Assembly (NCBI RefSeq): GCF_001469875.2
Contig: NZ_LOPW02000010.1
Location: forward strand, 717,924-781,923
Reading direction: 5' to 3'
DNA length: 64,000 bases
DNA from: Haloferax marisrubri
GTDB taxonomy: Archaea > Halobacteriota > Halobacteria > Halobacteriales > Haloferacaceae
The notes under the pieces were generated by a model that worked only from the letters and a program-made list of their open reading frames with translations, had not been told where the DNA came from and ran no database searches. Position numbers and translations under genes: made by a program. Of this stretch, positions 1 through 64,000 are shown piece after piece. Within the stretch, counting starts at the first letter, position 1; every line of letters begins with the position of its first letter.

Positions 1-118
1 GGCCGAGGACGAACGTCCCGATGACGGCCGCGAGGATGACCGTAATCGCGACCATGAGGATAACACCGATGACTGGTGATACCGCGTCGTCCTCAGCGAG
101 GAGTTGCTTGAAATTCAT
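1..118 (-). CDS. pilA: Type IV pilin N-terminus (partial, runs off the window)
   Basis: Only the first 39 residues are in the window; the rest lies before base 1. The start reads MNFKQLLAEDDAVSPVIGV and continues through a hydrophobic segment ending GTFVLGL, the DUF1628/PilA archaeal pilin N-terminus: short charged leader, prepilin-peptidase (PibD) site just before VSPVIGV, then the H-domain that forms the pilus core. Its start codon directly abuts the stop codon of the pilin gene at 119-547 with no gap, so the two are surely co-transcribed. The H-domain is identical in protein sequence to that of the neighbour although the DNA differs at several third positions, meaning selection holds the peptide. 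Adhesion pilin role is from the family. Confidence 0.9.
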   Translation of the reverse strand, partial: MNFKQLLAEDDAVSPVIGVILMVAITVILAAVIGTFVLG

Positions 119-547
119 CTATCCGTTGTAGGTCCACTTCTGAAGGGTGGACGACGTACTGCCACTCTCGGAAGTCCAGACGACGCGGACGGTGTCACCG
201 TCGTTGAAGCCACCACTTTTGTTGACAACTGCTGAACCACCAGCAGTAATTGGGTCAGACCCGGCGTAAGATGTCCAGGCATTACCCGGGCCGTCGAAGT
301 CACCGGTTACGGTAACTTGGTTTGCTGGAATCTGCTCACCGCTTTCGTGAGTGATCGTCAGCGCGCTAGATCCATCGTAATCGAAGCTGAAGCTCGCCTG
401 CGGGGACGTCTCGCTCACTTGGTCGCCGAGACCGAGGACGAACGTTCCGATAACGGCCGCGAGGATAACTGTAATTGCCACCATCAGGATAACCCCGATA
501 ACGGGACTGACTGCACGGTCTTCCGTGAATAGATGTTTGAGTTGCAT
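119..547 (-). CDS. pilA: Adhesion type IV pilin (PilA family, DUF1628)
   Basis: 142 residues. The start MQLKHLFTEDRAVSPVIGV was chosen because it gives the usual short charged leader; an in-frame upstream ATG at 601 would add 18 residues with no pilin character. Residues 11-34 or so are the H-domain (AVSPVIGVILMVAITVILAA), cleaved by PibD after the RA pair and then packed in the pilus core. The rest is a Ser/Thr/Gly-rich head with a DYDGSS patch and two potential N-glycosylation sites at most. First gene of a pilin pair with the partial gene at 1-118. In H. volcanii several such PilA proteins share one H-domain, mediate surface adhesion and feed back on motility; the pair here corresponds by context to pilA3/pilA4. 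Confidence 0.92.
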   Translation of the reverse strand: MQLKHLFTEDRAVSPVIGVILMVAITVILAAVIGTFVLGLGDQVSETSPQASFSFDYDGSSALTITHESGEQIPANQVTVTGDFDGPGNAWTSYAGSDPITAGGSAVVNKSGGFNDGDTVRVVWTSESGSTSSTLQKWTYNG

Positions 548-1265
548 GCGTTGTGTCCGACACCCGGGACGGTATCGCTCGCCGAAGACGCCGGGTCGCA
601 CGCGTTCGCCGCTGTGCGACCAGCATCCCTGCCCGGCACCCGTCGCGGTGTGTCCAATCGACTCGTATCCCCGGGGTAACTTAAATCTACGTGCCAGATT
701 AATGGATGGTTTCGCACCTCGATTCGGACATTAATATAGTGTTTATATGGTGTTTAAGTCCCTAATGACACCAGTTCCGAGCGTGGTTGTAAAGAACAGT
801 TGACACGTTTCGGAGTGTTCATTCGTATCGACGCTCGGTGTGCCCAGTCTGGGACAGAGATTACTCATCTAGCGTACGTGCGTGAGGCGACGGCGCGCCG
901 TGATGTCGATATTACGCGGACAGCTGGCGCTCGACGATTAGTTGTCGAGAACGAGTACGCCCCCGGCGAACCGGGGACGCCGTTCCTACCCAAGGTGGCG
1001 TGCGCACGCGCTAGATATATTTTCAATAGACGTACATATGCTTTGTGGGGTAAACTCGGGTTTCGAGGCCTGTGTGACACGATTGGTAACGTTTCAGAGA
1101 TGGTTCAATCACACAAAGTATTTACCGCGAACGGTCAACAGAGCAAACTGTACCCCTGCCCATGGAGGCATCTGCGAGTACCTCGCCTCGGCCCGGGTTC
1201 TGCCCGGCTTGGTTCCGTCCGAGGGTCGACGAAAACGATGTCCCCGACTGCAACACCCATCAACA
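548..1265. other. Intergenic region between pilin operon and S-layer gene
   Basis: About 720 bases with no convincing gene; the open frames in it lack any family resemblance and run into the csg start region. It must hold the minus-strand pilin promoter (548 to about 735) and the plus-strand S-layer promoter and leader. AT-rich blocks at 731-757 and 1011-1025 stand out. A perfect 6-bp hairpin with loop CGAA lies at 961-976, and another (CCGGG, loop of 5, CCCGG) at 1193-1207 lies in the expected mRNA leader. Confidence 0.6.
1011..1025 (+). promoter_or_regulatory. Candidate TATA region for the S-layer gene
   Basis: The block CTAGATATATTTTCA is the strongest TATA-like element upstream of csg and would give a leader of about 220 nt. 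A second candidate, AAGTATTTA near 1119-1127, would give a leader of about 115 nt, closer to the long leader I recall for the H. volcanii S-layer gene. The sequence alone does not decide which is used. Confidence 0.4.
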
Positions 1266-4013
1266 ATGACACGCAATAAGCAAATCCGCGCGGTACTCCT
1301 CGCTGCGCTGATGGTTTTCTCGGTCTTCGCCGGGTCCATCGCGTTTACGGGTAGTGCTGCTGCTGCTGCTACTTCCATCAACACCACGACGGTGAGCGGA
1401 AGTAGCGCGACCGTCAACGTCACGGTCGACGCCACGGCTGGTGACAACAACACCACCGTCTGGATCGACCTTGACGACGACGGTACGCTCGACTCTGGCG
1501 AACCGGTCGCAACTAACGACTCCTATACTCCTGGTACGGCTACTGACGTTCTCGTCAGCGGCCTCGACGTCTCTGACCTGACGGCCGGCCAGTACGAGCT
1601 CGCCGCGGCTGAGACCGCTGGCGCTCCCGTCACGGGCACGACGTCCGAAGACCTGAGCGTCACGGCCACAGTCACGAACAACGACGACCCTGAGCTCGTC
1701 TCCGCAGTTCACTACAACGACAACTTCGGTAACGACGTCCTCGAACTCTCCTTCAACGAGGAAGTTCAGAACCTCGGTGGCAACATCCAGGTCTACCAGG
1801 ACGACGTTGACGTGACCAGCGACGTTGTTGCCTCTGGTCCGACCCAGAACAACCCTGGTCAGGTCATCATCAACACGACTGACCTCTACACGGGCGACCT
1901 CGTTGTGAACCTCGAAGGCGTCGAGGACACCGAGGGCAACCAGCTCGAACAGGGTCTCGACGACGACTACAACTCGACGATCACCGTCGCGACGGTTACG
2001 GTTACGGACGATAACTCCGTCTCCATCACCGACGCCTACATGGGCGAAGTCGTCGCAGCCACGAACGGTAACATCGGCACGGCTGTCGAAGTCGAGTCCG
2101 ACGAAACGCAGGACGACGTGGAGAGCTTCTTCCGCTCCGGTTCCACCGGCGCGACCTCCGCAGTCTACACGTTCAACACGGCTGACCGCCAGGAACAGCG
2201 CTACAACGTCACCATCGGTAGCACCCTCGACGAGAAGATTCGGGTCCGTGACCTCGGCCTCGAGGTCTCCATCGACGACCTGAACGTCACCGACGAGGAC
2301 GAAATCGAAGGTACGGTCAGCGCTAACTCCGACCGCCAGGACGTCGAGATCACGCTTCTCGACAGTGATGGCGACGAAGTCGACGACGGCTCCATGACCG
2401 TTAACCTCAACGGTCAGGGTGAGTACGACTTCGAATTCAACGCAAGCGAACTCGACCTCGACACCGGCGACTACACGGTTGAAGTGACCGACACGGCCTC
2501 CGGTGTTACTGTCGAATCCGACACCATCACCGTGGAAGACGCCGGTGAGGGCTCCGCAGACTTCGCTGAGTCCGTCATCACCGAGCAGCGCGGCGACGTC
2601 GTCGCCATCCCGGTGACGGTCGAAAACACGGACACCGCAACGGTCTCCATCGGTAGCAACGACCAGGGTTACGTCGCGAACGTCACCGTCGAAGACGGTA
2701 ACGACGACGGCGAAGTCATCCTGCTCTGGGACTCCTCGAAGTCCACCGTCTCCGGTACCAACAACCCGAGCAACGTCTTCGACGTTGACGACAGCGACGA
2801 CGACATCCTGACTGGTAGCGACGGTGTGGCCGAAGTCGGCCTCGCCACCAGCAACCTCGTCGACGCTGGCGACTACGACCTCGAAATCCGCACGGGTAGC
2901 ACGGTCTCCGACAGCGAAAACGTCGCAACCCTCGTCCTCGAGGAAGGCGGCGTCTCCGCAGTCCGCACGTGGACCGCCCCGTCCGGCGAGTCGCTGACGG
3001 ACCTCGAAGAGGTCACCGACGCGCTCGAGAACGGTAACATCACGGAAGACAGCCAGATCGCCTTCGGCGACAAGGTTGTCGTCCAGATCGAAGCCTCTGG
3101 TCTCGAAGGTACGGTTGACGCTCAGGACGACGAAACGCCTGACTTCTTCGACACCAGCAACGGCTACGACGACTCCTACCGTCTGACGATCAACCAGACG
3201 AACCCGGACCCGAACCGCGACCCGAAGATCATCAACGTCGCTAACGCCTCGGTTGTTGCGGACAGCGACAACGACACGTACTTCGTCGTGTTCGAGTCCG
3301 AGCAGATCCAGGCATACCGTGACGACGACGACGACGGTGTGCTCGACAGCGGCGAAATCACGACTTCCAACGAAGTCGACCTTGACGACGACGACTCGTT
3401 CAACGTCGAGTTCAAGATGATCGGTGAGGACGATGTCTCCTCCAGTCTTGCCCTCGTTGACGACAACTCGTCCGCTGAAGACTCCTACGAGTTCCTCGAA
3501 GCCGAACACTCGTTCGACGCTGACCCGGTCAACGTGACGAACGCCGCGGAGCAGACGGTTACTGGCTCCTCGAACGTCGCGCCCGGTACGGAACTCACGC
3601 TCCGCGTCGAGTCTGACGGAGACACGCAGCCGCGCTTCCTGAAGACCGCTACGGTCTACGTCCAGGCAGACGGCACGTTCTCCGGTAGCTTCGACTTCTC
3701 CGAGCAGAGCGTCGGCGACACGTTCACCGTCACGGCTGACGGTGGCGTCGCGTCCGACGAGGAAGTCGACGGCAACGTCGTCGAATCGGTCGACACGACG
3801 ACCGACGAGCCGACTGAGACGACGACCGACGAGCCGACTGAGACGACGACCGACGAGCCGACTGAGACGACCACGTCTGAGCCGACCGAGACGACCACGG
3901 CCGAGCCGACGGATGAGACGACCACGTCGTCCCAGACGCCCGGCTTCGGTGTCATCGTCGCTCTCGTCGCACTCGTCGCCGCTGCGCTCCTCGCGGTCCG
4001 CCGCGACAACTAA
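1266..4013 (+). CDS. csg: S-layer glycoprotein with PGF-CTERM anchor
   Basis: 915 residues, somewhat longer than the 827-residue H. volcanii precursor. Start MTRNKQIRAVLLAALMVFSV begins a Sec signal peptide cut after the AAAA stretch near residue 34; the frame is open further upstream but has no signal there. The mature protein is very acidic, beta-rich, and has about sixteen N-X-S/T sequons (H. volcanii has seven), so heavy N-glycosylation is expected. The C-terminus has a Thr/Glu/Pro repeat stalk for O-glycosylation, then PGF at about 892-894, a hydrophobic segment and RRDN, the archaeosortase A (ArtA) processing and lipid-attachment signal. It forms the outer cell envelope lattice. The gene sits between the pilins and the RNR, unlike csg in H. 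volcanii, which lies elsewhere; it may be the main or a second S-layer protein. Confidence 0.93.
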   Translation: MTRNKQIRAVLLAALMVFSVFAGSIAFTGSAAAAATSINTTTVSGSSATVNVTVDATAGDNNTTVWIDLDDDGTLDSGEPVATNDSYTPGTATDVLVSGLDVSDLTAGQYELAAAETAGAPVTGTTSEDLSVTATVTNNDDPELVSAVHYNDNFGNDVLELSFNEEVQNLGGNIQVYQDDVDVTSDVVASGPTQNNPGQVIINTTDLYTGDLVVNLEGVEDTEGNQLEQGLDDDYNSTITVATVTVTDDNSVSITDAYMGEVVAATNGNIGTAVEVESDETQDDVESFFRSGSTGATSAVYTFNTADRQEQRYNVTIGSTLDEKIRVRDLGLEVSIDDLNVTDEDEIEGTVSANSDRQDVEITLLDSDGDEVDDGSMTVNLNGQGEYDFEFNASELDLDTGDYTVEVTDTASGVTVESDTITVEDAGEGSADFAESVITEQRGDVVAIPVTVENTDTATVSIGSNDQGYVANVTVEDGNDDGEVILLWDSSKSTVSGTNNPSNVFDVDDSDDDILTGSDGVAEVGLATSNLVDAGDYDLEIRTGSTVSDSENVATLVLEEGGVSAVRTWTAPSGESLTDLEEVTDALENGNITEDSQIAFGDKVVVQIEASGLEGTVDAQDDETPDFFDTSNGYDDSYRLTINQTNPDPNRDPKIINVANASVVADSDNDTYFVVFESEQIQAYRDDDDDGVLDSGEITTSNEVDLDDDDSFNVEFKMIGEDDVSSSLALVDDNSSAEDSYEFLEAEHSFDADPVNVTNAAEQTVTGSSNVAPGTELTLRVESDGDTQPRFLKTATVYVQADGTFSGSFDFSEQSVGDTFTVTADGGVASDEEVDGNVVESVDTTTDEPTETTTDEPTETTTDEPTETTTSEPTETTTAEPTDETTTSSQTPGFGVIVALVALVAAALLAVRRDN
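3795..3914 (+). repeat. 24-nt tandem repeat coding the Thr-rich S-layer stalk
   Basis: Three identical 24-base units at 3795-3818, 3819-3842 and 3843-3866 code TTTDEPTE; two diverged units follow to 3914 (TTTSEPTE, TTTAEPTD). Exact identity of the first three units points to recent slippage, so repeat number probably varies between strains. In the protein this is the membrane-proximal spacer of the S-layer glycoprotein, the expected site of O-linked sugars. Confidence 0.9.
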
Positions 4014-4023
4014 CGACAGCTAA

Positions 4024-4057
4024 CCACCGGGACCTTCCCGGCGCTTTTCCTTTCTTT
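4024..4057 (+). terminator. Terminator after csg
   Basis: Eleven bases after the stop codon of csg there is an inverted repeat, CCGGG at 4027-4031 and CCCGG at 4037-4041, followed by pyrimidine/T-rich sequence at 4045-4057 (CTTTTCCTTTCTTT type). T-tracts drive termination in archaea; the hairpin may add 3'-end stability for this very abundant mRNA. Confidence 0.65.
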
Positions 4058-4800
4058 CGACGCTGACCCGAGAGCCGCAGCGCTCGGTATCGATAGTCCT
4101 CGCGCACGCAACGGCAGAGTGCTACACGTGCGAGCCTCGAAGTCAGTACTCCGCCAGCACCGACTGGCGACGAGTTGATTGACGAGACACCAAACCGAGA
4201 CGCGCGGTCGCATCGAGGTGGTCCGTCTTCTCTTACTGTCTGTGAGTCCGAAGCCGGCCTTCGCTCTGATAGCGACCGTCGGCGAACGGTCCGAGCCGAG
4301 CGAGCCGCCACCGACGTGAGTGAACCGAGTCCGAGAGCACCCGTGGCTGACTGAGGGTGAACTGGCACGCTCGCGGCACCCAGAGCTGAGGCGTAATCGA
4401 GGCAACAGCGAGTCGCGTACCACTCGCCTCGTCGGTCGACGCGCACCGCCTCAGTTGCGTGGGTCACACGACCGAGAGGAGAGCAGAAAGACGAGAGCAC
4501 AGCCTCCACTCCACAGTCGGAGTGGACTCGGTACTCGTCCTCGTTGCGTTCCCTCGTTCGTTGACGAGCACCCCGTCAGGACGGTTCGATGGCTATCCGA
4601 AGGATGGTCGTCCGCGAGCGAAGGGGAGACGGACGAGAGCGTCCGCTATCGGCGTGTCTCTTTCGCTGAACCCAACGATACCGTCCATCGAAACACCGAC
4701 GGAACGGAACGGAACAGTACGGACTCGTGGGGGCAGCGCACAAAAGAAAAGAGCGGAATACGAGCGACGAGACAGCGACGGGACGGCTACTGTCTCGTGT
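4058..4800. other. Non-coding gap between csg and nrdJ
   Basis: About 740 bases without a gene I can support. Frames that stay open here are arginine-rich shadows or run into antisense of nrdJ. Several inverted repeats are visible: GACCGT/ACGGTC at 4274-4291, GCGAGT/ACTCGC at 4408-4427, and an 8-bp stem at 4505-4526 (TCCACTCC with GGAGTGGA). No RNase P, SRP or tRNA signature was found. It looks like decayed DNA where the S-layer gene joins the pilA-nrdJ neighbourhood. Confidence 0.6.
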
Positions 4801-7800
4801 TCAGCACTCGGACCAGCCGCAGTTCTGGCAGGTCTTACAGCCTTCGGAGTAGTAGAGGTCCATCTCGCCGCACTCGGGACACTCGGGGCTCTCGCCCGCC
4901 GCGAGCAGGTCCGCGACGGCGTCGGAGTTACCGTCGGACCCGTCGTCGACGGCGACGCCGCCGTCGGTGTCCGTGTCCTCGGCCGCGGCGGCCTCGGCTT
5001 CGACCTCGGTCAGGTTCTGCTGTTGCGGGTAGCCCTTGTCGATGTCGCCGTCGAGATACCGGCGCATCGCGGTGCCGATGGCGTCCGGGATGGAGTTAAT
5101 CTGCTCGCCCTTGTCCCAGGCGACCTTCGGGCTCCGGATACCCTTCAGCTCGTTCGCAATCTCCTCGGGGTCGACGCCCGAGCGGAGCGACGTCGAGACG
5201 GTCTTGGCGAGCGCCTCGGTGAAGGAGGCGGTGAAGCCGCCGGAGTTACCGATGTTGGCGAACAGCTCGAACGGCTCGCCGTGTTCGTCCTCGTTGATGT
5301 TGACGTAGAGCTTCCCGTAGCCGGTGTCGATGCGTTGGGTGACGCCGTACAGCACGTCCGGGCGGGGGCGCTTCTTGCCAACGTCGCTGGGGGAGTCGGC
5401 GAAGGCGAGTTCGAGTTCGCTGCCGATGAGGTCCGAGACTTCCTCGGATTCGAGGAACGCCTCCACGTCGCCGAACACGTCGCGAATCTGCGAGACGATG
5501 GCCTCGGCGGCCTCCTCGTCGTCGGAGAACTCGGTGTTCTTCGCGCGCGTGGTGAGCACCTGCTTCGAGCGGGTGCCGTCGCGGTAGACGGTGACGCCCT
5601 TGCCGCCGTGGTCGTAGATGTAGCGGTAGACCTCGTCCATGTCCTCTTTCGAGGCGCTGTTCGGGAAGTTACAGGTCTTCGAGATGGCGGAGTCGACGCC
5701 GCTCTGGAGGGCGCACTGGACGCCCGCGTGCTCGATGCCTGCGAGGTCGGAGGTCACGACGAACAGTTCGGAGATGGCGTCCGGAACCGTCGACAGCGAG
5801 GCGACGCCGTCGAACTCGTTGTTGGCCATCTGGTCTTGGGCCTCGCGCTTGACGGCCTCGACGTCGATGTCGTTGGCCTCCAGCACGCGGAGGAAGTAGT
5901 CGTCGAACTCGACGAGCATCTCGTCGCCCTGCACGTCGTCGGAGACGTTCTTGTAGTAGGCGACGTTGTAGATGGGCTCACAGCCGCCGGTGGTGTTCGA
6001 CACCATCGACGTGGTGCCCGTCGGGGCGATGGTCGTCGTGTTGTGGTTGCGGATGGGGTAGCCGTCTTCCCAGTCGTCGGCGGATTCGCCGGTGTGGTGT
6101 TCGAACCACTCGCGGTACTCGGTCGGGTTCGCGTACTTCGAGTCCTCCCACGCCTCGAACGGGCCGCGTTCTTCGGCGAGTTCGTGGGAGGCCCGCTTGG
6201 ACCCGTGGTTGATGTGGGTCATGAGCTGCTGGGCGATTTCGTTGCCCTCCTCGGAGCCGTAGCGGACGCCGAGCTGGATGTACAGCTGAGCGAGACCCAT
6301 GATGCCGAGACCGATTTTACGGAGTTCGCGGACCTTCTCCTCGATCTTCTCGACCGGGAAGTCCGACATCGTGACGACGTTTTCGAGGAAGCGCGTGCCG
6401 CTTTCGATGCGGTGGTTGAACTCCTCCCAGTCGACGGCGTCTTCGAGGAAGGCCTCCGTCGCGGCCTCCAGCGAGTCGTACTCGTCGCCGTGGGCGTCGT
6501 ACCAGACGCGCCAGTCGGGCGAGTCCTCGGCGACGAGCGTCGAGAGGTTGATGTGACCGAGGTTACACGCCTCGTACTCCTCGAGCGGCTGTTCGCCGCA
6601 GGGGTTGGTCGCGAGGATGCGGTGGTCGGGGTGCTTTTCGACGTCGAAGGAGTGCTGCTTGTTCGCGCGTTCGAGGTAGACGACGCCGGGTTCGCCGTTC
6701 TCCCACGCGCCCTCGATAATCTGGTCCCAGAGTTCCTTCGCGGGGACCGAGAGGACCTCGCCGACCTCGACGTACCCGCCGAGACCGAACATGTCGTAGA
6801 TTTCCTTCGTCTGCGGCGTGGCGATGTGCGGCTCTTCGGTGCGGGGGTTCGTGAAGACGAACTCCTCGTCGTTGTACAGCGCCTCCATGAAGCCGTCGGT
6901 GATGCCGACGGAGATGTTGAAGTTCGAGAGGTGGCCCTCGACGGCGTTACGGAGGTGCTTGGGGACGCGGCCGTCCTCGTCGATGAGTTCGCGCGCCTCG
7001 TCGAGCGCGTCGACGAACTTGGTGTGGGTGAAGTCGTCGGGGTCGTTCAGGCGGAGCGTGTGCGCGAGCGACACGTCCTTGTTCTTCGCGTGGAGGAACT
7101 GGATGACGTCGGGGTGGCTGACGCGCATGACGCCCATCTGCGCGCCGCGGCGCGCGCCGCCCTGCGCGATGGTCTCGCACATCTGGTCGAACGTCCGCAT
7201 GAACGTGATGGGGCCGGAGGCGATGCCGCCGGTCGAACCGACCGCGTCGCCGTAGGGGCGGAGCTTCCAGAAGGCGTAGCCCATGCCGCCGCCGGACTGG
7301 AACACCTCGGCGGCCTCCTTGGCCGTCTGGTGGATGTCCGTGATGTCGTCGGCGGGTGAGTCGACGAAACAGGCCGAGAGCTGCTGGAGTTCGTCGCCGG
7401 CGTTCATGAGCGTCGGCGAGTTCGGCATGAAGGAGAGCTGTTCCATCAGTTCCTCGAACGTCTCGCGCTTCTCGACGACGACGTCGCGTACCTCCTCGGG
7501 GAGTTCGGGGACGAGGGTGTCGTAGGCGAACTTGTTGACGTTGTAGACCGAGAGGGTCGCCTCGGCGTCGTCGTCGTCGGCCGTGACGCCCTTGCCGAAG
7601 ACCTCCGCGGCGAGTTCGTCGCGGCGCGGGTGGTCCGGCTTGATGAGGTCGGGTGTGACCGTGATTTCGGTGTCGCGCTTTTCGGCCTCGAAGACGGCCT
7701 CGGCGAGCGCGATGTTCTTCGCGACGCGGGGGAAGAGGTCCTCCTGCGTCTCGACGAGGTCGCCGTCGGCGTCCTTGCGGAGGTAGCGGGCGGGGAGAAT

Positions 7801-7902
7801 GTTACTGTAGGCGTTGCCCGTCATCCGCGCTTCGAGGGTCTCGCCTTCGGTCCGCTTGACCGGAAGCACGAGTTCGTCCGTCGAGAGGTTCGCGTCGCTC
7901 AT
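4801..7902 (-). CDS. nrdJ: Adenosylcobalamin-dependent (class II) ribonucleotide reductase
   Basis: 1033 residues, a normal length for the long class II enzymes. It reduces ribonucleotides to deoxyribonucleotides using a coenzyme B12 radical, oxygen-independently. Visible motifs: substrate-pocket cysteine in SACFVDSP (C178), radical-site motif NPCGEQPLEE (C435), the second redox cysteine in EACNLGHINL (C446), and the phosphate-binding APTGTTSMVSNTTGG near 626-640. The C-terminus carries CPEC...CKTCQNCGWSEC, a zinc-ribbon/redox tail that can reload the active-site disulfide. No intein interrupts it. Monocistronic, with 0.5 kb of upstream DNA; no cobalamin riboswitch was recognised. Confidence 0.97.
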   Translation of the reverse strand: MSDANLSTDELVLPVKRTEGETLEARMTGNAYSNILPARYLRKDADGDLVETQEDLFPRVAKNIALAEAVFEAEKRDTEITVTPDLIKPDHPRRDELAAEVFGKGVTADDDDAEATLSVYNVNKFAYDTLVPELPEEVRDVVVEKRETFEELMEQLSFMPNSPTLMNAGDELQQLSACFVDSPADDITDIHQTAKEAAEVFQSGGGMGYAFWKLRPYGDAVGSTGGIASGPITFMRTFDQMCETIAQGGARRGAQMGVMRVSHPDVIQFLHAKNKDVSLAHTLRLNDPDDFTHTKFVDALDEARELIDEDGRVPKHLRNAVEGHLSNFNISVGITDGFMEALYNDEEFVFTNPRTEEPHIATPQTKEIYDMFGLGGYVEVGEVLSVPAKELWDQIIEGAWENGEPGVVYLERANKQHSFDVEKHPDHRILATNPCGEQPLEEYEACNLGHINLSTLVAEDSPDWRVWYDAHGDEYDSLEAATEAFLEDAVDWEEFNHRIESGTRFLENVVTMSDFPVEKIEEKVRELRKIGLGIMGLAQLYIQLGVRYGSEEGNEIAQQLMTHINHGSKRASHELAEERGPFEAWEDSKYANPTEYREWFEHHTGESADDWEDGYPIRNHNTTTIAPTGTTSMVSNTTGGCEPIYNVAYYKNVSDDVQGDEMLVEFDDYFLRVLEANDIDVEAVKREAQDQMANNEFDGVASLSTVPDAISELFVVTSDLAGIEHAGVQCALQSGVDSAISKTCNFPNSASKEDMDEVYRYIYDHGGKGVTVYRDGTRSKQVLTTRAKNTEFSDDEEAAEAIVSQIRDVFGDVEAFLESEEVSDLIGSELELAFADSPSDVGKKRPRPDVLYGVTQRIDTGYGKLYVNINEDEHGEPFELFANIGNSGGFTASFTEALAKTVSTSLRSGVDPEEIANELKGIRSPKVAWDKGEQINSIPDAIGTAMRRYLDGDIDKGYPQQQNLTEVEAEAAAAEDTDTDGGVAVDDGSDGNSDAVADLLAAGESPECPECGEMDLYYSEGCKTCQNCGWSEC

Positions 7903-8437
7903 CTTACTGTCCCTCCCGCCCGAGCCGCGTTCGGGCGAGGTCGCATCGATAGTGTCCGGAAATTCCGCTCATTGGTGACGATATTGGTGTGTGTTGCGTG
8001 GTTGGTTAAGGGCTTCGAACTCGGAGGTTCGACCGCCGAACGTATCATAATTAGTGCAGTTACGCCGACGGTCGACGACCGGGTCCGAAGTGCACGGATT
8101 CATAGGACGGACGGAAACCACATAACCGTAGTTAGAGCGGAGCGGAAGTAAAATCACGACGCAAGAAATCGCAAGACGTAGCGGCGATATCCAGTAGAAC
8201 GTGAGGGGGGAGACGACGGCTCTGAAACCGTCACATGGTGAACTGTCCCGCATCACCGGAGAGGATATAAAGGGAGACCGGACAGTCGACATCCACATAG
8301 TTATCAGAATTCGTATGTACCAATCCCGCAGTCGCTCAGGGGTGCCGAAATCGGTCGTTTCGGCGGGGAAATCACACCGGAACCGCGAGACGAGACCGCC
8401 CACAAGCTTATCCGCTCTACGGGTGTCATATCGGGGT
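7903..8437. other. Intergenic region upstream of nrdJ
   Basis: About 535 bases, lower in GC than its surroundings, with no supported gene. It separates the divergent nrdJ (minus) and small membrane protein gene (plus), so it carries both promoters. A short inverted repeat TCGAAC/GTTCGA lies near 8014-8031. No B12-box-like conserved element was found. Confidence 0.6.
8402..8413 (+). promoter_or_regulatory. TATA box of the 70-residue membrane protein gene
   Basis: GCTTATCC centred about 28 nt before the ATG at 8438, the spacing of a leaderless haloarchaeal transcript; an A/C-rich block just upstream can act as BRE. Confidence 0.55.
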
Positions 8438-8650
8438 ATGGTACTGACTCCCCTCGCGCTCACCCCGTTACAGCTCGGCGGCCTGCTCTCCGGGCCGCTC
8501 GGTCAGATGCTCGTGGTGCTCGTGGCCGTCGCCGTCGTCATCCTCGTCGGCCGACTGTTCCTCAAAGTCGCGTGGCGACTGGTCACCATCGCCGCTATCA
8601 TCGTCGGGGCCCTGCTGCTGCTCTCGTTCTTCGGCATCAACGTCCTGTAA
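8438..8650 (+). CDS. Small two-helix membrane protein of unknown function
   Basis: 70 residues. The start MVLTPLALTPLQLGGLL was taken because a TATA box lies about 28 nt upstream; the frame extends further but without membrane character. Two hydrophobic segments are clear, about residues 23-42 (MLVVLVAVAVVILVGRLFL) and 48-66 (VTIAAIIVGALLLLSFFGI), separated by a basic turn (KVAWR). No known domain recognised. It stands alone between nrdJ and the convergent trp operon. Confidence 0.75.
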   Translation: MVLTPLALTPLQLGGLLSGPLGQMLVVLVAVAVVILVGRLFLKVAWRLVTIAAIIVGALLLLSFFGINVL

Positions 8651-8764
8651 CCGCGGGAGCGCGGTCTCCGGGGCGGTTCGAAAACAGGAAGGCTGCGGTC
8701 GCATCCGCCACTCGCAAGTCGCCGGCCGCTGGCCGCGCCGAGGCGTGGCCGAATCTGCCCCGTC

Positions 8765-9379
8765 TCAGGCCACGTCGAAGCCGGCGACCGACGTGAGGAA
8801 GTTTCTGACGACGCCGTGTCCCGACCCCGTGAGTACGCTCTCGGGGTGGAACTGGACGCACTCGATGGGGTGCTCGCGGTGGCGGACGCCCATCACGAGC
8901 GCCTCGCCGTCGTGGTCGGTCGTCGCCGAGACGTCGAAGCAGTCGGGGACTTCCGTGGCGACGAGCGAGTGGTAGCGTCCGGCCGGGAAGCCGTCTTCGA
9001 GGCCGGCGAAGACGCCCTCGCCGTCGTGGTCGACCGGGAACGCCTTGCCGTGAATCGGCTCCGGCGCGTGGCCGATAGTGCCACCGTAGGCGTATACTGC
9101 GGCTTCGAGGCCGAGGCAGACGCCGAGGGTCGGAACCTCGGTCGAAAGCTCCGTGAGCACGTCGTTCGTCACGCCCACGTCGCGGTCGTTCTTCGGGTGG
9201 CCCGGCCCCGGCGAGATGACGATGGCGTCGGGGTTCAGGTCGCGTATCTCGTCGAGCGACGCGGTGTTCTTTCGCACCTCGATGTCGAGCGGTTCGCCCT
9301 CGACGGTCTGCTCGGAGAAGTACTCCACGAGGTTGTACGTGAACGAATCGAAGTTGTCGACGACGACGAGCCGAATCAT
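8765..9379 (-). CDS. trpG: Anthranilate synthase component II (glutamine amidotransferase)
   Basis: 204 residues. It supplies ammonia from glutamine to TrpE. Class I amidotransferase features: oxyanion/nucleophile motif GVCLGLEA with C88 (GVCLGHQ in most relatives), and the catalytic HPES at H178/E180; TGSGHG substrate motif near the end. Last gene of the trpD-trpF-trpE-trpG operon; its ATG overlaps the trpE stop by four bases (ATGA), so translation is coupled. Confidence 0.97.
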   Translation of the reverse strand: MIRLVVVDNFDSFTYNLVEYFSEQTVEGEPLDIEVRKNTASLDEIRDLNPDAIVISPGPGHPKNDRDVGVTNDVLTELSTEVPTLGVCLGLEAAVYAYGGTIGHAPEPIHGKAFPVDHDGEGVFAGLEDGFPAGRYHSLVATEVPDCFDVSATTDHDGEALVMGVRHREHPIECVQFHPESVLTGSGHGVVRNFLTSVAGFDVA

Positions 9380-10950
9380 TGCGACACCTCCTCGGTCCCG
9401 TACTCGATGCGGCGGACGGCGTCGAGCACCCCGCCCATCTTCTGTTCCGTCTCCTCGTACTCCGAGGTCGGGTCGGAGTCGGCGACGATGCCTGCTCCCG
9501 CACGGACGGTGATTGTGTCCTCCGAGCCGCCGGCTTCGACCGTCGCGGTCCGGATGACGATTGCCATGTCGGCGTCGCCGGTCCACGAGTAGTAGCCGAC
9601 GCCGCCGCCGTAGACGCCGCGAGGCTCGGCTTCGAGGTCGTCGATAATCTCCATCGCGCGGACCTTCGGCGCGCCGGTGAGCGTCCCCGCGGGGAACGTC
9701 GCGCGCGTGGCGTCGAAGGCGTCCGAGTCGGGGTCGAGCGTCCCCGAGACGGTCGATTCGATGTGCTGGACGTGGCTGTACTTGATGATGCTCATGAAGT
9801 CTTCGACCCGGACGCTGCCGGGCGTCGAGACCCGGCGCACGTCGTTGCGGCCGAGGTCGACGAGCATCGTGTGCTCGGCGCGCTCTTTCGCGTCGGCGAG
9901 GAGTTCGCCGGCGAGACGGCGGTCCTCGACCGGGCCGGCCCCGCGCTGGCACGTGCCCGCGATGGGGTTGACGACGACGCGGTCGCCCCTGACGGAGACG
10001 AGCGTCTCGGGGCTCGCGCCGACGACGCGCCGGTCGCCGTGCCGGAGCAAGTACATGTACGGCGAGGGGTTCACCTCGCGCAGCGAGGCGTACAGGCCGA
10101 CCGGGTCGACCTGTCCGTGGAGCTTCCGGGTGCGCGAGATGACGCCCTGATAGATGTCGCCGTCGCGGACGTGTTCTTTCGTCTTCCTGACCGCGGCCTC
10201 GTACTCCTCGCGGGAGCCGGCTTCCTCGCCGGTCCGCTCGAAGCCGCCGGGCGAGGGGTCGTCCGCCGCCCGGAGCTTTTCGGCGACGCGTTCGGCCTCG
10301 GCGACGACGCCGTCGTACACTTCGCCGGGGTCGTCGTCGGGCGAGACGACGGGGGTACAGACGAGGCGAACGGCGTCCTCGCGGTGGTCGAACGAGAGAG
10401 TCCGGGTCGTGAGGACGAACTCGGCGTCCGGGTCGTCGGTGTCGGGGCGCTCGCGGCCGACCTCGTCGAGCCAGAGGTCGTAGACGGCCTCGTAGGCGAG
10501 GAAGCCGACCAAGCCGCCGGTGAGCGTCTGGCGGTCCGTCTCGGGGAAGTTGACGCGCGGGAGGTCGGGGAGCGCGCCGCGCAGGGAGTCGAGCACGTCG
10601 CCGTCGCCCGCGCCGACGAACTCTGCGGCGGGGCCGCCGAGGTCGGTCACGTCGACGCCGTCGGGGCCGACCGTCACGACCGCTTCGGGGTCGTAGCCGA
10701 CGAACGAAAAGCGGGCGTGCGAGTCGGCGACCGTCGCGGGCGCGGAGAACGCGCCCTGCGGGTTGCTGGAGGAGACCTTCTCGGCGCTCTCCAGGAGGAA
10801 GCCGTAGTCGCTGCGGTCGGCGAGCGTCGTGTACGCGGCCAGCGGGTCCACGGACACGTCGAGGTCGGCCACGAGGTGCGTCACGACCGGTTCGTCCGCG
10901 TCGCCGACGAGGTCGACGAACTCGTCGCGGTCGGTGTCGGGGGCCGTCAC
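9376..10950 (-). CDS. trpE: Anthranilate synthase component I
   Basis: 524 residues. It converts chorismate and ammonia to anthranilate, the first step to tryptophan. The LLES motif at 52-55 is the tryptophan feedback site, so the enzyme is likely allosterically inhibited. The chorismate-binding half contains SPYMYLLRHGDRRVVGASPE, GTCQRGAG, MLVDLGRNDVRRV and PAGTLTGAPKVRAME motifs. Overlaps trpF upstream and trpG downstream by four bases each. Confidence 0.97.
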   Translation of the reverse strand: MTAPDTDRDEFVDLVGDADEPVVTHLVADLDVSVDPLAAYTTLADRSDYGFLLESAEKVSSSNPQGAFSAPATVADSHARFSFVGYDPEAVVTVGPDGVDVTDLGGPAAEFVGAGDGDVLDSLRGALPDLPRVNFPETDRQTLTGGLVGFLAYEAVYDLWLDEVGRERPDTDDPDAEFVLTTRTLSFDHREDAVRLVCTPVVSPDDDPGEVYDGVVAEAERVAEKLRAADDPSPGGFERTGEEAGSREEYEAAVRKTKEHVRDGDIYQGVISRTRKLHGQVDPVGLYASLREVNPSPYMYLLRHGDRRVVGASPETLVSVRGDRVVVNPIAGTCQRGAGPVEDRRLAGELLADAKERAEHTMLVDLGRNDVRRVSTPGSVRVEDFMSIIKYSHVQHIESTVSGTLDPDSDAFDATRATFPAGTLTGAPKVRAMEIIDDLEAEPRGVYGGGVGYYSWTGDADMAIVIRTATVEAGGSEDTITVRAGAGIVADSDPTSEYEETEQKMGGVLDAVRRIEYGTEEVSQ

Positions 10951-11612
10951 GCGACGACCTCCTCGTGGTCGTCGGACTCTCCACGGGCCGCCTTCGCCGC
11001 GGCGACGAAGGTGTGGACCGCGTCGTGGTCCTTGACGCCGCCGGAGGCCTCGACGCCGCTCGCGACGTCGACGCCGTAGGGTTCGACCGTCCGAACCGCT
11101 TCAGCGACGTTGTCGGGCGTCAGGCCGCCCGCGAGAACCACGGGCACGTCGACCGCCGCGACGAGTTCGCGCGAGGCGTCCCAGTCGTGGGTCTCGCCGG
11201 TGCCGCCCGCGCCGGACGCGGAGGGCGTGTCGACGAGGATGGCGTCGACGACGGGTGCGAGGTCGCGTGCGCGGCCGAGGTCGGTTGCATCGACGACGGG
11301 GACGACGCGGACGCCCGTCGCGCGGAGCGAGTCGAGGTCGTCGGCCGCGAAGTCGCCGTGGAGTTGGAGCACGTCGGGGCCGACCTCGCGGGCGAGGTCG
11401 CGGGCGTGGTCGATGGAGTCGGGCATCGTCACGAGGACGGTCGTGAGGAACGGCGGCGCGGCGGCGAACAGTTCGCGGGCGCGCTCGCGAGGAATCTCGC
11501 GGGGCGTGTCCACGGGCACGTCGCAGATGGCGCCGACCGCGTCGGCACCGGCCGCGTCGACGGCGGCGAGGTCGGCTTCGTCGGTGACGCCGCACACTTT
11601 GACGCGGGTCAT
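10947..11612 (-). CDS. trpF: Phosphoribosylanthranilate isomerase
   Basis: 221 residues, TIM barrel; third reaction of tryptophan synthesis from chorismate (Amadori rearrangement of PRA to CdRP). Starts MTRVKVCGVTDEADL, with the catalytic cysteine in KVCGVT; catalytic aspartate in ILVDTPSASGAGGTGETHDW; phosphate loops AGGLTPDNV and DVASGVE. An upstream in-frame ATG at 11654 would overlap trpD by 40 bases, so the ATG at 11612, one base after the trpD stop, is preferred. Confidence 0.96.
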   Translation of the reverse strand: MTRVKVCGVTDEADLAAVDAAGADAVGAICDVPVDTPREIPRERARELFAAAPPFLTTVLVTMPDSIDHARDLAREVGPDVLQLHGDFAADDLDSLRATGVRVVPVVDATDLGRARDLAPVVDAILVDTPSASGAGGTGETHDWDASRELVAAVDVPVVLAGGLTPDNVAEAVRTVEPYGVDVASGVEASGGVKDHDAVHTFVAAAKAARGESDDHEEVVA

Positions 11613-11613
11613 C

Positions 11614-12609
11614 TCACGCCTCCCGGAGCGCGTCGAGTTTGGCTTTCGCGGCACCGGATTCGATGGCGTCGCGGGCGACTTCGACGCCCTCCTCCAGCGA
11701 GTCCGCGAGGTCGGCGACGTAGATTGCCGCGCCGGCGTTGGCGAGGATGAGGTCGCGCTTGGGGCCGGTCACGTCGCCGGTGAGGATGCCTTCGAGGTCG
11801 TCGGCGTTCTCCTGCGGGGTACCGCCGGCGACTTCCTCGATGGGGGCCTGTTCGAGGCCGAGGTCGGCGGGCGTGAGGGTGTACTCGGTGATTTCGTCGC
11901 CGTCGATTTCGGCGACCGTGGTCGCGTCGTGGAGCGCGATTTCGTCCATGCCGGAGCCGTGGACGACGAGGGCGCGCTCGACGGGCATGTGCGACAGCGA
12001 CTCGGCGATGACGGGGACGAGGTCGGAGTCGTAGACGCCGAGGACCTGCGCGTCGGCCCCGGCGGGGTTCGTCAGCGGGCCGAGGACGTTGAAGATGGTC
12101 CGCATGCCAAGTTCCTTCCGCGGGCCGATGACGGCCTTCATCGCGGGGTGGAACACGGGCGCGAGCATGAAGCCGACGCCGTTGTCCTCGATGCACGCCT
12201 CGACGGACTCGGGTTCTGCCTCGACGTTCACGCCGGCGACCTCCAGCACGTCGGCGCTCCCAGAAGATGAAGAGACGGAGTAGTTGCCGTGCTTGGCCAC
12301 CGCCGCGCCCGCGCCGGCCGCGACGAGCGCGCTCGTGGTCGAGACGTTGATGGTGTTGTAGTCGTCGCCGCCGGTGCCGCAGGTGTCGACGAGCGGGCCG
12401 CGGTCGGGCTCGATGGTCAGGGCGGCGTCGCGCATTCCCTGCGCGAACCCCGCGATTTCGGCCTCGGTCTCGCCTTTCGCCCGGAGCGCGGCGAGGAGCG
12501 CGCCGATTTGCGCCTCGGTCGCGTCCTCGAAGACCGCCCGCGCGGCGTCGCGCGCCTCCTCGACAGTCAAGTCCGCACCGCCGGTCACACGTTCGATATA
12601 ATCCTGCAT
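11614..12609 (-). CDS. trpD: Anthranilate phosphoribosyltransferase
   Basis: 331 residues; transfers phosphoribosyl from PRPP to anthranilate. First gene of the trpDFEG operon. Conserved motifs: DTCGTGGDDYNTINVST (PRPP/Mg binding, about 76-92), KHGNYSVSSSSGSADVLE (normally KHGNRAVSSKSGSAD; here the lysine is serine), FAP-like FMLAPVFHPAMK and NVLGPLTNPAG. Expression is probably governed by the GTAC operator 32-51 nt upstream of its start codon. Confidence 0.97.
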   Translation of the reverse strand: MQDYIERVTGGADLTVEEARDAARAVFEDATEAQIGALLAALRAKGETEAEIAGFAQGMRDAALTIEPDRGPLVDTCGTGGDDYNTINVSTTSALVAAGAGAAVAKHGNYSVSSSSGSADVLEVAGVNVEAEPESVEACIEDNGVGFMLAPVFHPAMKAVIGPRKELGMRTIFNVLGPLTNPAGADAQVLGVYDSDLVPVIAESLSHMPVERALVVHGSGMDEIALHDATTVAEIDGDEITEYTLTPADLGLEQAPIEEVAGGTPQENADDLEGILTGDVTGPKRDLILANAGAAIYVADLADSLEEGVEVARDAIESGAAKAKLDALREA

Positions 12610-12620
12610 TGGTAATCACC

Positions 12621-12660
12621 GATGTACTTCTTCGGGTTATGATGTACAAATTCGTACATC
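12621..12660 (-). promoter_or_regulatory. Candidate trp operator: three phased GTAC half-sites
   Basis: A dyad GATGTAC, six bases, GTACATC lies at 12641-12660 with a further half-site GATGTAC at 12621-12627. The three GTAC cores start at 12624, 12644 and 12654, that is 20 and 10 bp apart, so they face the same side of the helix. One contains TGTACA, the core of the TRP box bound by TrpY in Methanothermobacter. A TTAAG TATA-like element follows at 12662-12667 for minus-strand transcription, so a bound repressor would cover the start site. Confidence 0.6.
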
Positions 12661-12780
12661 GGCTTAAGCGTGTCGGGCTGGCGAAAATCGCCGCCATCGG
12701 ACGGTCGCCGCTCGGGGCGAATCGACCGCGACGGACGGCGGGAGCGCGTTGTGACCCGAATCGCCGCACGTAGTCCGATT

Positions 12781-12793
12781 CGAAAGCTTAAAT
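12781..12793 (+). promoter_or_regulatory. TATA box for the tRNA-Val transcript
   Basis: GAAAGCTTAAATT about 60 nt before the mature 5' end of the first tRNA-Val, the only clear TATA-like element between trpD and the tRNA. It leaves a 5' leader of about 35 nt for RNase P to remove. Confidence 0.5.
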
Positions 12794-12849
12794 TGTAACC
12801 CCGGACAACGGAGAGATGCGTCCGAACGGGCGCGGGAAGCACCGTAACC

Positions 12850-12924
12850 GGGTTGGTGGTCTAGTCTGGTTATGACACCTCCTTGACATGGAGGAGGCCG
12901 GCAGTTCAAATCTGCCCCAACCCA
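12850..12924 (+). tRNA. tRNA-Val(GAC), copy 1
   Basis: 75-nt cloverleaf: acceptor GGGTTGG pairs with CCAACCC, discriminator A; anticodon stem CCTCC/GGAGG closes loop TTGACAT, anticodon GAC; T-arm GGCAG, TTCAAAT, CTGCC. No intron; CCA is not encoded. Identical to the copy at 12970-13044 and separated from it by 45 bases, so probably one transcript. Confidence 0.98.
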
Positions 12925-12969
12925 CTCCTCTTCCCGCGTTTCGGCGTTCGGCGATGTTCGCAACACACC

Positions 12970-13044
12970 GGGTTGGTGGTCTAGTCTGGTTATGACACCT
13001 CCTTGACATGGAGGAGGCCGGCAGTTCAAATCTGCCCCAACCCA
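12970..13044 (+). tRNA. tRNA-Val(GAC), copy 2
   Basis: Base-for-base repeat of the first tRNA-Val(GAC). The spacer is not duplicated beyond the few bases before the 5' end (ACCG). It is followed by a hairpin array and a 22-nt copy of its own 3' end at 13175-13196. Confidence 0.98.
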
Positions 13045-13451
13045 TTTCACTTCTTCGAGAACTCAACGAACACCGAGGCGGAGCCTCGTGTGTGAGTGTC
13101 CGTTCGAGACGAGCGAACTTCTTGGGGCTGTTTGAACTCGGGAGCGACGCGAGCAGAGTGAGCGGAGTGACCAAAGTTCAAATCTGCCCCAACCCACTAC
13201 TTTCTCGCGACGAATTGCCTCCCGAGCACCGCGTAGCGTGTGCTCGGTGCCACGAGTCGCGTGCAATCGTGTCGCGGGCAGATTTGAACCAGCGAGCAAC
13301 GTGCGACACGTAGTGTCGCAGTAAAACGAACGGCGAAGCCGTGAGTCGCGGAGCGTTGCGAGTGAGGTTCACGCGAGCGGAGCGAGCGTGTCACCCAACA
13401 CAACACCACGTCCCACCCAACCACTATGCTTTCCGCCCGCGAACTCCGCCC
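13045..13451. other. Hairpin array with tRNA 3'-end remnants
   Basis: About 400 non-coding bases packed with short perfect inverted repeats: 13074-13088 (CGAGGC, loop GGA), 13102-13118 (GTTCG, loop of 7), 13222-13247 (CCGAGCAC, loop of 10), 13302-13320 (TGCGACAC, loop GTA), 13330-13342 (ACGGC, loop GAA) and 13370-13390 (CACGC, 11-nt loop GAGCGGAGCGA). Between them, 13122-13136 and 13175-13190 form an inverted pair resembling the tRNA 3' end. A further inverted fragment GGGCAGATTTGAACC lies at 13276-13290. No gene. Confidence 0.75.
13175..13196 (+). repeat. 22-nt copy of the tRNA-Val 3' end
   Basis: Exact copy of the last 22 bases of the tRNA-Val genes (T-loop through discriminator A), starting AGTTCAAATCTG. 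It resembles an attachment-site scar left by an integrated element, but no integrase or element lies between it and the intact tRNA. The alternative is that it arose by the same inverted-copy process as the neighbouring hairpins. Confidence 0.7.
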
Positions 13452-13601
13452 ATGACCCTCCTGCAAATCCCCGGTGGTCCGGAACTCGTCATCCTCGCGC
13501 TGTTGCTCCTCATCCCGCTCGCGCTCGTCTATCTGGGTTACAAGCTCATCCAGTCGCTCCGGGCGTTCGAAGAAGGCAGAGAAGAGCAGTCACAGCGGTA
13601 G
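13452..13601 (+). CDS. Small single-pass membrane protein
   Basis: 49 residues: MTLLQIPGGPELVILALLLL start, one transmembrane segment (about 10-32) and a charged C-tail (RAFEEGREEQSQR). The GGPELVILALLLL beginning is reminiscent of TatA-type proteins, but the FG hinge and amphipathic helix of TatA are missing, so I do not call it Tat. It follows the hairpin array and is convergent with the DUF2062 gene. Confidence 0.65.
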   Translation: MTLLQIPGGPELVILALLLLIPLALVYLGYKLIQSLRAFEEGREEQSQR

Positions 13602-13603
13602 CG

Positions 13604-14113
13604 TCACGACGACACGTCGGACCGGGCGTCGTCGCTCCGGGCGTCCGCGCCGCGAGCGGGTGCCGCCGACCGCTGTCGTCGGTGGTGCAGACGCGCCAGT
13701 TGGAGCGTCACCGCGTAGCCGACGACGGCGAGGACGACGGCGAGAATCGTGTTGCCGAGGAGCTGTCGGAGGAGGATGTCGAGACCGGCGCTGAGCGACA
13801 CGTCGGCGACCGACGCGCCCGGAACCGGGCCGAGCAGGTGCGACCCGAGCCAGAAGCTCGCGCCGTAGACCGCCCACTTGACGGGCGGGTTGAAGACGAC
13901 GAGCGTGGCGACGAGCGCGAGTCGGCTCGCCCGCTCGACGAAGTAGGCGATGAGGGCGAACAGCGCGAGGGCGGTCCCTGCGGTCGGCATGGCCACGAAG
14001 AAGACGCCGAACGCGAAACTGGCGGCGACCTCGTGAGGGCTGTGGTCCGCCGCGAACGCTCGTTCGAGGCCGGACCGGACGCGGGGACGAATCGACGCGA
14101 GACGGTCGTACAC
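13604..14113 (-). CDS. DUF2062 family membrane protein
   Basis: 169 residues. Start region is followed by the typical DUF2062 pattern: HSPHEVAASFAFGVFFVAMPTAGT, a hydrophobic helix, then VVFNPPVKWAVYGASFWLGSHLLG and a final hydrophobic helix. Three to four membrane segments; the last 25 residues are a charged Ser/Arg/Asp tail. The function of the family is unknown; it is often near glycosyl transferases in bacteria, which is not the case here. Separated by 2 bases from the convergent small gene at 13452-13601. Confidence 0.85.
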   Translation of the reverse strand: MYDRLASIRPRVRSGLERAFAADHSPHEVAASFAFGVFFVAMPTAGTALALFALIAYFVERASRLALVATLVVFNPPVKWAVYGASFWLGSHLLGPVPGASVADVSLSAGLDILLRQLLGNTILAVVLAVVGYAVTLQLARLHHRRQRSAAPARGADARSDDARSDVSS

Positions 14114-14218
14114 TCGTCGCGACTAGAAGCGAGACGACGTTATCAACGCTTCGCCGGAGTTGGTAAACGGTAGCAGTTGTCGTGAGACGGCCGGCGACCG
14201 GCCAGCAGCGGTCTGTAG

Positions 14219-14656
14219 TCAGCGGAATCGGCGGTCCGACTCCCACTTGTCCTTGAGTTCTATCATCTGGCCGACGCCGCGGGCCACGTCCGAGAGGTGG
14301 AAGGCGATGTCCGTCGCGGTCACGATGCCGACCATCTCCGCGCCGTCGACGACGACGAGCTTTTTCACCCGCTGGTCGCGCATCTTCTCCGCGGCCACGC
14401 GCGTGGTGGAGTCCGGTCGGACCCACTTGATGGGGTTCGACATGACCGCGCGGGCCGGGACCGCGGCGAGCGGCTTCCCGCTCGCCACGCCAGCGCGGAG
14501 CGCGTCCGACTCGGTGACGATGCCCGCGGGACCGCCGTCGGCCATCACGACGACGCTTCCAGCGCCCTCGCGGAGCATGGTTCGCGCGCAGTCGGCGACG
14601 CTCGACCCCAGTCCGACGGTCGCAACCTCCTCGGTCATGATTTCGTCGACGCGCAT
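14219..14656 (-). CDS. Tandem CBS-domain protein
   Basis: 145 residues, two CBS repeats: MRVDEIMTEEVATVGLGSSV...GIVTESDAL and VMSNPIKWVRPDST...VGIVTATDIAFHL. Such stand-alone Bateman modules bind adenine nucleotides and modulate partner proteins. It starts one base after the stop codon of the transducer gene upstream and must be co-transcribed with it, hinting at a nucleotide-sensing accessory to chemotaxis; that link is inference from context. Confidence 0.92.
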   Translation of the reverse strand: MRVDEIMTEEVATVGLGSSVADCARTMLREGAGSVVVMADGGPAGIVTESDALRAGVASGKPLAAVPARAVMSNPIKWVRPDSTTRVAAEKMRDQRVKKLVVVDGAEMVGIVTATDIAFHLSDVARGVGQMIELKDKWESDRRFR

Positions 14657-14657
14657 C

Positions 14658-16961
14658 TCAGTCGTCCGCGGGCGAGGGTTCTCGCTCGGGATGGGGGTCG
14701 GATGCGGAGCGGGACCGAGTCGGGTCGGCGGCCGCGTCCGTCTCGGCCTCGTCGCCGAGTACGTCGTCGACGGTCGCCGAGACCTTCTCTCCGTCGTCGA
14801 CTTCGAACGCGTCGAGGAGGTCGTCGAGGTGGCTCACGTGCGACGAGAGTTCGCGCACGTCCCCGTTGACGTCGACGAGCGCGGCGCTCTGTTCTTGTGC
14901 GGTCGCGGAGACGTTCTCGGCCTCGGCGGCGGTCTCCTCCGAGATGCCCGCGATTTCGTCGGTCATCGAGAGCACCTCTTGGGAGGAGTCGGCCTGACTG
15001 CCCGTGGCGTCCGAAATCTCGTGGACGCTCGCGGTCGTCTCCTCGACGCGCTCGACGATGCCGTCGAAGGAGGAAAGCGCCTCGTCGACCGAGGTGGCAC
15101 TCTCTTCGACCTGCGCCCGCATGCGCTCGATGCGGGAGACGACGGCGTCGCGCTGGGTCTCGATTTCGGCGACGAGCGACTCGATGTCGCCCGCCGAGGA
15201 CTTCGTCTCCTGTGCGAGCTGTTTGACCTCGTTGGAGACGACGGCGAACCCCTCGCCGGCCTCGCCGGCGCGGGCGGCCTCGATGTTCGCGTTGAGCGCG
15301 AGGATGTCGGTCTGTTCCGCGATGTCGGTGATGACCTCGACGATTTCCTCGATTTGGGCGAGGCGGTCGTCGAGTTCGCGGACCTCGCTGACGGTCGCCT
15401 CCGTCTCGGCGCGTACGGCGTCGATGTCGTCGAGAGCCTCGGTGGCGGCGGTCTGCCCGTCGAGCGAACGCGCCTCTGCCTCCTCGGTGAGGCGGACGAG
15501 TTCGTCGGCCGACGAGGCAATCTGCTGGATGGACGCCGAGAGGTCGTTTATCTCGTCGGCGGCGGCGACGAGGCTGTCCGTCTGCTCGCTCGCGCCCTCG
15601 GAAATCTGCTGGACCGACGCCGACACCTCCTCGCTCGCGGCGGACACGTCGTCGGCGCGGTCGGCCACGCGGTCGGCGAGCGTCGCCACGTCCTCGCCGA
15701 AGGTCTTGACCGTGCCGACGGTCCGTTCGATGTCGTCCATCATCTCGTTGTACGCGGCGGCGACCGTCGCCATGTCGCGGCTCTCGGAGTCGGTCGGGAG
15801 GCGCACGCGGAGGTCGCCGTCGGCCGCGCGGGTCATCGCCTCGCTGTAGGCGCGGGCGTCGGCGCGCTGGTCGCGGAGGTCGTCCCGGAGGTTGTCGATG
15901 CCGCGGACGACCTGTCCGAACTCGTCGGTGCGGTCTGTTTCGAGTTCCACGTCGAGGTCGCCGTCGCGGAGCGCGGAGACGGTCGACGCGAGGTCGACGA
16001 GCGGGCGCGCGGTGTTCCCGCGGACGATGAGCGCGAAGGCGACGAAACCGAGCATGGAAAGCGCGAGCAGCGTCGCAATCTGGAGACCGACGCTCCGGGA
16101 GAGCGCGAAGACGCTGCTCGCGGGGGCGTGCAGGAGGAGGACGCCGCCGGAGACGGGAACGTGCGCGACGACGTGCGGCGAGGAGACGAAGCCCTCGACG
16201 GGAGCGAGGCGGGAGACGCCCGTCTCGCCGGCGAAGGCGGCGTCGAGTTCCGACGCCTCGGCGGCGGGGTAGGCGACGTTGGACTGGCCGCCACCGCCGT
16301 CGTAGAGGACGCGGCCGTCGGTCGTGACGAGTTGGGTGAAGCCGCCGTCGATGTGATTCCCGTCGAGCGCGGCCCCGAGCGAGGACGCCTCGGCGACGAG
16401 AACGATTGCGCGGGGCTCGATAGACGGGAGCGGCGCGACGAAGCCCATGTAGGCGACGCCGTCTTCGACGTAGACCGTGGTCCGCTCGACGCCGTCGTCC
16501 GAGAGGTCGGCGCTCCCGGGGAGCGGAAGCGACCCGCTTTCGAACAGCGCCGTCCCGACCGCGCCCTCCTCGGACGACCCGATGACGGTCGTCGTCTCGG
16601 TGTCGACGAAGTGGAGGGCGGCCACGTCCGCAGGCATGTCCGCTTTCGCGGCCGTCAGCGTGGCCGACGACCGGCCGTCGAGGGTGCTCCCGGCGGAGGG
16701 GTCGTCGGCGACGATGCTCACGAGACGTTCGCGCTCGTCGAACCACGTGTTCACCTGCAGGGCCTCGCGCTCGGCCTCGGTGAGCAGGTCGGCCCGGGCG
16801 TCCTCGTCTATCGTGGATGCCGTCTGTTGATACTGGACGACACCGACGCCGGCGACGAGGACTGAGACGAGTAGCATCGCGGCGACGAGCCGCCGCACGT
16901 AGCTCTCCGTAATCGCATCAGGAAGCCGTGATTCGGCCTCCAAAACGAGATTCTCGGCCAT
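14658..16961 (-). CDS. Methyl-accepting chemotaxis transducer (Htr)
   Basis: 767 residues with [13 protein letters not shown] as the start; an ATG at 17000 in the same frame would add 13 residues. TM1 at about 23-43, an extracellular Cache-like sensor region 45-288, TM2 about 290-313, HAMP 314-366 with a second HAMP-like repeat ([14 protein letters not shown]) after it, then the coiled-coil signalling domain with its tip [19 protein letters not shown] at about 548-566 that contacts CheA/CheW. The sensed ligand cannot be told from sequence. The C-tail is disordered and acidic. Followed immediately by the CBS-domain gene. Confidence 0.94.
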
Positions 16962-17121
16962 TACCGTACCGACCCGAATGCGGTGCATAAATCCGTGCAT
17001 TCGAATATCAAACGAGATAATATGGTGTCGCGGCGACGGCTGGACAGAGTCCGCGGCCGCTGAATACCGACCGATTCAGCCCGAGCGTCAACCATACGTC
17101 TGCTGGACGCTAGCAGACCAC

Positions 17122-17415
17122 ATGGAAACCGAGTTCCGCCTGCTCGTGGCGGGCTTTTGCATCGTCGCGCCGTCGCTCCTGTTCGTCGGGTTCGTCAGAC
17201 TGCTCGACGCCATGCGCGAGGACGACCTCGTCGAGCGCGTCCTCGACAGAGTCGACGAGGGCGACGGGCCGACCGGGACGGCGCTCGACCCGACGATGTT
17301 CCTGCGGTCCGCACAGGAGAAGTCGCGCCGGCGGACCGCGGTCTGCCGGGAGTGCGGCGCGCCGAACGCGGCCGACGGCGGACGCTGTGGACTGTGCGGC
17401 GCGGCGTTGCGATAG
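17122..17415 (+). CDS. Membrane-anchored zinc-ribbon small protein
   Basis: 97 residues starting METEFRLLVAGFCIVAPSLL. One N-terminal transmembrane helix (about 6-28), a charged linker, then CRECGAPNAADGGRCGLCG, a CxxC-CxxC zinc ribbon near the C-terminus. The start follows an 140-base gap that is divergent from the transducer. Function unknown; one of three CxxC micro-proteins in this window. Confidence 0.8.
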   Translation: METEFRLLVAGFCIVAPSLLFVGFVRLLDAMREDDLVERVLDRVDEGDGPTGTALDPTMFLRSAQEKSRRRTAVCRECGAPNAADGGRCGLCGAALR

Positions 17416-17462
17416 CGCGCGAAAAAGAAACCGAAGCTACTGAAAACCGCGTTCGGTCGGAC

Positions 17463-18332
17463 TTAGAGGAAGTCTTCGATGTGGTCGGCGACCTCGTTGG
17501 GGGTGTCGCCGACGGGGACGCCCGCGTCGTTGAGGGCGGAAATCTTGGACTCCGCGGTGCCCGTGCCCGAACCGGAGACGATAGCGCCGGCGTGACCCAT
17601 GCGCTTGCCCGGCGGTGCCGTGCGGCCGGCGATGAAGCCGGCGACGGGCGTGTCCATGTTCTCCGCGATGAACTTCGCGGCCTGCTCTTCGTCCTCGCCG
17701 CCGATTTCGCCGCACATGACGACGGCGTGCGTGTCGGGGTCGTTCTCGAACGCTTCGAGAGCGTCGACGAACGACGTGCCGATGATGGGGTCGCCGCCGA
17801 TGCCGATGGCGGTGGTTTGGCCGATGCCGCGCTCGGTCAGGTTCGAGACGACCTGGTACGTGAGGGTGCCGGAGCGGGAGACGAGGCCGACGTTACCCTC
17901 CTCGAAGATGTTGCCGGGGAGGATGCCGAGCTTGGACTCGCCGGGCGTGATGATGCCCGGGCAGTTGGGGCCGATGAGGCGCGTGTCGGTCTCCGACAGG
18001 CGCTTGTTGACCTTGGCCATGTCCTGCGTCGGGACGCCCTCGGTGATGGCGACGACGAGGTCGAGGTCCGTGTCGAGCGCCTCGAAGATGGCGTCGCCGG
18101 CGAACGCCGGCGGGACGAACACGACGGAGGCGTTGGCGTCTTCCTCGTCGACGGCCTCTTCGACGGTGTCGTAGACGGGGATGCCGTCGACGTCCTGACC
18201 GCCCTTCCCGGGGGAGGTCCCGGCGACGACGTTCGTGCCGTACTCCACCATCTGCCGGGTGTGGAACTTGCCTTCGCCACCCGTGATACCCTGTACAACT
18301 ACTCGCGTGTCGTCGTCGACGAAAATGCTCAT
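17463..18332 (-). CDS. sucD: Succinyl-CoA synthetase alpha subunit
   Basis: 289 residues, usual length. Citrate-cycle enzyme interconverting succinyl-CoA and succinate with NTP formation. CoA-binding Rossmann domain at the N-terminus ([15 protein letters not shown]), [12 protein letters not shown] motif, and the active-site phosphohistidine in [13 protein letters not shown] near residue 240. Its ATG overlaps the sucC stop by four bases. Confidence 0.97.
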
Positions 18333-19474
18333 TGGGACACCTCCTGTGCGTTCTTGACGGCACGCTGGACGGCGTCCTCCAGCGTCCCCTCGACCTGTAC
18401 GAGGTCCGTGTTCAGAATCTCCATGCCCTCCTCGGCGTTCGTGCCCGCGAGGCGGACGACGACCGGCTTGGGAATCTCGTCGAAGCTCTCCAGCGCCTCG
18501 TTGATACCCTTGGCGACCTCGTCGCCGCGGGTGATGCCGCCGAAGATGTTGAACACGACGGAGTCGACGTTCTCGTCGGAGAAGACCATGTCCAGCGCGT
18601 TCGCCACGCGCTCGGCCTTCGCGCCGCCGCCGATGTCGAGGAAGTTGGCGGGTTCGCCGCCGAAGTAGTCCACGAGGTCGAGCGTCGTCATGACGAGCCC
18701 GGCACCGTTGCCGATGATGCCGACGTTACCCGACAGGCGGACGTAGTCGAAGCCGTACTCGCCGGCCTTGGCCTCGAGGTCGTTCTCGTAGGCGTCCTCT
18801 TCCATCGCCGCGAGGTCGTCGTGGCGGAACAGGGCGTCGTCGTCGATGTTCATGACGGCGTCCGCGGCGACGATGTCGCGGTCGGACGTGATCATGACGG
18901 GGTTGATTTCGATGTCCGACGCGTCGTTCGACTCGTAGAGGTCGTACAGCGTCGTGAGGAACGAGGCGACGTCGAAGGCGACGTCGCGGGGGATGCCCGC
19001 CTCGAAGACGACCTTACGCGCCTGATACGGGTGCAGGCCGAACGCGGGGTCGATGTGCTCGCGGGCGATTGCGTCCGGGTTCTCCTCTGCGACTTCCTCG
19101 ATGTTGACGCCACCCTCCGTCGAGACCATCGCGACGGGCTTGCCCTCGCTGCGGTCCATCGTGATGCCGACGTACAGCTCGTTTTCGAAGTCGACGCCGG
19201 CCTCGACGAGCACTCGGTCGACCGTGTAGCCCTTGAGGTCCATCCCGAGGATGTCCTCTGCGGCCTGTCGAGCCTCGTCCTCGTCCATGGCGATTTTGAT
19301 GCCACCGGCCTTGCCACGCCCACCGACGTGTACCTGCGCCTTGATGGCGGCGGGGTATCCGATCTCCTCGACCGCCTCCATGACCTCCTCTACCGACGAC
19401 GCGAGACGGGACTCTGGCACCGGAATCCCAGCCTCTGCGAAGATGTCCTTCGCCTGGTATTCGTGAAGCTTCAT
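18329..19474 (-). CDS. sucC: Succinyl-CoA synthetase beta subunit (ADP-forming type)
   Basis: 381 residues. ATP-grasp N-terminus [37 protein letters not shown] nucleotide loop, and the C-terminal CoA-ligase flavodoxin-like half with [14 protein letters not shown] and [23 protein letters not shown] is the family start; a second ATG two codons upstream (19480) is possible. First gene of the sucCD operon. Confidence 0.97.
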
Positions 19475-19502
19475 TACCATGCGTGGGAGGGAAAGGCACG
19501 CG

Positions 19503-19512
19503 CTTAAATCCC
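19503..19512 (-). promoter_or_regulatory. TATA box of sucCD
   Basis: On the minus strand GATTTAAGCG is centred about 32 nt before the sucC ATG, so the mRNA would be leaderless or nearly so. Confidence 0.55.
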
Positions 19513-19593
19513 ATTCATCTACGTTCAGGTACGACCGAGAAAATTGCCGCAGGGCGTTTACTCGCCGCCGAGATAACGGTTCGACGCGACCGC

Positions 19594-19782
19594 TCACTCG
19601 GCGTAGAATCGGACGAGTCCGCAGGACTCGCAGACGTACGCCTGCACGTACGACCCCCGGAGGTCGAGCGCGCCGAGCAGGCCGCCATCGGTGTCGACGC
19701 GGAGGCCGTCGCCGTTGTACGTCGTCTTGTGGCCGACCGACACCATCGACACGTCGCAGTCGGGGCACGTTCTTGGAGGCAC
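19594..19782 (-). CDS. Zinc-ribbon micro-protein (GTG start)
   Basis: 62 residues. No ATG precedes the first CxxC, so the GTG in the context FVPPRTCPDCDV is taken as start, giving MPPRTCPDCDVSMVSVG. Two CxxC knuckles (CPDC and CESC) about 40 residues apart hold one zinc; between them GLRVDTDGGLLGALDLRG. The sequence between 19593 and sucC carries its downstream end only. Haloarchaea encode many such CPxC micro-proteins, several linked to biofilm and swarming phenotypes in H. volcanii; this one's role is unknown. Confidence 0.75.
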   Translation of the reverse strand: MPPRTCPDCDVSMVSVGHKTTYNGDGLRVDTDGGLLGALDLRGSYVQAYVCESCGLVRFYAE

Positions 19783-19917
19783 GAACTGGCGTTGTCTCGG
19801 GGGGAGAATGTTCGTTTCGGCACCCGTGAGGACCGACTGACTCGACCGCCGCGTCGAAACGCCGCGATTCGCTCCGAGTCGTCCGAATTTATCACCCGCC
19901 CGGACCCATCGTTCGCC

Positions 19918-20883
19918 ATGCGCGCTGTCAGATTCCACGACCACGGCGGACGCGACGTGCTTCAGGTAGACGACATCGACACGCCCGAACCGGCGGCGGG
20001 CGAGGTTCTCGTCGAAGTCGCGGCCGCGGGCGTCAACCCCGTGGACACGTACTTCCGCGAGGGCTCGTACCAACCCTTCGCGATGCCGATGATTCCCGGC
20101 GTCGACGTGGCCGGGACGGTCGCGGCTGTCGGGGCCGACGTCACCGGCTTCGCCGAGGGCGACCACGTCGTCGGCACCGGCATCGGCAAGGACCACTACG
20201 GCGGCTACGCCGAGTTCGCGGCCGTCCCGACCGACCGGCTCGCGGTCCTCTCGGACGACGTGGACCTCGTCGCGGCCGGCGGCGCGGGCGTCGCCGGCGT
20301 CACCGCGTGGCGCGCCCTCGTCGACCACGGTGGGATGCAACTCGGCGACACGGTCCTGATTCACGGCGGGTCCGGCGGCGTCGGTCACGCCGCGGTCCAA
20401 CTCGCCGCCGCGTCCGGCGCTCGCGTCATCGCCACCGCCGCGCCCGACTACCACGACCGGGTGGCCGAACTCGGCGCGGACGTCGTCCTCGACTACGACC
20501 GCGACGACCTCGCCGACGCCGTCGTGGACACGGCGACGGGCGACGGCGTTGACCTGACGCTCGACCACCGGCTGGACGACTACCTCCAGTTCGACGCCGA
20601 CGTGGCCGCCCACGGCGGTCGCGTCGTCGGCATCGGCGAGAACGACCCGGAAGTCGGCTTCGACCTGTCGTCGTCGGCCCGGGGCAAGGACCTCTCGCTG
20701 ACGATGATGAGCATGTTCAACACGCCCGACCTGTCGGCCCCGCTGCGCGAACTCGCCGGACAGATGGGCGCGGGCGAGTTCGAAATCGACGTGGCGCGGA
20801 CCTACGACCTCGACGAGGCCGCCGAGGCCCACCGCGCCGTCATGGAAGACAGTTTCCTCGGAAAGCTGGTCATCACGCCCTGA
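19918..20883 (+). CDS. Zinc-independent medium-chain dehydrogenase (NADPH:quinone reductase-like)
   Basis: 321 residues. GroES-like N-domain with GVNPVDTYFREGSY and IPGVDVAGTVAAVG, then a Rossmann half with VLIHGGSGGVGHAAVQLA as NADPH site. No zinc-ligand cysteines, which puts it in the quinone oxidoreductase branch of MDR enzymes. The true substrate is unknown. Followed by a co-directional SDR 90 bases later. Confidence 0.9.
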   Translation: MRAVRFHDHGGRDVLQVDDIDTPEPAAGEVLVEVAAAGVNPVDTYFREGSYQPFAMPMIPGVDVAGTVAAVGADVTGFAEGDHVVGTGIGKDHYGGYAEFAAVPTDRLAVLSDDVDLVAAGGAGVAGVTAWRALVDHGGMQLGDTVLIHGGSGGVGHAAVQLAAASGARVIATAAPDYHDRVAELGADVVLDYDRDDLADAVVDTATGDGVDLTLDHRLDDYLQFDADVAAHGGRVVGIGENDPEVGFDLSSSARGKDLSLTMMSMFNTPDLSAPLRELAGQMGAGEFEIDVARTYDLDEAAEAHRAVMEDSFLGKLVITP

Positions 20884-20949
20884 CGCCGGCGCGGAAGGGT
20901 GACGACGCGGCCGGTCGCCGACGGGCGCACAGCCGCGACCGAATTATGT

Positions 20950-20972
20950 CCCGTGCGCACGTACCGCACGGG
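20950..20972 (+). promoter_or_regulatory. Dyad directly before the SDR start codon
   Basis: CCCGTGCG at 20950-20957 and CGCACGGG at 20965-20972, 7-base spacer, ending one base before the ATG at 20974. It could be an operator over a leaderless start site or a start-occluding hairpin. Confidence 0.45.
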
Positions 20973-20973
20973 C

Positions 20974-21681
20974 ATGGACGTGACATTCGACTTCGACGGA
21001 ACAGTCGCTCTCGTGACCGGCGCGAGCGGCGCGCTCGGCGGCGCAATCGCCCGCGCGTTTCACGATGCTGGCGCGTCGGTCGCGGCCGCTGACGTGGTCG
21101 AACCCGACGACGAGGACGGCTTTTTCGAGGCCGAGGGAGTCCGGTTCTACGAGGGAGATTTCACCGACGAGGACGATGTGGCGCGCGTCGTCGACGCGGT
21201 CGTCTCCGACTTCGGCCGCCTCGACCACCTCGCCAACATCGCCGGGACGTGGCGCGGCGGGACGCCCATCGACGAGACGGAGGCGGACACGTTCGACTTC
21301 CTGTTCGACGTGAATCTCAAGACGATGTTCCTCGCGTCGAAACACGCGATTCCGCACCTCCGGGAGACCGAGGGCTCCGTCGTGAGCGTCTCGGCCCGCT
21401 CGTCGTTGGAGGGCGGCGAAGGCGACGGAATCTACCGGGCCTCGAAAGCAGGCGTCCGTCTCCTCACGGAGACCATCGCCGAGGAGAACCGCGGCGTCCT
21501 GCGCGCGAACGCGGTGATGCCGAGCGTCATCGACACGCCGATGAATCGCGAGATGATGGCCGACGCCGACTTCGAGAAGTGGGTGAAACCCGAGGAAATC
21601 GCCCGGACCGTCCTCGCGCTCTGTTCGGACGCGACTCCCGTGACGAGCGGCGCGGCCGTCCCGGTCTACGGCGAGGCCTGA
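20974..21681 (+). CDS. Short-chain dehydrogenase/reductase
   Basis: 235 residues. Classical SDR: TGASGALGGAIA cofactor loop at about 14-25, NIAG motif (LANIAGTWRGG), catalytic Ser in VVSVSARSS, and Y-x3-K in IYRASKAG. An aspartate after beta-2 (AAADVVEPDD) favours NAD(H). Start MDVTFDFDGTVALVTGA chosen over an upstream ATG because it matches SDR N-termini. Substrate unknown. Confidence 0.92.
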   Translation: MDVTFDFDGTVALVTGASGALGGAIARAFHDAGASVAAADVVEPDDEDGFFEAEGVRFYEGDFTDEDDVARVVDAVVSDFGRLDHLANIAGTWRGGTPIDETEADTFDFLFDVNLKTMFLASKHAIPHLRETEGSVVSVSARSSLEGGEGDGIYRASKAGVRLLTETIAEENRGVLRANAVMPSVIDTPMNREMMADADFEKWVKPEEIARTVLALCSDATPVTSGAAVPVYGEA

Positions 21682-21732
21682 CCACCCTGTTTCGTGGCAA
21701 CATTCGCCACGATAGGGTATGACATTCGTTGT

Positions 21733-21761
21733 GGTGCGCACGAATTTTTACGCGGTGCGCA
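21733..21761 (+). repeat. Direct repeat GGTGCGCA upstream of the symporter gene
   Basis: Two copies of GGTGCGCA (21733-21740 and 21754-21761), start-to-start 21 bp, flank an AT-rich CGAATTTTTACG stretch; two helical turns apart, so they could be a protein site near a promoter about 170 nt before the transporter start. Confidence 0.35.
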
Positions 21762-21932
21762 AGAGATTCACGAACACGACACTCGTTAGAAAAATGAGGC
21801 TAATCGAGGTCTGAATTCGGACGAACGTGCCACATAGTATAGTTGGTTGGAGAATTATGTCGATTTTCGCTCCGATATGCGACGGCATACCGCGTCATTT
21901 ATCACACCCACATCGGCAACAGGGTGATAGAC

Positions 21933-23270
21933 ATGACCGAACGTGAAACGTGGGCAACCAGGGCAGGGTTCATCCTCGCGGCCGTCGGCAGCGCGGTCGG
22001 CCTCGGGAACATCTGGCAGTTCCCGTTCAAGACCGCTCAGTTCGGCGGTGCCTCTTTCCTGATCGTCTACATCATCGCGGCGCTCGGCATCGGCCTCCCG
22101 GCCATCCTCGCCGAGTTCGTCATCGGACGCAAAGCCAACCTGAACACCATCAGCGCCTTCGAGAAGCTCGGCTACAAGGAGTGGCGCGTCGTCGGCGCTA
22201 TCGGCCTGTTCACCGGCTTCTGGATTCTGTCGTACTACAGCGTCGTCGGCGGCTGGGTCCTCCGGTACATCGGCGGCAGCCTGACCGGCGCGTACTTCGC
22301 CGCCCCGGCAGAGTACTTCGGACAGGTGTCCGCCGGGATGGATGCGCTCGCGCTCCACGCCGTGTTCATGGCGCTCGTCGTCGGCATCGTCGCCGCCGGC
22401 ATCGAAGACGGCATCGAGAAGGCGACGAAACTGATGGTTCCGAGCATCGTCGTCATCCTCGGCGTGCTCGCGGCCTTTGCCTTCACGCTCCCCGGCGCGT
22501 CGGCGGGCTACGCGTACTTCCTCTCGCCGGACTTCAACGTGCTCGCGGAGAACTTCGCCGAAATCGTCCCCTTCGCCGTCGGGCAGGCGTTCTTCTCGCT
22601 GTCGCTCGGCATGGGCGCGATGATAACCTACGCCTCCTACATCGACGGCGACCAGAGCCTGTTCGGCGACGGTATCACCATCGTCTTCCTGAACAGTTTC
22701 GTCGGCATCCTCGCCGGTCTCGTCGTCCTCCCGCTCCTGTTCGCACAGGGAATCGACCCCAACACGAGCGGCGCGGGCGCGGTGTTCATCAGCGTCGCCG
22801 GCGCGTTCGGCGACATCCCCGGCGGTCAGATAATCGGCCTCGTCTTCTTCGCGGTCGTGCTCATCGCGGCGCTCTCGTCTGCGATTAGCCTCCTCGAAGT
22901 CGTCGTCTCGTGGGCCATCGACAACTACGACGTCTCCCGCCCGCAGATGGCCGTCGGTCTCGGCGGCGTCATCTTCCTGCTCGGCGTCCCGTCGGCAATC
23001 GACACCGCGTGGCTCGGCTGGTTCGACACGCTCGCCTACCAACTTCTCCTCCCGCTTTCGGTCCTCGGCATCCTCGTCTTCGCGGCGTGGGTCTACGGCG
23101 CGCCCGCCATCGACGAACTGATGAAGGGCAGCGGACTCGGTGACGGCGTCGGCCTGACGTGGCTCTGGCTGGTCCGCACGCTCGTCATCGTCGCCGTCGT
23201 GGCGACGCTCGCCCTCGGCCTCCAGACGCTGTTCCTCGGCGAGAGCCCGGCCATCGTCCCGCCCCTCTGA
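21933..23270 (+). CDS. Sodium-dependent transporter (SNF/NSS family), copy 1
   Basis: 445 residues starting MTERETWATRAGFILAAVGS. TM1 carries the unwound sodium/substrate motif GSAVGLGNIWQFPF, and the NSS signatures FWILSYYSVVGGWVLRY (TM3 region) and SLSLGMGAMITYASY (TM6-7) are present; about 11-12 membrane helices. Likely imports an amino acid or related solute with sodium, as in LeuT. The next gene at 23443 is a homologue, not a duplicate of recent age. Confidence 0.93.
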   Translation: MTERETWATRAGFILAAVGSAVGLGNIWQFPFKTAQFGGASFLIVYIIAALGIGLPAILAEFVIGRKANLNTISAFEKLGYKEWRVVGAIGLFTGFWILSYYSVVGGWVLRYIGGSLTGAYFAAPAEYFGQVSAGMDALALHAVFMALVVGIVAAGIEDGIEKATKLMVPSIVVILGVLAAFAFTLPGASAGYAYFLSPDFNVLAENFAEIVPFAVGQAFFSLSLGMGAMITYASYIDGDQSLFGDGITIVFLNSFVGILAGLVVLPLLFAQGIDPNTSGAGAVFISVAGAFGDIPGGQIIGLVFFAVVLIAALSSAISLLEVVVSWAIDNYDVSRPQMAVGLGGVIFLLGVPSAIDTAWLGWFDTLAYQLLLPLSVLGILVFAAWVYGAPAIDELMKGSGLGDGVGLTWLWLVRTLVIVAVVATLALGLQTLFLGESPAIVPPL

Positions 23271-23442
23271 GGCGGCGAACGGTCCCGCTTTTCGAGCGGT
23301 TAGGAATTATCGGTAGCGACGCGTTTCACCCGACTATTCGAAGGCGATTTTCACGCGTAGACCACCCAAAACCGTTAAATTTCTCCGATGACGTATCGTC
23401 GGTTCGAAAGCCCTTTTACCGGTGGACTGGCAATGGGTGGCA

Positions 23443-24861
23443 ATGGCACGAGAAACATGGGCAACACGGCTCGGGTTCATCCTCGCGGCCGTCGGTAGCG
23501 CGGTCGGTCTCGGGAACATCTGGCGGTTCCCGTGGCAGACCGCCGAAAACGGCGGTAGCGCGTTCCTCGTCGTGTATCTCGGCATCGTACTCCTCGTCGG
23601 CGTTCCCGGACTCCTCGGCGAGTTCGTCATCGGCCGCCGCGCGAAGAAGTCGCCGGTCGGCGCGCTCCGGGACCTCTCGGGGTCGAAAAAGTGGGGCGTC
23701 GTCGGCGCGTTCTCGGTCGTCACCGGCATCTCGTTGCTCTCGTTCTACAGCGTCGTCGGCGGGTGGATTCTCCGCTATCTCCTCGAAAGCGGGGCCGCAA
23801 TCGTCGGCGGAAACCCCGCGTACTTCACGAATCCCGGACAGTACTTCGGCGGCGTCTCCGCCGGCGTCGACGCCGCGCTCTACCATCTGCTGTTTCTCGG
23901 CCTGACCGCGCTCATCGTCTTCGCGGGCGTCCGCAAGGGCATCGAAGTCGGGACGAAGGTCATGATGCCCGCCGTACTCGTCCTGCTCGGCGGCCTCGCC
24001 GCCTGGGCCGCGACCCAGCCTAACGCGGCCGCGGGCTACGCCTTCTTCCTCCGCTTCGACCCGTCGGTCATCACCGAGAACTTCTTCGCCATCCTCGGGC
24101 CCGCCGCCGGACAGGCGCTGTTTACGCTCTCGCTCGGCGCGGGCACGATGATAACGTACTCCTCGTACCTCGACGAGGACCGCTCGCTTCCCTTCGACGG
24201 GAGCGCCATCGCCATCCTCAACACGAGCGTCGGCGTCATCACCGGCCTCGTCGTCTTCCCGCTCCTGTTTTCGCAGGGCATCAACCCGACCGAGACCGGG
24301 ACCGGACCGGGCGCGCTGTTCGTCGGCCTCGCCGGGGCGTTCTCGCAACTCCCCGCGGGGACGCTCATCGCCACCGCGTTCTTCGCCGTCGTGACGCTCG
24401 CGGCGCTGTCGAGTTCCATCAGCATGCTCGAAATCCCCGTCGCGTTCCTCGTCGACGAGTACGGCGTCTCTCGCAGACGCGCCGTCGCCGGGATGACCGC
24501 GCTCGTCGCCGTCACCGGGACCGTCTGCGCGTTCAACCCGGGCATCTTCGGCTTCGTCGCCGGCCCGCTCGTGAACGTCCTCCTGACCGCCGGCCTCGCC
24601 GCGTTCCTCCTGTTCGTCGGCTGGGTCATGGGCCGCGAGGCGCTCGAAGAGTTCGCCGCGGGCGCGGGTGACTTCGGGAAGTCCCTCGGCACGCCGTGGC
24701 TCTTCGCCGTCGGCGTCGTCCTCCCGCTGTTCCTCGTCTTCACGCTCCTCACGCACTTCGGCGTGGACACGACCATCGGCTTCTGGCCGACCGTCGGCGT
24801 CGCCGTCGTCGCGTCCGCCGCCGCCTTCTTCGGCCTCCGACAGCCCGACTCGGTCGTCTGA
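23443..24861 (+). CDS. Sodium-dependent transporter (SNF/NSS family), copy 2
   Basis: 472 residues. Start MARETWATRLGFILAAVGS; an ATG seven codons upstream is possible. Motifs as in copy 1: GSAVGLGNIWRFPW, LSFYSVVGGWILRY, SLGAGTMITYSSYLDED. The loops and last helices differ clearly from copy 1. It has its own intergenic region (172 bases) and so may be separately regulated. Substrate not predictable. Confidence 0.93.
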   Translation: MARETWATRLGFILAAVGSAVGLGNIWRFPWQTAENGGSAFLVVYLGIVLLVGVPGLLGEFVIGRRAKKSPVGALRDLSGSKKWGVVGAFSVVTGISLLSFYSVVGGWILRYLLESGAAIVGGNPAYFTNPGQYFGGVSAGVDAALYHLLFLGLTALIVFAGVRKGIEVGTKVMMPAVLVLLGGLAAWAATQPNAAAGYAFFLRFDPSVITENFFAILGPAAGQALFTLSLGAGTMITYSSYLDEDRSLPFDGSAIAILNTSVGVITGLVVFPLLFSQGINPTETGTGPGALFVGLAGAFSQLPAGTLIATAFFAVVTLAALSSSISMLEIPVAFLVDEYGVSRRRAVAGMTALVAVTGTVCAFNPGIFGFVAGPLVNVLLTAGLAAFLLFVGWVMGREALEEFAAGAGDFGKSLGTPWLFAVGVVLPLFLVFTLLTHFGVDTTIGFWPTVGVAVVASAAAFFGLRQPDSVV

Positions 24862-24983
24862 GTAGGGTCTCCCCGCCGCGTTCGGCGCACTGATTCGACT
24901 CCGACTGCTCCATTTTCGGCCGACTCGACCCGAGGAGCGGCCCGTACTCCCGCCGAGAACTATGATGATTGTTCCACCTATTA

Positions 24984-24999
24984 TTCGACAACTGTCGAA
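24984..24999 (+). promoter_or_regulatory. Dyad upstream of pccB
   Basis: TTCGAC at 24984-24989, four bases, GTCGAA at 24994-24999, in an AT-rich stretch about 80 nt before the pccB start. It is placed where a regulator of propionyl-CoA carboxylase could bind. Confidence 0.4.
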
Positions 25000-25076
25000 G
25001 TAAGGGTTGCCGGATTGCGGAACTCCTTTGACCGAGGACTGCGGACCGATGTTTCAATGAGCGAAGGTGGTCTGGC

Positions 25077-26627
25077 ATGACGATGGAAGACCGGATCGAC
25101 GAACTCCGCGAGAAGCGCGAGGAAGCCCTGAAGGGCGGCGGCGAGGACCGAATCGCCTCCCAGCACGACAAGGGCAAGATGACCGCCCGCGAGCGCATCG
25201 ACTACTTCCTCGACGACGGCACCTTCCGCGAGTTCGACCAGTTCCGGACCCACCGCAACCACAAGTTCGGGATGGAGGAGACGAAACTCCCCGGCGACGG
25301 CGTCATCACCGGCTACGGCGAGGTCGACGGCCGAACCGTCTTCGTCTTCGCCCACGACTTCACCGTCTTCGGTGGCTCGCTCGGCGAGGTGTTCGCCGAG
25401 AAGGTCTGTAAGGTGATGGACAAGGCGATGGAGGTCGGCGCGCCCGTCGTCGGCCTCAACGACTCCGCCGGCGCGCGGATTCAGGAGGGCGTCCAGTCGC
25501 TCGGCGGTTTCGGCGAAATCTTCCGCCGCAACACCGAGGCGTCGGGCGTCATCCCGCAGATTTCGGCCATCATGGGCCCCTGCGCGGGCGGCGCGGTGTA
25601 CTCCCCCGCGCTGACGGACTTCACGTTCATGGTCCGCGACACGAGCCACATGTTCATCACCGGCCCGGACGTCATCAAGACGGTCACGGGCGAGGAGGTC
25701 ACCTTCGACGAACTCGGCGGCGCGACGACCCACACCTCGACAAGCGGGGTCGCCCACTTCGCCACCGACACCGAGGAACAGGCGCTCGACGACATCCGCC
25801 ACCTGCTTTCGTACCTCCCGCAGAACAACGTCGAGGACCCGCCGCGCGTCGAGCCGTGGGACGACCCCGAACGCGTCGACGACGACCTCGCCGAGGTCGT
25901 GCCCGACCAGCCCCGAAAGCCCTACGACATCCACGACGTGCTCGACGGCGTCCTCGACGAGGGCTCCTTCTTCGGCGTCCAGGAGGACTTCGCGAAGAAC
26001 ATCGTCGTCGGCTTCGGCCGCCTCGACGGCCACTCGGTCGGCATCGTCGCCAACCAGCCCCGCGTGAACGCCGGCACCCTCAACATCGAGGCATCGGAGA
26101 AGGGCGCGCGCTTCATCCGCTTTTGCGACTCGTTCAACATCCCTATCCTCTCGTTCGTGGACGTGCCCGGCTTCCTGCCCGGCACCGACCAGGAGCACAA
26201 CGGCATCATCCGCCACGGCGCGAAGCTCCTGTACGCCTACTCCGAGGCGACGGTGCCCCTCATGACCGTCATCACGCGCAAGGCCTACGGCGGCGCGTAC
26301 GACGTGATGGCCTCGAAGCACCTCGGCGCGGACGTGAACTACGCGTGGCCGACCGCCGAAATCGCCGTGATGGGCCCGCAGGGCGCGGTCAACATCCTCT
26401 ACCGCGACGAACTCGAAGCCGCGGACGACCCCGACGCCCGCCGCGACGAACTCATCGAGGAGTACCGCGAGGAGTTCGCCAACCCCTACACCGCCGCGGA
26501 CCGCGGCTTCATCGACGACGTCATCGAACCCGGCGAGACCCGCGAGCGCCTCATCTCCGACCTCCGGATGCTGAACTCCAAGCGCAAGTCCCAACCCGAC
26601 AAGAAACACGGCAACATCCCGCTATGA
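25077..26627 (+). CDS. pccB: Propionyl-CoA/acyl-CoA carboxylase carboxyltransferase (beta) subunit
   Basis: 516 residues, normal for the family; two crotonase-fold carboxyltransferase domains. The acyl-CoA and carboxybiotin oxyanion holes are visible as [13 protein letters not shown] and [13 protein letters not shown]. It moves carboxylate from carboxybiotin to propionyl-CoA (or acetyl-CoA), making methylmalonyl-CoA, important for propionate and odd-chain metabolism. Start [21 protein letters not shown]; the ATG two codons on is an alternative. Overlaps pccX by four bases (ATGA). Confidence 0.95.
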
Positions 26628-26893
26628 GCGGGGACCTGCTGTCGGGGCTGTCGATTCCGGACGACGCCGACGCCGAGGAGGCCGCGGCCATCGCCGCCGC
26701 CGTCGGCGCGCACCTCCACGACCAGTCGGTCGCCGCGGCCGCCGCGGCCGCCGACGACGGCGAGGAGACGTGGAACGAGGAGCGCTGGCGGTACGCCGGT
26801 CGCCTCGAATCCGTCACCGGCTGTGGCCGTCGCGTCCCCTCCGGCGCGCCGACCGACGCGTGGGCCGCCTCGGGCCGCGTCGACCGGTTCTGA
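26624..26893 (+). CDS. pccX: Small third subunit of acyl-CoA carboxylase (PccX/epsilon-like)
   Basis: 89 residues, Ala-rich first half ([20 protein letters not shown]), then [15 protein letters not shown] and a C-terminal [14 protein letters not shown], the pattern of acyl-CoA carboxylase epsilon-type subunits. A small PccX has been described as part of propionyl-CoA carboxylase in Haloferax mediterranei, and this gene has the same place, translationally coupled to pccB. It likely bridges PccB and the distant PccA. Confidence 0.85.
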
Positions 26894-26956
26894 GCGGGGG
26901 GCCTGCGGCTTTACGACAGAACAATCACATTCTCGTCCGACGTCAATCGGGCCAAC

Positions 26957-27259
26957 ATGGTCCAAACCGCGCTCGTCTGGCTGTTTCTCAACGCCGTTTT
27001 CGCCGGCTTCGCCGCCGTCGCTGTCGCGGCACACTACGCCGACGAGGGCGAACCCGACTTCGTCTCCGCGGCGCTCGTCGCCGTCTTCGCCGGGACCTGC
27101 GTCGAACTCGGAATGGCGAACGGCTACCTCCCCGACGGCGTTCTTCCGACCGCCGTTGTCGGGGTCTGCATCGTCGTCGCGCTCGTCTCGCTCGCGGTCA
27201 GCGTACAACGGGACCAGACGGCGTTTCAAGCGTTCCGCGGCGACGCTCGGACCCGGTAG
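26957..27259 (+). CDS. Small three-helix membrane protein
   Basis: 100 residues with hydrophobic segments at about 5-25, 37-55 and 62-82, a charged hairpin between the first two (HYADEGEPDF) and a basic C-tail. No family recognised. Convergent with the phosphodiesterase gene, stop codons one base apart. Confidence 0.75.
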   Translation: MVQTALVWLFLNAVFAGFAAVAVAAHYADEGEPDFVSAALVAVFAGTCVELGMANGYLPDGVLPTAVVGVCIVVALVSLAVSVQRDQTAFQAFRGDARTR

Positions 27260-27260
27260 T

Positions 27261-27917
27261 TCACTCCGCGAGTGCCGGGTCGTCGACGATGACGCCGTCG
27301 ACGCCGTACTCTCGGAATCGCCGCGCGACCTCGCGGTCGGGGACCGTCCACGCGTTGACCTCGAAGCCGCGGTCGTGCGCCTCCTCGACCCGCGCCGACG
27401 AGAGCAGGTCGTAGTGTGGGTGGACGGCCGCGCAGTCGAGGTCGGCGGCGACCGACAGCGCACTCTCCCAGTCGGCCGCGAAGAGGAAGGCGGCCGGGAG
27501 CGCGGTCGTCTCGCGCACCTCCCGAAGCGCCTCGGCGTCGAACGACGAGACGAGTATCTCGTTTCCCGCGTCGCCGACGATAGCCGCGAGGTCGGCGGCG
27601 AGGCCGGCCTCCTTCAGTTCGACGTTGACCGCGACGCGGTCCGGCAGGGCGTCGAACACCGCGGCGAGCGTCGGAATCGACTCGTCGGAGTCGCCGATTG
27701 TGAGTGCCTGCAACTCCGCGAGAGTCGTCTCGGCGACACGGCCGGGCGCGCCAGTCACGCGGTCGAGCGTCTCGTCGTGGAAGACGACGAGTTCGCCGGA
27801 GCCGCACCGTCGGACGTCGAGTTCGACCCAGTCGAGTCGCTTCGCGGCCGCATCGAAGGCGGCGAGCGTGTTTTCGGGGGCGAGGGCGGGGCAGCCGCGG
27901 TGACCGATGACGCGCAT
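27261..27917 (-). CDS. Glycerophosphodiester phosphodiesterase
   Basis: 218 residues, TIM barrel of the GDPD family. MRVIGHRGCPALAPENTLAAF carries the HRG and PENT catalytic motifs; ELDVRRCGSGELVVFHDETLDR supplies the metal ligands; later NVELKE and VNAWTVPD. It hydrolyses glycerophosphodiesters to glycerol-3-phosphate and an alcohol; in haloarchaea the natural substrate may come from ether-lipid headgroups. Monocistronic. Confidence 0.93.
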   Translation of the reverse strand: MRVIGHRGCPALAPENTLAAFDAAAKRLDWVELDVRRCGSGELVVFHDETLDRVTGAPGRVAETTLAELQALTIGDSDESIPTLAAVFDALPDRVAVNVELKEAGLAADLAAIVGDAGNEILVSSFDAEALREVRETTALPAAFLFAADWESALSVAADLDCAAVHPHYDLLSSARVEEAHDRGFEVNAWTVPDREVARRFREYGVDGVIVDDPALAE

Positions 27918-28110
27918 GTCGGAGCATCGCGGGAGGGCGGACTAAACGCTTCCTCCGGACCGGTCGAAGGCGGTGCGGAGCGGTGGGGAGCGGAGGGGAG
28001 CGATTTGTACGGGTATCATTTACTGAGTACCGGCGCGCGCGAGGACCGGCGCGGCCGCTCCGCGTGGGCTGGAGAAGATGTGTTCGCAGAGAGAATCGAC
28101 TGACTCGAAC

Positions 28111-28299
28111 TTACGCGCCCTGGCCGCCCTTCTTGCGCGTGATGTAGCCGGCGATGCGGTTACGGACGCCCTTCGACTCGACCGTGGTCAGTTCTTCGAC
28201 GCTGTCCTTGTTCGTCTCGAAGTCCGTGTTGAACGCCTGCGGGTATCGCTCCAGCAGGATGTTACCAAGCTGCTTGACGTACTTGGGCTTGATTGCCAT
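28111..28299 (-). CDS. rps17e: 30S ribosomal protein S17e
   Basis: 62 residues, complete: MAIKPKYVKQLGNILLERYP and VESKGVRNRIAGYITRKKG are the S17e signatures. Last gene of the minus-strand cofD cluster, 24 bases after the DUF447 gene, so it may be co-transcribed with cofactor genes, an arrangement seen in several archaea. Confidence 0.97.
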   Translation of the reverse strand: MAIKPKYVKQLGNILLERYPQAFNTDFETNKDSVEELTTVESKGVRNRIAGYITRKKGGQGA

Positions 28300-28323
28300 G
28301 TCGGAAGATTCCCCGGACGAACA

Positions 28324-28998
28324 CTAAAACGATTCGTTCCGTCTCGCGGCCGCCCGCTCGCGCCAGCCCGTCAACTCGTCGATTCGCGCGAACGCCTCGC
28401 GCTCTCTGTTCCCGCCGCATTTCTCGACCGTCTCGGCGAAGTAGTCGAGTCGGTCCAGCAGGTCGTCGGTGTCAAAAGCGGGCACGTCGAGGCGCGAGGC
28501 CGCCACCGTCGCGTCGATGACCGCGCCGAAACCCCGATTGATGGTGAACGGTCGGCGCTGCTCGACCGCGGAATCGACGGGCCGGAGGTCCCACTTCTCC
28601 CAGTCGGTCCCGCCGTCCTCGCCGGAATCGACCGGCGTCGCCTCGACTTCGGCCCACGCGTCCACCGAGTCGAGGACTGGCGAGTCACGCTCGTAGATAG
28701 TCATCGCGGCCTCGACGAACGCCCGCGGGTCGGAGACGAACTGAACGACGCCGCCGCCCTGCCGGTGGAAGTTCCGACGGGTTCGGGTGTTGCCCCACGT
28801 CGTCGCCGTCGCGGGTGGGAGCGACCCGGGAGAGACATCGTCGTCAACGTCGCCGGACTCCGGCGCGTGGACGCCGAGCGCCGCGAAGTTCCACCGGTCG
28901 TTCGGCCCGAGCGTGGCGACGACCGTCTCGGTGACGCCGCGGAGTTCGACGGGCCAGTCGGCCGCCGTTTCGCGCTCGGATTCTCGCTCGTCGCTCAC
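28324..28998 (-). CDS. DUF447 family protein (FMN-binding split-barrel type)
   Basis: 224 residues with a GTG start (VSDERESERET) that overlaps the upstream stop codon as GTGA; no ATG is available without invading the preceding gene. Family features: LRGVTETVVATLGPNDRWNFAALG, TTWGNTRTRRNFHRQGGGVVQFVSDP, then an alpha-helical C-terminal half. DUF447 members adopt a flavin-reductase-like fold, and in methanogens cluster with pterin/methanofuran genes; biochemical role is not known to me. Confidence 0.88.
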   Translation of the reverse strand: MSDERESERETAADWPVELRGVTETVVATLGPNDRWNFAALGVHAPESGDVDDDVSPGSLPPATATTWGNTRTRRNFHRQGGGVVQFVSDPRAFVEAAMTIYERDSPVLDSVDAWAEVEATPVDSGEDGGTDWEKWDLRPVDSAVEQRRPFTINRGFGAVIDATVAASRLDVPAFDTDDLLDRLDYFAETVEKCGGNREREAFARIDELTGWRERAAARRNESF

Positions 28999-29855
28999 AG
29001 CGGGACCCCCCGCTCCAGCGCGACGAACGTCGCCGCGCAGGCGATGTCGGCGGTCGTGCCGGGGTTGATTCCCTCGGCGACGAACTCGTCGGCCAGTTCC
29101 TCTGCCTCGCCGAGGTCGGAGACATCGGCTGCGCGGTCCATCACGTCGCGGGCGACGGCCTCGCCGTGGTTCGTCGCCACCAGCGTGTCCGGTTCCTCCG
29201 CGAGCAGGTCGAGAAACGCGCGAGCGACGCGGTCGGTGACGGGTCCGTCGTCGGCGAGGATGGCCTCGGCCGCGCGGAAGGTCCGGGCGAAGCCGCCGGT
29301 CCACTCGCGGGCGTTGGCGTCGCGCTCGGCGCTCAGGTCCATCACGTCGTACAGCGTGAATCCGCGGTCTCGGAGCGCGTCGGCCGCGTCGCCACCGCGC
29401 CGAACGTCGAGGTCCGGGGCGTCATCGGGCACGTCGCCGACGGCCACGTCGACGTGCTCGAAGGCGCGGTAGAACCCCACCGCATCGGCGATGGTGGTCG
29501 ATTCGACCACGGCGGTCGCGCCGGCGGGCGAGAGGTCGCGGTCGTCTGCGGCCGCCGCCCGGACGAGCGGGACGAGAAGCAGGAGACAGCCGAACTGGGT
29601 GTTGCCGCCGCCCTGTCGGCTCATCCCGGCGACCGCCTCCTCGAACGCCTCGCCGACCGGCGCGCCCGACGCGGCCAGTTCGAGGCCGGGCGCGGAGCCG
29701 ACCGCGCCCGTTAGGAACTGTTCGAAGTGCAGGTCCGAGAGGTCGCGTCGGCGGTCGACGTTCCCCGGCTTGGGCGTGCCCGCGACTTCGAGCAGGAGCG
29801 CGAGTTCGGCGTGACGCGCGGGGCCGAACCCGCGGTCGGAGACGGGCGCGACCAT
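28995..29855 (-). CDS. Triphosphoribosyl-dephospho-CoA synthase-like (CitG/MdcB family)
   Basis: 286 residues. CitG-type motifs: ELALLLEVAGTPKPGNVDRRRD, SRQGGGNTQFGCLLLLVPL and a terminal GINPGTTADIACAATFVAL. Bacterial CitG makes the citrate-lyase prosthetic group, but no citrate lyase is here and archaeal homologues travel with cofactor genes, so a related ATP-dependent transfer in another cofactor pathway is more likely. One-base overlap with the upstream gene (TGATG). Confidence 0.85.
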   Translation of the reverse strand: MVAPVSDRGFGPARHAELALLLEVAGTPKPGNVDRRRDLSDLHFEQFLTGAVGSAPGLELAASGAPVGEAFEEAVAGMSRQGGGNTQFGCLLLLVPLVRAAAADDRDLSPAGATAVVESTTIADAVGFYRAFEHVDVAVGDVPDDAPDLDVRRGGDAADALRDRGFTLYDVMDLSAERDANAREWTGGFARTFRAAEAILADDGPVTDRVARAFLDLLAEEPDTLVATNHGEAVARDVMDRAADVSDLGEAEELADEFVAEGINPGTTADIACAATFVALERGVPL

Positions 29856-30646
29856 CAGGCGGACACCCCGCTCTCGTCGCCCGACTCGGCGTCGCCCTCG
29901 CGCCCGGCGAACCAGTCGTCCACGGCGGTTCTGACCCGGCGGAGGACCGCCGGATTGTCGCTCGGCCGCCCGACGCTCACCGCGTCGGCCCCGTAGTCGA
30001 GGTACTCGGTCGCCGTCTCGCGGTCGCGAACGCCGTTGTTGGCGACGAGAAAGAGGTCCGGTGCGGCGGCGGCCACGTCGGCAATCACGGCCTCGGAGTC
30101 CATCGCGTCGACGTGGAGCCAGTCGGCCCCCGCGTCGTCAAGCGCGACCGCGAGGCTCGGAAGGTCAACGCCGTCGATTTCGGCGCGGACTTTCGCGCCG
30201 ACCGGCGCGTCGGATTCGGCGGCCGCCGCGACGTACTCGGCCAGACGGTCGGTGTCGCGCAGGAGCGTCTCGCCGCACCCGACGGCGCAGAGTTCGTCCT
30301 GTCGGCAGTGGGCGTTTATCTCCACGCCCGCGCCGCGGTCGGCGCAGACGGCCGCGACCTCCCGAATCGGGCCGGACGAGGTTGCCCTGACGTTGACGGC
30401 GACGAAGCGGTCTGCGCCGTCGAATCCGGCGAGGGAATCGAGTTGGTCGGCAACGAAGGCGACCGGGTCGTCGGCGAGGAACTCCGAGCGCCCGCGGGCG
30501 ACGAGGTCGCGGGCCGCCGCCTGCGAGGCGTCGTCGAGGGCGACGCCGCCGAGAAACGCCGCACCGACGTGGGGGGCCGCGGCGTCGGCCCACGCGGCAT
30601 CAGACTCGCCGCTGAGGCTCGAAACGGCGACCCGCGGGGCGAACAT
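29855..30646 (-). CDS. tRNA-dihydrouridine-synthase-like TIM-barrel protein
   Basis: 263 residues from ATG; a GTG one codon upstream would overlap cofD by four bases instead of one. Dus/PyrD-like features: APRVAVSSLSGESD, VAVNVRATSS, a Cys-rich NAHCRQDELCAVGCGETLL segment, GAKVRAEIDG and LVANNGVRDRETATEYLDYGADAVSVGRP as flavin phosphate loop. The genomic company of cofD suggests it could act on a cofactor rather than tRNA; that is inference. Confidence 0.85.
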   Translation of the reverse strand: MFAPRVAVSSLSGESDAAWADAAAPHVGAAFLGGVALDDASQAAARDLVARGRSEFLADDPVAFVADQLDSLAGFDGADRFVAVNVRATSSGPIREVAAVCADRGAGVEINAHCRQDELCAVGCGETLLRDTDRLAEYVAAAAESDAPVGAKVRAEIDGVDLPSLAVALDDAGADWLHVDAMDSEAVIADVAAAAPDLFLVANNGVRDRETATEYLDYGADAVSVGRPSDNPAVLRRVRTAVDDWFAGREGDAESGDESGVSA

Positions 30647-31638
30647 CACGACACCTCCGCGAGCCCCTCGGCGACGGCGCGGGCGACGCGCTCGGCGTCT
30701 TCCGGGCCGTCGATTCGGGTGTCGGTTCTGACGACCGGGCGGTCGAGGTCGGTGCCGTCGTCCGTGTCGAGGACGAACGCGTCGGCGAAGGGGTAGGCTT
30801 CGGCGACGCCCGCGGTCGATGGCTCGTAGCCGACGCCCGCCATGAGGTCGGCGGCGGGGCCGGAGAACACGGTGTCCTCCACGAACGGCGAGACGGCGAC
30901 GACCGGCGTGTCGGCGAGGGCGTCCGCGAAGCCGTCGATGGCGAGCATCGGGCCGATGCTCGTGACGGGGTTCGAGGGGCCAATTACGACCGGTTCTGCG
31001 AGGGCGTCGGCGACTTCGTCGGTGATGGCGGCGTCGTCAGCGCCGCGGAACTCCACGTCTCGGACGGCGGGGTCGGCGCGGCGGTGGACCCAGTACTCCT
31101 GGAAGTGCATCGTCCCCTCGTCGGTGTGAATCAGGGTCGCAACGGGGTCGTCGCTCATCGGGAGGAGCGACACGTCGAGGTCGAAGGCGGCGGCGAGGGT
31201 CCGAGTGACCTCGGTGAGCGAGTTCCCCTCGTCGAGAAGCGAGGTGCGGGTGATGTGGACCGCGCGGTCGCGGTCGCCGATTTCCATGAACTCCGCGACG
31301 CCGGAGAAGCGCCGCCAGCGGGCGATGTCGCGGCCGACGGTCTGGGCCGACTCGGGGAGGTAGCGCGGGCCGGATTCGAGGCCGGCCGCGTCGGCGAGGC
31401 GGTGGAGTTCGTCGTCGGTCGCGGTGGTGTCGTCGGCGACGCCCCACCAGCGGTCGGTGTCGAGGACGCCGCCGCCGGCGAAGAGGACGGTGTCCACGTC
31501 GGGACAGACGAGGTGGCCGCCGAGTTCCACGTCGTCGCCGGTGTTGGCGACGACGGTCGTCTCGGCGGGGTCGAACACCCCGGCGGCCCCGTCGAGGAGT
31601 TTGGGGGTGCCCGTGCCCCCGGCGAGGAAGGTAACCAT
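30646..31638 (-). CDS. cofD: 2-phospho-L-lactate transferase (F420 biosynthesis)
   Basis: 330 residues. CofD couples the guanylyl-activated lactyl moiety to Fo to give F420-0. Signature [39 protein letters not shown] and [16 protein letters not shown] are the Fo/GDP binding motifs. First gene of the five-gene unit cofD, Dus-like, CitG-like, DUF447, rps17e with overlapping or near-overlapping stops and starts. Confidence 0.96.
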
Positions 31639-31743
31639 GGTGCGCCGTAGGACGAGTGTCCGTTTGAAAGTTCCTTCACCGGAGACGCCGGCCGGTCGCG
31701 GGCGGCGAGGGCGATACGGCCGTGTAGACCGACGAAGTCCTCC

Positions 31744-32004
31744 TCAGCGACCGCCGCGATAGGCCACCGACACGTCGAACTCCGAGGGCATCACCTGTCC
31801 GGTGACCACCTTCCTGACGAAGTATCCCGAGAAACCAGTTATCAGCCCCGCGCCGAGGCCGGACATGACGAACATCACGCGCCCGGCGGTCACGCCGGCC
31901 AGGGCGCTCATGGCGGCCCAGTAACCCGCGAAGGCCACGAACAGGCACGCGAGACCGAGGAGGGCGTAGCCAACGGCGTTTCCGAGGGCCGAGCGGAGAC
32001 TCAT
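31744..32004 (-). CDS. Small two-helix membrane protein
   Basis: 86 residues from MSLRSALGNAVGYALLG; the longer frame upstream lacks a sensible start context and crosses the divergent promoter. Two hydrophobic segments (about 8-30 and 38-58) and a C-terminal KVVTGQVMPSEFDVSVAYRGGR. No family recognised. Divergent from the gene at 32132. Confidence 0.72.
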   Translation of the reverse strand: MSLRSALGNAVGYALLGLACLFVAFAGYWAAMSALAGVTAGRVMFVMSGLGAGLITGFSGYFVRKVVTGQVMPSEFDVSVAYRGGR

Positions 32005-32131
32005 GTCCCCGCATCCTCGTCCCCGAGTGAAACGGTTTGTGGGCGGTCGAATCACGCTGCCGTTGGACTGACAGACCACCGACAACACGCGCCACAGAAC
32101 GGCTATCGCCGCCGCGAGACGAGTACACCCC

Positions 32132-32734
32132 ATGGAATTGTCCCCTCGAACCGCGGTTGTGGTCGCGCTCGTTCTCGTCGTCGCGGCCGTCTCCGGCGGC
32201 CTGCTCGCCCTCGATTTCGAGGCGGCGAGCTACGAGACGACGGCCTCCGCGACCGCCGCGTCGGGCGGGTCGAACGTCGATTCGCTCCCGCCGATTACCG
32301 ACGGCGTCCTCGTGGTTGACGCGCCCGAGGCCGTCCGCGACGACCTGACGGCGGCACTCGTCGAGTCGTTCGCGGAGCGGGGCGTGACGCTCGAACCGAC
32401 CGACGCCCGCGAGGGGGACGCTGAGGGCCCGGTCGTGGTCGTCGTCGTTGACGAGTGGGACTCGCGCTGGAACCCGATCGCTCCCTCGGGGTCGGTGGCG
32501 TGGCGCGCGGCCTTCGATGCGGGCGGCCACGCACGACACATCGATGCGGCGCTGTCGGTTGACCCACTCGTCTTCGAGTCCACCGACGGCCCCGACCTCG
32601 CGGGGTCGGTCGAAGCGTCGGTCGAAAGCGCCGGAACCGGGGTCGTCAGCCGACCCGCCTACCGCGACCACCTCGTCGGCGTCGTCGCCGACGCGACCGC
32701 AGAACAGGTCGTCGGGCAGTTCCCCGACGCGTGA
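32132..32734 (+). CDS. Secreted or membrane-anchored protein of unknown function
   Basis: 200 residues. N-terminal helix (MELSPRTAVVVALVLVVAAV) is a signal anchor; then an acidic Thr/Ser linker and a domain with SLPPITDGVLVVDAPEAVRDDL, VVVVVDEWDSRWNPIAPSG and repeated acidic strands. No domain recognised. It precedes the HD phosphohydrolase pair by 94 bases and may share their transcript. Confidence 0.75.
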   Translation: MELSPRTAVVVALVLVVAAVSGGLLALDFEAASYETTASATAASGGSNVDSLPPITDGVLVVDAPEAVRDDLTAALVESFAERGVTLEPTDAREGDAEGPVVVVVVDEWDSRWNPIAPSGSVAWRAAFDAGGHARHIDAALSVDPLVFESTDGPDLAGSVEASVESAGTGVVSRPAYRDHLVGVVADATAEQVVGQFPDA

Positions 32735-32827
32735 GTCGGGCGGCACGGGCGGTCGTACGGACGGCCACCTTGCCCCCGCGCCGACCCGAATGCTCGGCTA
32801 TTTGATTCCTCTCGTGCAACACCCGCT

Positions 32828-34000
32828 ATGACCGCCGTCAAGGACAGCGTCCACGACTACATCTCGCTCGACCCCGTGGCCGCCGAACTCGTCGATACGC
32901 CCGCGTTCCAGCGGCTTCGACACATCAAACAGCTCTCGACGGTCCGGCTCGTCTACCCCTCCGCGAGCCACACGCGGTTCGAACACAGCCTCGGCGTCTA
33001 CCACCTCGCCTCCCGCGCCCTCTCGCATCTCGGCGTCGACGGCGACCGCGCCGCCCACGTCCGCGCCGCCGCGCTCCTCCACGACGTCGGCCACGGCCCC
33101 TACGGCCACCAGACAGAGGACCTCATCCGCCGGCGGACCGGCCGCGACCACGACGAGATTCACCATCTGCTCGACGGGACCGAGGTCGGCGAGGTTCTGA
33201 CCGGCCACGGCCTCAACCCCGACCGCGTCGCCGACATGGTCGACGGCGCTGGCGGCCTCGGTCAGTTGGTCTCGGGGGAGTTGGACGTGGACCGGATGGA
33301 CTACCTCGTGCGCGACGCCCACCACACCGGCGTCCCCTACGGCACTATCGACCACGGGCGACTCGTCCGCGAACTCCGATACCGGGACGGCGAACTCGTA
33401 CTGGCCGAAGGGAACGTCCAGACCGCCGAGTCGCTCCTGCTCGCGCGGGCGCTGATGAACGCGACCGTCTACCGCCACCACGTCTCCCGAATCGCGGGCG
33501 CGATGCTCGAACGCGCCTCCGAGCGCCTCGTCGACGACGGCGTGCCAATCGAGGAGTTCGTCCGGATGGCCGACCACGACCTGCTCGTCGCCCTCGGCGA
33601 GCGCGTGCCCGACCTCGGCCGCCGAATCGAGCGCCGCGACCTCTACAAGCGGGCCGTCTGGGCCCCTATCGACGCCGTGCCGACCGACGTGGTCGAACTC
33701 GACTTCGAGGCGACGCGGGCGGCCGAGCGGGACATCGCCGACGCCGCCGACGTGTCGCCCGAGTCGGTCATCGTGGATGCACCGTCGCGGCCGCGAATCA
33801 AGGAGTCCCGGTCGCGCGTCGTCGTCAACGGCGTCGTCCGACGGCTCGAAGACGCCTCGGAACTCGTGGGCGCGCTCCGGTCGGCCGAGCGGACCCAGTG
33901 GCGACTCGGCGTCTACGCGCCCGAAGCCGTCCGCGACGAGGTGGCCGCGGCCGCCGTGGACGTGCTCGGACTTCCGGTTCGCGTGACGACGCCCGCCTGA
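32828..34000 (+). CDS. HD-domain phosphohydrolase (SAMHD1/dGTPase-like), copy 1
   Basis: 390 residues. Family start MTAVKDSVHDYISLDPVAAELVDTP; metal site from HTRFEHSLGVYHLA (H), LLHDVGHGPYGH (HD) and ELDVDRMDYLVRDAHHTGV (D). These are the four HD ligands of the SAMHD1-like dNTP triphosphohydrolase group; nucleotide substrate is presumed, not shown. Tandem paralogue at 34071. Patches of near-identical DNA join the two copies. Confidence 0.92.
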   Translation: MTAVKDSVHDYISLDPVAAELVDTPAFQRLRHIKQLSTVRLVYPSASHTRFEHSLGVYHLASRALSHLGVDGDRAAHVRAAALLHDVGHGPYGHQTEDLIRRRTGRDHDEIHHLLDGTEVGEVLTGHGLNPDRVADMVDGAGGLGQLVSGELDVDRMDYLVRDAHHTGVPYGTIDHGRLVRELRYRDGELVLAEGNVQTAESLLLARALMNATVYRHHVSRIAGAMLERASERLVDDGVPIEEFVRMADHDLLVALGERVPDLGRRIERRDLYKRAVWAPIDAVPTDVVELDFEATRAAERDIADAADVSPESVIVDAPSRPRIKESRSRVVVNGVVRRLEDASELVGALRSAERTQWRLGVYAPEAVRDEVAAAAVDVLGLPVRVTTPA

Positions 34001-34070
34001 GGCGCGGGGAGAGCCGGAGACACACCTCCCGTCCGACCCTTTTTCACCGATGGCGGCCGATTCACCCACA

Positions 34071-35294
34071 ATGACGACCATCAAGGACAGCGTCCACGAC
34101 CACATCGAGGTCGAGGGCGCGGCCGAAGCCCTCCTCGATACGCCGGAGATGCAGCGACTCCGGCGCATCAAGCAGTTGGGAACCGTCCAACTGGTCTACC
34201 CCTCCGCGAACCACACGCGGTTCGAACACAGCCTCGGCGTCTACCACCTCGCCTCCCGCGCCCTCTCGCATCTCGGTATCGAGGGCGACGCCGCCGCCCA
34301 CGTCGAGGCCGCGGCCCTCCTCCACGACGTCGGTCACGGCCCCTACAGCCACAACATCGAGGACGTGACCCACCGCTACACCGGCAAGTACCACGACGAC
34401 GTGGAGGAACTCGTCGCCCGCGGAACCGTCGGCGAGACGCTGGAGGCCGAGGGTTTGGACCCCGAGCGCGTCGCCGCCTTGGTCGAGGGCGACGGCCAGT
34501 TCGGGCAACTCGTCTCCGGGGAGTTGGACGTGGACCGGATGGACTACCTCGTGCGCGACGCCCACCACACCGGCGTCCCCTACGGTACCATCGACCACGA
34601 GCGCCTGATTCGGGAACTGACCTTCGTCGACGGCGAGTTGGTCCTCGCCGAGGGGAACGTCCAGACCGCCGAATCGCTCCTGCTCGCGCGGGCGCTCATG
34701 AACCCGACCGTCTACCAGCACCACGTCGCGCGTATCTCGAAGGCGATGCTCCGGCGCGCGTCGGAGCGACTGCTCGCCGAGCCCGACATCGACGCCGAGG
34801 AACTCCGTCGAATGGACGACTCCGACCTGCTCGTCGCGCTCAAACTCACCGACTCGACGAGCGCCTTCGCCGAGCGACTGGCCACCCGCGACCTCTACAA
34901 GCGGGCCGTCTGGGCGGAGTTGCCGAACGTCCCCGACTCGATTATCGACGCCGAACACGACGCGCTCGCGGGGTTCGAGCGGGACATCGCCGACGCCGCC
35001 GACGTGTCGCCCGAGTCGGTCATCCTCGACGTGCCCTCGCGCCCGTCGATGACCGAGTCGTCGTCGCGGGTGATGGTCAACGGCGAGATTCGGCAGTTGG
35101 AGCGGGAGTCGCCGCTCGTGCAGGCGCTCCGGACCGCACAGGAACAGCAGTGGCGACTCGGCGTCTACGCCCCGCGCGAGGAGACAGAACGAGTCGGTCG
35201 CGCGGCCGCCGACGTGCTCGGCCTCGACGTGGACGGCGCGCTCGTCGCCGAGGTCAGAAGCGGCCTCAACGCGACGCTCGACGAGTTCGAGTAG
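34071..35294 (+). CDS. HD-domain phosphohydrolase (SAMHD1/dGTPase-like), copy 2
   Basis: 407 residues from MTTIKDSVHDHIEVEGAAEA; an ATG seven codons upstream (34050) lacks a counterpart in copy 1. Same HD ligands: HTRFEHSLGVYHLA, LLHDVGHGPYSH, ELDVDRMDYLVRDAHHTGV. Its C-terminal extension (ETERVGRAAADVLGLDVDG onward) is longer. Two stretches of 66 and 68 bases are identical in DNA to copy 1, including silent positions, while other regions have diverged. Confidence 0.92.
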   Translation: MTTIKDSVHDHIEVEGAAEALLDTPEMQRLRRIKQLGTVQLVYPSANHTRFEHSLGVYHLASRALSHLGIEGDAAAHVEAAALLHDVGHGPYSHNIEDVTHRYTGKYHDDVEELVARGTVGETLEAEGLDPERVAALVEGDGQFGQLVSGELDVDRMDYLVRDAHHTGVPYGTIDHERLIRELTFVDGELVLAEGNVQTAESLLLARALMNPTVYQHHVARISKAMLRRASERLLAEPDIDAEELRRMDDSDLLVALKLTDSTSAFAERLATRDLYKRAVWAELPNVPDSIIDAEHDALAGFERDIADAADVSPESVILDVPSRPSMTESSSRVMVNGEIRQLERESPLVQALRTAQEQQWRLGVYAPREETERVGRAAADVLGLDVDGALVAEVRSGLNATLDEFE

Positions 35295-35346
35295 CCGCCG
35301 TCCCGAGACGGGAGGTTCAAGCACCGCCGAGACGCATTCGAGAGCG

Positions 35347-36360
35347 ATGCAACTCGAGGGTACGATACTCCGCGGCCGCGACTTCGACCCGGTCGAGGGG
35401 CGCGTCGTCGTCGAAGAGGGCACGATAACCGCAATCGAGGAGACGGCGACCGATTCGACGGACATCATCCTCCCGGCGTTCGTCAACGCTCACACCCACC
35501 TCGGCGACTCCATCGCCAAGGAGGCCGGCGAGGGACTGTCGCTCGACGACCTCGTCGCGCCGCCGGACGGGCTGAAACACCGGCTCCTCCGCGCGGCCAG
35601 CACCGAGGAGAAAGCCGCCGCAATGCACCGGTCGCTCCGGATGATGGAGGCCGGCGGGACGGCGGCCTGTCTGGAGTTCCGCGAGGGCGGCGTCGAGGGC
35701 GTCGACGTCATCCGACGGGCGCTCGACGGCCGCGACATCGAGGCGGTCGTCTTCGGGCGCGAGACGGCGGACGCGATGGAAATCGCAGACGGGTTCGGCG
35801 CGTCGGGTGCGCGCGACGGCGAGTTCGGCGCGCTCCGGGACGCGACCGAGGCCGCCGGAAAACTGTTCGGCATCCACGCGGGCGAGCGCGACCCCCACGA
35901 CATCAGCGCCGCGTTGGACCTCGAACCGGACTTCCTCGTCCACATGGTCCACCCCGAGGCGTCCCACCTCGAACGCGTCGAGGACAGCGAGATACCCATC
36001 GTCATCTGCCCGCGGTCGAACCTCGTCACCGACGCGGGCGTCGCGCCGATTCGCGAACTGGTCGACCGCACCACCGTCGCGCTCGGCACCGACAACGTGA
36101 TGCTCAACAGCCCCTCGATGTTCCGCGAGATGGAGTTCACCTCCAAGTTGGCGGACGTTTCCGCCGCCGAAGTCCTCCGCATGGCGACCGTCAACGGGGC
36201 CGAAATCGCCGGGCTGAACTACGGCCTCGTCGAGGAGGGCCGCGACGCCAAACTGCTCGTCCTCGACGGCGACACGGACAACCTCGCGGGCGTCGAGGAC
36301 GTGGTCCGCGCCGTCGTCCGCCGCGCCGGGCAGGCGGACGTGAAAGACGTGTACCTCTGA
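35347..36360 (+). CDS. Amidohydrolase family protein
   Basis: 337 residues. Metal-dependent hydrolase barrel: ILPAFVNAHTHLGDS (HxH ligands), IHAGERDPHD, VHMVHPEASHLE, CPRSNLVTDAGVAP and LGTDNVMLNSPSMF (Asp ligand). The pattern fits the cytosine deaminase/SsnA-like branch, but the substrate is not predictable. Start MQLEGTILRGRDFDPVEG; 52 bases after the HD pair. Confidence 0.88.
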   Translation: MQLEGTILRGRDFDPVEGRVVVEEGTITAIEETATDSTDIILPAFVNAHTHLGDSIAKEAGEGLSLDDLVAPPDGLKHRLLRAASTEEKAAAMHRSLRMMEAGGTAACLEFREGGVEGVDVIRRALDGRDIEAVVFGRETADAMEIADGFGASGARDGEFGALRDATEAAGKLFGIHAGERDPHDISAALDLEPDFLVHMVHPEASHLERVEDSEIPIVICPRSNLVTDAGVAPIRELVDRTTVALGTDNVMLNSPSMFREMEFTSKLADVSAAEVLRMATVNGAEIAGLNYGLVEEGRDAKLLVLDGDTDNLAGVEDVVRAVVRRAGQADVKDVYL

Positions 36361-36486
36361 GTTCGGACGACGACCGCGCCCGGACCGTCCGGGTCGCAGA
36401 ACGCTCACGAACGCCGACCTATTCTCGCAGTACTCCTCCCGTAGCAAAGGGTTATTACCGACCCCGAGAATATGTTATCAAGTGTC

Positions 36487-37053
36487 ATGGTGTTGTACGA
36501 CCGAATCATCGTTCCCATCGACGGTTCCGCCGGCTCCGAGCGAGTCGCGGTCCACGCGGCGGCCTTAGCGGCCGTCCACGGTGCGGAACTCCACGGTGTG
36601 TACGTGGTGAACGCGGGGAGCTTCGCGGGGCTCCCGATGGAATCGTCGTGGGAGGGGCTCGACGACATGCTGCGCGCCGACGCCGAGTCGGCGCTCGACA
36701 AAGTCGAGCGCGCGGCCGAATCGCAGGGCGTCCCGGCCGAGACGCACGTCCTCGAAGGGACGCCGAGCCGGGAAATCGTCGAGTTCGCCGAGCGCGGCGA
36801 GTGTGACCTCATCGTGATGGGGACCCACGGCCGCGGCGGCATCGACCGCCTCCTCCTCGGGTCGGTCGCCGAAAAGGTCGTCCGGGCGTCGAAAGTCCCC
36901 GTCCTGACCGTCCGCATCGAGGGCGGCGACGACGACGCCGACGAGTACGCCGTCGAGGTGCCGGACGACGCCGCGCCGGAGTCGCCCACCGAGTCGCCTG
37001 GGGAGGTGGACGCGGCCGCCGACTCGACGGCGACCGCCGACGGCGGAGAGTAG
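36487..37053 (+). CDS. Universal stress protein (UspA) with acidic tail
   Basis: 188 residues. One Usp domain: MVLYDRIIVPIDGSAGSERV and the ATP-binding GTHGRGGIDRLLLGSVAEKVV; the last 45 residues are a disordered Glu/Asp/Thr tail. Start MVLYDR is preferred to an ATG five codons earlier. Upstream 126-base gap contains TATA-like TTATTA near 36452. Role: stress response, partner unknown. Confidence 0.9.
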   Translation: MVLYDRIIVPIDGSAGSERVAVHAAALAAVHGAELHGVYVVNAGSFAGLPMESSWEGLDDMLRADAESALDKVERAAESQGVPAETHVLEGTPSREIVEFAERGECDLIVMGTHGRGGIDRLLLGSVAEKVVRASKVPVLTVRIEGGDDDADEYAVEVPDDAAPESPTESPGEVDAAADSTATADGGE

Positions 37054-37091
37054 CGAAACAGCAGAAACAGCGGTGCGGGTCGGTCGCGGTT

Positions 37092-38150
37092 TCAGCGCCC
37101 GCCGTCGGCCGGGCGCAGGTGTTCGCAGTCGCCGGCGTGGACTCGTTTTTCGCCCTCGTCGGTTCGGACGACGAGCGTGCCGGGGTGTTCGACGTCGATT
37201 GCGTCGCCCTCGACGACGCCGCTCGCGGTGTGAACGCGGACCCGCCTGCCGAGCGTGTCCGCCCGCTCGCGCCACGCGGGGAGGACCGCGTCGAGGTCGC
37301 CGCGCAGTTCGTCGAAGCGTTCGAGCACCCGCTGGACGAACACGCGGCGCTCGACGGGACCGGCCTCGGCGGCGACGCTCGTCGCGCCCTCGGGAAGCGA
37401 AGCGGGGTCGAGGTTGACGTTGACGCCGGCACCGATGACGAGCCACGAGACGCGGTCGGCCTCGCCTTCCATCTCGGTGAGGATGCCGCAGAGCTTCCGG
37501 TAGCCGCGGTCGCCTGGCGTGTCGGCGTCGTTCGAACGGTCACCGGCGTGAGCCGGTGAACCTCCGCTCGCTTCGCTCGCGGAGACACCGTCGGACGCTT
37601 TCGCGCCCGACGGGTTATCGTTCGCTTCGCTCACGATAACGTCGTTCGGCCACTTGATGCTCGCGTCCACCCCGGCCTCGCGCGCCGCGTCGCAGACGGC
37701 GACGGCCATCGCCAGCGTGTACAGCGGGGCGTACGCCGGCGGTTCGTCCGGGCGGACGAGCAGGCTCATCCAGACGCCGCCGTCGGGCGCGGACCACTCC
37801 CGATTTTTCCTGCCTCGGCTGGCGGTCTGCTGGCGGGCCACGACGACTACGTCGCTCGCGCCCTCGGCGGCGAGGTCGCGGGCGCGGTCGTTCGAGGAGT
37901 CGAGCGTCTCGTGGAACTCCACGTCGTAGTCGGCGTCGAGACCGTACTCGATTGCCGGGCCGCCGTACTCCGGCACGTCGGTGACGACGTAGCCGTCGCC
38001 GGCGCTCTCGACGCCGAACCCCTCGTCGCGGAGTGATTCGACGTGCTTCCAGACCGCGGCGCGGGAGACGCCCAGTCGGTCGGCGAGGTCGGGCCCGGAG
38101 ACGGGACCCGCGGCGAGTGCGTCGAGGAGGGCGCGTCGCGTGTCGCTCAT
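37092..38150 (-). CDS. birA: Biotin--protein ligase with repressor HTH and a 45-residue hairpin-coded insert
   Basis: 352 residues. N-terminal winged helix (LADRLGVSRAAVWKHVESL) then the ligase domain: STNDRARDL-like SSNDRARDL, TASRGRKNREWSAPDGGVWMS, IKWPNDVIV and KLCGILTEM, and an SH3-like C-terminal domain. Normally two to four residues separate the WPNDVIV strand from KLAGIL; here about 47 do (SEANDNPSGAKASDGVSASE and so on), low-complexity and encoded by four consecutive hairpins at 37540-37640. The insert falls in a surface loop, so activity may survive. It lies 63 bases after pccA, whose BCCP domain it would biotinylate. Confidence 0.92.
   Translation of the reverse strand: MSDTRRALLDALAAGPVSGPDLADRLGVSRAAVWKHVESLRDEGFGVESAGDGYVVTDVPEYGGPAIEYGLDADYDVEFHETLDSSNDRARDLAAEGASDVVVVARQQTASRGRKNREWSAPDGGVWMSLLVRPDEPPAYAPLYTLAMAVAVCDAAREAGVDASIKWPNDVIVSEANDNPSGAKASDGVSASEASGGSPAHAGDRSNDADTPGDRGYRKLCGILTEMEGEADRVSWLVIGAGVNVNLDPASLPEGATSVAAEAGPVERRVFVQRVLERFDELRGDLDAVLPAWRERADTLGRRVRVHTASGVVEGDAIDVEHPGTLVVRTDEGEKRVHAGDCEHLRPADGGR
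37540..37640. repeat. Four stacked hairpins inside birA
   Basis: Consecutive perfect inverted repeats: 37540-37559 (TCACCGGC, loop GTGA), 37562-37584 (CTCCGC, 11-nt loop), 37588-37613 (CCGTCGG, loop of 12) and 37614-37640 (GTTATCGT, 11-nt loop). The second and fourth have exactly the same loop, TCGCTTCGCTC. The fourth arm pair includes the conserved VIV codons of BirA, so one arm is native and the other an inverted copy. All are in frame and stop-free. Confidence 0.85.
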
Positions 38151-38213
38151 GGAGGTCGGTACCGGCGCACGGGAAAAGAGGTTCGCGGTTCGAGCGTCGC
38201 TTCGGCCGCGGGA

Positions 38214-40013
<1,800 letters not shown>

Positions 40014-40178
40014 TTGCGGTAGTCTTTCAGGGAACCGCACGTTATTCTATCGATTTTACCAACGCACGTCGGTGGCCGATTCGACAGACGACGATTTACG
40101 TGTTCGACCGTGAAGGAACGACCGAGCTTACACTTCTCTGGCACTATACGCCGCGAATACTGGTTCAAATCCAAACGG

Positions 40179-40187
40179 CCTTATGCG
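40179..40187 (+). promoter_or_regulatory. TATA box of asd
   Basis: CCTTATGCG centred about 28 nt before the asd ATG, the leaderless spacing also seen at carA. Confidence 0.5.
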
Positions 40188-40210
40188 TGTGCCACACTAC
40201 GACACGGGTA

Positions 40211-41245
40211 ATGGCAGTACGAGTCGGCATCCTCGGTGCAACCGGCGCAGTCGGACAGCGATTCATCCAACTCCTCGAAGACCACCCGACGTTCGAACTC
40301 GCGGCGCTGACCGCGAGCGAGTCGAGCGCGGGCAAGCGATACGACGAGGCCGCGAAGTGGCGCGTCAACACGCCCATCCCGGACGACGTGGCCGCGATGG
40401 AAGTCGGCAGCACCGACCCCGCGGACGTGCCCGACGACATCGACCTCCTGTTTTCGTCGCTCCCGTCGTCGGTCGCCGCCGAGGTCGAACCCGAGTTCCT
40501 CGAAGCGGGCTACGTCGTCTCCTCGAACTCCTCGAACGACCGCATGGCCCCCGACGTGCCGCTCACGATTCCGGAGATCAATCCGGAGCACCTCGACCTC
40601 ATCGAGGTCCAGCGCGACGAGCGCGGCTGGGACGGCGCGCTCGTGAAGAACCCGAACTGCTCGACCATCACGATGGTCCCGACGCTCGCCGCGCTCGACC
40701 AGTTCGGCCTCGAACGCGTCGACGTCACGACTCTGCAGGCCGTCTCCGGCGCGGGCTACGACGGCGTCACCTCGATGGAAATCATCGACAACGCCATCCC
40801 GCACATCGGCGGCGAAGAAGAGAAGATGGAGACGGAGTCCCGCAAACTTCTGGGCTCGTTCGACGGCGCGGAAGTCGCGCTCCACGGCGCGGAAGTCAAC
40901 GCCTCGTGTAACCGCATCCCGACGCTCGACGGCCACCTCGAGAGCGTCTTCGCCGACCTCGCCGACGACGCCTCCCCCGAGGACGTCGCGGCCGCGATGC
41001 GGGAGTACCCCGGCGTCGACCTCCCGAGCGCGCCCGAACAGCTCATCCACGTCTTCGAGGACAACTTCCGCCCGCAGCCCCGCCTCGACCGCGAGCGCGG
41101 CGACGGCATGCAGATTTCCGCCGGCGGCATCCAGGCCACCGAGAACGGCGTGAAGTACAACTGCCTCGCGCACAACACGATTCGCGGCGCGGCCGGCGCG
41201 TCGGTCCTCAACGGCGAACTCCTCGCCCAAGAGGGCTGGATTTAG
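40211..41245 (+). CDS. asd: Aspartate-semialdehyde dehydrogenase
   Basis: 344 residues. Converts aspartyl phosphate to the semialdehyde for Thr, Met, Lys and related pathways. NADP loop MAVRVGILGATGAVGQRFIQ, catalytic cysteine C150 in KNPNCSTI, and the substrate motif GAEVNASCNRIPTLDGH. Archaeal/fungal-type Asd. Start MAVRVG follows a leaderless TATA. Convergent with the acetyltransferase, one base apart. Confidence 0.96.
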   Translation: MAVRVGILGATGAVGQRFIQLLEDHPTFELAALTASESSAGKRYDEAAKWRVNTPIPDDVAAMEVGSTDPADVPDDIDLLFSSLPSSVAAEVEPEFLEAGYVVSSNSSNDRMAPDVPLTIPEINPEHLDLIEVQRDERGWDGALVKNPNCSTITMVPTLAALDQFGLERVDVTTLQAVSGAGYDGVTSMEIIDNAIPHIGGEEEKMETESRKLLGSFDGAEVALHGAEVNASCNRIPTLDGHLESVFADLADDASPEDVAAAMREYPGVDLPSAPEQLIHVFEDNFRPQPRLDRERGDGMQISAGGIQATENGVKYNCLAHNTIRGAAGASVLNGELLAQEGWI

Positions 41246-41246
41246 G

Positions 41247-41831
41247 CTATATCCACCCGTCGGCGTCGCTTGCGACCCCGACTTCGGCGCCACGGGCACT
41301 CTCTTCGTCTCGCCACTCGTCGGCGAGCCGACCGTACCGAAGTACGTCGACGTGCTCCCCGTCGACGAACCCCTGTTCTCGGTGGACGCCCTCGCGCTCG
41401 AAGCCGGCTTTCTCCAGCACGCGGGTCGACGCCGGGTTCGTCTCGTAGGCGTTCGCGTACAGTTTGTTGAGCCGACGCTCGCCGAAGGCGTAGCCGCAGA
41501 GCGTCCGCAACGCGTCGGTCGCGTAGCCGTTGCCCCAGTAGTCGGGCGCGACGAGGTAGCCGACCTCGGCCGCGCCGGTGACGACGTTCGGCGGTTTGAG
41601 GCCGATTGTCCCGACCGGGTCGCCGCCGACCGAGACGACGAAACTGATGTCGTCGCCGTCGCCGCGCGATTCGACCCACTCGCGCTCCGCCGCGCGCGTC
41701 ACGGGGTCGACGGCGGCGATTCCCTGTCGGACCCGCGGGTCGTTGACCGTCTCGTGGAGGAACTCGACGTGCTCCGACTCGACGGTTCTGAGCTCGACGC
41801 GGTTGCCTTCGAGAAACGCGGCTCCGGACAT
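41247..41831 (-). CDS. GNAT N-acetyltransferase (RimJ/RimL type)
   Basis: 194 residues from MSGAAFLEGNRVELRTVE. GNAT motif A in EVGYLVAPDYWGNGYATDAL, followed by ANAYETNPASTRVLEKAGFEREG, the RimJ/RimL ending for ribosomal-protein or small-molecule N-acetylation. An upstream ATG adds 31 residues without GNAT character. Substrate unknown. Confidence 0.9.
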   Translation of the reverse strand: MSGAAFLEGNRVELRTVESEHVEFLHETVNDPRVRQGIAAVDPVTRAAEREWVESRGDGDDISFVVSVGGDPVGTIGLKPPNVVTGAAEVGYLVAPDYWGNGYATDALRTLCGYAFGERRLNKLYANAYETNPASTRVLEKAGFEREGVHREQGFVDGEHVDVLRYGRLADEWRDEESARGAEVGVASDADGWI

Positions 41832-41993
41832 ACCCCGTCCGTCGTCGCGGCCGCACTTCAACGTGGGCGTGTCTGGTACCGTCCGTTCGCGTACCAGCCG
41901 CACAGCATAACAGTCACACGCCACCTTCGCGCCCCTCGTCCATCCGTCCCGAGTTAGACACGGTTTTCACGCCGCGCCGACAGAGCGTTTCGC

Positions 41994-42515
41994 ATGTCCC
42001 GACGCGGCCTCGAAGCGGGGCTCTCCGCCGGTCTGCTCGTCGCCGCGCTCGGCGGCGTCGCGTGGGTAACCGGCGAACCGTTCGTCTTTCCGAGCCTCGG
42101 CCCCACGGCGTTCGTGCTCGCCTTCCAGCGACGCGTCGGGCGCTCCCGTTCGACTCGCATCGTGGGCGGCCACGCCGTCGGTGCCGTCGTCGGGTTCGCG
42201 GCCTACGCGCTCGTCGCCCCGGGCGTGACGCTCACCCCGTCGCTTCCGGTCGCGTCGACGGACACGCTTCGACTCGTCGCGAGCGCGGCGGTGTCGGTCG
42301 CCGCGACGAGTTGGGGGATGGTCGAACTCGACGCGGTCCACCCGCCGGCCTGTGCGACGACGCTCATCATCTCGCTCGGGTTGCTCTCGACGCCGCAGTC
42401 GGTCGCAACTATCGTCGCGAGCGTGGTGCTCCTCGTGGGGGTCCACCGCGGGACGAACGCGCTCCTCGGCGAGACGCGCGGAGACGCTCCGGCAGATGCG
42501 GGTTCGCGGAGTTGA
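41994..42515 (+). CDS. HPP family membrane protein
   Basis: 173 residues, four hydrophobic segments. The family motif DAVHPPACATTLI is present, with PFVFPSLGPTAFVLAFQ in the first loop. HPP proteins have been proposed as nitrite transporters in cyanobacteria and plastids; the substrate here is unknown. C-tail is short and hydrophilic. Confidence 0.88.
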   Translation: MSRRGLEAGLSAGLLVAALGGVAWVTGEPFVFPSLGPTAFVLAFQRRVGRSRSTRIVGGHAVGAVVGFAAYALVAPGVTLTPSLPVASTDTLRLVASAAVSVAATSWGMVELDAVHPPACATTLIISLGLLSTPQSVATIVASVVLLVGVHRGTNALLGETRGDAPADAGSRS

Positions 42516-42813
42516 GTTTTCGTCGTCGGTGATATCGCTCGAAACAGACGGTGCGGGAGAATGGGGTGTGTGGCGGGCGAACGAACGAGTCGTCGCCCTG
42601 ATGTGCCTCTGACAGCAGCAAATACTAACTCGTCACCGAGTCACTTATGATTTCTGTGAAACACGTTCGCATCGGGCGCGCTAGCGTCGCTCGCGCGTGA
42701 ACGTGGCAAAATCCGTCATTGGAGAGGTTCGTTTCCGACTGACATTCCGCGACAAGAGACACCGACGACGACAAGTATATGTGCCATGGTCACATTTGGC
42801 ACGCTGTATCGCT
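42516..42813. other. Intergenic region before the zinc-finger gene
   Basis: About 300 bases with no supported gene. Arms CACGTTC (near 42662) and GAACGTG (near 42700) enclose a GC-rich segment, and CAAGTATATG near 42771-42780 is a TATA-like element about 38 nt before the ATG at 42814. TGCCA and TGGCA half-sites lie between TATA and start. Confidence 0.5.
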
Positions 42814-43083
42814 ATGAAGCCGTGCCACAGTTGTCAGGCGGTTATCGACGAGTACATCCTGGACAAAAAGCTCGAAGTGCTGCGCGACCTCACGGTTGAC
42901 GACTTCAACCTGTGTGCGGACTGCACCACAGTCGTCGCCGATGCGTGCGTGGAATGCGGCGGTGGCGTCTATGTCCCGCGGGGCGAAACGACGGTCCCCG
43001 ACTACTGTCCGGCGTGCCGCGCGGACCTCATCCGGCGGACGGGGAGCGACCCCGGCTGGACCTGCGATGCCGTCTCGACCTGA
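42814..43083 (+). CDS. Multi-CxxC zinc-finger small protein
   Basis: 89 residues from MKPCHSCQAVIDEYILDKKL. Four cysteine pairs: CHSC, CADC, CVEC and CPAC, plus a lone Cys near the end, enough for two zinc ribbons. The middle LEVLRDLTVDDFNLC is helical. No membrane segment. An ATG 39 codons upstream precedes the TATA-like element and is not used. Function unknown; could be nucleic-acid binding or a protein adaptor. Confidence 0.78.
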   Translation: MKPCHSCQAVIDEYILDKKLEVLRDLTVDDFNLCADCTTVVADACVECGGGVYVPRGETTVPDYCPACRADLIRRTGSDPGWTCDAVST

Positions 43084-43195
43084 GTAGCGGTTCTCGACCG
43101 GTTTTTTGCGGCTGTCATCCGTGAGTGACGAGGATTCACGCCGCGTCGGTTCCGGCGTTGCACGAGATTTTTCCCGACGATGCGAGGGTTGTTGT

Positions 43196-43308
43196 ATGGA
43201 TGAAAAGAGTGTGGTCGAGTTCGTCGAGGAGTGGCAACGCGGCGCGTTTCTCCTATCGGGTCGGTGCTAGCGTTTCTGGCGTTTTCGTATCTGTTCTACA
43301 GGAGGTGA
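43196..43308 (+). pseudogene. Frameshifted small membrane-protein gene
   Basis: The frame from ATG at 43196 reads MDEKSVVEFVEEWQRGAFLL and then hits a stop at 43268-43270. The frame shifted by one base reads SVLAFLAFSYLFYRR and stops at 43306-43308. Adding one base near 43255 (CTCCTATCG to CTCCTCATCG) would restore a 37-residue single-pass protein with acidic N-terminus, one helix and basic end, ...GAFLLIGSVLAFLAF.... Either a recent 1-base deletion or a sequencing error. Confidence 0.5.
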
Positions 43309-43467
43309 ACATCGAGTGGACGGCGAGCGTGGCAGATTAGATAGTTCTCGTTCGGATGGAGTTCTCTCGTGACGCGTGAGTGGACCACAGACGGACTCGA
43401 TTTCTGCACCGCGAGCAAGCGAAGCGAGTCTTCGTGGGACGTTTTTCGTCCAGGCTTCTGCGAGGAA

Positions 43468-43490
43468 ACTGTCGCTCTTCGAGCGATAGT
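43468..43490 (-). terminator. Hairpin downstream of tRNA-Pro
   Basis: Ten-base-pair stem (ACTGTCGCTC with GAGCGATAGT, one G-T pair) and loop TTC, ending 21 bases beyond the tRNA-Pro 3' end on its transcript side. It could end the tRNA transcript, though it may equally belong to the local hairpin family. Confidence 0.4.
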
Positions 43491-43511
43491 CAACGAAGTA
43501 AAAAGGTGGAG

Positions 43512-43582
43512 TGGGACCGCTGAGAGTCGAACTCAGGTCCTACCGACCCCATCGGCAGAGGATACCACTACCCCACGGTCCC
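43512..43582 (-). tRNA. tRNA-Pro(GGG)
   Basis: 71-nt cloverleaf on the minus strand: acceptor GGGACCG with CGGTCCC, discriminator A; anticodon stem TGCCG/CGGTA, loop ATGGGGT, anticodon GGG; T-arm CTGAG, TTCGACT, CTCAG. No intron and no encoded CCA. Confidence 0.96.
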
Positions 43583-43755
43583 AGGGTGCATTCAAAGCGA
43601 TGCGTGTCTCGCGGTTAAGCCCTTCGTTTCGTCGCGGCGACGCGAGGCTCTGCCGTGCCACGGTATCGCACCGTCGTCCCGCGGTTCGACCGGTTCCGAG
43701 TCGGCGGAGTCGGCCCGCGGGTACGCTTTTGTCGCGCGGCGAGTAATGACAACGC

Positions 43756-44040
43756 ATGTTCACGTCCCTCCAGAGCGTCCCGCTCGGACTCCTCCCGTTC
43801 GTCGTGATGCTCCTCGTCCTCCTCGCGCTGGGCGTCGCGGCCGCCCGGTGGTGGTCGATACGCCGCGGGAGCGGGTCCGAACCGGCCGCGGACCGGGACG
43901 AGGAGTCGCACGGCTACCCGCTGGCGTCGTGGCGCTACGTCTACGACCTCGACAAATCGGACGCGAAACGGGAGGTCGCGTCGGTCAACGAACAGGCGGA
44001 GACGCTCGCGGACGCGGACAAAAAGCGCCGAAGAAAGTAG
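43756..44040 (+). CDS. Single-pass membrane protein of unknown function
   Basis: 94 residues. MFTSLQSVPLGLLPFVVMLL begins one transmembrane helix (about 8-30); the remainder is hydrophilic with SHGYPLASWRYVYDLDKSDAKREV and a Lys/Arg end. No family recognised. Convergent with cbf5, 7 bases between stops. Confidence 0.75.
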   Translation: MFTSLQSVPLGLLPFVVMLLVLLALGVAAARWWSIRRGSGSEPAADRDEESHGYPLASWRYVYDLDKSDAKREVASVNEQAETLADADKKRRRK

Positions 44041-44047
44041 CGCGCCC

Positions 44048-44917
44048 TCAGACTAACACGGCTTCGAGCGAGACGACCTCGCCGGCGTCGGCGTCCGCAT
44101 CGCCGACGAGTTCGCCCAGACAGACGGCCGAACCGTCGTCGGTGAAACAGGCGACGAGGTCGCCGCGGGAGGCGTCGGCGTCGACGTCGAAGACGCCGGG
44201 GGCGTAGACGGGCGCGCCGTTGGCGACCTCGCGGGCCGCGCTGTTGGCGATGGTCACGGACGGGAGGTGCGACAGCGCCCGCTCGGCGGGCGAGACCACG
44301 TCGCGGAGCCACGACTCGTCGCCCTCCTCGGCGAACGCGAGGGCGTCCGCAAGGTCGTGGAGCGTCACGAGGTCCGCGTCGTCGAAGGGGTCGGTCGCGG
44401 TCCGGCGGAGGTGGCCCATGTGGCCGCCGGTGCCGAGCGCGAGGCCGAGGTCGTGACACAGTTTTCGGATGTACGTGCCCGACTCACAGCGGATGCGCAG
44501 GAGCGCCTGTCTGTCTTTCACTTCGAGGAGGTCGAGGTCGTACACCTCACGGACGCGGAGGCGACGCGAGACGGCGGACTTCCGTGGGGGCTTCTGGTAG
44601 AGTTTCGATTCGAACTCGGCGACGGTCGAGTCGATGTCGGCCGGCGCGGGCCCGTGGAGTTCGAGGACGGAGACGTACTCCTTGGAACCTTCGAGGAACA
44701 CCTGCGCCATGCGGGTCGCGTCGCCGAGGAGGGTCGGCAGACAGCCGGTCACCTTCGGGTCGAGCGTGCCCGAGTGGGCGGCGCGGTCGACGTCGGCCAT
44801 GTCGCGGACCCAGCCGGTGACTTGGTGGGCCGACGGCCCCGGCGGCTTGTCGAGGTTGACGACGCCGAACGAGAGCAGGTCGTCGACGCTCCGGTGTTCG
44901 GGCGGGTCTCGGAGCAT
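44048..44917 (-). CDS. cbf5: H/ACA RNP pseudouridine synthase Cbf5 (TruB family)
   Basis: 289 residues from MLRDPPEHRSVDDLLSFGVV. Catalytic Asp53 in AHSGTLDPKVTG; RRLRVREVYDLDLLE and IRCESGTYIRKLCHDLG belong to the TruB core; the C-terminal third is a PUA domain. Guided by H/ACA RNAs it modifies rRNA, and alone it can act on tRNA U55. Two bases downstream of cmk, an arrangement common in archaea. Confidence 0.95.
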   Translation of the reverse strand: MLRDPPEHRSVDDLLSFGVVNLDKPPGPSAHQVTGWVRDMADVDRAAHSGTLDPKVTGCLPTLLGDATRMAQVFLEGSKEYVSVLELHGPAPADIDSTVAEFESKLYQKPPRKSAVSRRLRVREVYDLDLLEVKDRQALLRIRCESGTYIRKLCHDLGLALGTGGHMGHLRRTATDPFDDADLVTLHDLADALAFAEEGDESWLRDVVSPAERALSHLPSVTIANSAAREVANGAPVYAPGVFDVDADASRGDLVACFTDDGSAVCLGELVGDADADAGEVVSLEAVLV

Positions 44918-44919
44918 GG

Positions 44920-45504
44920 TCAGAAGTCGTAGCGGACGCCTTCGACGGGGTATTTGCCCTCGTCGGCCTCGGGGTCGTAGGAGTCGACCGCGGCGATGCA
45001 GACGGCCGTGACCTCGTCCGGGCCCCAGCGGGCGGTGTTGAGCGCGATATCGTAGATAGAGAGGTCCGTGATGTCGATGTCGTAGTACGCGTCGTACCGC
45101 TTGGCCTCGCTCGCCTCGCGGGTCGTCGTCTCCTCGCGGGCGATGTCGGGCGCTTTGTCCTCGCGGTCGGCGATGCGCTCGGCGCGGACGTCCACGGGGG
45201 CGTCGAGCCAAAAGCGGAGGTCGGCGGCGTCGCCGGCGAGCCAGCCGGCGAGTCGGGATTCGAGGAGCACGTCGTCGCGGTCGAGCGCGATGTCGCGGAG
45301 GCGACGGTCGAGGTCGCGGTCGATTTGGTCGTCTTCCTCGGCGAGTTTGTTGAACTCGACCGCGGTCATGTCGCGCTCGGCGGCGAGCTCGCGGAAGATG
45401 TCCCCGCCGCTTATGTGTTCGAGGTCGAACGCCTCGGCGAGCGCGGCGGCGGTCGTGCTTTTCCCGCTGCCCGGTGGTCCGGAGACGGTCAGTAACATAT
45501 CCAT
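44920..45504 (-). CDS. cmk: Cytidylate kinase (archaeal type)
   Basis: 194 residues; P-loop GPPGSGKST at 9-17, the [18 protein letters not shown] substrate region, [20 protein letters not shown] and the lid [17 protein letters not shown]. Phosphorylates CMP/dCMP. Two starts are possible: MDMLLTVSG (45504) or MLLTVSG (45498), the second being the commoner family start. Upstream of cbf5. Confidence 0.95.
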
Positions 45505-45688
45505 GCTGTGTGCGGTCGGCTAAAAGGTGTTATCGTTGCCGACGGCCCCTGCGGAGGCTTCGCACGGCGTCGGAGGACCCTCCGCGGCGTCGAGACGAGG
45601 CGGGTCCCGCGGCTGGCGAGCGTCGGAAACGGAGAGAGAAACCGAGTTGCTTCGAGTCGCCCGCGTCGGTTGGGCTGCCCGAGTCGGC

Positions 45689-46612
45689 TTACGACGCCGA
45701 CGGCGACATGTCGATGTTCAGGCTCTTGCGGATGATCTGGGTGAAGCCCATCGAACAGAGGAAGTACCAGACAATCCACGCCTGCATCGGCCCGAGGACG
45801 CCCTGCTTCCACTCGACGGAGCCGACGAGCGGGAGCACGAGGTTCTCGAGCTGGACGTGGGGCTGGGCGTCCGCGCCGCCGACGCCGATGGCCCAGTACA
45901 TCCAGAGGAACACCGGGATGGTGAGGAACATGATCCAGACCATCGGGCGGAACTGCTCTTTGAACATGCCCATCTGGTCGCCCATCGCCTCCATCTGCTC
46001 TTCTTGAATCTTTTCGAGCGCCGCGTCGTCGCCGCGCTCCTTGGCGTCCTTCTGCCGCTGTTGGATGTCCTTCATCCGCTCTTGGTACTTGCCCATCTTC
46101 TCCATGTCCATGAGGTTCGCCTGCAGGAGCGTGGAGTAGAGGCCGGTCGCGAGCGCGAGGACCATCACGACGGCGTAGAACGGGAGCATCTCGGCCAGCG
46201 GACCGAGCGCCACGTCCATCACGCCGCCGATGACGTTGCGGACCTCGGCGACCGAGTAGCCGAGGAACAGGCCGACCGTGACGACGGCCGCGCCCTTGTC
46301 GTACTTCGACCACGAGGAGTCGCCGGTGTCGATGTCGGCCGACGAGGACGACGACGAGCCGCCGGAGCCGGACGTGTCGTCTTCGAGGCCGGCGCGGGTC
46401 TCCGCCGCGTCGGCGAGCCGGAACCCCTCGTCGCCGTCGACGAGGATACCCTTCTCGATGAGGCGACCCCACTGGCCGCTCGTGAGCTCGTCGCGAACGT
46501 CGGCCCACTCGACTTCTCCGTCGTCCGCCCGGTCGAGGACGGTTTCGACGGCGGCGCGCATGTCGGCGTCGGAGCCGACGAGGTCGCGCACCCGAGATTC
46601 GATTCGTGCCAT
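45689..46612 (-). CDS. EMC3/TMCO1 (YidC-like, DUF106) membrane insertase-type protein
   Basis: 307 residues. N-terminal soluble helical domain (MARIESRVRDLVGSDADMRA to about 75), a Ser/Gly/Asp linker, then three core helices: VVTVGLFLGYSVAEV..., LPFYAVVMVLALATGLYSTLLQ, and later MVWIMFLTIPVFLWMYWAIG and WIVWYFLCSMGFTQIIRK, with a cytosolic coiled coil (DMEKMGKYQERMKDIQQRQK) between. This is the archaeal DUF106 topology of Oxa1-superfamily insertases. Lies between adk and cmk-cbf5 on the same strand. Confidence 0.92.
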   Translation of the reverse strand: MARIESRVRDLVGSDADMRAAVETVLDRADDGEVEWADVRDELTSGQWGRLIEKGILVDGDEGFRLADAAETRAGLEDDTSGSGGSSSSSSADIDTGDSSWSKYDKGAAVVTVGLFLGYSVAEVRNVIGGVMDVALGPLAEMLPFYAVVMVLALATGLYSTLLQANLMDMEKMGKYQERMKDIQQRQKDAKERGDDAALEKIQEEQMEAMGDQMGMFKEQFRPMVWIMFLTIPVFLWMYWAIGVGGADAQPHVQLENLVLPLVGSVEWKQGVLGPMQAWIVWYFLCSMGFTQIIRKSLNIDMSPSAS

Positions 46613-46733
46613 TACCGGCTCTTTAGCAACCGGCTGTTATCAAGGTTTTACTCTGGGGACGAGAGCGAGCGCGCCGCCGGCGGCGCTGGCGCTCCCGTCG
46701 CAGTCGGTGAAAAAACGTCGCGTCGGCGCGCGT

Positions 46734-47360
46734 TTACGCGTCGTCGACGACGGACTGGATGTCCTCGAAGACCTCGTCGGGGGTCTGTTCGCCGTCGACC
46801 TCGACGAGGACGCCCTCGTCGCGGTAGTGCTCGATGACGGGCTCGGTGTTCTCCTCGAACACCGACAGGCGCTCGCGGACGGTCTCTTCGGTGTCGTCGT
46901 CGCGCTGGACGAGTTCGCCGCCGCAGTCGTCGCAGACGCCCTCCTCCTCGGGCTGGTTGAACTTCACGTGGAAGTTCGTGCCGCAGTCGTCGCAGACGCG
47001 GCGGCCGGTGAGGCGCTCGACGAGTTCGGACTCGGCGACCTGCAGGTAGATGACCGCGTCGAGGTCGGTGATTTCGGTGAGGTACTCCGCCTGCGAGAGG
47101 TTCCGCGGGTAGCCGTCGAGGACGTAGCCGTCGGCGTCTGCCAGCGCGGCCTCGACGATTTCGTTGACGACCGCGTCGGGGACGAGTTCGCCCTTCTCCA
47201 TGAACGAGCGGGGCGTCCCGTACTCGGTCTCCATGTCCTTGTTCGCGCGCAGCGCGTCGCCGGTGGTGACGTGTTCGACGCCGTAGGTCTCGGCGAGTCG
47301 CTTCGACTGTGTGCCCTTACCTGCGCCCGGAGCTCCGAGCAGAAGGATGCGCTTTCCCAT
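46734..47360 (-). CDS. adk: Adenylate kinase with zinc-binding lid
   Basis: 208 residues from [20 protein letters not shown] (P-loop at 9-15). The [18 protein letters not shown] site and the lid with CDDC...CDDC zinc knuckle, as in Gram-positive-type Adk. Interconverts ATP+AMP and 2 ADP. An ATG four codons upstream is possible. Upstream of the EMC3-like gene by 121 bases. Confidence 0.96.
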
Positions 47361-47568
47361 ATCTGACCCCATCCGGCGAGAGCATATAGTGTTGAAGATA
47401 CGTACTGAGTTCTGCGACGGAGACGGTCAGAGGAACCAGAAATTATTGCACTTTCTTCGTGGACCTACAGCTCCCACGGCCGTCCCACCGCGGTATTCGA
47501 GGGATTTGTTGCCGGTTTCGCAGACGGAAGCGACACGTTCAACGGCGCGGCCCTCGTGGCACCGACAG

Positions 47569-47715
47569 ATGCGCGATTCGTCCCTCATGCGCGACGCGCT
47601 CGGCGCGGCCACCGTCGAGCGCGCGTACAGTCTGTGGTGTACGCTCGAACGCGGCTGGCGCGCGACCGCCCTCGGTCTCGTCGTCGTGACCGTCCTCGCG
47701 ACGCTCGGGCCGTGA
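47569..47715 (+). CDS. Small membrane protein upstream of YeiH transporter
   Basis: 48 residues: MRDSSLMRDALGAATVERAY, then one C-terminal helix (ATALGLVVVTVLATLGP). Its stop codon overlaps the GTG start of the next gene (GTGA), suggesting translational coupling and perhaps a role as a small partner of the transporter. An internal ATG (MRDALG) is an alternative start. Confidence 0.65.
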   Translation: MRDSSLMRDALGAATVERAYSLWCTLERGWRATALGLVVVTVLATLGP

Positions 47716-48731
47716 GCGCCGGGGAGAACTCGGCTGCCGGCGTCGGCCGGCTCGCGCGACTCGCACCGGGCGTCGGCCTCCTCGTCGCCCTCGCGGGGGC
47801 GGCCACGCTCGTCGCCGGCTTCGTCCCCGGCGTCAACGCGCTCCTGCTCGGCGTGCTGTTCGGGGCCGTCGTCGCCAACACGGCGGGCGTTCCCGACTGG
47901 GCGCGCCCCGGCGTCGACACGCAGAAGCTCCTCCTCGAGACGGGCATCGTCCTGCTCGGCGCTCGCATCGCCGTCGACGAACTCGTCGCCTCCGGCCCCG
48001 TGCTGGTCGCGCTCGTCGTCGTGACCGTCGCCGCGGGCGTCCTCCTCGTCGAGGCCGTCGCCGGGCGCGTGTTCGGCCTCGCCGACAAGACCGGGTCGCT
48101 CCTCGCGGCGGGCGCGAGCGTCTGCGGCGTCTCCGCGGCCACCGCCATCGCCGGCACCATCGACGCCGACGGCGAGTCGCTCGCCCACGTCGTCGCCGCG
48201 GTCCTCCTGTTCGACGCCCTCACGCTCGCCGCGTTCCCCATCGCCGGCGACCTGCTCCCGCTGTCCGGCCGCCAGTTCGGCATCTGGGCCGGCCTGAGCA
48301 TGTTCAGCACCGGCCCCGTCACCGCGGCCGGCTTCGCTCACTCCGAAGTGGCGGGCCGTTGGGCGACGGTGACCAAGCTCGCGCGCAACTCCATGCTCGG
48401 CTTCGTCGCCGTCGCCTACGCGATTCGCTACGCCGGCCGGGCCGAGGAGGCCGCGACCGGCCTGCGCGCCGTCTTCGACGGGGTCCCGCGGTTCCTCGTC
48501 GGCTTCGTCGCCGTCGCCGCCGTCGCCAACCTCGGCCTGCTCTCGGACGCGACGCTCGCGACCGTCGGCACCGCCAGCGACGCCCTGTTCGCTCTCGCGT
48601 TCGTCGGTCTCGGCCTCGACGTCCGTCTCGACGCGATGCGACAGACGGGGGCGGCTCCGCTCGCCGTCCTCGGACTGCAACTGCTCACCATCAGCGCGCT
48701 CGCGCTCGCCGCCGTCCTCGTGCTGTTCTGA
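47712..48731 (+). CDS. YeiH/UPF0324 family transporter (putative sulfate exporter)
   Basis: 339 residues with a GTG start (VSAGENSAAGVGRLA) overlapping the upstream stop. Ten or so hydrophobic segments; family motifs DTQKLLLETGIVLLGARI, LLAAGASVCGVSAATAIAG and GLSMFSTGPVTAAGFAHS. The sulfate-export label is from the family annotation and weakly supported. Confidence 0.88.
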   Translation: MSAGENSAAGVGRLARLAPGVGLLVALAGAATLVAGFVPGVNALLLGVLFGAVVANTAGVPDWARPGVDTQKLLLETGIVLLGARIAVDELVASGPVLVALVVVTVAAGVLLVEAVAGRVFGLADKTGSLLAAGASVCGVSAATAIAGTIDADGESLAHVVAAVLLFDALTLAAFPIAGDLLPLSGRQFGIWAGLSMFSTGPVTAAGFAHSEVAGRWATVTKLARNSMLGFVAVAYAIRYAGRAEEAATGLRAVFDGVPRFLVGFVAVAAVANLGLLSDATLATVGTASDALFALAFVGLGLDVRLDAMRQTGAAPLAVLGLQLLTISALALAAVLVLF

Positions 48732-48818
48732 CGCGCCGGCGGCCGCCTCGCCGTCCGACTGACGCCGCACCCGCCCCGACGCGGGCCGCTTTTGTACCGC
48801 CCGGGTGTAGCAACCCGC

Positions 48819-49214
48819 ATGACTCGATTCGAGGCCGACACCACCCGCGAGCGCCGGAAGCTCTTCGCCGACGCCGTGTCGGCACACCGCGACCGCGGCA
48901 GCGCCTTTCTCACTATCGAGGCCGAGCGCCTCGACGACCTCGACGGCGAGGGCCCCGGCCCGTGGATTCAGTTCGCCGACCAGACGTTCAACATGGACGT
49001 GACCGAAGACGAACTCGACCGGCTCAAGACGCTCCTCTCGGAGTTCCCCGAGTTCCGCATCGACCAACTGGAGAGCCCCGAGGAGGCCGAGGGGACGAAC
49101 GTCCGCATCACCGCTCGCTCGGACGCTAACCGCCTCGCCGGATTCGCTGACCGGGTCTTTCAGGCGGTCTACGGCCGCGACGAGGCGTACCGGGCGTGGG
49201 TCACCGCCGTCTGA
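48819..49214 (+). CDS. Conserved hypothetical cytosolic protein
   Basis: 131 residues, no membrane segment. Start MTRFEADTTRERRKLFADAV; features FLTIEAERLDDL, GPWIQFADQTFNMDVTEDELDRLKTLL and a C-terminal helix FADRVFQAVYGRDEAYRAW. I recognise no named family. Transcribed alone, TATA-like TTTTGTACC about 27 nt upstream. Confidence 0.8.
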   Translation: MTRFEADTTRERRKLFADAVSAHRDRGSAFLTIEAERLDDLDGEGPGPWIQFADQTFNMDVTEDELDRLKTLLSEFPEFRIDQLESPEEAEGTNVRITARSDANRLAGFADRVFQAVYGRDEAYRAWVTAV

Positions 49215-49408
49215 GCGGACGCGTTCTCTCCGCGTTCGATTTGCTTCGACGCCGTGCCCCGGTTTGCGAACTTCTAAATCTATTGCCCCACAACTTCCGC
49301 GCATGAATTCCCGACGGTCACGTTGTGAATTGGGCTCGCTCGCCCCGGCACAATCCCGTTCCGCCGGGTGGAATCGCCTCTCTCACTCCACTCTCACAGG
49401 TTCGACAC

Positions 49409-49870
49409 ATGACTGAACACGTCGAACCGCTGTTCTCGCGTCCCCTGCTGCCGCTCGCGAACGCGGACGACGCCGAACTCACCTGTACCACCGCGTTCCC
49501 GCGCATCGCCGCGGCCGACGGTCGAGCCTCCGTCGTCCACGTCATCGAGAAGGCGGGCGGCGCGCCGGACAAAGCCGGCGTCGAACAGCGCGAGGAGGTC
49601 GCAGACGAACTGTTCGATATCGCCCGCCGCGCCGCGGACGACGCCGGTATCGAACTCCAGACCGACCTCCGGTTCGCGACCGACGTCGGCGACGCCATTC
49701 TCGAAGCGGCTCGCGAGACCGACGCGTCGGCCATCGTCTTCACCCCGCGCGGCGGCCACTCGTGGTGGGACCTCTTTTCGGGCGCGGTCCGCGAGGAGTT
49801 GATTCGGCACAGCGACCGTCCCGTGGTCGTGCTACCGGCGGACAACGCCGACGAAGGCGGTGAAACATGA
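49409..49870 (+). CDS. Universal stress protein-like domain protein
   Basis: 153 residues from MTEHVEPLFSRPLLPLANAD. Usp fold with strands LLPLANADDAELTC, VVHVIEKAG and a C-terminal VVVLPADN; the usual GxxGxxx(G)S ATP loop is replaced by TPRGGHSWWDLFSGAVREEL, so nucleotide binding is doubtful. ATGA overlap with the transporter gene, which itself carries two Usp domains. Confidence 0.85.
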   Translation: MTEHVEPLFSRPLLPLANADDAELTCTTAFPRIAAADGRASVVHVIEKAGGAPDKAGVEQREEVADELFDIARRAADDAGIELQTDLRFATDVGDAILEAARETDASAIVFTPRGGHSWWDLFSGAVREELIRHSDRPVVVLPADNADEGGET

Positions 49871-52086
49871 CAGACGAGGAACTCGCGAAAGACCTCGGCC
49901 CGCTCGCGGCGTTGACCATCGGTATCGGGACGATGATCGGCGCGGGTATCTTCGTGCTTCCGGGGGCCGCGGTCCAACAGGCTGGGCCGCTCTCGGCCGC
50001 CGCGTTCGTCCTCGGCGGCGTCATCGCGCTCTTGACCGCCATGTCCGCCAGCGAACTGGGCACCGCGATGCCGAAGTCCGGCGGCGCGTACTACTACATC
50101 AACCACGCCCTCGGGCCGCTGTTCGGCAGCGTCGCCGGGTGGGGCAACTGGATGGGACTCGCGTTCGCCTCCGCGTTCTACATGACCGGGTTCGGTCAGT
50201 ACGTGGTGACGTTCCTCCCCATTCCGAGCCTCGTCCTCGGCGGTATCACGGTCTCCGCCGTGAAGCTCGTCGCCCTCGCGGGCGGCCTCCTCTTCGTGTT
50301 CATCAACTACGTCGGTGCGAAGGAGACGGGGAAGCTACAGAACGCCATCGTACTCATTTTGCTGGCCATCCTCGCCGTGTTCACGGTCTTCGGACTCCTG
50401 AACGCGGACCTCGCCAAACTCCGGCCGTTCGTCCCGCCGGACAGGGGCGTGTCGCCGCTCCTGCCCGTGACCGGCCTCATCTTCGTCTCGTACCTCGGGT
50501 TCGTCCAGATTACCTCCGTCGCGGAGGAAATCAAGGACCCCGGAAAGAACCTCCCGCGTGCCGTCCTCGGCAGCGTCGTCATCGTGACGCTGGTGTACGC
50601 GCTCGTCCTCCTGACCGTGCTGGCCGCCGTGGACAACAGCCTCGTCGCCGGGAACGAGACCGCCGTCGTCGACGTCGCCCGGCTCCTCATCGGTCCGGTC
50701 GGTGCGGGCGCGATGCTGTTCGGCGGCCTCCTCGCCACCGCCTCGTCCGCGAACGCCTCGATTCTCGCCTCCTCGCGGATTAACTTCGCCATGGGGCGCG
50801 ACCGAATCGTCTCCACGGCACTCAACGAGATTCACCCCCGATTCGGCACGCCGTACCGCTCTATCGCCATCACCGGCGGGTTCATCCTCCTGTTTATCCT
50901 GCTGGCTGACGTCAACACCCTCGCGAACGCCGGGAGCGTCCTCCACCTCATCATCTACGGGCTGCTCAACGTCTCGCTCATCGTGATGCGCGTGTCCGAC
51001 CCCGAGGATTACCAGCCGGACTACCGGGTTCCGCTGTACCCCATTGTTCCCGTCCTCGGGGCGATTACGTCGTTCGCACTCATCGCGTTCTTCGCCGACA
51101 CCATCGTCCTCCTCGCGGCCGGCTTCGTGGTGTTCGCCATGGTGTGGTACGCCGCCTACGCCCGCACGAAAGCGACGAAGCAGGGCATCCTCGGAAAGTA
51201 CCTGCTCCAGCAGTCGGAGCAGCTCCCGGACGCCGCGGTCTCGGCCGCCACGTCGGTCCAGCCCGACGGGGGCTACCGCGTCATGGTCCCGCTTTCGAAC
51301 CCCGAAAGCGAGCGCGACCTCATCTCGCTGGCCGGGGCCGTCACCAAGGCCAACGACGGGACGCTCGTCGGCGTCCACATCGTGAAGGTGCCGGACCAGA
51401 CCGCTCTCGAATCGGCCCGCGAGGAGTACGACTTCGCCGAGGCCGACCGCCTGCTCGAACAGGCCCGCGTCGACGCCGACGAACTCGGCGTGGACATGGA
51501 GACGCACACCGTTCTCTCCCACCGGTCGTTCGAGGAAGTGTTCGACGCGGCGGAGACCTACAACGCCGACCTCGTCGTCATGGGCTGGGGCCCCGACAGC
51601 CACGGGTCGCCCGGCCGCGCCGAGAGCGCGTACGAGGAGATAACGCACGCGCTCCCCTACGACGTGTTGGTGCTGAAGGACCGCGGCTTCGACCCCTCGC
51701 ACGTGCTCGTCCCGACCGCCGGCGGCCCGGACTCCGACCTTTCGGCGTCCATCGCCTCGGTCTTACGCGAGTTCTGCGACGCGGAGATAGAGCTCCTCCA
51801 CGTCGCCGACGACAGAGACGCGGGTGAGCGCTTCCTCCGCGAGTGGGCCGACGAGCGCGGGCTCGGCGACGCCACGCTCACCGTCGAGACCGGCGACGTC
51901 GAGAGTGCCATCGAGTCCCACGCGACCGACGCGTCGCTCCTCGTCGTCGGTGCGACGGAGCGCGGCCTGCTCTCGCGGCTCGTCAGCGGCACCGTCGTCA
52001 TGGACGTCGTCGACGACGTGGAGTGTTCGGTCCTCTTAGCCGAACGGAGTCGCTCTCGGAGCATCAGAGAGCGCCTGTTCGGGTAG
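49867..52086 (+). CDS. APC-family amino acid permease fused to two Usp domains
   Basis: 739 residues. Residues 1-435 are a 12-helix APC permease: GIGTMIGAGIFVLPG in TM1, SGGAYYYINHALGP in TM3, SVAEEIKDPGKNLPRA in the TM6-7 loop. After about 450 two tandem UspA-like domains follow (GYRVMVPLSNPESERDL... and DPSHVLVPTAGGPDSDLSAS...), cytosolic and probably regulatory nucleotide sensors. Amino acid or polyamine uptake is likely, specificity unknown. Translationally coupled to the separate Usp protein upstream. Confidence 0.93.
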   Translation: MTDEELAKDLGPLAALTIGIGTMIGAGIFVLPGAAVQQAGPLSAAAFVLGGVIALLTAMSASELGTAMPKSGGAYYYINHALGPLFGSVAGWGNWMGLAFASAFYMTGFGQYVVTFLPIPSLVLGGITVSAVKLVALAGGLLFVFINYVGAKETGKLQNAIVLILLAILAVFTVFGLLNADLAKLRPFVPPDRGVSPLLPVTGLIFVSYLGFVQITSVAEEIKDPGKNLPRAVLGSVVIVTLVYALVLLTVLAAVDNSLVAGNETAVVDVARLLIGPVGAGAMLFGGLLATASSANASILASSRINFAMGRDRIVSTALNEIHPRFGTPYRSIAITGGFILLFILLADVNTLANAGSVLHLIIYGLLNVSLIVMRVSDPEDYQPDYRVPLYPIVPVLGAITSFALIAFFADTIVLLAAGFVVFAMVWYAAYARTKATKQGILGKYLLQQSEQLPDAAVSAATSVQPDGGYRVMVPLSNPESERDLISLAGAVTKANDGTLVGVHIVKVPDQTALESAREEYDFAEADRLLEQARVDADELGVDMETHTVLSHRSFEEVFDAAETYNADLVVMGWGPDSHGSPGRAESAYEEITHALPYDVLVLKDRGFDPSHVLVPTAGGPDSDLSASIASVLREFCDAEIELLHVADDRDAGERFLREWADERGLGDATLTVETGDVESAIESHATDASLLVVGATERGLLSRLVSGTVVMDVVDDVECSVLLAERSRSRSIRERLFG

Positions 52087-52178
52087 CCGAACCGGGCCGC
52101 GAAACCGACCCGTTTTCTCGCAGACGACGGCCACGCGTCGCCGCGGCACATTTCTTCTTCGCCGCCGTAGCGAGGGGT

Positions 52179-53129
52179 ATGGCGAAGCAATCGGGGCTGT
52201 CGCGCGACGACGTGGAGCTGGCCGTCGAGGCGACGAGCCGTCGTATCGAGGTGGGCGAGGTCACGCTCCACGCGGTCGAAGCCGGACCGGAAGACGGCGA
52301 ACTCGTCGTCCTCCTCCACGGCTTCCCGGAGTGTTGGTACGCGTGGGCGGACTACCTCCGCCCGTTGACCGAGGCGGGCTATCGGGTCGTCGCGCTCGAC
52401 CAGCGCGGCTACAACCTGAGCGACCGCCCCGCGGGCGTCGAGTGGTACAGCATCGACGAGCTCACCGACGACGTGGTCGGCGTCGCGGACGCGCTCGGCC
52501 GCGAGAAGGCCCACGTCGTCGGCCACGACTGGGGTGGCGCGGTTGCGTGGTGGACCGCGCTTCACCACCCGGACCGGGTGCGCTCGCTGACCGCGATGAA
52601 CCTCCCGCACCCGGCGGTGCTCGCCCGCCACCTCAGACGCGACCCGGGCCAACAGCTCCGAAGCTGGTACGTCCTGTTCTTCCAACTGCCGAAGCTCCCC
52701 GAACTCCTCACTCCCGTCGGCGACTGGGCCGTCCTGGAGCGGACGATGACCGGCTCCGCGCTCCCCGGCACGTTCTCGGCGACCGACCTCGACCGCTACC
52801 GCGCCGCGTGGTCGGTGCCCGGTGCCTACGGCTCGATGGTGGACTGGTACCGCGCGGTCGTCCGCGAGCGCCCGCGCCCCCGGGCGGAGACGGTCGAGGT
52901 GCCGACGCTCGTCGTCTGGGGGAGCCGCGACCGGTTCCTCCGACCGAAGATGGCGCGCGAGAGCCTCGCGTTCTGTGAGGACGGCCACCTCAAGACGTTC
53001 GACGAGGCGACCCACTGGGTCCACCACGAGGAGCCGGTGGCCGTCGCCCGTACGGTCGTCGAACACCTCGACGACGCGTGGCGGACCCCGAACAACACCC
53101 CCGACGAAGCGGGCCACCGACCCGTCTGA
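52179..53129 (+). CDS. Alpha/beta hydrolase (epoxide hydrolase-like)
   Basis: 316 residues from MAKQSGLSRDDVELAVEATS. HGFPECWYAW oxyanion motif, nucleophile Asp in VVGHDWGGAVAWW (typical of epoxide hydrolases and dehalogenases, Asp instead of Ser), acid in VWGSRDRFL and His in ATHWVHHEEP. The HGFPE plus GHDWGG pair favours epoxide hydrolase. Substrate unknown. Confidence 0.9.
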   Translation: MAKQSGLSRDDVELAVEATSRRIEVGEVTLHAVEAGPEDGELVVLLHGFPECWYAWADYLRPLTEAGYRVVALDQRGYNLSDRPAGVEWYSIDELTDDVVGVADALGREKAHVVGHDWGGAVAWWTALHHPDRVRSLTAMNLPHPAVLARHLRRDPGQQLRSWYVLFFQLPKLPELLTPVGDWAVLERTMTGSALPGTFSATDLDRYRAAWSVPGAYGSMVDWYRAVVRERPRPRAETVEVPTLVVWGSRDRFLRPKMARESLAFCEDGHLKTFDEATHWVHHEEPVAVARTVVEHLDDAWRTPNNTPDEAGHRPV

Positions 53130-53444
53130 CCGCCGGGGAGTCGATTTTCTCGAAGCGGCAGTATTCTCCGCATCCTCCGTGGAGATATATAGGTCCATCG
53201 AGGGAACTTAGCGAGGTTCTTGTACGTCCGGCGTTCAGGTTGAACCGACGCGGGAGCAGTCCGGTGGTGGGACTTTCCATGCCCCTTCGAACCGTCTCCG
53301 CGTCTCTTCATGAGCAGGGACGGGGGACCGTCCCACCTTTCGACCGGCGAGCGGCGGCGACGACGAACGGCCTCGAACGCGACCGGGTCGGCCCCGTCGG
53401 CGGCGGATGAGTACGTTCTTACTGGCGGCCCCCGCAGGTCGCGT
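53130..53444. other. Intergenic region before the AIR-synthase-like gene
   Basis: About 315 bases without a supported gene. A clear TATA-like GAGATATATAGG lies at 53180-53191, far (about 255 nt) from the next start codon; it may mark a long leader or an unrecognised small RNA. The frame of the next gene is open for 45 codons upstream of the chosen ATG, but that extension is Arg-rich and unlike family members. Confidence 0.5.
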
Positions 53445-54485
53445 ATGACCGACCTCGGAAAGGTCGACCGCGAGTTCTTCGACGAGTACATCTACCCGCG
53501 GTTGGGCGCGGCCCGCGACGACGTGGCGCTCGGCCCGACCCACGGCGTCGACTTCGGCCTCCTCGACATTGACGGGACCGCCGTCGCCATCGCGACCGAC
53601 CCCGTCTCCGTGCTTCCCGCGCTCGGCTTCGAGCGCGCGGGCCGGTTCGCCATCGACATCGTCCTCTCGGACATCGCCGTCTCGGGGCTGGACCCCTCGC
53701 ACCTCGCCGTCTCCTTTACGCTCCCGCCCGAGATGACCGACGCGCAGTTCGCCGAACTCTGGGAAGCGATGCACGACGAGGCCGACGACCTCGGCGTCAG
53801 CATCGTCACCGGCCACACCGCCCGCTACGCCGGCTGTTCGTACCCGTGGGTCGGCGGCGCGACCGCGCTCGCCGTCGGCGACCACGACGACGTGGTCCGC
53901 CCGGACGGCGCGAAACCCGGCGACGACGTGCTCGTGACGAAGGGGCCGGGCGTCGAGGCGACCGGGCTCCTGACGACGCTGTTCCCGGGCGCCTTCGCCG
54001 ACCTCGACGCCGACGTGCTCGACGCCGCGCAGGCGCGACTCGACGAGACCGACGCCGTCCGCGACGCGATGACCGTCTCGGCGGCCGGCGGCCGCGGCGT
54101 CCACGCCATGCACGACGCCACCGAGTGCGGCGTCCACGGCGCGCTCAACGAAATCGCCGAGAGCGCGGGCGTCCAACTCGAAATCGACGAGTCGAGCATC
54201 CCGCTTCGCCCCGGCGTCCGCGAGACCTGCGACTTCCTCGGCATCGACCCGTGGCGCTCGACCACCGCCGGGTCGCTCGTCGTCGCCACGGACCCCGCCG
54301 TCACGGACGACGTGGTCGCCGCGCTCGACGCCCGCGGCACCCCCGTCGGCGTCGCCGGCACCGTCGTCGCGGGCGAGGGCGTCGTCGTCGACGGCGAGCG
54401 CATCGAACACCCCGACGTGGACCCCTCGTGGGCCGCCTACGACCGACTCGCCCGCGAGGCCGAGCGGTCGGACGCCGACGAATAA
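53445..54485 (+). CDS. AIR synthase-like (PurM/HypE/ThiL superfamily) protein
   Basis: 346 residues from MTDLGKVDREFFDEYIYPRL. Two-domain AIR synthase fold: GPTHGVDFGLLDIDGTAVAI, ATDPVSVLPALGFERAGRFA, GHTARYAGCSYPWVGG, then C-domain with VTKGPGVEATGLL and HAMHDATECGVHGALNEIAE. The pattern is closest to HypE-like proteins, but there is no hydrogenase here; such haloarchaeal proteins are of unknown substrate. ATP-dependent ligase or phosphotransfer expected. Confidence 0.88.
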   Translation: MTDLGKVDREFFDEYIYPRLGAARDDVALGPTHGVDFGLLDIDGTAVAIATDPVSVLPALGFERAGRFAIDIVLSDIAVSGLDPSHLAVSFTLPPEMTDAQFAELWEAMHDEADDLGVSIVTGHTARYAGCSYPWVGGATALAVGDHDDVVRPDGAKPGDDVLVTKGPGVEATGLLTTLFPGAFADLDADVLDAAQARLDETDAVRDAMTVSAAGGRGVHAMHDATECGVHGALNEIAESAGVQLEIDESSIPLRPGVRETCDFLGIDPWRSTTAGSLVVATDPAVTDDVVAALDARGTPVGVAGTVVAGEGVVVDGERIEHPDVDPSWAAYDRLAREAERSDADE

Positions 54486-54491
54486 GCGGAC

Positions 54492-55538
54492 TCAGCCCTC
54501 GTTTTCCAGCGCCTCCGCGACCCGGCCGAGCGCCGCGTCCGCCGCGTCGACGTCGGCTGTGAGGATCAGAAAGCCGTGCGGCATGGCGGCCTCGTGGTCG
54601 TGGACGACCTCGACCCCGGCGGCGTCGAGCGCCGACGCGTAGGCCGCCCCCTCGTCCCGAAGCGGGTCGAAGCCGGCGGTGACGACGTACGCGGGCGGGA
54701 GGTCGGCGTGCGAGTCGGCCCGGAGCGGCGCGGCGAAGGGGTTGTAACGGTCCACCGGTTCCCGGAGGTAGGTGTCGTGGGCCCACAGCACGTCGTCGCG
54801 GGTGAGAAGCGGGCCGTCGGCGTTCTCCCGGAGCGAGTCGTGGTCGGCCGAGCAGTCGGTCATCGGGTACAGGAGAACCTGTCTCTCGATATTGGGGCCA
54901 CCGAACTCCCGGGCGTGGAGGCAGACGGCGGCCGCGAGGTTGCCGCCGGCGCTGGTCCCCGCGACGGCGAGGCGGTCAGCGTCTGCGCCGACGGACGCGC
55001 CGTGTTCCGCGACCCACTCGACCGCCCGCACGCAGTCGTCGAGGCCGGCGGGAAACGGGTGTTCGGGCGCGAGTCGGTAGTCGACCGAGACGACGACGCG
55101 ACCCGAACGGACCGCGAGCCGTCGGCAGACACCGTCGATTGAATCCAGCGTGCCCATCGCCCAGAGGCCGCCGTGAAAGAAGACGAGCGCGGGGCGCGTC
55201 TCGCCGGGCGCGGGGTGGTAGATGCGGAGCGGAATCTCGTGGGTTGAGGTGGCTCTCTCGCCGCTCTCGCCGTCGATTGCGAAGTTCGTAACGCGGGCGA
55301 CCTCGGGGGCGTCGCCGGCCGAGAACACCTCGTCTTCGACCCGGCGGACGCTCTCGACGCCGAGCGCGGACCACTCGGGGAGCCCCAGTCGCTCGACCTC
55401 GGCGACGGCCGCGCGGGCCTGCGGGTCGAGGTCGGTCGCGCGGTCGGCGACCGCGGCGTCGAAATCGCTATTGTCGGCGTCGTCGGCGTCGGGCCGGGAC
55501 TCGCCATCAGGTCGGTCGTCGCCGTCGGAGCGAACCAT
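54492..55538 (-). CDS. Alpha/beta hydrolase fold-3 esterase (HSL family)
   Basis: 348 residues from MVRSDGDDRPDGESRPDADD, an acidic disordered head, then the hormone-sensitive-lipase pattern: VFFHGGLWAMG oxyanion HGG, nucleophile in VAGTSAGGNLAAA, and acid/His later (GFDPLRDEG, MPHGFL). Carboxylesterase activity on short or medium esters is expected. Convergent with the AIR-synthase-like gene, 6 bases between stops. Confidence 0.93.
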   Translation of the reverse strand: MVRSDGDDRPDGESRPDADDADNSDFDAAVADRATDLDPQARAAVAEVERLGLPEWSALGVESVRRVEDEVFSAGDAPEVARVTNFAIDGESGERATSTHEIPLRIYHPAPGETRPALVFFHGGLWAMGTLDSIDGVCRRLAVRSGRVVVSVDYRLAPEHPFPAGLDDCVRAVEWVAEHGASVGADADRLAVAGTSAGGNLAAAVCLHAREFGGPNIERQVLLYPMTDCSADHDSLRENADGPLLTRDDVLWAHDTYLREPVDRYNPFAAPLRADSHADLPPAYVVTAGFDPLRDEGAAYASALDAAGVEVVHDHEAAMPHGFLILTADVDAADAALGRVAEALENEG

Positions 55539-55622
55539 ACCGGTGGGCCGCGGGCGACCGTGAAAAACACCACGCCGTGCGGGTCGTGAATCTACTTGTC
55601 GCGCCGGCGCTTCGACACGCGT

Positions 55623-56894
55623 ATGACCGACGACCTCACCGTCGAGGCCGCCCGCCAGATGGACGCGGCGGACCCGCTTTCGGACCTCCGTGACCGCTTT
55701 TTGGTCCCCGAGGGCGAACTGTACATGGACGGTAACTCGCTCGGCCCGCTGTCCGTCGACGCCGAAGCGGCGCTCGAACGCGTCATCGACGAGTGGCGCG
55801 ACCTCGCCATCCGCGGGTGGACCGACGCCGACCCGGAGTGGTTCACCTACGGCGAGCGACTGGGCGAGCGACTCGCCCCGCTCGTCGGCGCGAACCCCGA
55901 CGAGGTCGTCGTCGCCAACTCCACCACCGTCAACATCCACGCGCTCGTCGGGACGTTCTACGACCCCGCCCGCGGCGAGAAAATCGTCGTCGACGACCTC
56001 GACTTCCCGACGGACCACTACGCGATTCGCGCGCAACTCCGGGCGGCCGGCCGCGACCCCGACGAGGCGCTCCGCGTGGTCGAGAGCCGCGACGGGCGGA
56101 CCATCGAGACCGAGGACGTGCTCGACGCCATCGACGACGACGTGGGGATGGTGTTTCTCCCCTCGGTCCTCTACCGAAGCGGCCAACTGTTCGACATCGA
56201 GGCCATCACCGAGGCGGCGCACGAGGCCGGCGCGCTGGCCGGCTTCGACCTCGCGCACTCCGTCGGCGCGGTCCCGCACCGGCTCTCCGAGGTGGGCGCG
56301 GACTTCGCCGTCTGGTGTCACTACAAGTATCTCAACGCCGGCCCCGGCTCCATCGCCGGCCTCTACGTCAACGAGCGCCACTTCGGCGTCACGCCCGCGC
56401 TCGCCGGCTGGTGGGGCAACGACAAGGAGACGCAGTTCGACATGGCGATGACCTACGAGCCGGCCCAGTCGGCCGGCGCGTTCCAGTCCGGGACGGTCCC
56501 GGTGCTGTCCGCGGCCCCTCTCGACGGCGCGCTCGACATCGTCGAGGACGCCGGCGGCGTGGCCGCCCTCCGCGAGAAGTCGCTGGCGCTCACGGACTAC
56601 CTCATCGACCTCGTGGACGAGCGGCTCCCGGAGTGCGAGGTCGGCACGCCGCGTGACCCCGCGGCCCGCGGCGGCCACGTCGCGGTCGAACACCCCGAGG
56701 CCTACCGTATCAGCCTCGCGCTCAAGGAACGGGACGTCATCGTTGACTTCCGCCAGCCGAACGTCGTTCGCGTGGCCCCCGCGCCGGCGTACGTCGGCTT
56801 CGAGGACGTGTACCGGGCGGTCGAGCAGTTCCGCGAGATTCTGGACGGGAAAGACTACGAGACGTTCGAGAAGCAAAGCGGCGGCGTCACGTGA
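55623..56894 (+). CDS. kynU: Kynureninase
   Basis: 423 residues from MTDDLTVEAARQMDAADPLS. PLP enzyme cleaving L-kynurenine to anthranilate and alanine. Family features: ELYMDGNSLGPLS, WTDADPEWFTYGERLG, VVVANSTTVNIHALVG, DLAHSVGAVPHRL and the PLP lysine in WCHYKYLNAGPGS. Together with the trp operon it could route tryptophan breakdown to anthranilate. No other kynurenine-pathway gene is nearby. Confidence 0.94.
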   Translation: MTDDLTVEAARQMDAADPLSDLRDRFLVPEGELYMDGNSLGPLSVDAEAALERVIDEWRDLAIRGWTDADPEWFTYGERLGERLAPLVGANPDEVVVANSTTVNIHALVGTFYDPARGEKIVVDDLDFPTDHYAIRAQLRAAGRDPDEALRVVESRDGRTIETEDVLDAIDDDVGMVFLPSVLYRSGQLFDIEAITEAAHEAGALAGFDLAHSVGAVPHRLSEVGADFAVWCHYKYLNAGPGSIAGLYVNERHFGVTPALAGWWGNDKETQFDMAMTYEPAQSAGAFQSGTVPVLSAAPLDGALDIVEDAGGVAALREKSLALTDYLIDLVDERLPECEVGTPRDPAARGGHVAVEHPEAYRISLALKERDVIVDFRQPNVVRVAPAPAYVGFEDVYRAVEQFREILDGKDYETFEKQSGGVT

Positions 56895-56921
56895 GGGTCG
56901 CGGCGGCGGGGCGTCGGTCGC

Positions 56922-57677
56922 TTACCAGTCGATGACTTCCTTGTCGCGCCAGAATTTCCCGGCGGGCGCGCCGGGCTTGAACGTCGCGAGCCACGTCGGC
57001 GTCTCCGCGCCCTTCTCGACCGGTCGGTTCGCCTCCTCGCCGCCCATGTCGGTGCGGACCCAGCCGGGACACACCGAGTTGGCGATGAGGCCGTCGTCGC
57101 CGTACTGGCCGTCGAGGTAGGCGGTGAGGCCGTTGAGACCGGTCTTCGAGATTCGATACGCGGGCGACCCGCCGGACTGCTCCTCGCCGAGCGCGCCCAT
57201 GCCGGACGAGACGTTGACGACGCGGCCGCCGTCGGACTGGAGGAGGAGGGGAACCGCGTGCTTGCACAGGAGCATCGGCCCGCGGAGGTTGACGCCGAGG
57301 GTGCGGTCGATTCGCTCTGTCGGTTCGGCGACGATGTCGTCACCAGAACGCGTCGCGTTCTGGTTGGCTCGTGAATCGGTATCCGATTCACGAACGTCAC
57401 CGCCCTCGGCGATGCCGGCGTTGTTGACGAGGATGTCGAGGCGGCTCTGGTCGGCGAAGATGCCGTCGACGACCTCCTCGATGTCGCCTTCTTGGGTCAC
57501 GTCGAGGAGGACGCGTTCCGTCCCCTCGGGCGTCTCGTTCGTGACGCTGCGCGACCCCGCGTACACCGTCGCGCCGCGGTCGCGGAGGTTCTCGGCTATC
57601 TGGCGGCCGATACCTCGGTTCGCGCCGGTGACGAGCGCGACCTGTCCGTCGAGGTCGTCGTAGCGGTCGGGTTCCAT
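56922..57677 (-). CDS. Short-chain dehydrogenase with a hairpin-coded insert
   Basis: 251 residues. Classical SDR: VTGANRGIGRQIAENL, LVNNAGIAEGG, catalytic Ser in VVNVSSGMG, Y-x3-K in AYRISKTGLNGL, PG motif VCPGWVRTDMGG. Between LVNNAGIAEGGDVRE and PTERIDRTLGVNLRG there are some 22 extra residues (SDTDSRANQNATRSGDDIVA), coded by two perfect hairpins. This is the loop before helix alpha-F1/E in the SDR fold and may tolerate the insert. Substrate unknown. Confidence 0.92.
   Translation of the reverse strand: MEPDRYDDLDGQVALVTGANRGIGRQIAENLRDRGATVYAGSRSVTNETPEGTERVLLDVTQEGDIEEVVDGIFADQSRLDILVNNAGIAEGGDVRESDTDSRANQNATRSGDDIVAEPTERIDRTLGVNLRGPMLLCKHAVPLLLQSDGGRVVNVSSGMGALGEEQSGGSPAYRISKTGLNGLTAYLDGQYGDDGLIANSVCPGWVRTDMGGEEANRPVEKGAETPTWLATFKPGAPAGKFWRDKEVIDW
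57342..57393. repeat. Two adjacent perfect hairpins inside the SDR gene
   Basis: Inverted repeat 1: ACCAGAACGCG at 57342-57352 and CGCGTTCTGGT at 57354-57364 about one central base. Inverted repeat 2: TCGTGAATCGG at 57369-57379 and CCGATTCACGA at 57383-57393 with loop TAT. Four bases separate them. They are in frame and account exactly for the extra residues in the encoded protein. Confidence 0.88.
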
Positions 57678-57764
57678 GGATGCGTCTGCGAACTGAGAAA
57701 GGATATTCTCACCGAAGCGTGCCGGCGGTCGCGGCGTACCGGCGAGGGTTGGGAGGCCGACGAG

Positions 57765-58184
57765 TCACTCGACCGCGATAGTGAGTTCGTGGAACTCGTT
57801 TCCGGTCCACTCGTGGGCGGTCATCCCGCCGTCGGGCGAGCAGATGAGATAGACGTAGCCCGGCCACGACGCCTGTTCCCGGTCGGTCGCGCTCGGGACC
57901 GGGTCGGACTCGGGGTGCGAGTGGTAGAAGCCGACCGCGTCGTCGCCCGCGGACTCGACGATTTCGATAATCGAAACCGTCTCCTCGGGGTCGAGTTCGT
58001 AGGCGACCCGCGGCTCGTCGGCGACGTTCGAAACGGGGTGAGCGGCGGTGACGGTGCGCGCGTCGCTGTCGCCGGCGAGGACGCCGCAGACCTCCGCGGG
58101 CGGGTCGGCGGCGGCACCCTCGCGGGCGTGCGAGAGAATCGAGCGTCGCGCGTCGTCTGCGAGGGCGAGCCTACTCGAAGTCAC
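57765..58184 (-). CDS. jamm1: Desampylase (JAMM/MPN+ metalloprotease, HvJAMM1 type)
   Basis: 139 residues. JAMM zinc site complete: E31 in PAEVCGVLAG, H88 and H90 in GFYHSHPESD, S98 and D101 (PSATDREQASW). It matches HvJAMM1 (HVO_2505) of H. volcanii, which removes ubiquitin-like SAMPs from target lysines and separates SAMP chains. Its start lies 14 bases inside the 3' end of the upstream idi-like gene, so the two are coupled. Confidence 0.94.
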   Translation of the reverse strand: MTSSRLALADDARRSILSHAREGAAADPPAEVCGVLAGDSDARTVTAAHPVSNVADEPRVAYELDPEETVSIIEIVESAGDDAVGFYHSHPESDPVPSATDREQASWPGYVYLICSPDGGMTAHEWTGNEFHELTIAVE

Positions 58185-58740
58185 GGCGCATGGCGATTTC
58201 GAACCACGGGCAGAGGCGCAGTTGACGGTACCACTCGGGGTGGTCGTGGAGGTGCTCGTAGTCCACCCAGAGCATCCCCGCGATTTCCTCTTCGTCGGGG
58301 TCGAGCGTGGTGTCTTCGAGGGTGACCTTCAGGACGGCACAGACCTCCCATTCGAGGCCGGCGTTCTCGTAGTAGCGCTTGTACTCGAACTTGTCCGTGA
58401 CGCGGAGGTCGGAGTACTGGTCGGGCGAGATGCCGAGTTCCTCTTCGAGGCGTTCTTCGGTGGCTTCCTCTTGGGTCTGTCCCTCGACGGGGTGAGACGC
58501 GACGGTGCCGTCCCAGGAGGTGTCCCACAGGCGCTTGTTGGGCGCGCGCTGGGCGAGGAGTATCTGGCCCTCCTCGTTGAACACGAGGCAGGTGAAGGCG
58601 CGGTGGCGGATGCCGTCGCCCGTGTGGGCGTCGAGTCGGTTGACCGTCCCCTCCGCGTTGTCGTCGGAGTCGACGGCGATGACGTCCTGCGCTGCGTTCT
58701 TGTGGAGTTCAGTAGCCTCGTCGGCTGCTGCGTTGCTCAT
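58171..58740 (-). CDS. idi: Isopentenyl-diphosphate isomerase type 1-like Nudix protein
   Basis: 189 residues from MSNAAADEATELHKNAAQDV. Aligns along its length with type 1 IDI: HRAFTCLVFNEEGQILLAQRA, LWDTSWDGTVASHP, Nudix helix TQEEATEERLEEELGI, and EWEVCAV with the second catalytic residue Glu. The catalytic Cys of the E. coli enzyme (NSVCGHP) is Ala here (GTVASHP), which questions the classical mechanism. In haloarchaea it would supply DMAPP for lipid synthesis; a changed activity is possible. Confidence 0.82.
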   Translation of the reverse strand: MSNAAADEATELHKNAAQDVIAVDSDDNAEGTVNRLDAHTGDGIRHRAFTCLVFNEEGQILLAQRAPNKRLWDTSWDGTVASHPVEGQTQEEATEERLEEELGISPDQYSDLRVTDKFEYKRYYENAGLEWEVCAVLKVTLEDTTLDPDEEEIAGMLWVDYEHLHDHPEWYRQLRLCPWFEIAMRRDFE

Positions 58741-58815
58741 GTGCCTTCCGTCGGAGTCGGGGGTCAACTAAGCTTCGATGCGAACCGCGGCCCACGGGCC
58801 GACGGCGGCGCACCG

Positions 58816-59229
58816 TCACCCGAGACGCTCGTCGAGAATCAGGCGGGTTTTGGTGCTCTTCACGTCGTCGTGCTCCCGGGCGCGGGTGATGAGGTCGTTG
58901 ACGGCGCGGGTGTCGGCGGCGTCGACGACGAGGACGATATCCTCCTCGCCGGAGACCTGCCAGACGAAGTCGACGTCCTTCCAGTCGGCCATCAGCTCGG
59001 ACACGTCGTTGGTGTCCACGTCGACCGCGACGGTCACCTCTATCATCGCCTTCAGGTTCCCCGTGCGGGTCGAAATGGTAAAGCGCTCGATGACGCCCTC
59101 CTCGACCAACCGCTCGACGCGGTTTCTGACGGTGCCCTCGGAGGTCCCGACTTCGGCCGCAATCTCCGTGTTGGGGGTCCGAGCGTCCCGTCGAAGGATG
59201 TCGAGGATGCGTCGGTCAAGCTCGTCCAT
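58816..59229 (-). CDS. lrp: Lrp/AsnC family transcriptional regulator
   Basis: 137 residues. N-terminal HTH MDELDRRILDILRRDARTPN to TEIAAEVGTSEGTVRNRVERL, then the RAM ligand domain ending LILDERLG. Feast/famine regulator sensing an amino acid. Divergent from carA, with a palindromic site between them; autoregulation and control of carA (glutamine-dependent) are likely. Confidence 0.93.
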   Translation of the reverse strand: MDELDRRILDILRRDARTPNTEIAAEVGTSEGTVRNRVERLVEEGVIERFTISTRTGNLKAMIEVTVAVDVDTNDVSELMADWKDVDFVWQVSGEEDIVLVVDAADTRAVNDLITRAREHDDVKSTKTRLILDERLG

Positions 59230-59260
59230 ATCTCACGTGCCGCGCCCAGCGACTTACCGA

Positions 59261-59275
59261 TTACGAATTTCGTAA
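59261..59275. promoter_or_regulatory. Lrp-type operator between lrp and carA
   Basis: Perfect dyad TTACGA, ATT, TCGTAA, 32 nt before the lrp start and 52 nt before the carA start. It has the ACGA-N3-TCGT core of the Ptr2/Lrp binding sites described in Methanocaldococcus. It sits upstream of the carA TATA (59295-59301), a position fitting activation of carA and repression of lrp. Confidence 0.65.
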
Positions 59276-59294
59276 CTCGACTTCGAAAGTAACA

Positions 59295-59301
59295 CTTATG
59301 C
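59295..59301 (+). promoter_or_regulatory. TATA box of carA
   Basis: CTTATGC centred about 29 nt before the carA ATG, leaderless spacing; same form as the asd TATA. Confidence 0.5.
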
Positions 59302-59326
59302 ACCCGTGTTCCGTTCGTTTCTCGTA

Positions 59327-60409
59327 ATGTCGGACGCCTACCTGGCGCTGGAAGACGGACGCGTGGTCGAAGCGCGTGGCCGTGTTCCGGGCCGCACACG
59401 CGGTGAACTGGTGTTCACAACCGCATATACGGGATACGAAGAGAGTCTGACCGACCCTTCGTACGAAGAACAAGTTCTCACCTTCTCGTACCCTCTCATC
59501 GGGAACTACGGCGTCCGAGCCGAGCGATTCGAGTCCGACCGGGTCCACCCTCGGGCGGCCGTCGCACGTGAGTTCACCGAGGAAGTCGTCGAGTGGCTCG
59601 CAGACGAGGGCGTCCCGGCGGTCGACCACCTCGACACGCGCGACCTCGTCACGTCCATCCGCGAGGAGGGCGCGATGAAGGTCGGAATCGCCGTCGGCGA
59701 GGACGTGACTCCCGAGGACGCGAAGGAGGAACTCGCGCAGTGCAAGGGCATGAGCGAGCACGTCGATATCGGCGCACAGGTCACCACGACCGAACTGACG
59801 ACGTACGAGGGCGACGGCGACACCACCGTCGCGCTCGTCGACTGCGGCGCGAAGGGCTCCATCGTGGACTCCCTCGTCGACCGCGGTGCGACGGTTCACG
59901 TGCTCCCCTACGACGCGGACGCCGAGGACGTGTCCGCGCTCGAACCCGACGTGCTGTTCATCTCGAACGGCCCCGGCGACCCCGAGAACTACACCGCAAC
60001 GCGCGAACTCGTCGAGGAGTTCGCCGGCGAGGTACCGCTGGCGGGCATCTGCCTCGGCCAGCAGATCGTCGCCAGCGCGCTCGGCGGCACCACCGAGAAG
60101 ATGGCTTTCGGCCACCGCGGCGTCAACCAGCCGGTCCGCGACCTCCAGACCGGCAAAGTCGTCATGACGACCCAGAACCACGGCTACACCGTCGCCGACC
60201 CCGGCGACAAACTCGACGTGACGCAGGTCAACGTCAACGACGACACCGCGGAAGGCCTCGCCAGCGAGGAACTGAGCGTCATCACGCGCCAGTACCACCC
60301 CGAAGCCCACCCCGGCCCCCACGACTCGCTCGGCTTCTTCGACGACGTGCTCGCCATGGCGGGTACAGAGGGAAACGAGCATAAGCCCCGAGTCGTCGCC
60401 TCGGACTGA
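59327..60409 (+). CDS. carA: Carbamoyl-phosphate synthase small subunit
   Basis: 360 residues from MSDAYLALEDGRVVEARGRV. N-domain GELVFTTAYTGYEESLTDPSY; amidotransferase domain with nucleophile in GICLGQQIVA, and HPEAHPGPHD. It feeds ammonia from glutamine to CarB for pyrimidine and arginine synthesis. carB is not adjacent in the window. Divergent Lrp regulator upstream. Confidence 0.96.
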   Translation: MSDAYLALEDGRVVEARGRVPGRTRGELVFTTAYTGYEESLTDPSYEEQVLTFSYPLIGNYGVRAERFESDRVHPRAAVAREFTEEVVEWLADEGVPAVDHLDTRDLVTSIREEGAMKVGIAVGEDVTPEDAKEELAQCKGMSEHVDIGAQVTTTELTTYEGDGDTTVALVDCGAKGSIVDSLVDRGATVHVLPYDADAEDVSALEPDVLFISNGPGDPENYTATRELVEEFAGEVPLAGICLGQQIVASALGGTTEKMAFGHRGVNQPVRDLQTGKVVMTTQNHGYTVADPGDKLDVTQVNVNDDTAEGLASEELSVITRQYHPEAHPGPHDSLGFFDDVLAMAGTEGNEHKPRVVASD

Positions 60410-60581
60410 CCACCGCGACCCCGACCGACCCGATTTCCGACTCTAGACGCCCCGGTCGATTGCACCCCGACCGTCGGCGTCCGAACACCGATTTTCTCCG
60501 ATTGTCACCCCGCGAGCGACGCGTCGTAACCCGTCCATGAGAGAAACTGTCAAACGGTTTCACGGCGTATTATAACCTATA

Positions 60582-61619
60582 ATGGACGACGTATCGCTCA
60601 TCGAACGCGGGTTCGAGGAGTTCCCGGCGACGATTGCCCTCCTCGACAGGCGTGGCGACATCGTCTACACGAACCGGGCGTGGCGGACGTTCGCCGACGC
60701 GAACGACTACGTCGGCGACCTCGATTCGACCGGCGTCAACTACCTCGACGTGTGCGACGCGGCCAGCGAGACCGACGAAATCGCGGGCGTCGTCGCCGAC
60801 GGCATCCGCGCGGTGCTCCGCGGTGAGCGCGACCTCTTTACCGTTGAGTACCCGTGTCACTCGCCCACGGTCTACCGGTGGTTCGCCCTCCGCGTCGTCC
60901 CGATAGACACGCCGAGACACGGGAACTTCGCGCTCGTCGCTCACTTCGACATCACCGACAGACGGCTCGCGGAACTGCAGGTCAACGAGAAGAACGAGCA
61001 CCTCGCGGCGCTCGTCAGCGTGCTCGCCTCGGAACTCAAAGCCCAACTCGCGTCGGCCACCGCGTCCGCCGAGCGCCTCGCCGCGGTCGACGGCGACGAC
61101 GCGGTGGCGCTCTCGGAGAGCCTCTCGCGCATCGACTCGCTCGTCGAGTGGAGCATCGGCATCGCCGAGCAACCGAGCACAATCGACCTCGCGCCGGTGG
61201 ACTTCCGCGAGCACGTCGCGCAAGCGCGGGCCGTCGCGTCGCTCGACGGCGGGAGCGGCGCCTCGATTCGGGTCGTCGGCGACGGGTCGCTCTTGGCCGA
61301 CACCCACCTCTTCGGGCTGTTCTTAGTCGCGGTGCTCACGAACTGCTTCGAGCGGAACGACTCACCCGGCGCGTCGTTCAGCGTCGTCGTGGGAACGACT
61401 GCCGATGGGTTCTACGTCGACGACGACGGCCCCCATCCGTCTCCGGAAGAGCGCGCGGCGGCGACCGCGGATTCGAGCCAGTTGCTCGGCGTCGACTACG
61501 CCTCCCCGCATCTCCCGACGGCGCGACGAATCGCCGACCTGCACGGCTGGCAGTTCGACGTGGGAGACTCGGAACTCGGCGGGGCACGCTTCGAAGTCCG
61601 CGGCGTCGAGTGGAACTGA
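60582..61619 (+). CDS. PAS-domain sensor protein with degenerate histidine-kinase module
   Basis: 345 residues, soluble. PAS domain at 1-125 (LIERGFEEFPATIALLDRRG to HFDITDRRLAELQ), coiled linker, then a histidine-kinase-like region. The dimerisation helix reads SVLASELKAQLASATASAE where SHDLRNPL with a phospho-His is expected; the N box is LLTNCFERN-like and the G boxes (VDDDGPHPSPEERAA) are eroded. Likely a non-kinase sensor or partner protein. Confidence 0.82.
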   Translation: MDDVSLIERGFEEFPATIALLDRRGDIVYTNRAWRTFADANDYVGDLDSTGVNYLDVCDAASETDEIAGVVADGIRAVLRGERDLFTVEYPCHSPTVYRWFALRVVPIDTPRHGNFALVAHFDITDRRLAELQVNEKNEHLAALVSVLASELKAQLASATASAERLAAVDGDDAVALSESLSRIDSLVEWSIGIAEQPSTIDLAPVDFREHVAQARAVASLDGGSGASIRVVGDGSLLADTHLFGLFLVAVLTNCFERNDSPGASFSVVVGTTADGFYVDDDGPHPSPEERAAATADSSQLLGVDYASPHLPTARRIADLHGWQFDVGDSELGGARFEVRGVEWN

Positions 61620-61661
61620 CCGACGTTCGGTCGTCGTCGAAAACGGCGAACCGCGCGCCAG

Positions 61662-62570
61662 TCAGGAGAGGTCCGCTTCCATGACGAACGTCGGTTCCTC
61701 CGCGAGGTCGCTCCGGGCGAGCGACGCATCGGAAATCCACTCGATGCGCTCGGGGAGCAGGACGCGCGTCCGGTCCGCGCCGACCGCGGCGGCGTCGCGT
61801 CGAACCGCGTCCAACAGCGACCCGCAGGCCGACGCGTCGTCCCACGCGGCGACCGCGTACTCGGCCCACGTCACCTCGCCCTCGCCGTCGAGTTCGCGCG
61901 AGTAGGTCCGGTTTCGATAGGTGAAGCCGGTCGCACGGTCGTCGCCGACGACGAACAGCCGGTCGTCGGCCGCGGCGTCGTGGAGGCGGTCGCGGGTCAG
62001 TTCGGAGAGCGCCCACGACTCGACGGGGTCGAGCGCGAGCCCCGACAGTTCGGTCCGCGCCTCGCTCCCGGTCCAGTAGGCCCACGCGGCGTCGGCGTCG
62101 TCGCCGACCACCGCGTCCGGTTCGGCGGTCGCGTCCGGCTCGGGCGTCGCCCAGCGGAACTCGATGCCGGGGTCGAATCCGACGGTGCGGGCGTTGGCGA
62201 GACTCGGGACGTTCCACGAGTGAATCATGTTGCGGACGCGGCGCGCCCCCCGCTCGCGCGCCCAGTCGAGAAGCGCGTGCGACAGCCGGGTGGCGAGGCC
62301 CTGCTCGCGGTAGTCGGGCGCGACGCGCATACCCTGCGCCCAGCCCTCGTACTCCGAGAGCATGACGACCTGCGCGATGGCGGCCACGTCGTCGGAGGGC
62401 GTCTCCTCGCCCATATCGACGAGGAGCGTCGCCTGCTCCAACTCGCCGGGGGAAATCCAGTCGTGGTAGATGTCGGGGATGTAGTCCGACCCGCCGCGGT
62501 CGGCCCACGTGTCGCGGGTGAACGCGGCGACCGCGTCGTAGTCCTCGGGTCGCGCGGGTCGAATCTCCAT
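61662..62570 (-). CDS. GNAT N-acetyltransferase with extended C-terminal domain
   Basis: 302 residues. N-terminal GNAT domain MEIRPARPEDYDAVAAFTRD with motif A MRVAPDYREQGLATRLSHAL and NVPSLANARTVGFD; residues from about 145 form a second, probably GNAT-related half (EVTWAEYAVAAWDDASACG). Co-transcribed behind gatD, with four bases between. Substrate unknown. Confidence 0.88.
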   Translation of the reverse strand: MEIRPARPEDYDAVAAFTRDTWADRGGSDYIPDIYHDWISPGELEQATLLVDMGEETPSDDVAAIAQVVMLSEYEGWAQGMRVAPDYREQGLATRLSHALLDWARERGARRVRNMIHSWNVPSLANARTVGFDPGIEFRWATPEPDATAEPDAVVGDDADAAWAYWTGSEARTELSGLALDPVESWALSELTRDRLHDAAADDRLFVVGDDRATGFTYRNRTYSRELDGEGEVTWAEYAVAAWDDASACGSLLDAVRRDAAAVGADRTRVLLPERIEWISDASLARSDLAEEPTFVMEADLS

Positions 62571-62574
62571 CAGG

Positions 62575-63822
62575 TCACTCCCACGGGACGGAGCGCTGGG
62601 TCAGCTCGCCTTCGAGGTTCCGGCCCATCGCGTCGGTCGGGTCCGCGAGGTTGGCGAGCGACCACATGAGCTTCACCTTCGCCGTGCCGGGGAGCGTGTC
62701 GCCCGCCTCGACGACGCCGGCGTCGAGCAGGTCGCGCCCGGTGTCGTAGACGCGGTCGCAGACGCGGCCTTCGAGACACTGCGAGGTCATGGCGACGACC
62801 GTGCCGTCGTCGACGAGTTCCTCGAACCGCGGGATGAGGTCGGTGTGGACGTGGCCGAGGCCCGTCCCCTCGATGATGACGCCGGCCTTCCCGTCGAGGT
62901 AGTCGAGCGCCGCGGGGTCCATCCCGGGCGTGAACTTCACGAGTTCCACCTCGGATTCGATGTCGGCGTGGAGCGCGAGGTCGGCCTCGCCGCGGGGGGC
63001 GTAATCGCGGCGGAACGTGACCTCCTCGGCCTCGTAGTCGACCTCGCCGAGCGGCTTCGCGCCGACGGTCTCGAACGCGTCGCGCCGGGAGGTGTGATTC
63101 TTGCGGACGCGCGTCCCCTCGTGGAGCGCGCAGACGTCGTCGGACTCCGAGCCGTGCATGCAGATCATGACCTCGGCGGCGTCTGCCTTCGCGGCCTCGA
63201 CGGCGCAGACGGCGTTCATCACGTTGTCCGAGGAGGGTCGGTCCGCCGAGCGCTGACTGCCCGTGAAGACGATGGGCACGGGCGTGTCGAGCATGAACGA
63301 CATCGCCGACGCGGAGAACTGCATCGTGTCGGTGCCGTGCATGACGACGACGCCGTCGGCCCCGGCCTCGATTTCCTCGGCGATGGCCTCGGCGAGGTCG
63401 ACCCACACGTCTGTCGTCATGTTCTCCGAGAGGATGTTGGCGACGACGCGGCCGCGGTAGTTCGCCCGCCCCGCGAGGTCGGGGACGGCCCGGAGCACGT
63501 CCTCGGCGTCGAACTGCGCGGTCACCGCGCCCGTGCGGTAGTCGACCGTCGAGGCGATGGTCCCGCCGGTCGAGATGAGCGAGACGGTCGGGAGGTCGTC
63601 GTCGAACTCGATTTCGGAGGTGCCGTCGCCCTCGGACTGTGCGTCTTCGATGTCGTACACGTCGGTTTCGAGGACGTCCACGTCGGCTCCCTCGCGGGCG
63701 ATGCCGACGTTGTACCCGCCGTCGAGTTTGACGACGAGGTGGTCCTCGGTGGAAGACGGCATGAGCACGCCTTCGTTCGTGACGTCCGCGCGGGTGACGC
63801 GGACGCGGTCCCCTGCGTTCAT
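62575..63822 (-). CDS. gatD: Glu-tRNA(Gln) amidotransferase subunit D
   Basis: 415 residues from MNAGDRVRVTRADVTNEGVL. An N-terminal AAD-like beta domain, then asparaginase fold with catalytic Thr motifs SLISTGGTIASTVDYRTGA and VVMHGTDTMQFSAS. With GatE it makes Gln-tRNA(Gln) from Glu-tRNA(Gln) in archaea; gatE is not in the window. Followed by the GNAT gene. Confidence 0.96.
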   Translation of the reverse strand: MNAGDRVRVTRADVTNEGVLMPSSTEDHLVVKLDGGYNVGIAREGADVDVLETDVYDIEDAQSEGDGTSEIEFDDDLPTVSLISTGGTIASTVDYRTGAVTAQFDAEDVLRAVPDLAGRANYRGRVVANILSENMTTDVWVDLAEAIAEEIEAGADGVVVMHGTDTMQFSASAMSFMLDTPVPIVFTGSQRSADRPSSDNVMNAVCAVEAAKADAAEVMICMHGSESDDVCALHEGTRVRKNHTSRRDAFETVGAKPLGEVDYEAEEVTFRRDYAPRGEADLALHADIESEVELVKFTPGMDPAALDYLDGKAGVIIEGTGLGHVHTDLIPRFEELVDDGTVVAMTSQCLEGRVCDRVYDTGRDLLDAGVVEAGDTLPGTAKVKLMWSLANLADPTDAMGRNLEGELTQRSVPWE

Positions 63823-64000
63823 ATCGCGGGATACCGTGGGGGCAGACTTCAAACCCACCTTTTTACCGTTCGGGGTCGCCGGAGGCGACCCACTCACGGT
63901 AAAAACCTGGAGGGAAAAACGCCGAGTAGCTCGCTTCGCTCGCGACTCGGGACGACAACTGAGGGAGAACCGAATCGCACGGGCGCAACGAATGAGCTGT
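63823..64000. other. Upstream region of gatD with nested hairpins
   Basis: 178 bases to the window end without a gene. Outer arms TTTTTACCG (63860-63868) and CGGTAAAAA (63897-63905) enclose an 8-bp hairpin GGGTCGCC, loop GGA, GGCGACCC (63873-63891). A second hairpin at 63922-63950 (CCGAGTAGC with GCGACTCGG, one mismatch) closes exactly on the 11-nt loop TCGCTTCGCTC. The gatD promoter must lie in or before this block. Confidence 0.7.

Follow-up and report, generated by a model that had tools for sequence, protein, structure and literature searches.

A conserved inverted repeat at the lrp, carA and carB promoters of Haloferax marisrubri as the probable operator of the adjacent Lrp-type regulator

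The divergent lrp–carA region

The window, a 64,000-nucleotide (64-kb) stretch of Haloferax marisrubri DNA, contains a pair of divergent genes. The first, lrp (58816–59229, minus strand), encodes a 137-aa regulator assigned by Pfam to the Lrp/AsnC (FFRP) family, with PF13404 at 64.5 bits and PF01037 at 45.3 bits, both above the cut-off. Its nearest solved structure is P. furiosus LrpA (1i1g, E 4e-16). The second, carA (59327–60409, plus strand), encodes the small subunit of carbamoyl-phosphate synthase and carries PF00988 and PF00117. Between the two genes lies the main dyad, O1 (TTACGAATTTCGTAA, 59261–59275), a perfect 7+1+7 inverted repeat of the form TTACGAA-T-TTCGTAA. The perfect 15-bp dyad named at this position in a preliminary description of the DNA is borne out by the letters.

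Elements of both promoters flank O1. On the lrp side, 2–3 bp from O1 and roughly 25 nt away from the start codon of lrp, CTTACC (59253–59258; GGTAAG on the minus strand, the strand of lrp) is probably a TATA-like lrp promoter element, its conserved CTT columns reaching 1.7–1.8 bits across 80 aligned promoters. O1 abuts this promoter, and binding would therefore also tune lrp. On the carA side, a TTCGAA half-site (59282–59287) corresponds to the left half-site of the +20 dyad slot and overlaps the probable BRE of carA. The distance between the O1 centre and TTCGAA or TACGAA is 14 bp in all but one of 81 promoters, and 13 bp in that one. CTTATG (59295–59300, plus strand), with TTAT columns of 1.4–1.7 bits, probably serves as the carA TATA element. 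It is followed by O3 (59314–59326), a second dyad of the form TTCG-N5-CGTA, which ends just 5' of the carA ATG, its centre 52 bp from O1. Lrp-type operators are described as imperfect inverted repeats of 13–17 bp with an AT-rich centre, arranged in phased clusters (PMC2995911). Here, the O1 dyad measures 15 bp, its centre reads AATTT/AAATT, and further dyads occur at +20 and +51/52.

Conservation was assessed in 80 relatives of lrp, all haloarchaeal, obtained from one scan of named genomes. In 79 of these 80 orthologous loci, carA lies divergently beside lrp, its start within about 100–180 bp; at the remaining locus, L056, no carA was found within 2.5 kb. O1 is exact at 69 of the 80 loci and present with at most two mismatches at all 80, against 1.3 expected from dinucleotide shuffles. 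Column information in the aligned promoters peaks at ATTACGAAwTTCGTAAC, TTCGAA, TTAT, the carA start and the lrp-side CTT. The spacing is rigid on the carA side; on the other side, O1 lies at varying distances from lrp, among them 39, 44 and 50 bp. The position between divergent genes, earlier proposed as suited to the control of both, is kept at 79 of the 80 loci.

The exact pattern TTACGA-N3-TCGTAA occurs once in the 3.9-Mb genome, at O1, against 0.024 matches expected from a zero-order model with the base composition of the window. It is approached with one mismatch at five places and with at most two at 52, a level reached by the reversed pattern at 13. Within the window, O1 is the sole exact match, and three places have at most two mismatches, compared with 1.08 expected from shuffles. 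At least one exact dyad is found in 84 of 99 genomes of the family, the reversed control in none of the 99.

The carB promoter and the spacing of sites

The carB gene lies apart from carA, at G000:C10:615495 on the same contig, about 162 kb away. In this genome, its promoter contains a tandem pair of dyads with a spacing of 20 bp, and a dyad at +51 that matches by half. In 58 carB promoters from 60 family genomes (two without a match at 1e-200 were excluded), the first dyad is present with at most two mismatches in 51 and with at most three in 55. When the whole 229-bp carB stretch is scanned, a dyad with at most two mismatches is found in 53 of the 58, against 0.5 expected. Genome-wide, the tandem +20 pattern with at most three mismatches occurs at 156 places, compared with 18 for its reversal; at one mismatch, it is confined to two places, carB and the GC-rich C10:395.

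Among the 55 carB promoters with a first dyad, a further dyad (at most one mismatch) lies at +20 in 41 and at +51 in 42. In the carA promoters, window included, TWCG-N5-CGWA with at most one mismatch is centred on +52 in 57 cases and on +51 in another 14, together 71 of 81. A +20 dyad at the same threshold is present in just 8 of the 81, with a half-site in most. In 200 shuffles, no offset reaches a count above 3. After removal of near-duplicates, the +51/52 dyad is retained in 21/27 carA and 21/27 carB promoters, and the +20 dyad in 1/27 carA versus 18/27 carB promoters. These counts indicate that slots 0 and +51/52 are common to both promoters, and that slot +20 holds a whole dyad in carB but half of one in carA. 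Spacings of 20 and 51/52 bp would correspond to 2 and 5 helical turns, placing the sites on one helix face.

An additional element at +37, found in 36 of the 55 carB promoters, scores as high as both further dyads. It is probably promoter sequence rather than operator, which warns that part of the +51 signal may be promoter as well. The strongly conserved carB promoter segment TTTCGCCGGGCTTATTACGATG (L096 1420–1433) is a +37 element and perhaps comprises BRE and TATA.

Loss of lrp, a split promoter and other candidate targets

A close Lrp is missing in 5 of the 99 family genomes. In G082, an assembly gap of N lies inside lrp and O1 is intact, and G012 is 56% complete, with both carA and carB unfound; neither is accepted as a loss, and only genus g4 counts as one. 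In its three genomes, 70–80% complete, no orthologous Lrp is found at 1e-8, except for one 31%-identical match in G051, and a NUDIX gene directly adjoins carA where lrp is expected (L308, L309, L310). No dyad is present at carA (best 4–5 mismatches) or at carB (5 mismatches) of this genus. Comparison of its carB promoters with the other carB promoters, 55/55 of which have the dyad with at most three mismatches, gives p = 3e-5 for what is one lineage, and the co-loss therefore amounts effectively to one event.

In G014, probably Haloparvum, two copies of the lrp–carA promoter flank a stretch of about 3 kb (L142 1126–4145, G014:C20). Both copies are decayed, the lrp-side copy lacking the carA TATA and the carA-side copy lacking the lrp element. 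Exact O1 is kept in both, and each gene therefore seems to need it. The insert of about 3 kb holds an 827-aa ORF, read as penicillin-acylase-like, and a small ORF.

In a hand count of the family genomes, whose second batch was chosen from genomes with more than one site, 45 distinct exact dyads are distributed over lrp/carA (31), carB (11), pyrB (1) and two other places with GC-rich cores. Of the 52 near-matches in the window's own genome, 47 were compared with rough ORF calls, the carB pair being read separately; 27 of the 47 fall within ORFs by these calls, and no pathway stands out. The argF promoters carry the dyad in 0 of 30. An enrichment in front of amino-acid genes, offered in the preliminary description as a check by motif scan, is not seen, and a broad amino-acid regulon in this genome is not supported, given the matches within ORFs, the argF result and a single aminotransferase-like neighbour. 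The latter gene lies 33 bp 3' of a weak dyad, TTAAGATATTCGTTA (L015 1501–1515, G000:C5:63083–63097). The gene uraA1, which falls with carA and carB in an H. volcanii data set (PMC11899642), is rejected as a target: three PF00860 genes of the genome have no upstream dyad, the best having 4–5 mismatches.

Among the best-scoring 30 pyrB loci of 59 matching genomes, a dyad with at most two mismatches is found in six and one with three mismatches in three more, against 0.3 expected of 31. All of these dyads lie 110–120 bp ahead of the domain start. The pyrB of the window's own genome (L217) has no dyad, its best match showing 6 mismatches. One further locus, L128, was included for its exact dyad and is kept out of the 6/30; this dyad (2020–2034, G029:C26:150719–150733) lies before an aspartate carbamoyltransferase-like pyrB, which is followed by a pyrI-like gene.

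The binder, its mode of action and related systems

In Halobacterium salinarum, Trh3 (VNG1816G) is located by ChIP at trh3, carA and carB, and its autoregulation is inferred (Ashworth 2014, PMC4177876). The window Lrp is a probable orthologue of VNG1816G, on neighbourhood and description rather than alignment. The connection with carbamoyl phosphate synthesis drawn in the preliminary description is thus supported but not new, since the trh3/carA/carB circuit was published in that study. The operator layout, the co-loss, the split duplicated promoter and the lineage-specific pyrB sites are additions to it. Within the literature covered, no Haloferax operator study was found for Trh3 or for an Lrp acting on carbamoyl phosphate synthetase.

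From names and adjacency, HVO_2507 (Lrp), HVO_2508 (carA) and HVO_2361 (carB) of H. volcanii appear to be the counterparts of the window genes. Their RNA-seq log2 changes are −3.77/−4.45/−4.23 in Table 1 of PMC11899642, where the text describes carA and carB as up-regulated and the table as down, and −3.17/−2.56/−2.04 in Table 2 of PMC9051519. The fall comes from two CRISPR-related mutants and is left unexplained by the authors. HVO_2507 is named trh7 in PMC9051519, which clashes with the Trh3 naming. A carA insertion renders H. volcanii an arginine auxotroph (PMC4300041).

The favoured reading, with a rough probability of 0.78, is that O1 is the primary operator of the adjacent Lrp. This protein, the Haloferax counterpart of Trh3 in this reading, would regulate carA, carB at its distant locus, and lrp itself. 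It very probably binds the dyad, and these three genes would form the core of its targets. The assignment to this Lrp is supported by the conservation at 80/80 loci, the carB dyad, the co-loss and the retention of O1 by both genes after duplication. The Trh3 ChIP data agree, and the earlier proposal of an operator for a haloarchaeal Lrp is upheld on these grounds. An Lrp dimer would grip O1 tightly and nucleate further dimers at +20 and +51/52 on the same helix face. About 65 bp would be wrapped, taking in BRE and TATA and, in the case of carA, the start region as well. Such wrapping would keep carA and carB expression low at high levels of an end-product signal. Repression rather than activation is considered slightly better than an even bet. 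For Haloferax, the assignment of the binding to this protein, its cooperativity, the wrapping, the repression and the signal are all inferred.

Activation is a serious rival, with chances put clearly below even. It would have an Lrp dimer at O1, and in carB also at +20, recruit TBP and turn carA and carB on, O3 being secondary or start context. Ptr2 and Ss-LrpB recruit TBP. The archaeal Lrp review, besides phased sites and wrapping, also supports activation from a site beside the BRE, and the +20 dyad of carB ends a few bases 5' of the BRE, in that activating position (PMC2995911). In both RNA-seq sets, lrp, carA and carB change in the same direction, a joint movement that fits activation as well as repression. 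On the other side, O3, at the carA start and just 3' of the carB TATA, is an awkward activator site, and the O1–O3 spacing is fixed at 51/52 in both promoters.

Binding of the dyad by another Lrp paralogue or factor, with the neighbouring lrp incidental, is improbable. Lrp paralogues are numerous in haloarchaea, 14 of them in Hfx. mediterranei (PMC8229911), and similar motifs are given for five H. salinarum FFRPs (Plaisier 2014, PMC4236453). Such a binder is at odds with the disappearance of the carA and carB dyads from the genus that lost this lrp, with the O1 kept by lrp after parting from carA in G014, and with the Trh3 ChIP signals at trh3, carA and carB. A further alternative is that no dedicated protein binds the dyad, which would then be an AT-rich landmark of the promoter or a palindrome arisen by chance; it sits amid promoter elements, and haloarchaeal promoters are AT-rich islands. 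This is scarcely credible in view of the one exact match where 0.024 would be expected per genome, the reversed control at 0 in 99 genomes, and the lack of the dyad at argF and at the three uracil-permease-type promoters. Genome rarity, reversed control and locus conservation all contradict a chance palindrome, which is rejected.

A bolder version of the favoured reading is tentative and rather unlikely. It envisages an Lrp dedicated to carbamoyl phosphate, which wraps the promoters of carA and carB via one fixed array of three slots (0, +20, +51/52) and whose role lies in the pyrimidine branch, not the arginine branch. It is suggested by the pyrB dyads added in some lineages and by the 0/30 at argF. 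In that case, neither arginine nor lysine would be the ligand, but a pyrimidine-related or nitrogen signal; for Trh3, Arg, Gln or Lys is predicted (Plaisier 2014, PMC4236453). 

With dyads at pyrB in some lineages and none at argF, the nature of the ligand becomes open to experiment. As carA and carB have two matched promoters instead of an operon, their shared array is a clean case of separate archaeal genes staying in step. The ChIP-level link from Halobacterium is narrowed to a precise operator with fixed spacing, which is amenable to single-base mutation in the tractable Haloferax volcanii.

In the Trh3 circuit (PMC4177876), an Lrp-type gene shares its promoter with carA, conserved signals lie in that promoter, and the carB promoter is a second site of binding. 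The corresponding features here are the divergent lrp–carA pair (79/80), O1 (80/80) and the carB dyad (51/58). The text of Ashworth 2014, as far as available, gives no operator letters, with TACGA, "palindrom" and "consensus" all missing. The Ss-LrpB operator of Sulfolobus solfataricus is likewise a 15-bp palindrome with an AT-rich centre (TTGCAAAATTTGCAA), and several dimers occupy juxtaposed sites, for which one 20-bp spacing is quoted; the half-site letters are different, and the targets are porDAB and permeases (PMC4046817). Ptr2 of Methanocaldococcus jannaschii also belongs to the Lrp family and has regularly spaced sites upstream of its targets, but these are ferredoxin/rubredoxin-type genes, and Ptr2 is a demonstrated activator. 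O1 would be Ptr2-like in the motif core, ACGA-N3-TCGT, and would differ from the Ptr2 consensus in the outer bases. The glutamine-responsive Sa-Lrp is, similarly, an archaeal Lrp touching ammonia-assimilation promoters (PMC3584215). Sa-Lrp is global and architectural and recognizes AT-rich degenerate sites (PMC3584215), whereas the Haloferax Lrp is predicted to act on few targets through sharp dyads.
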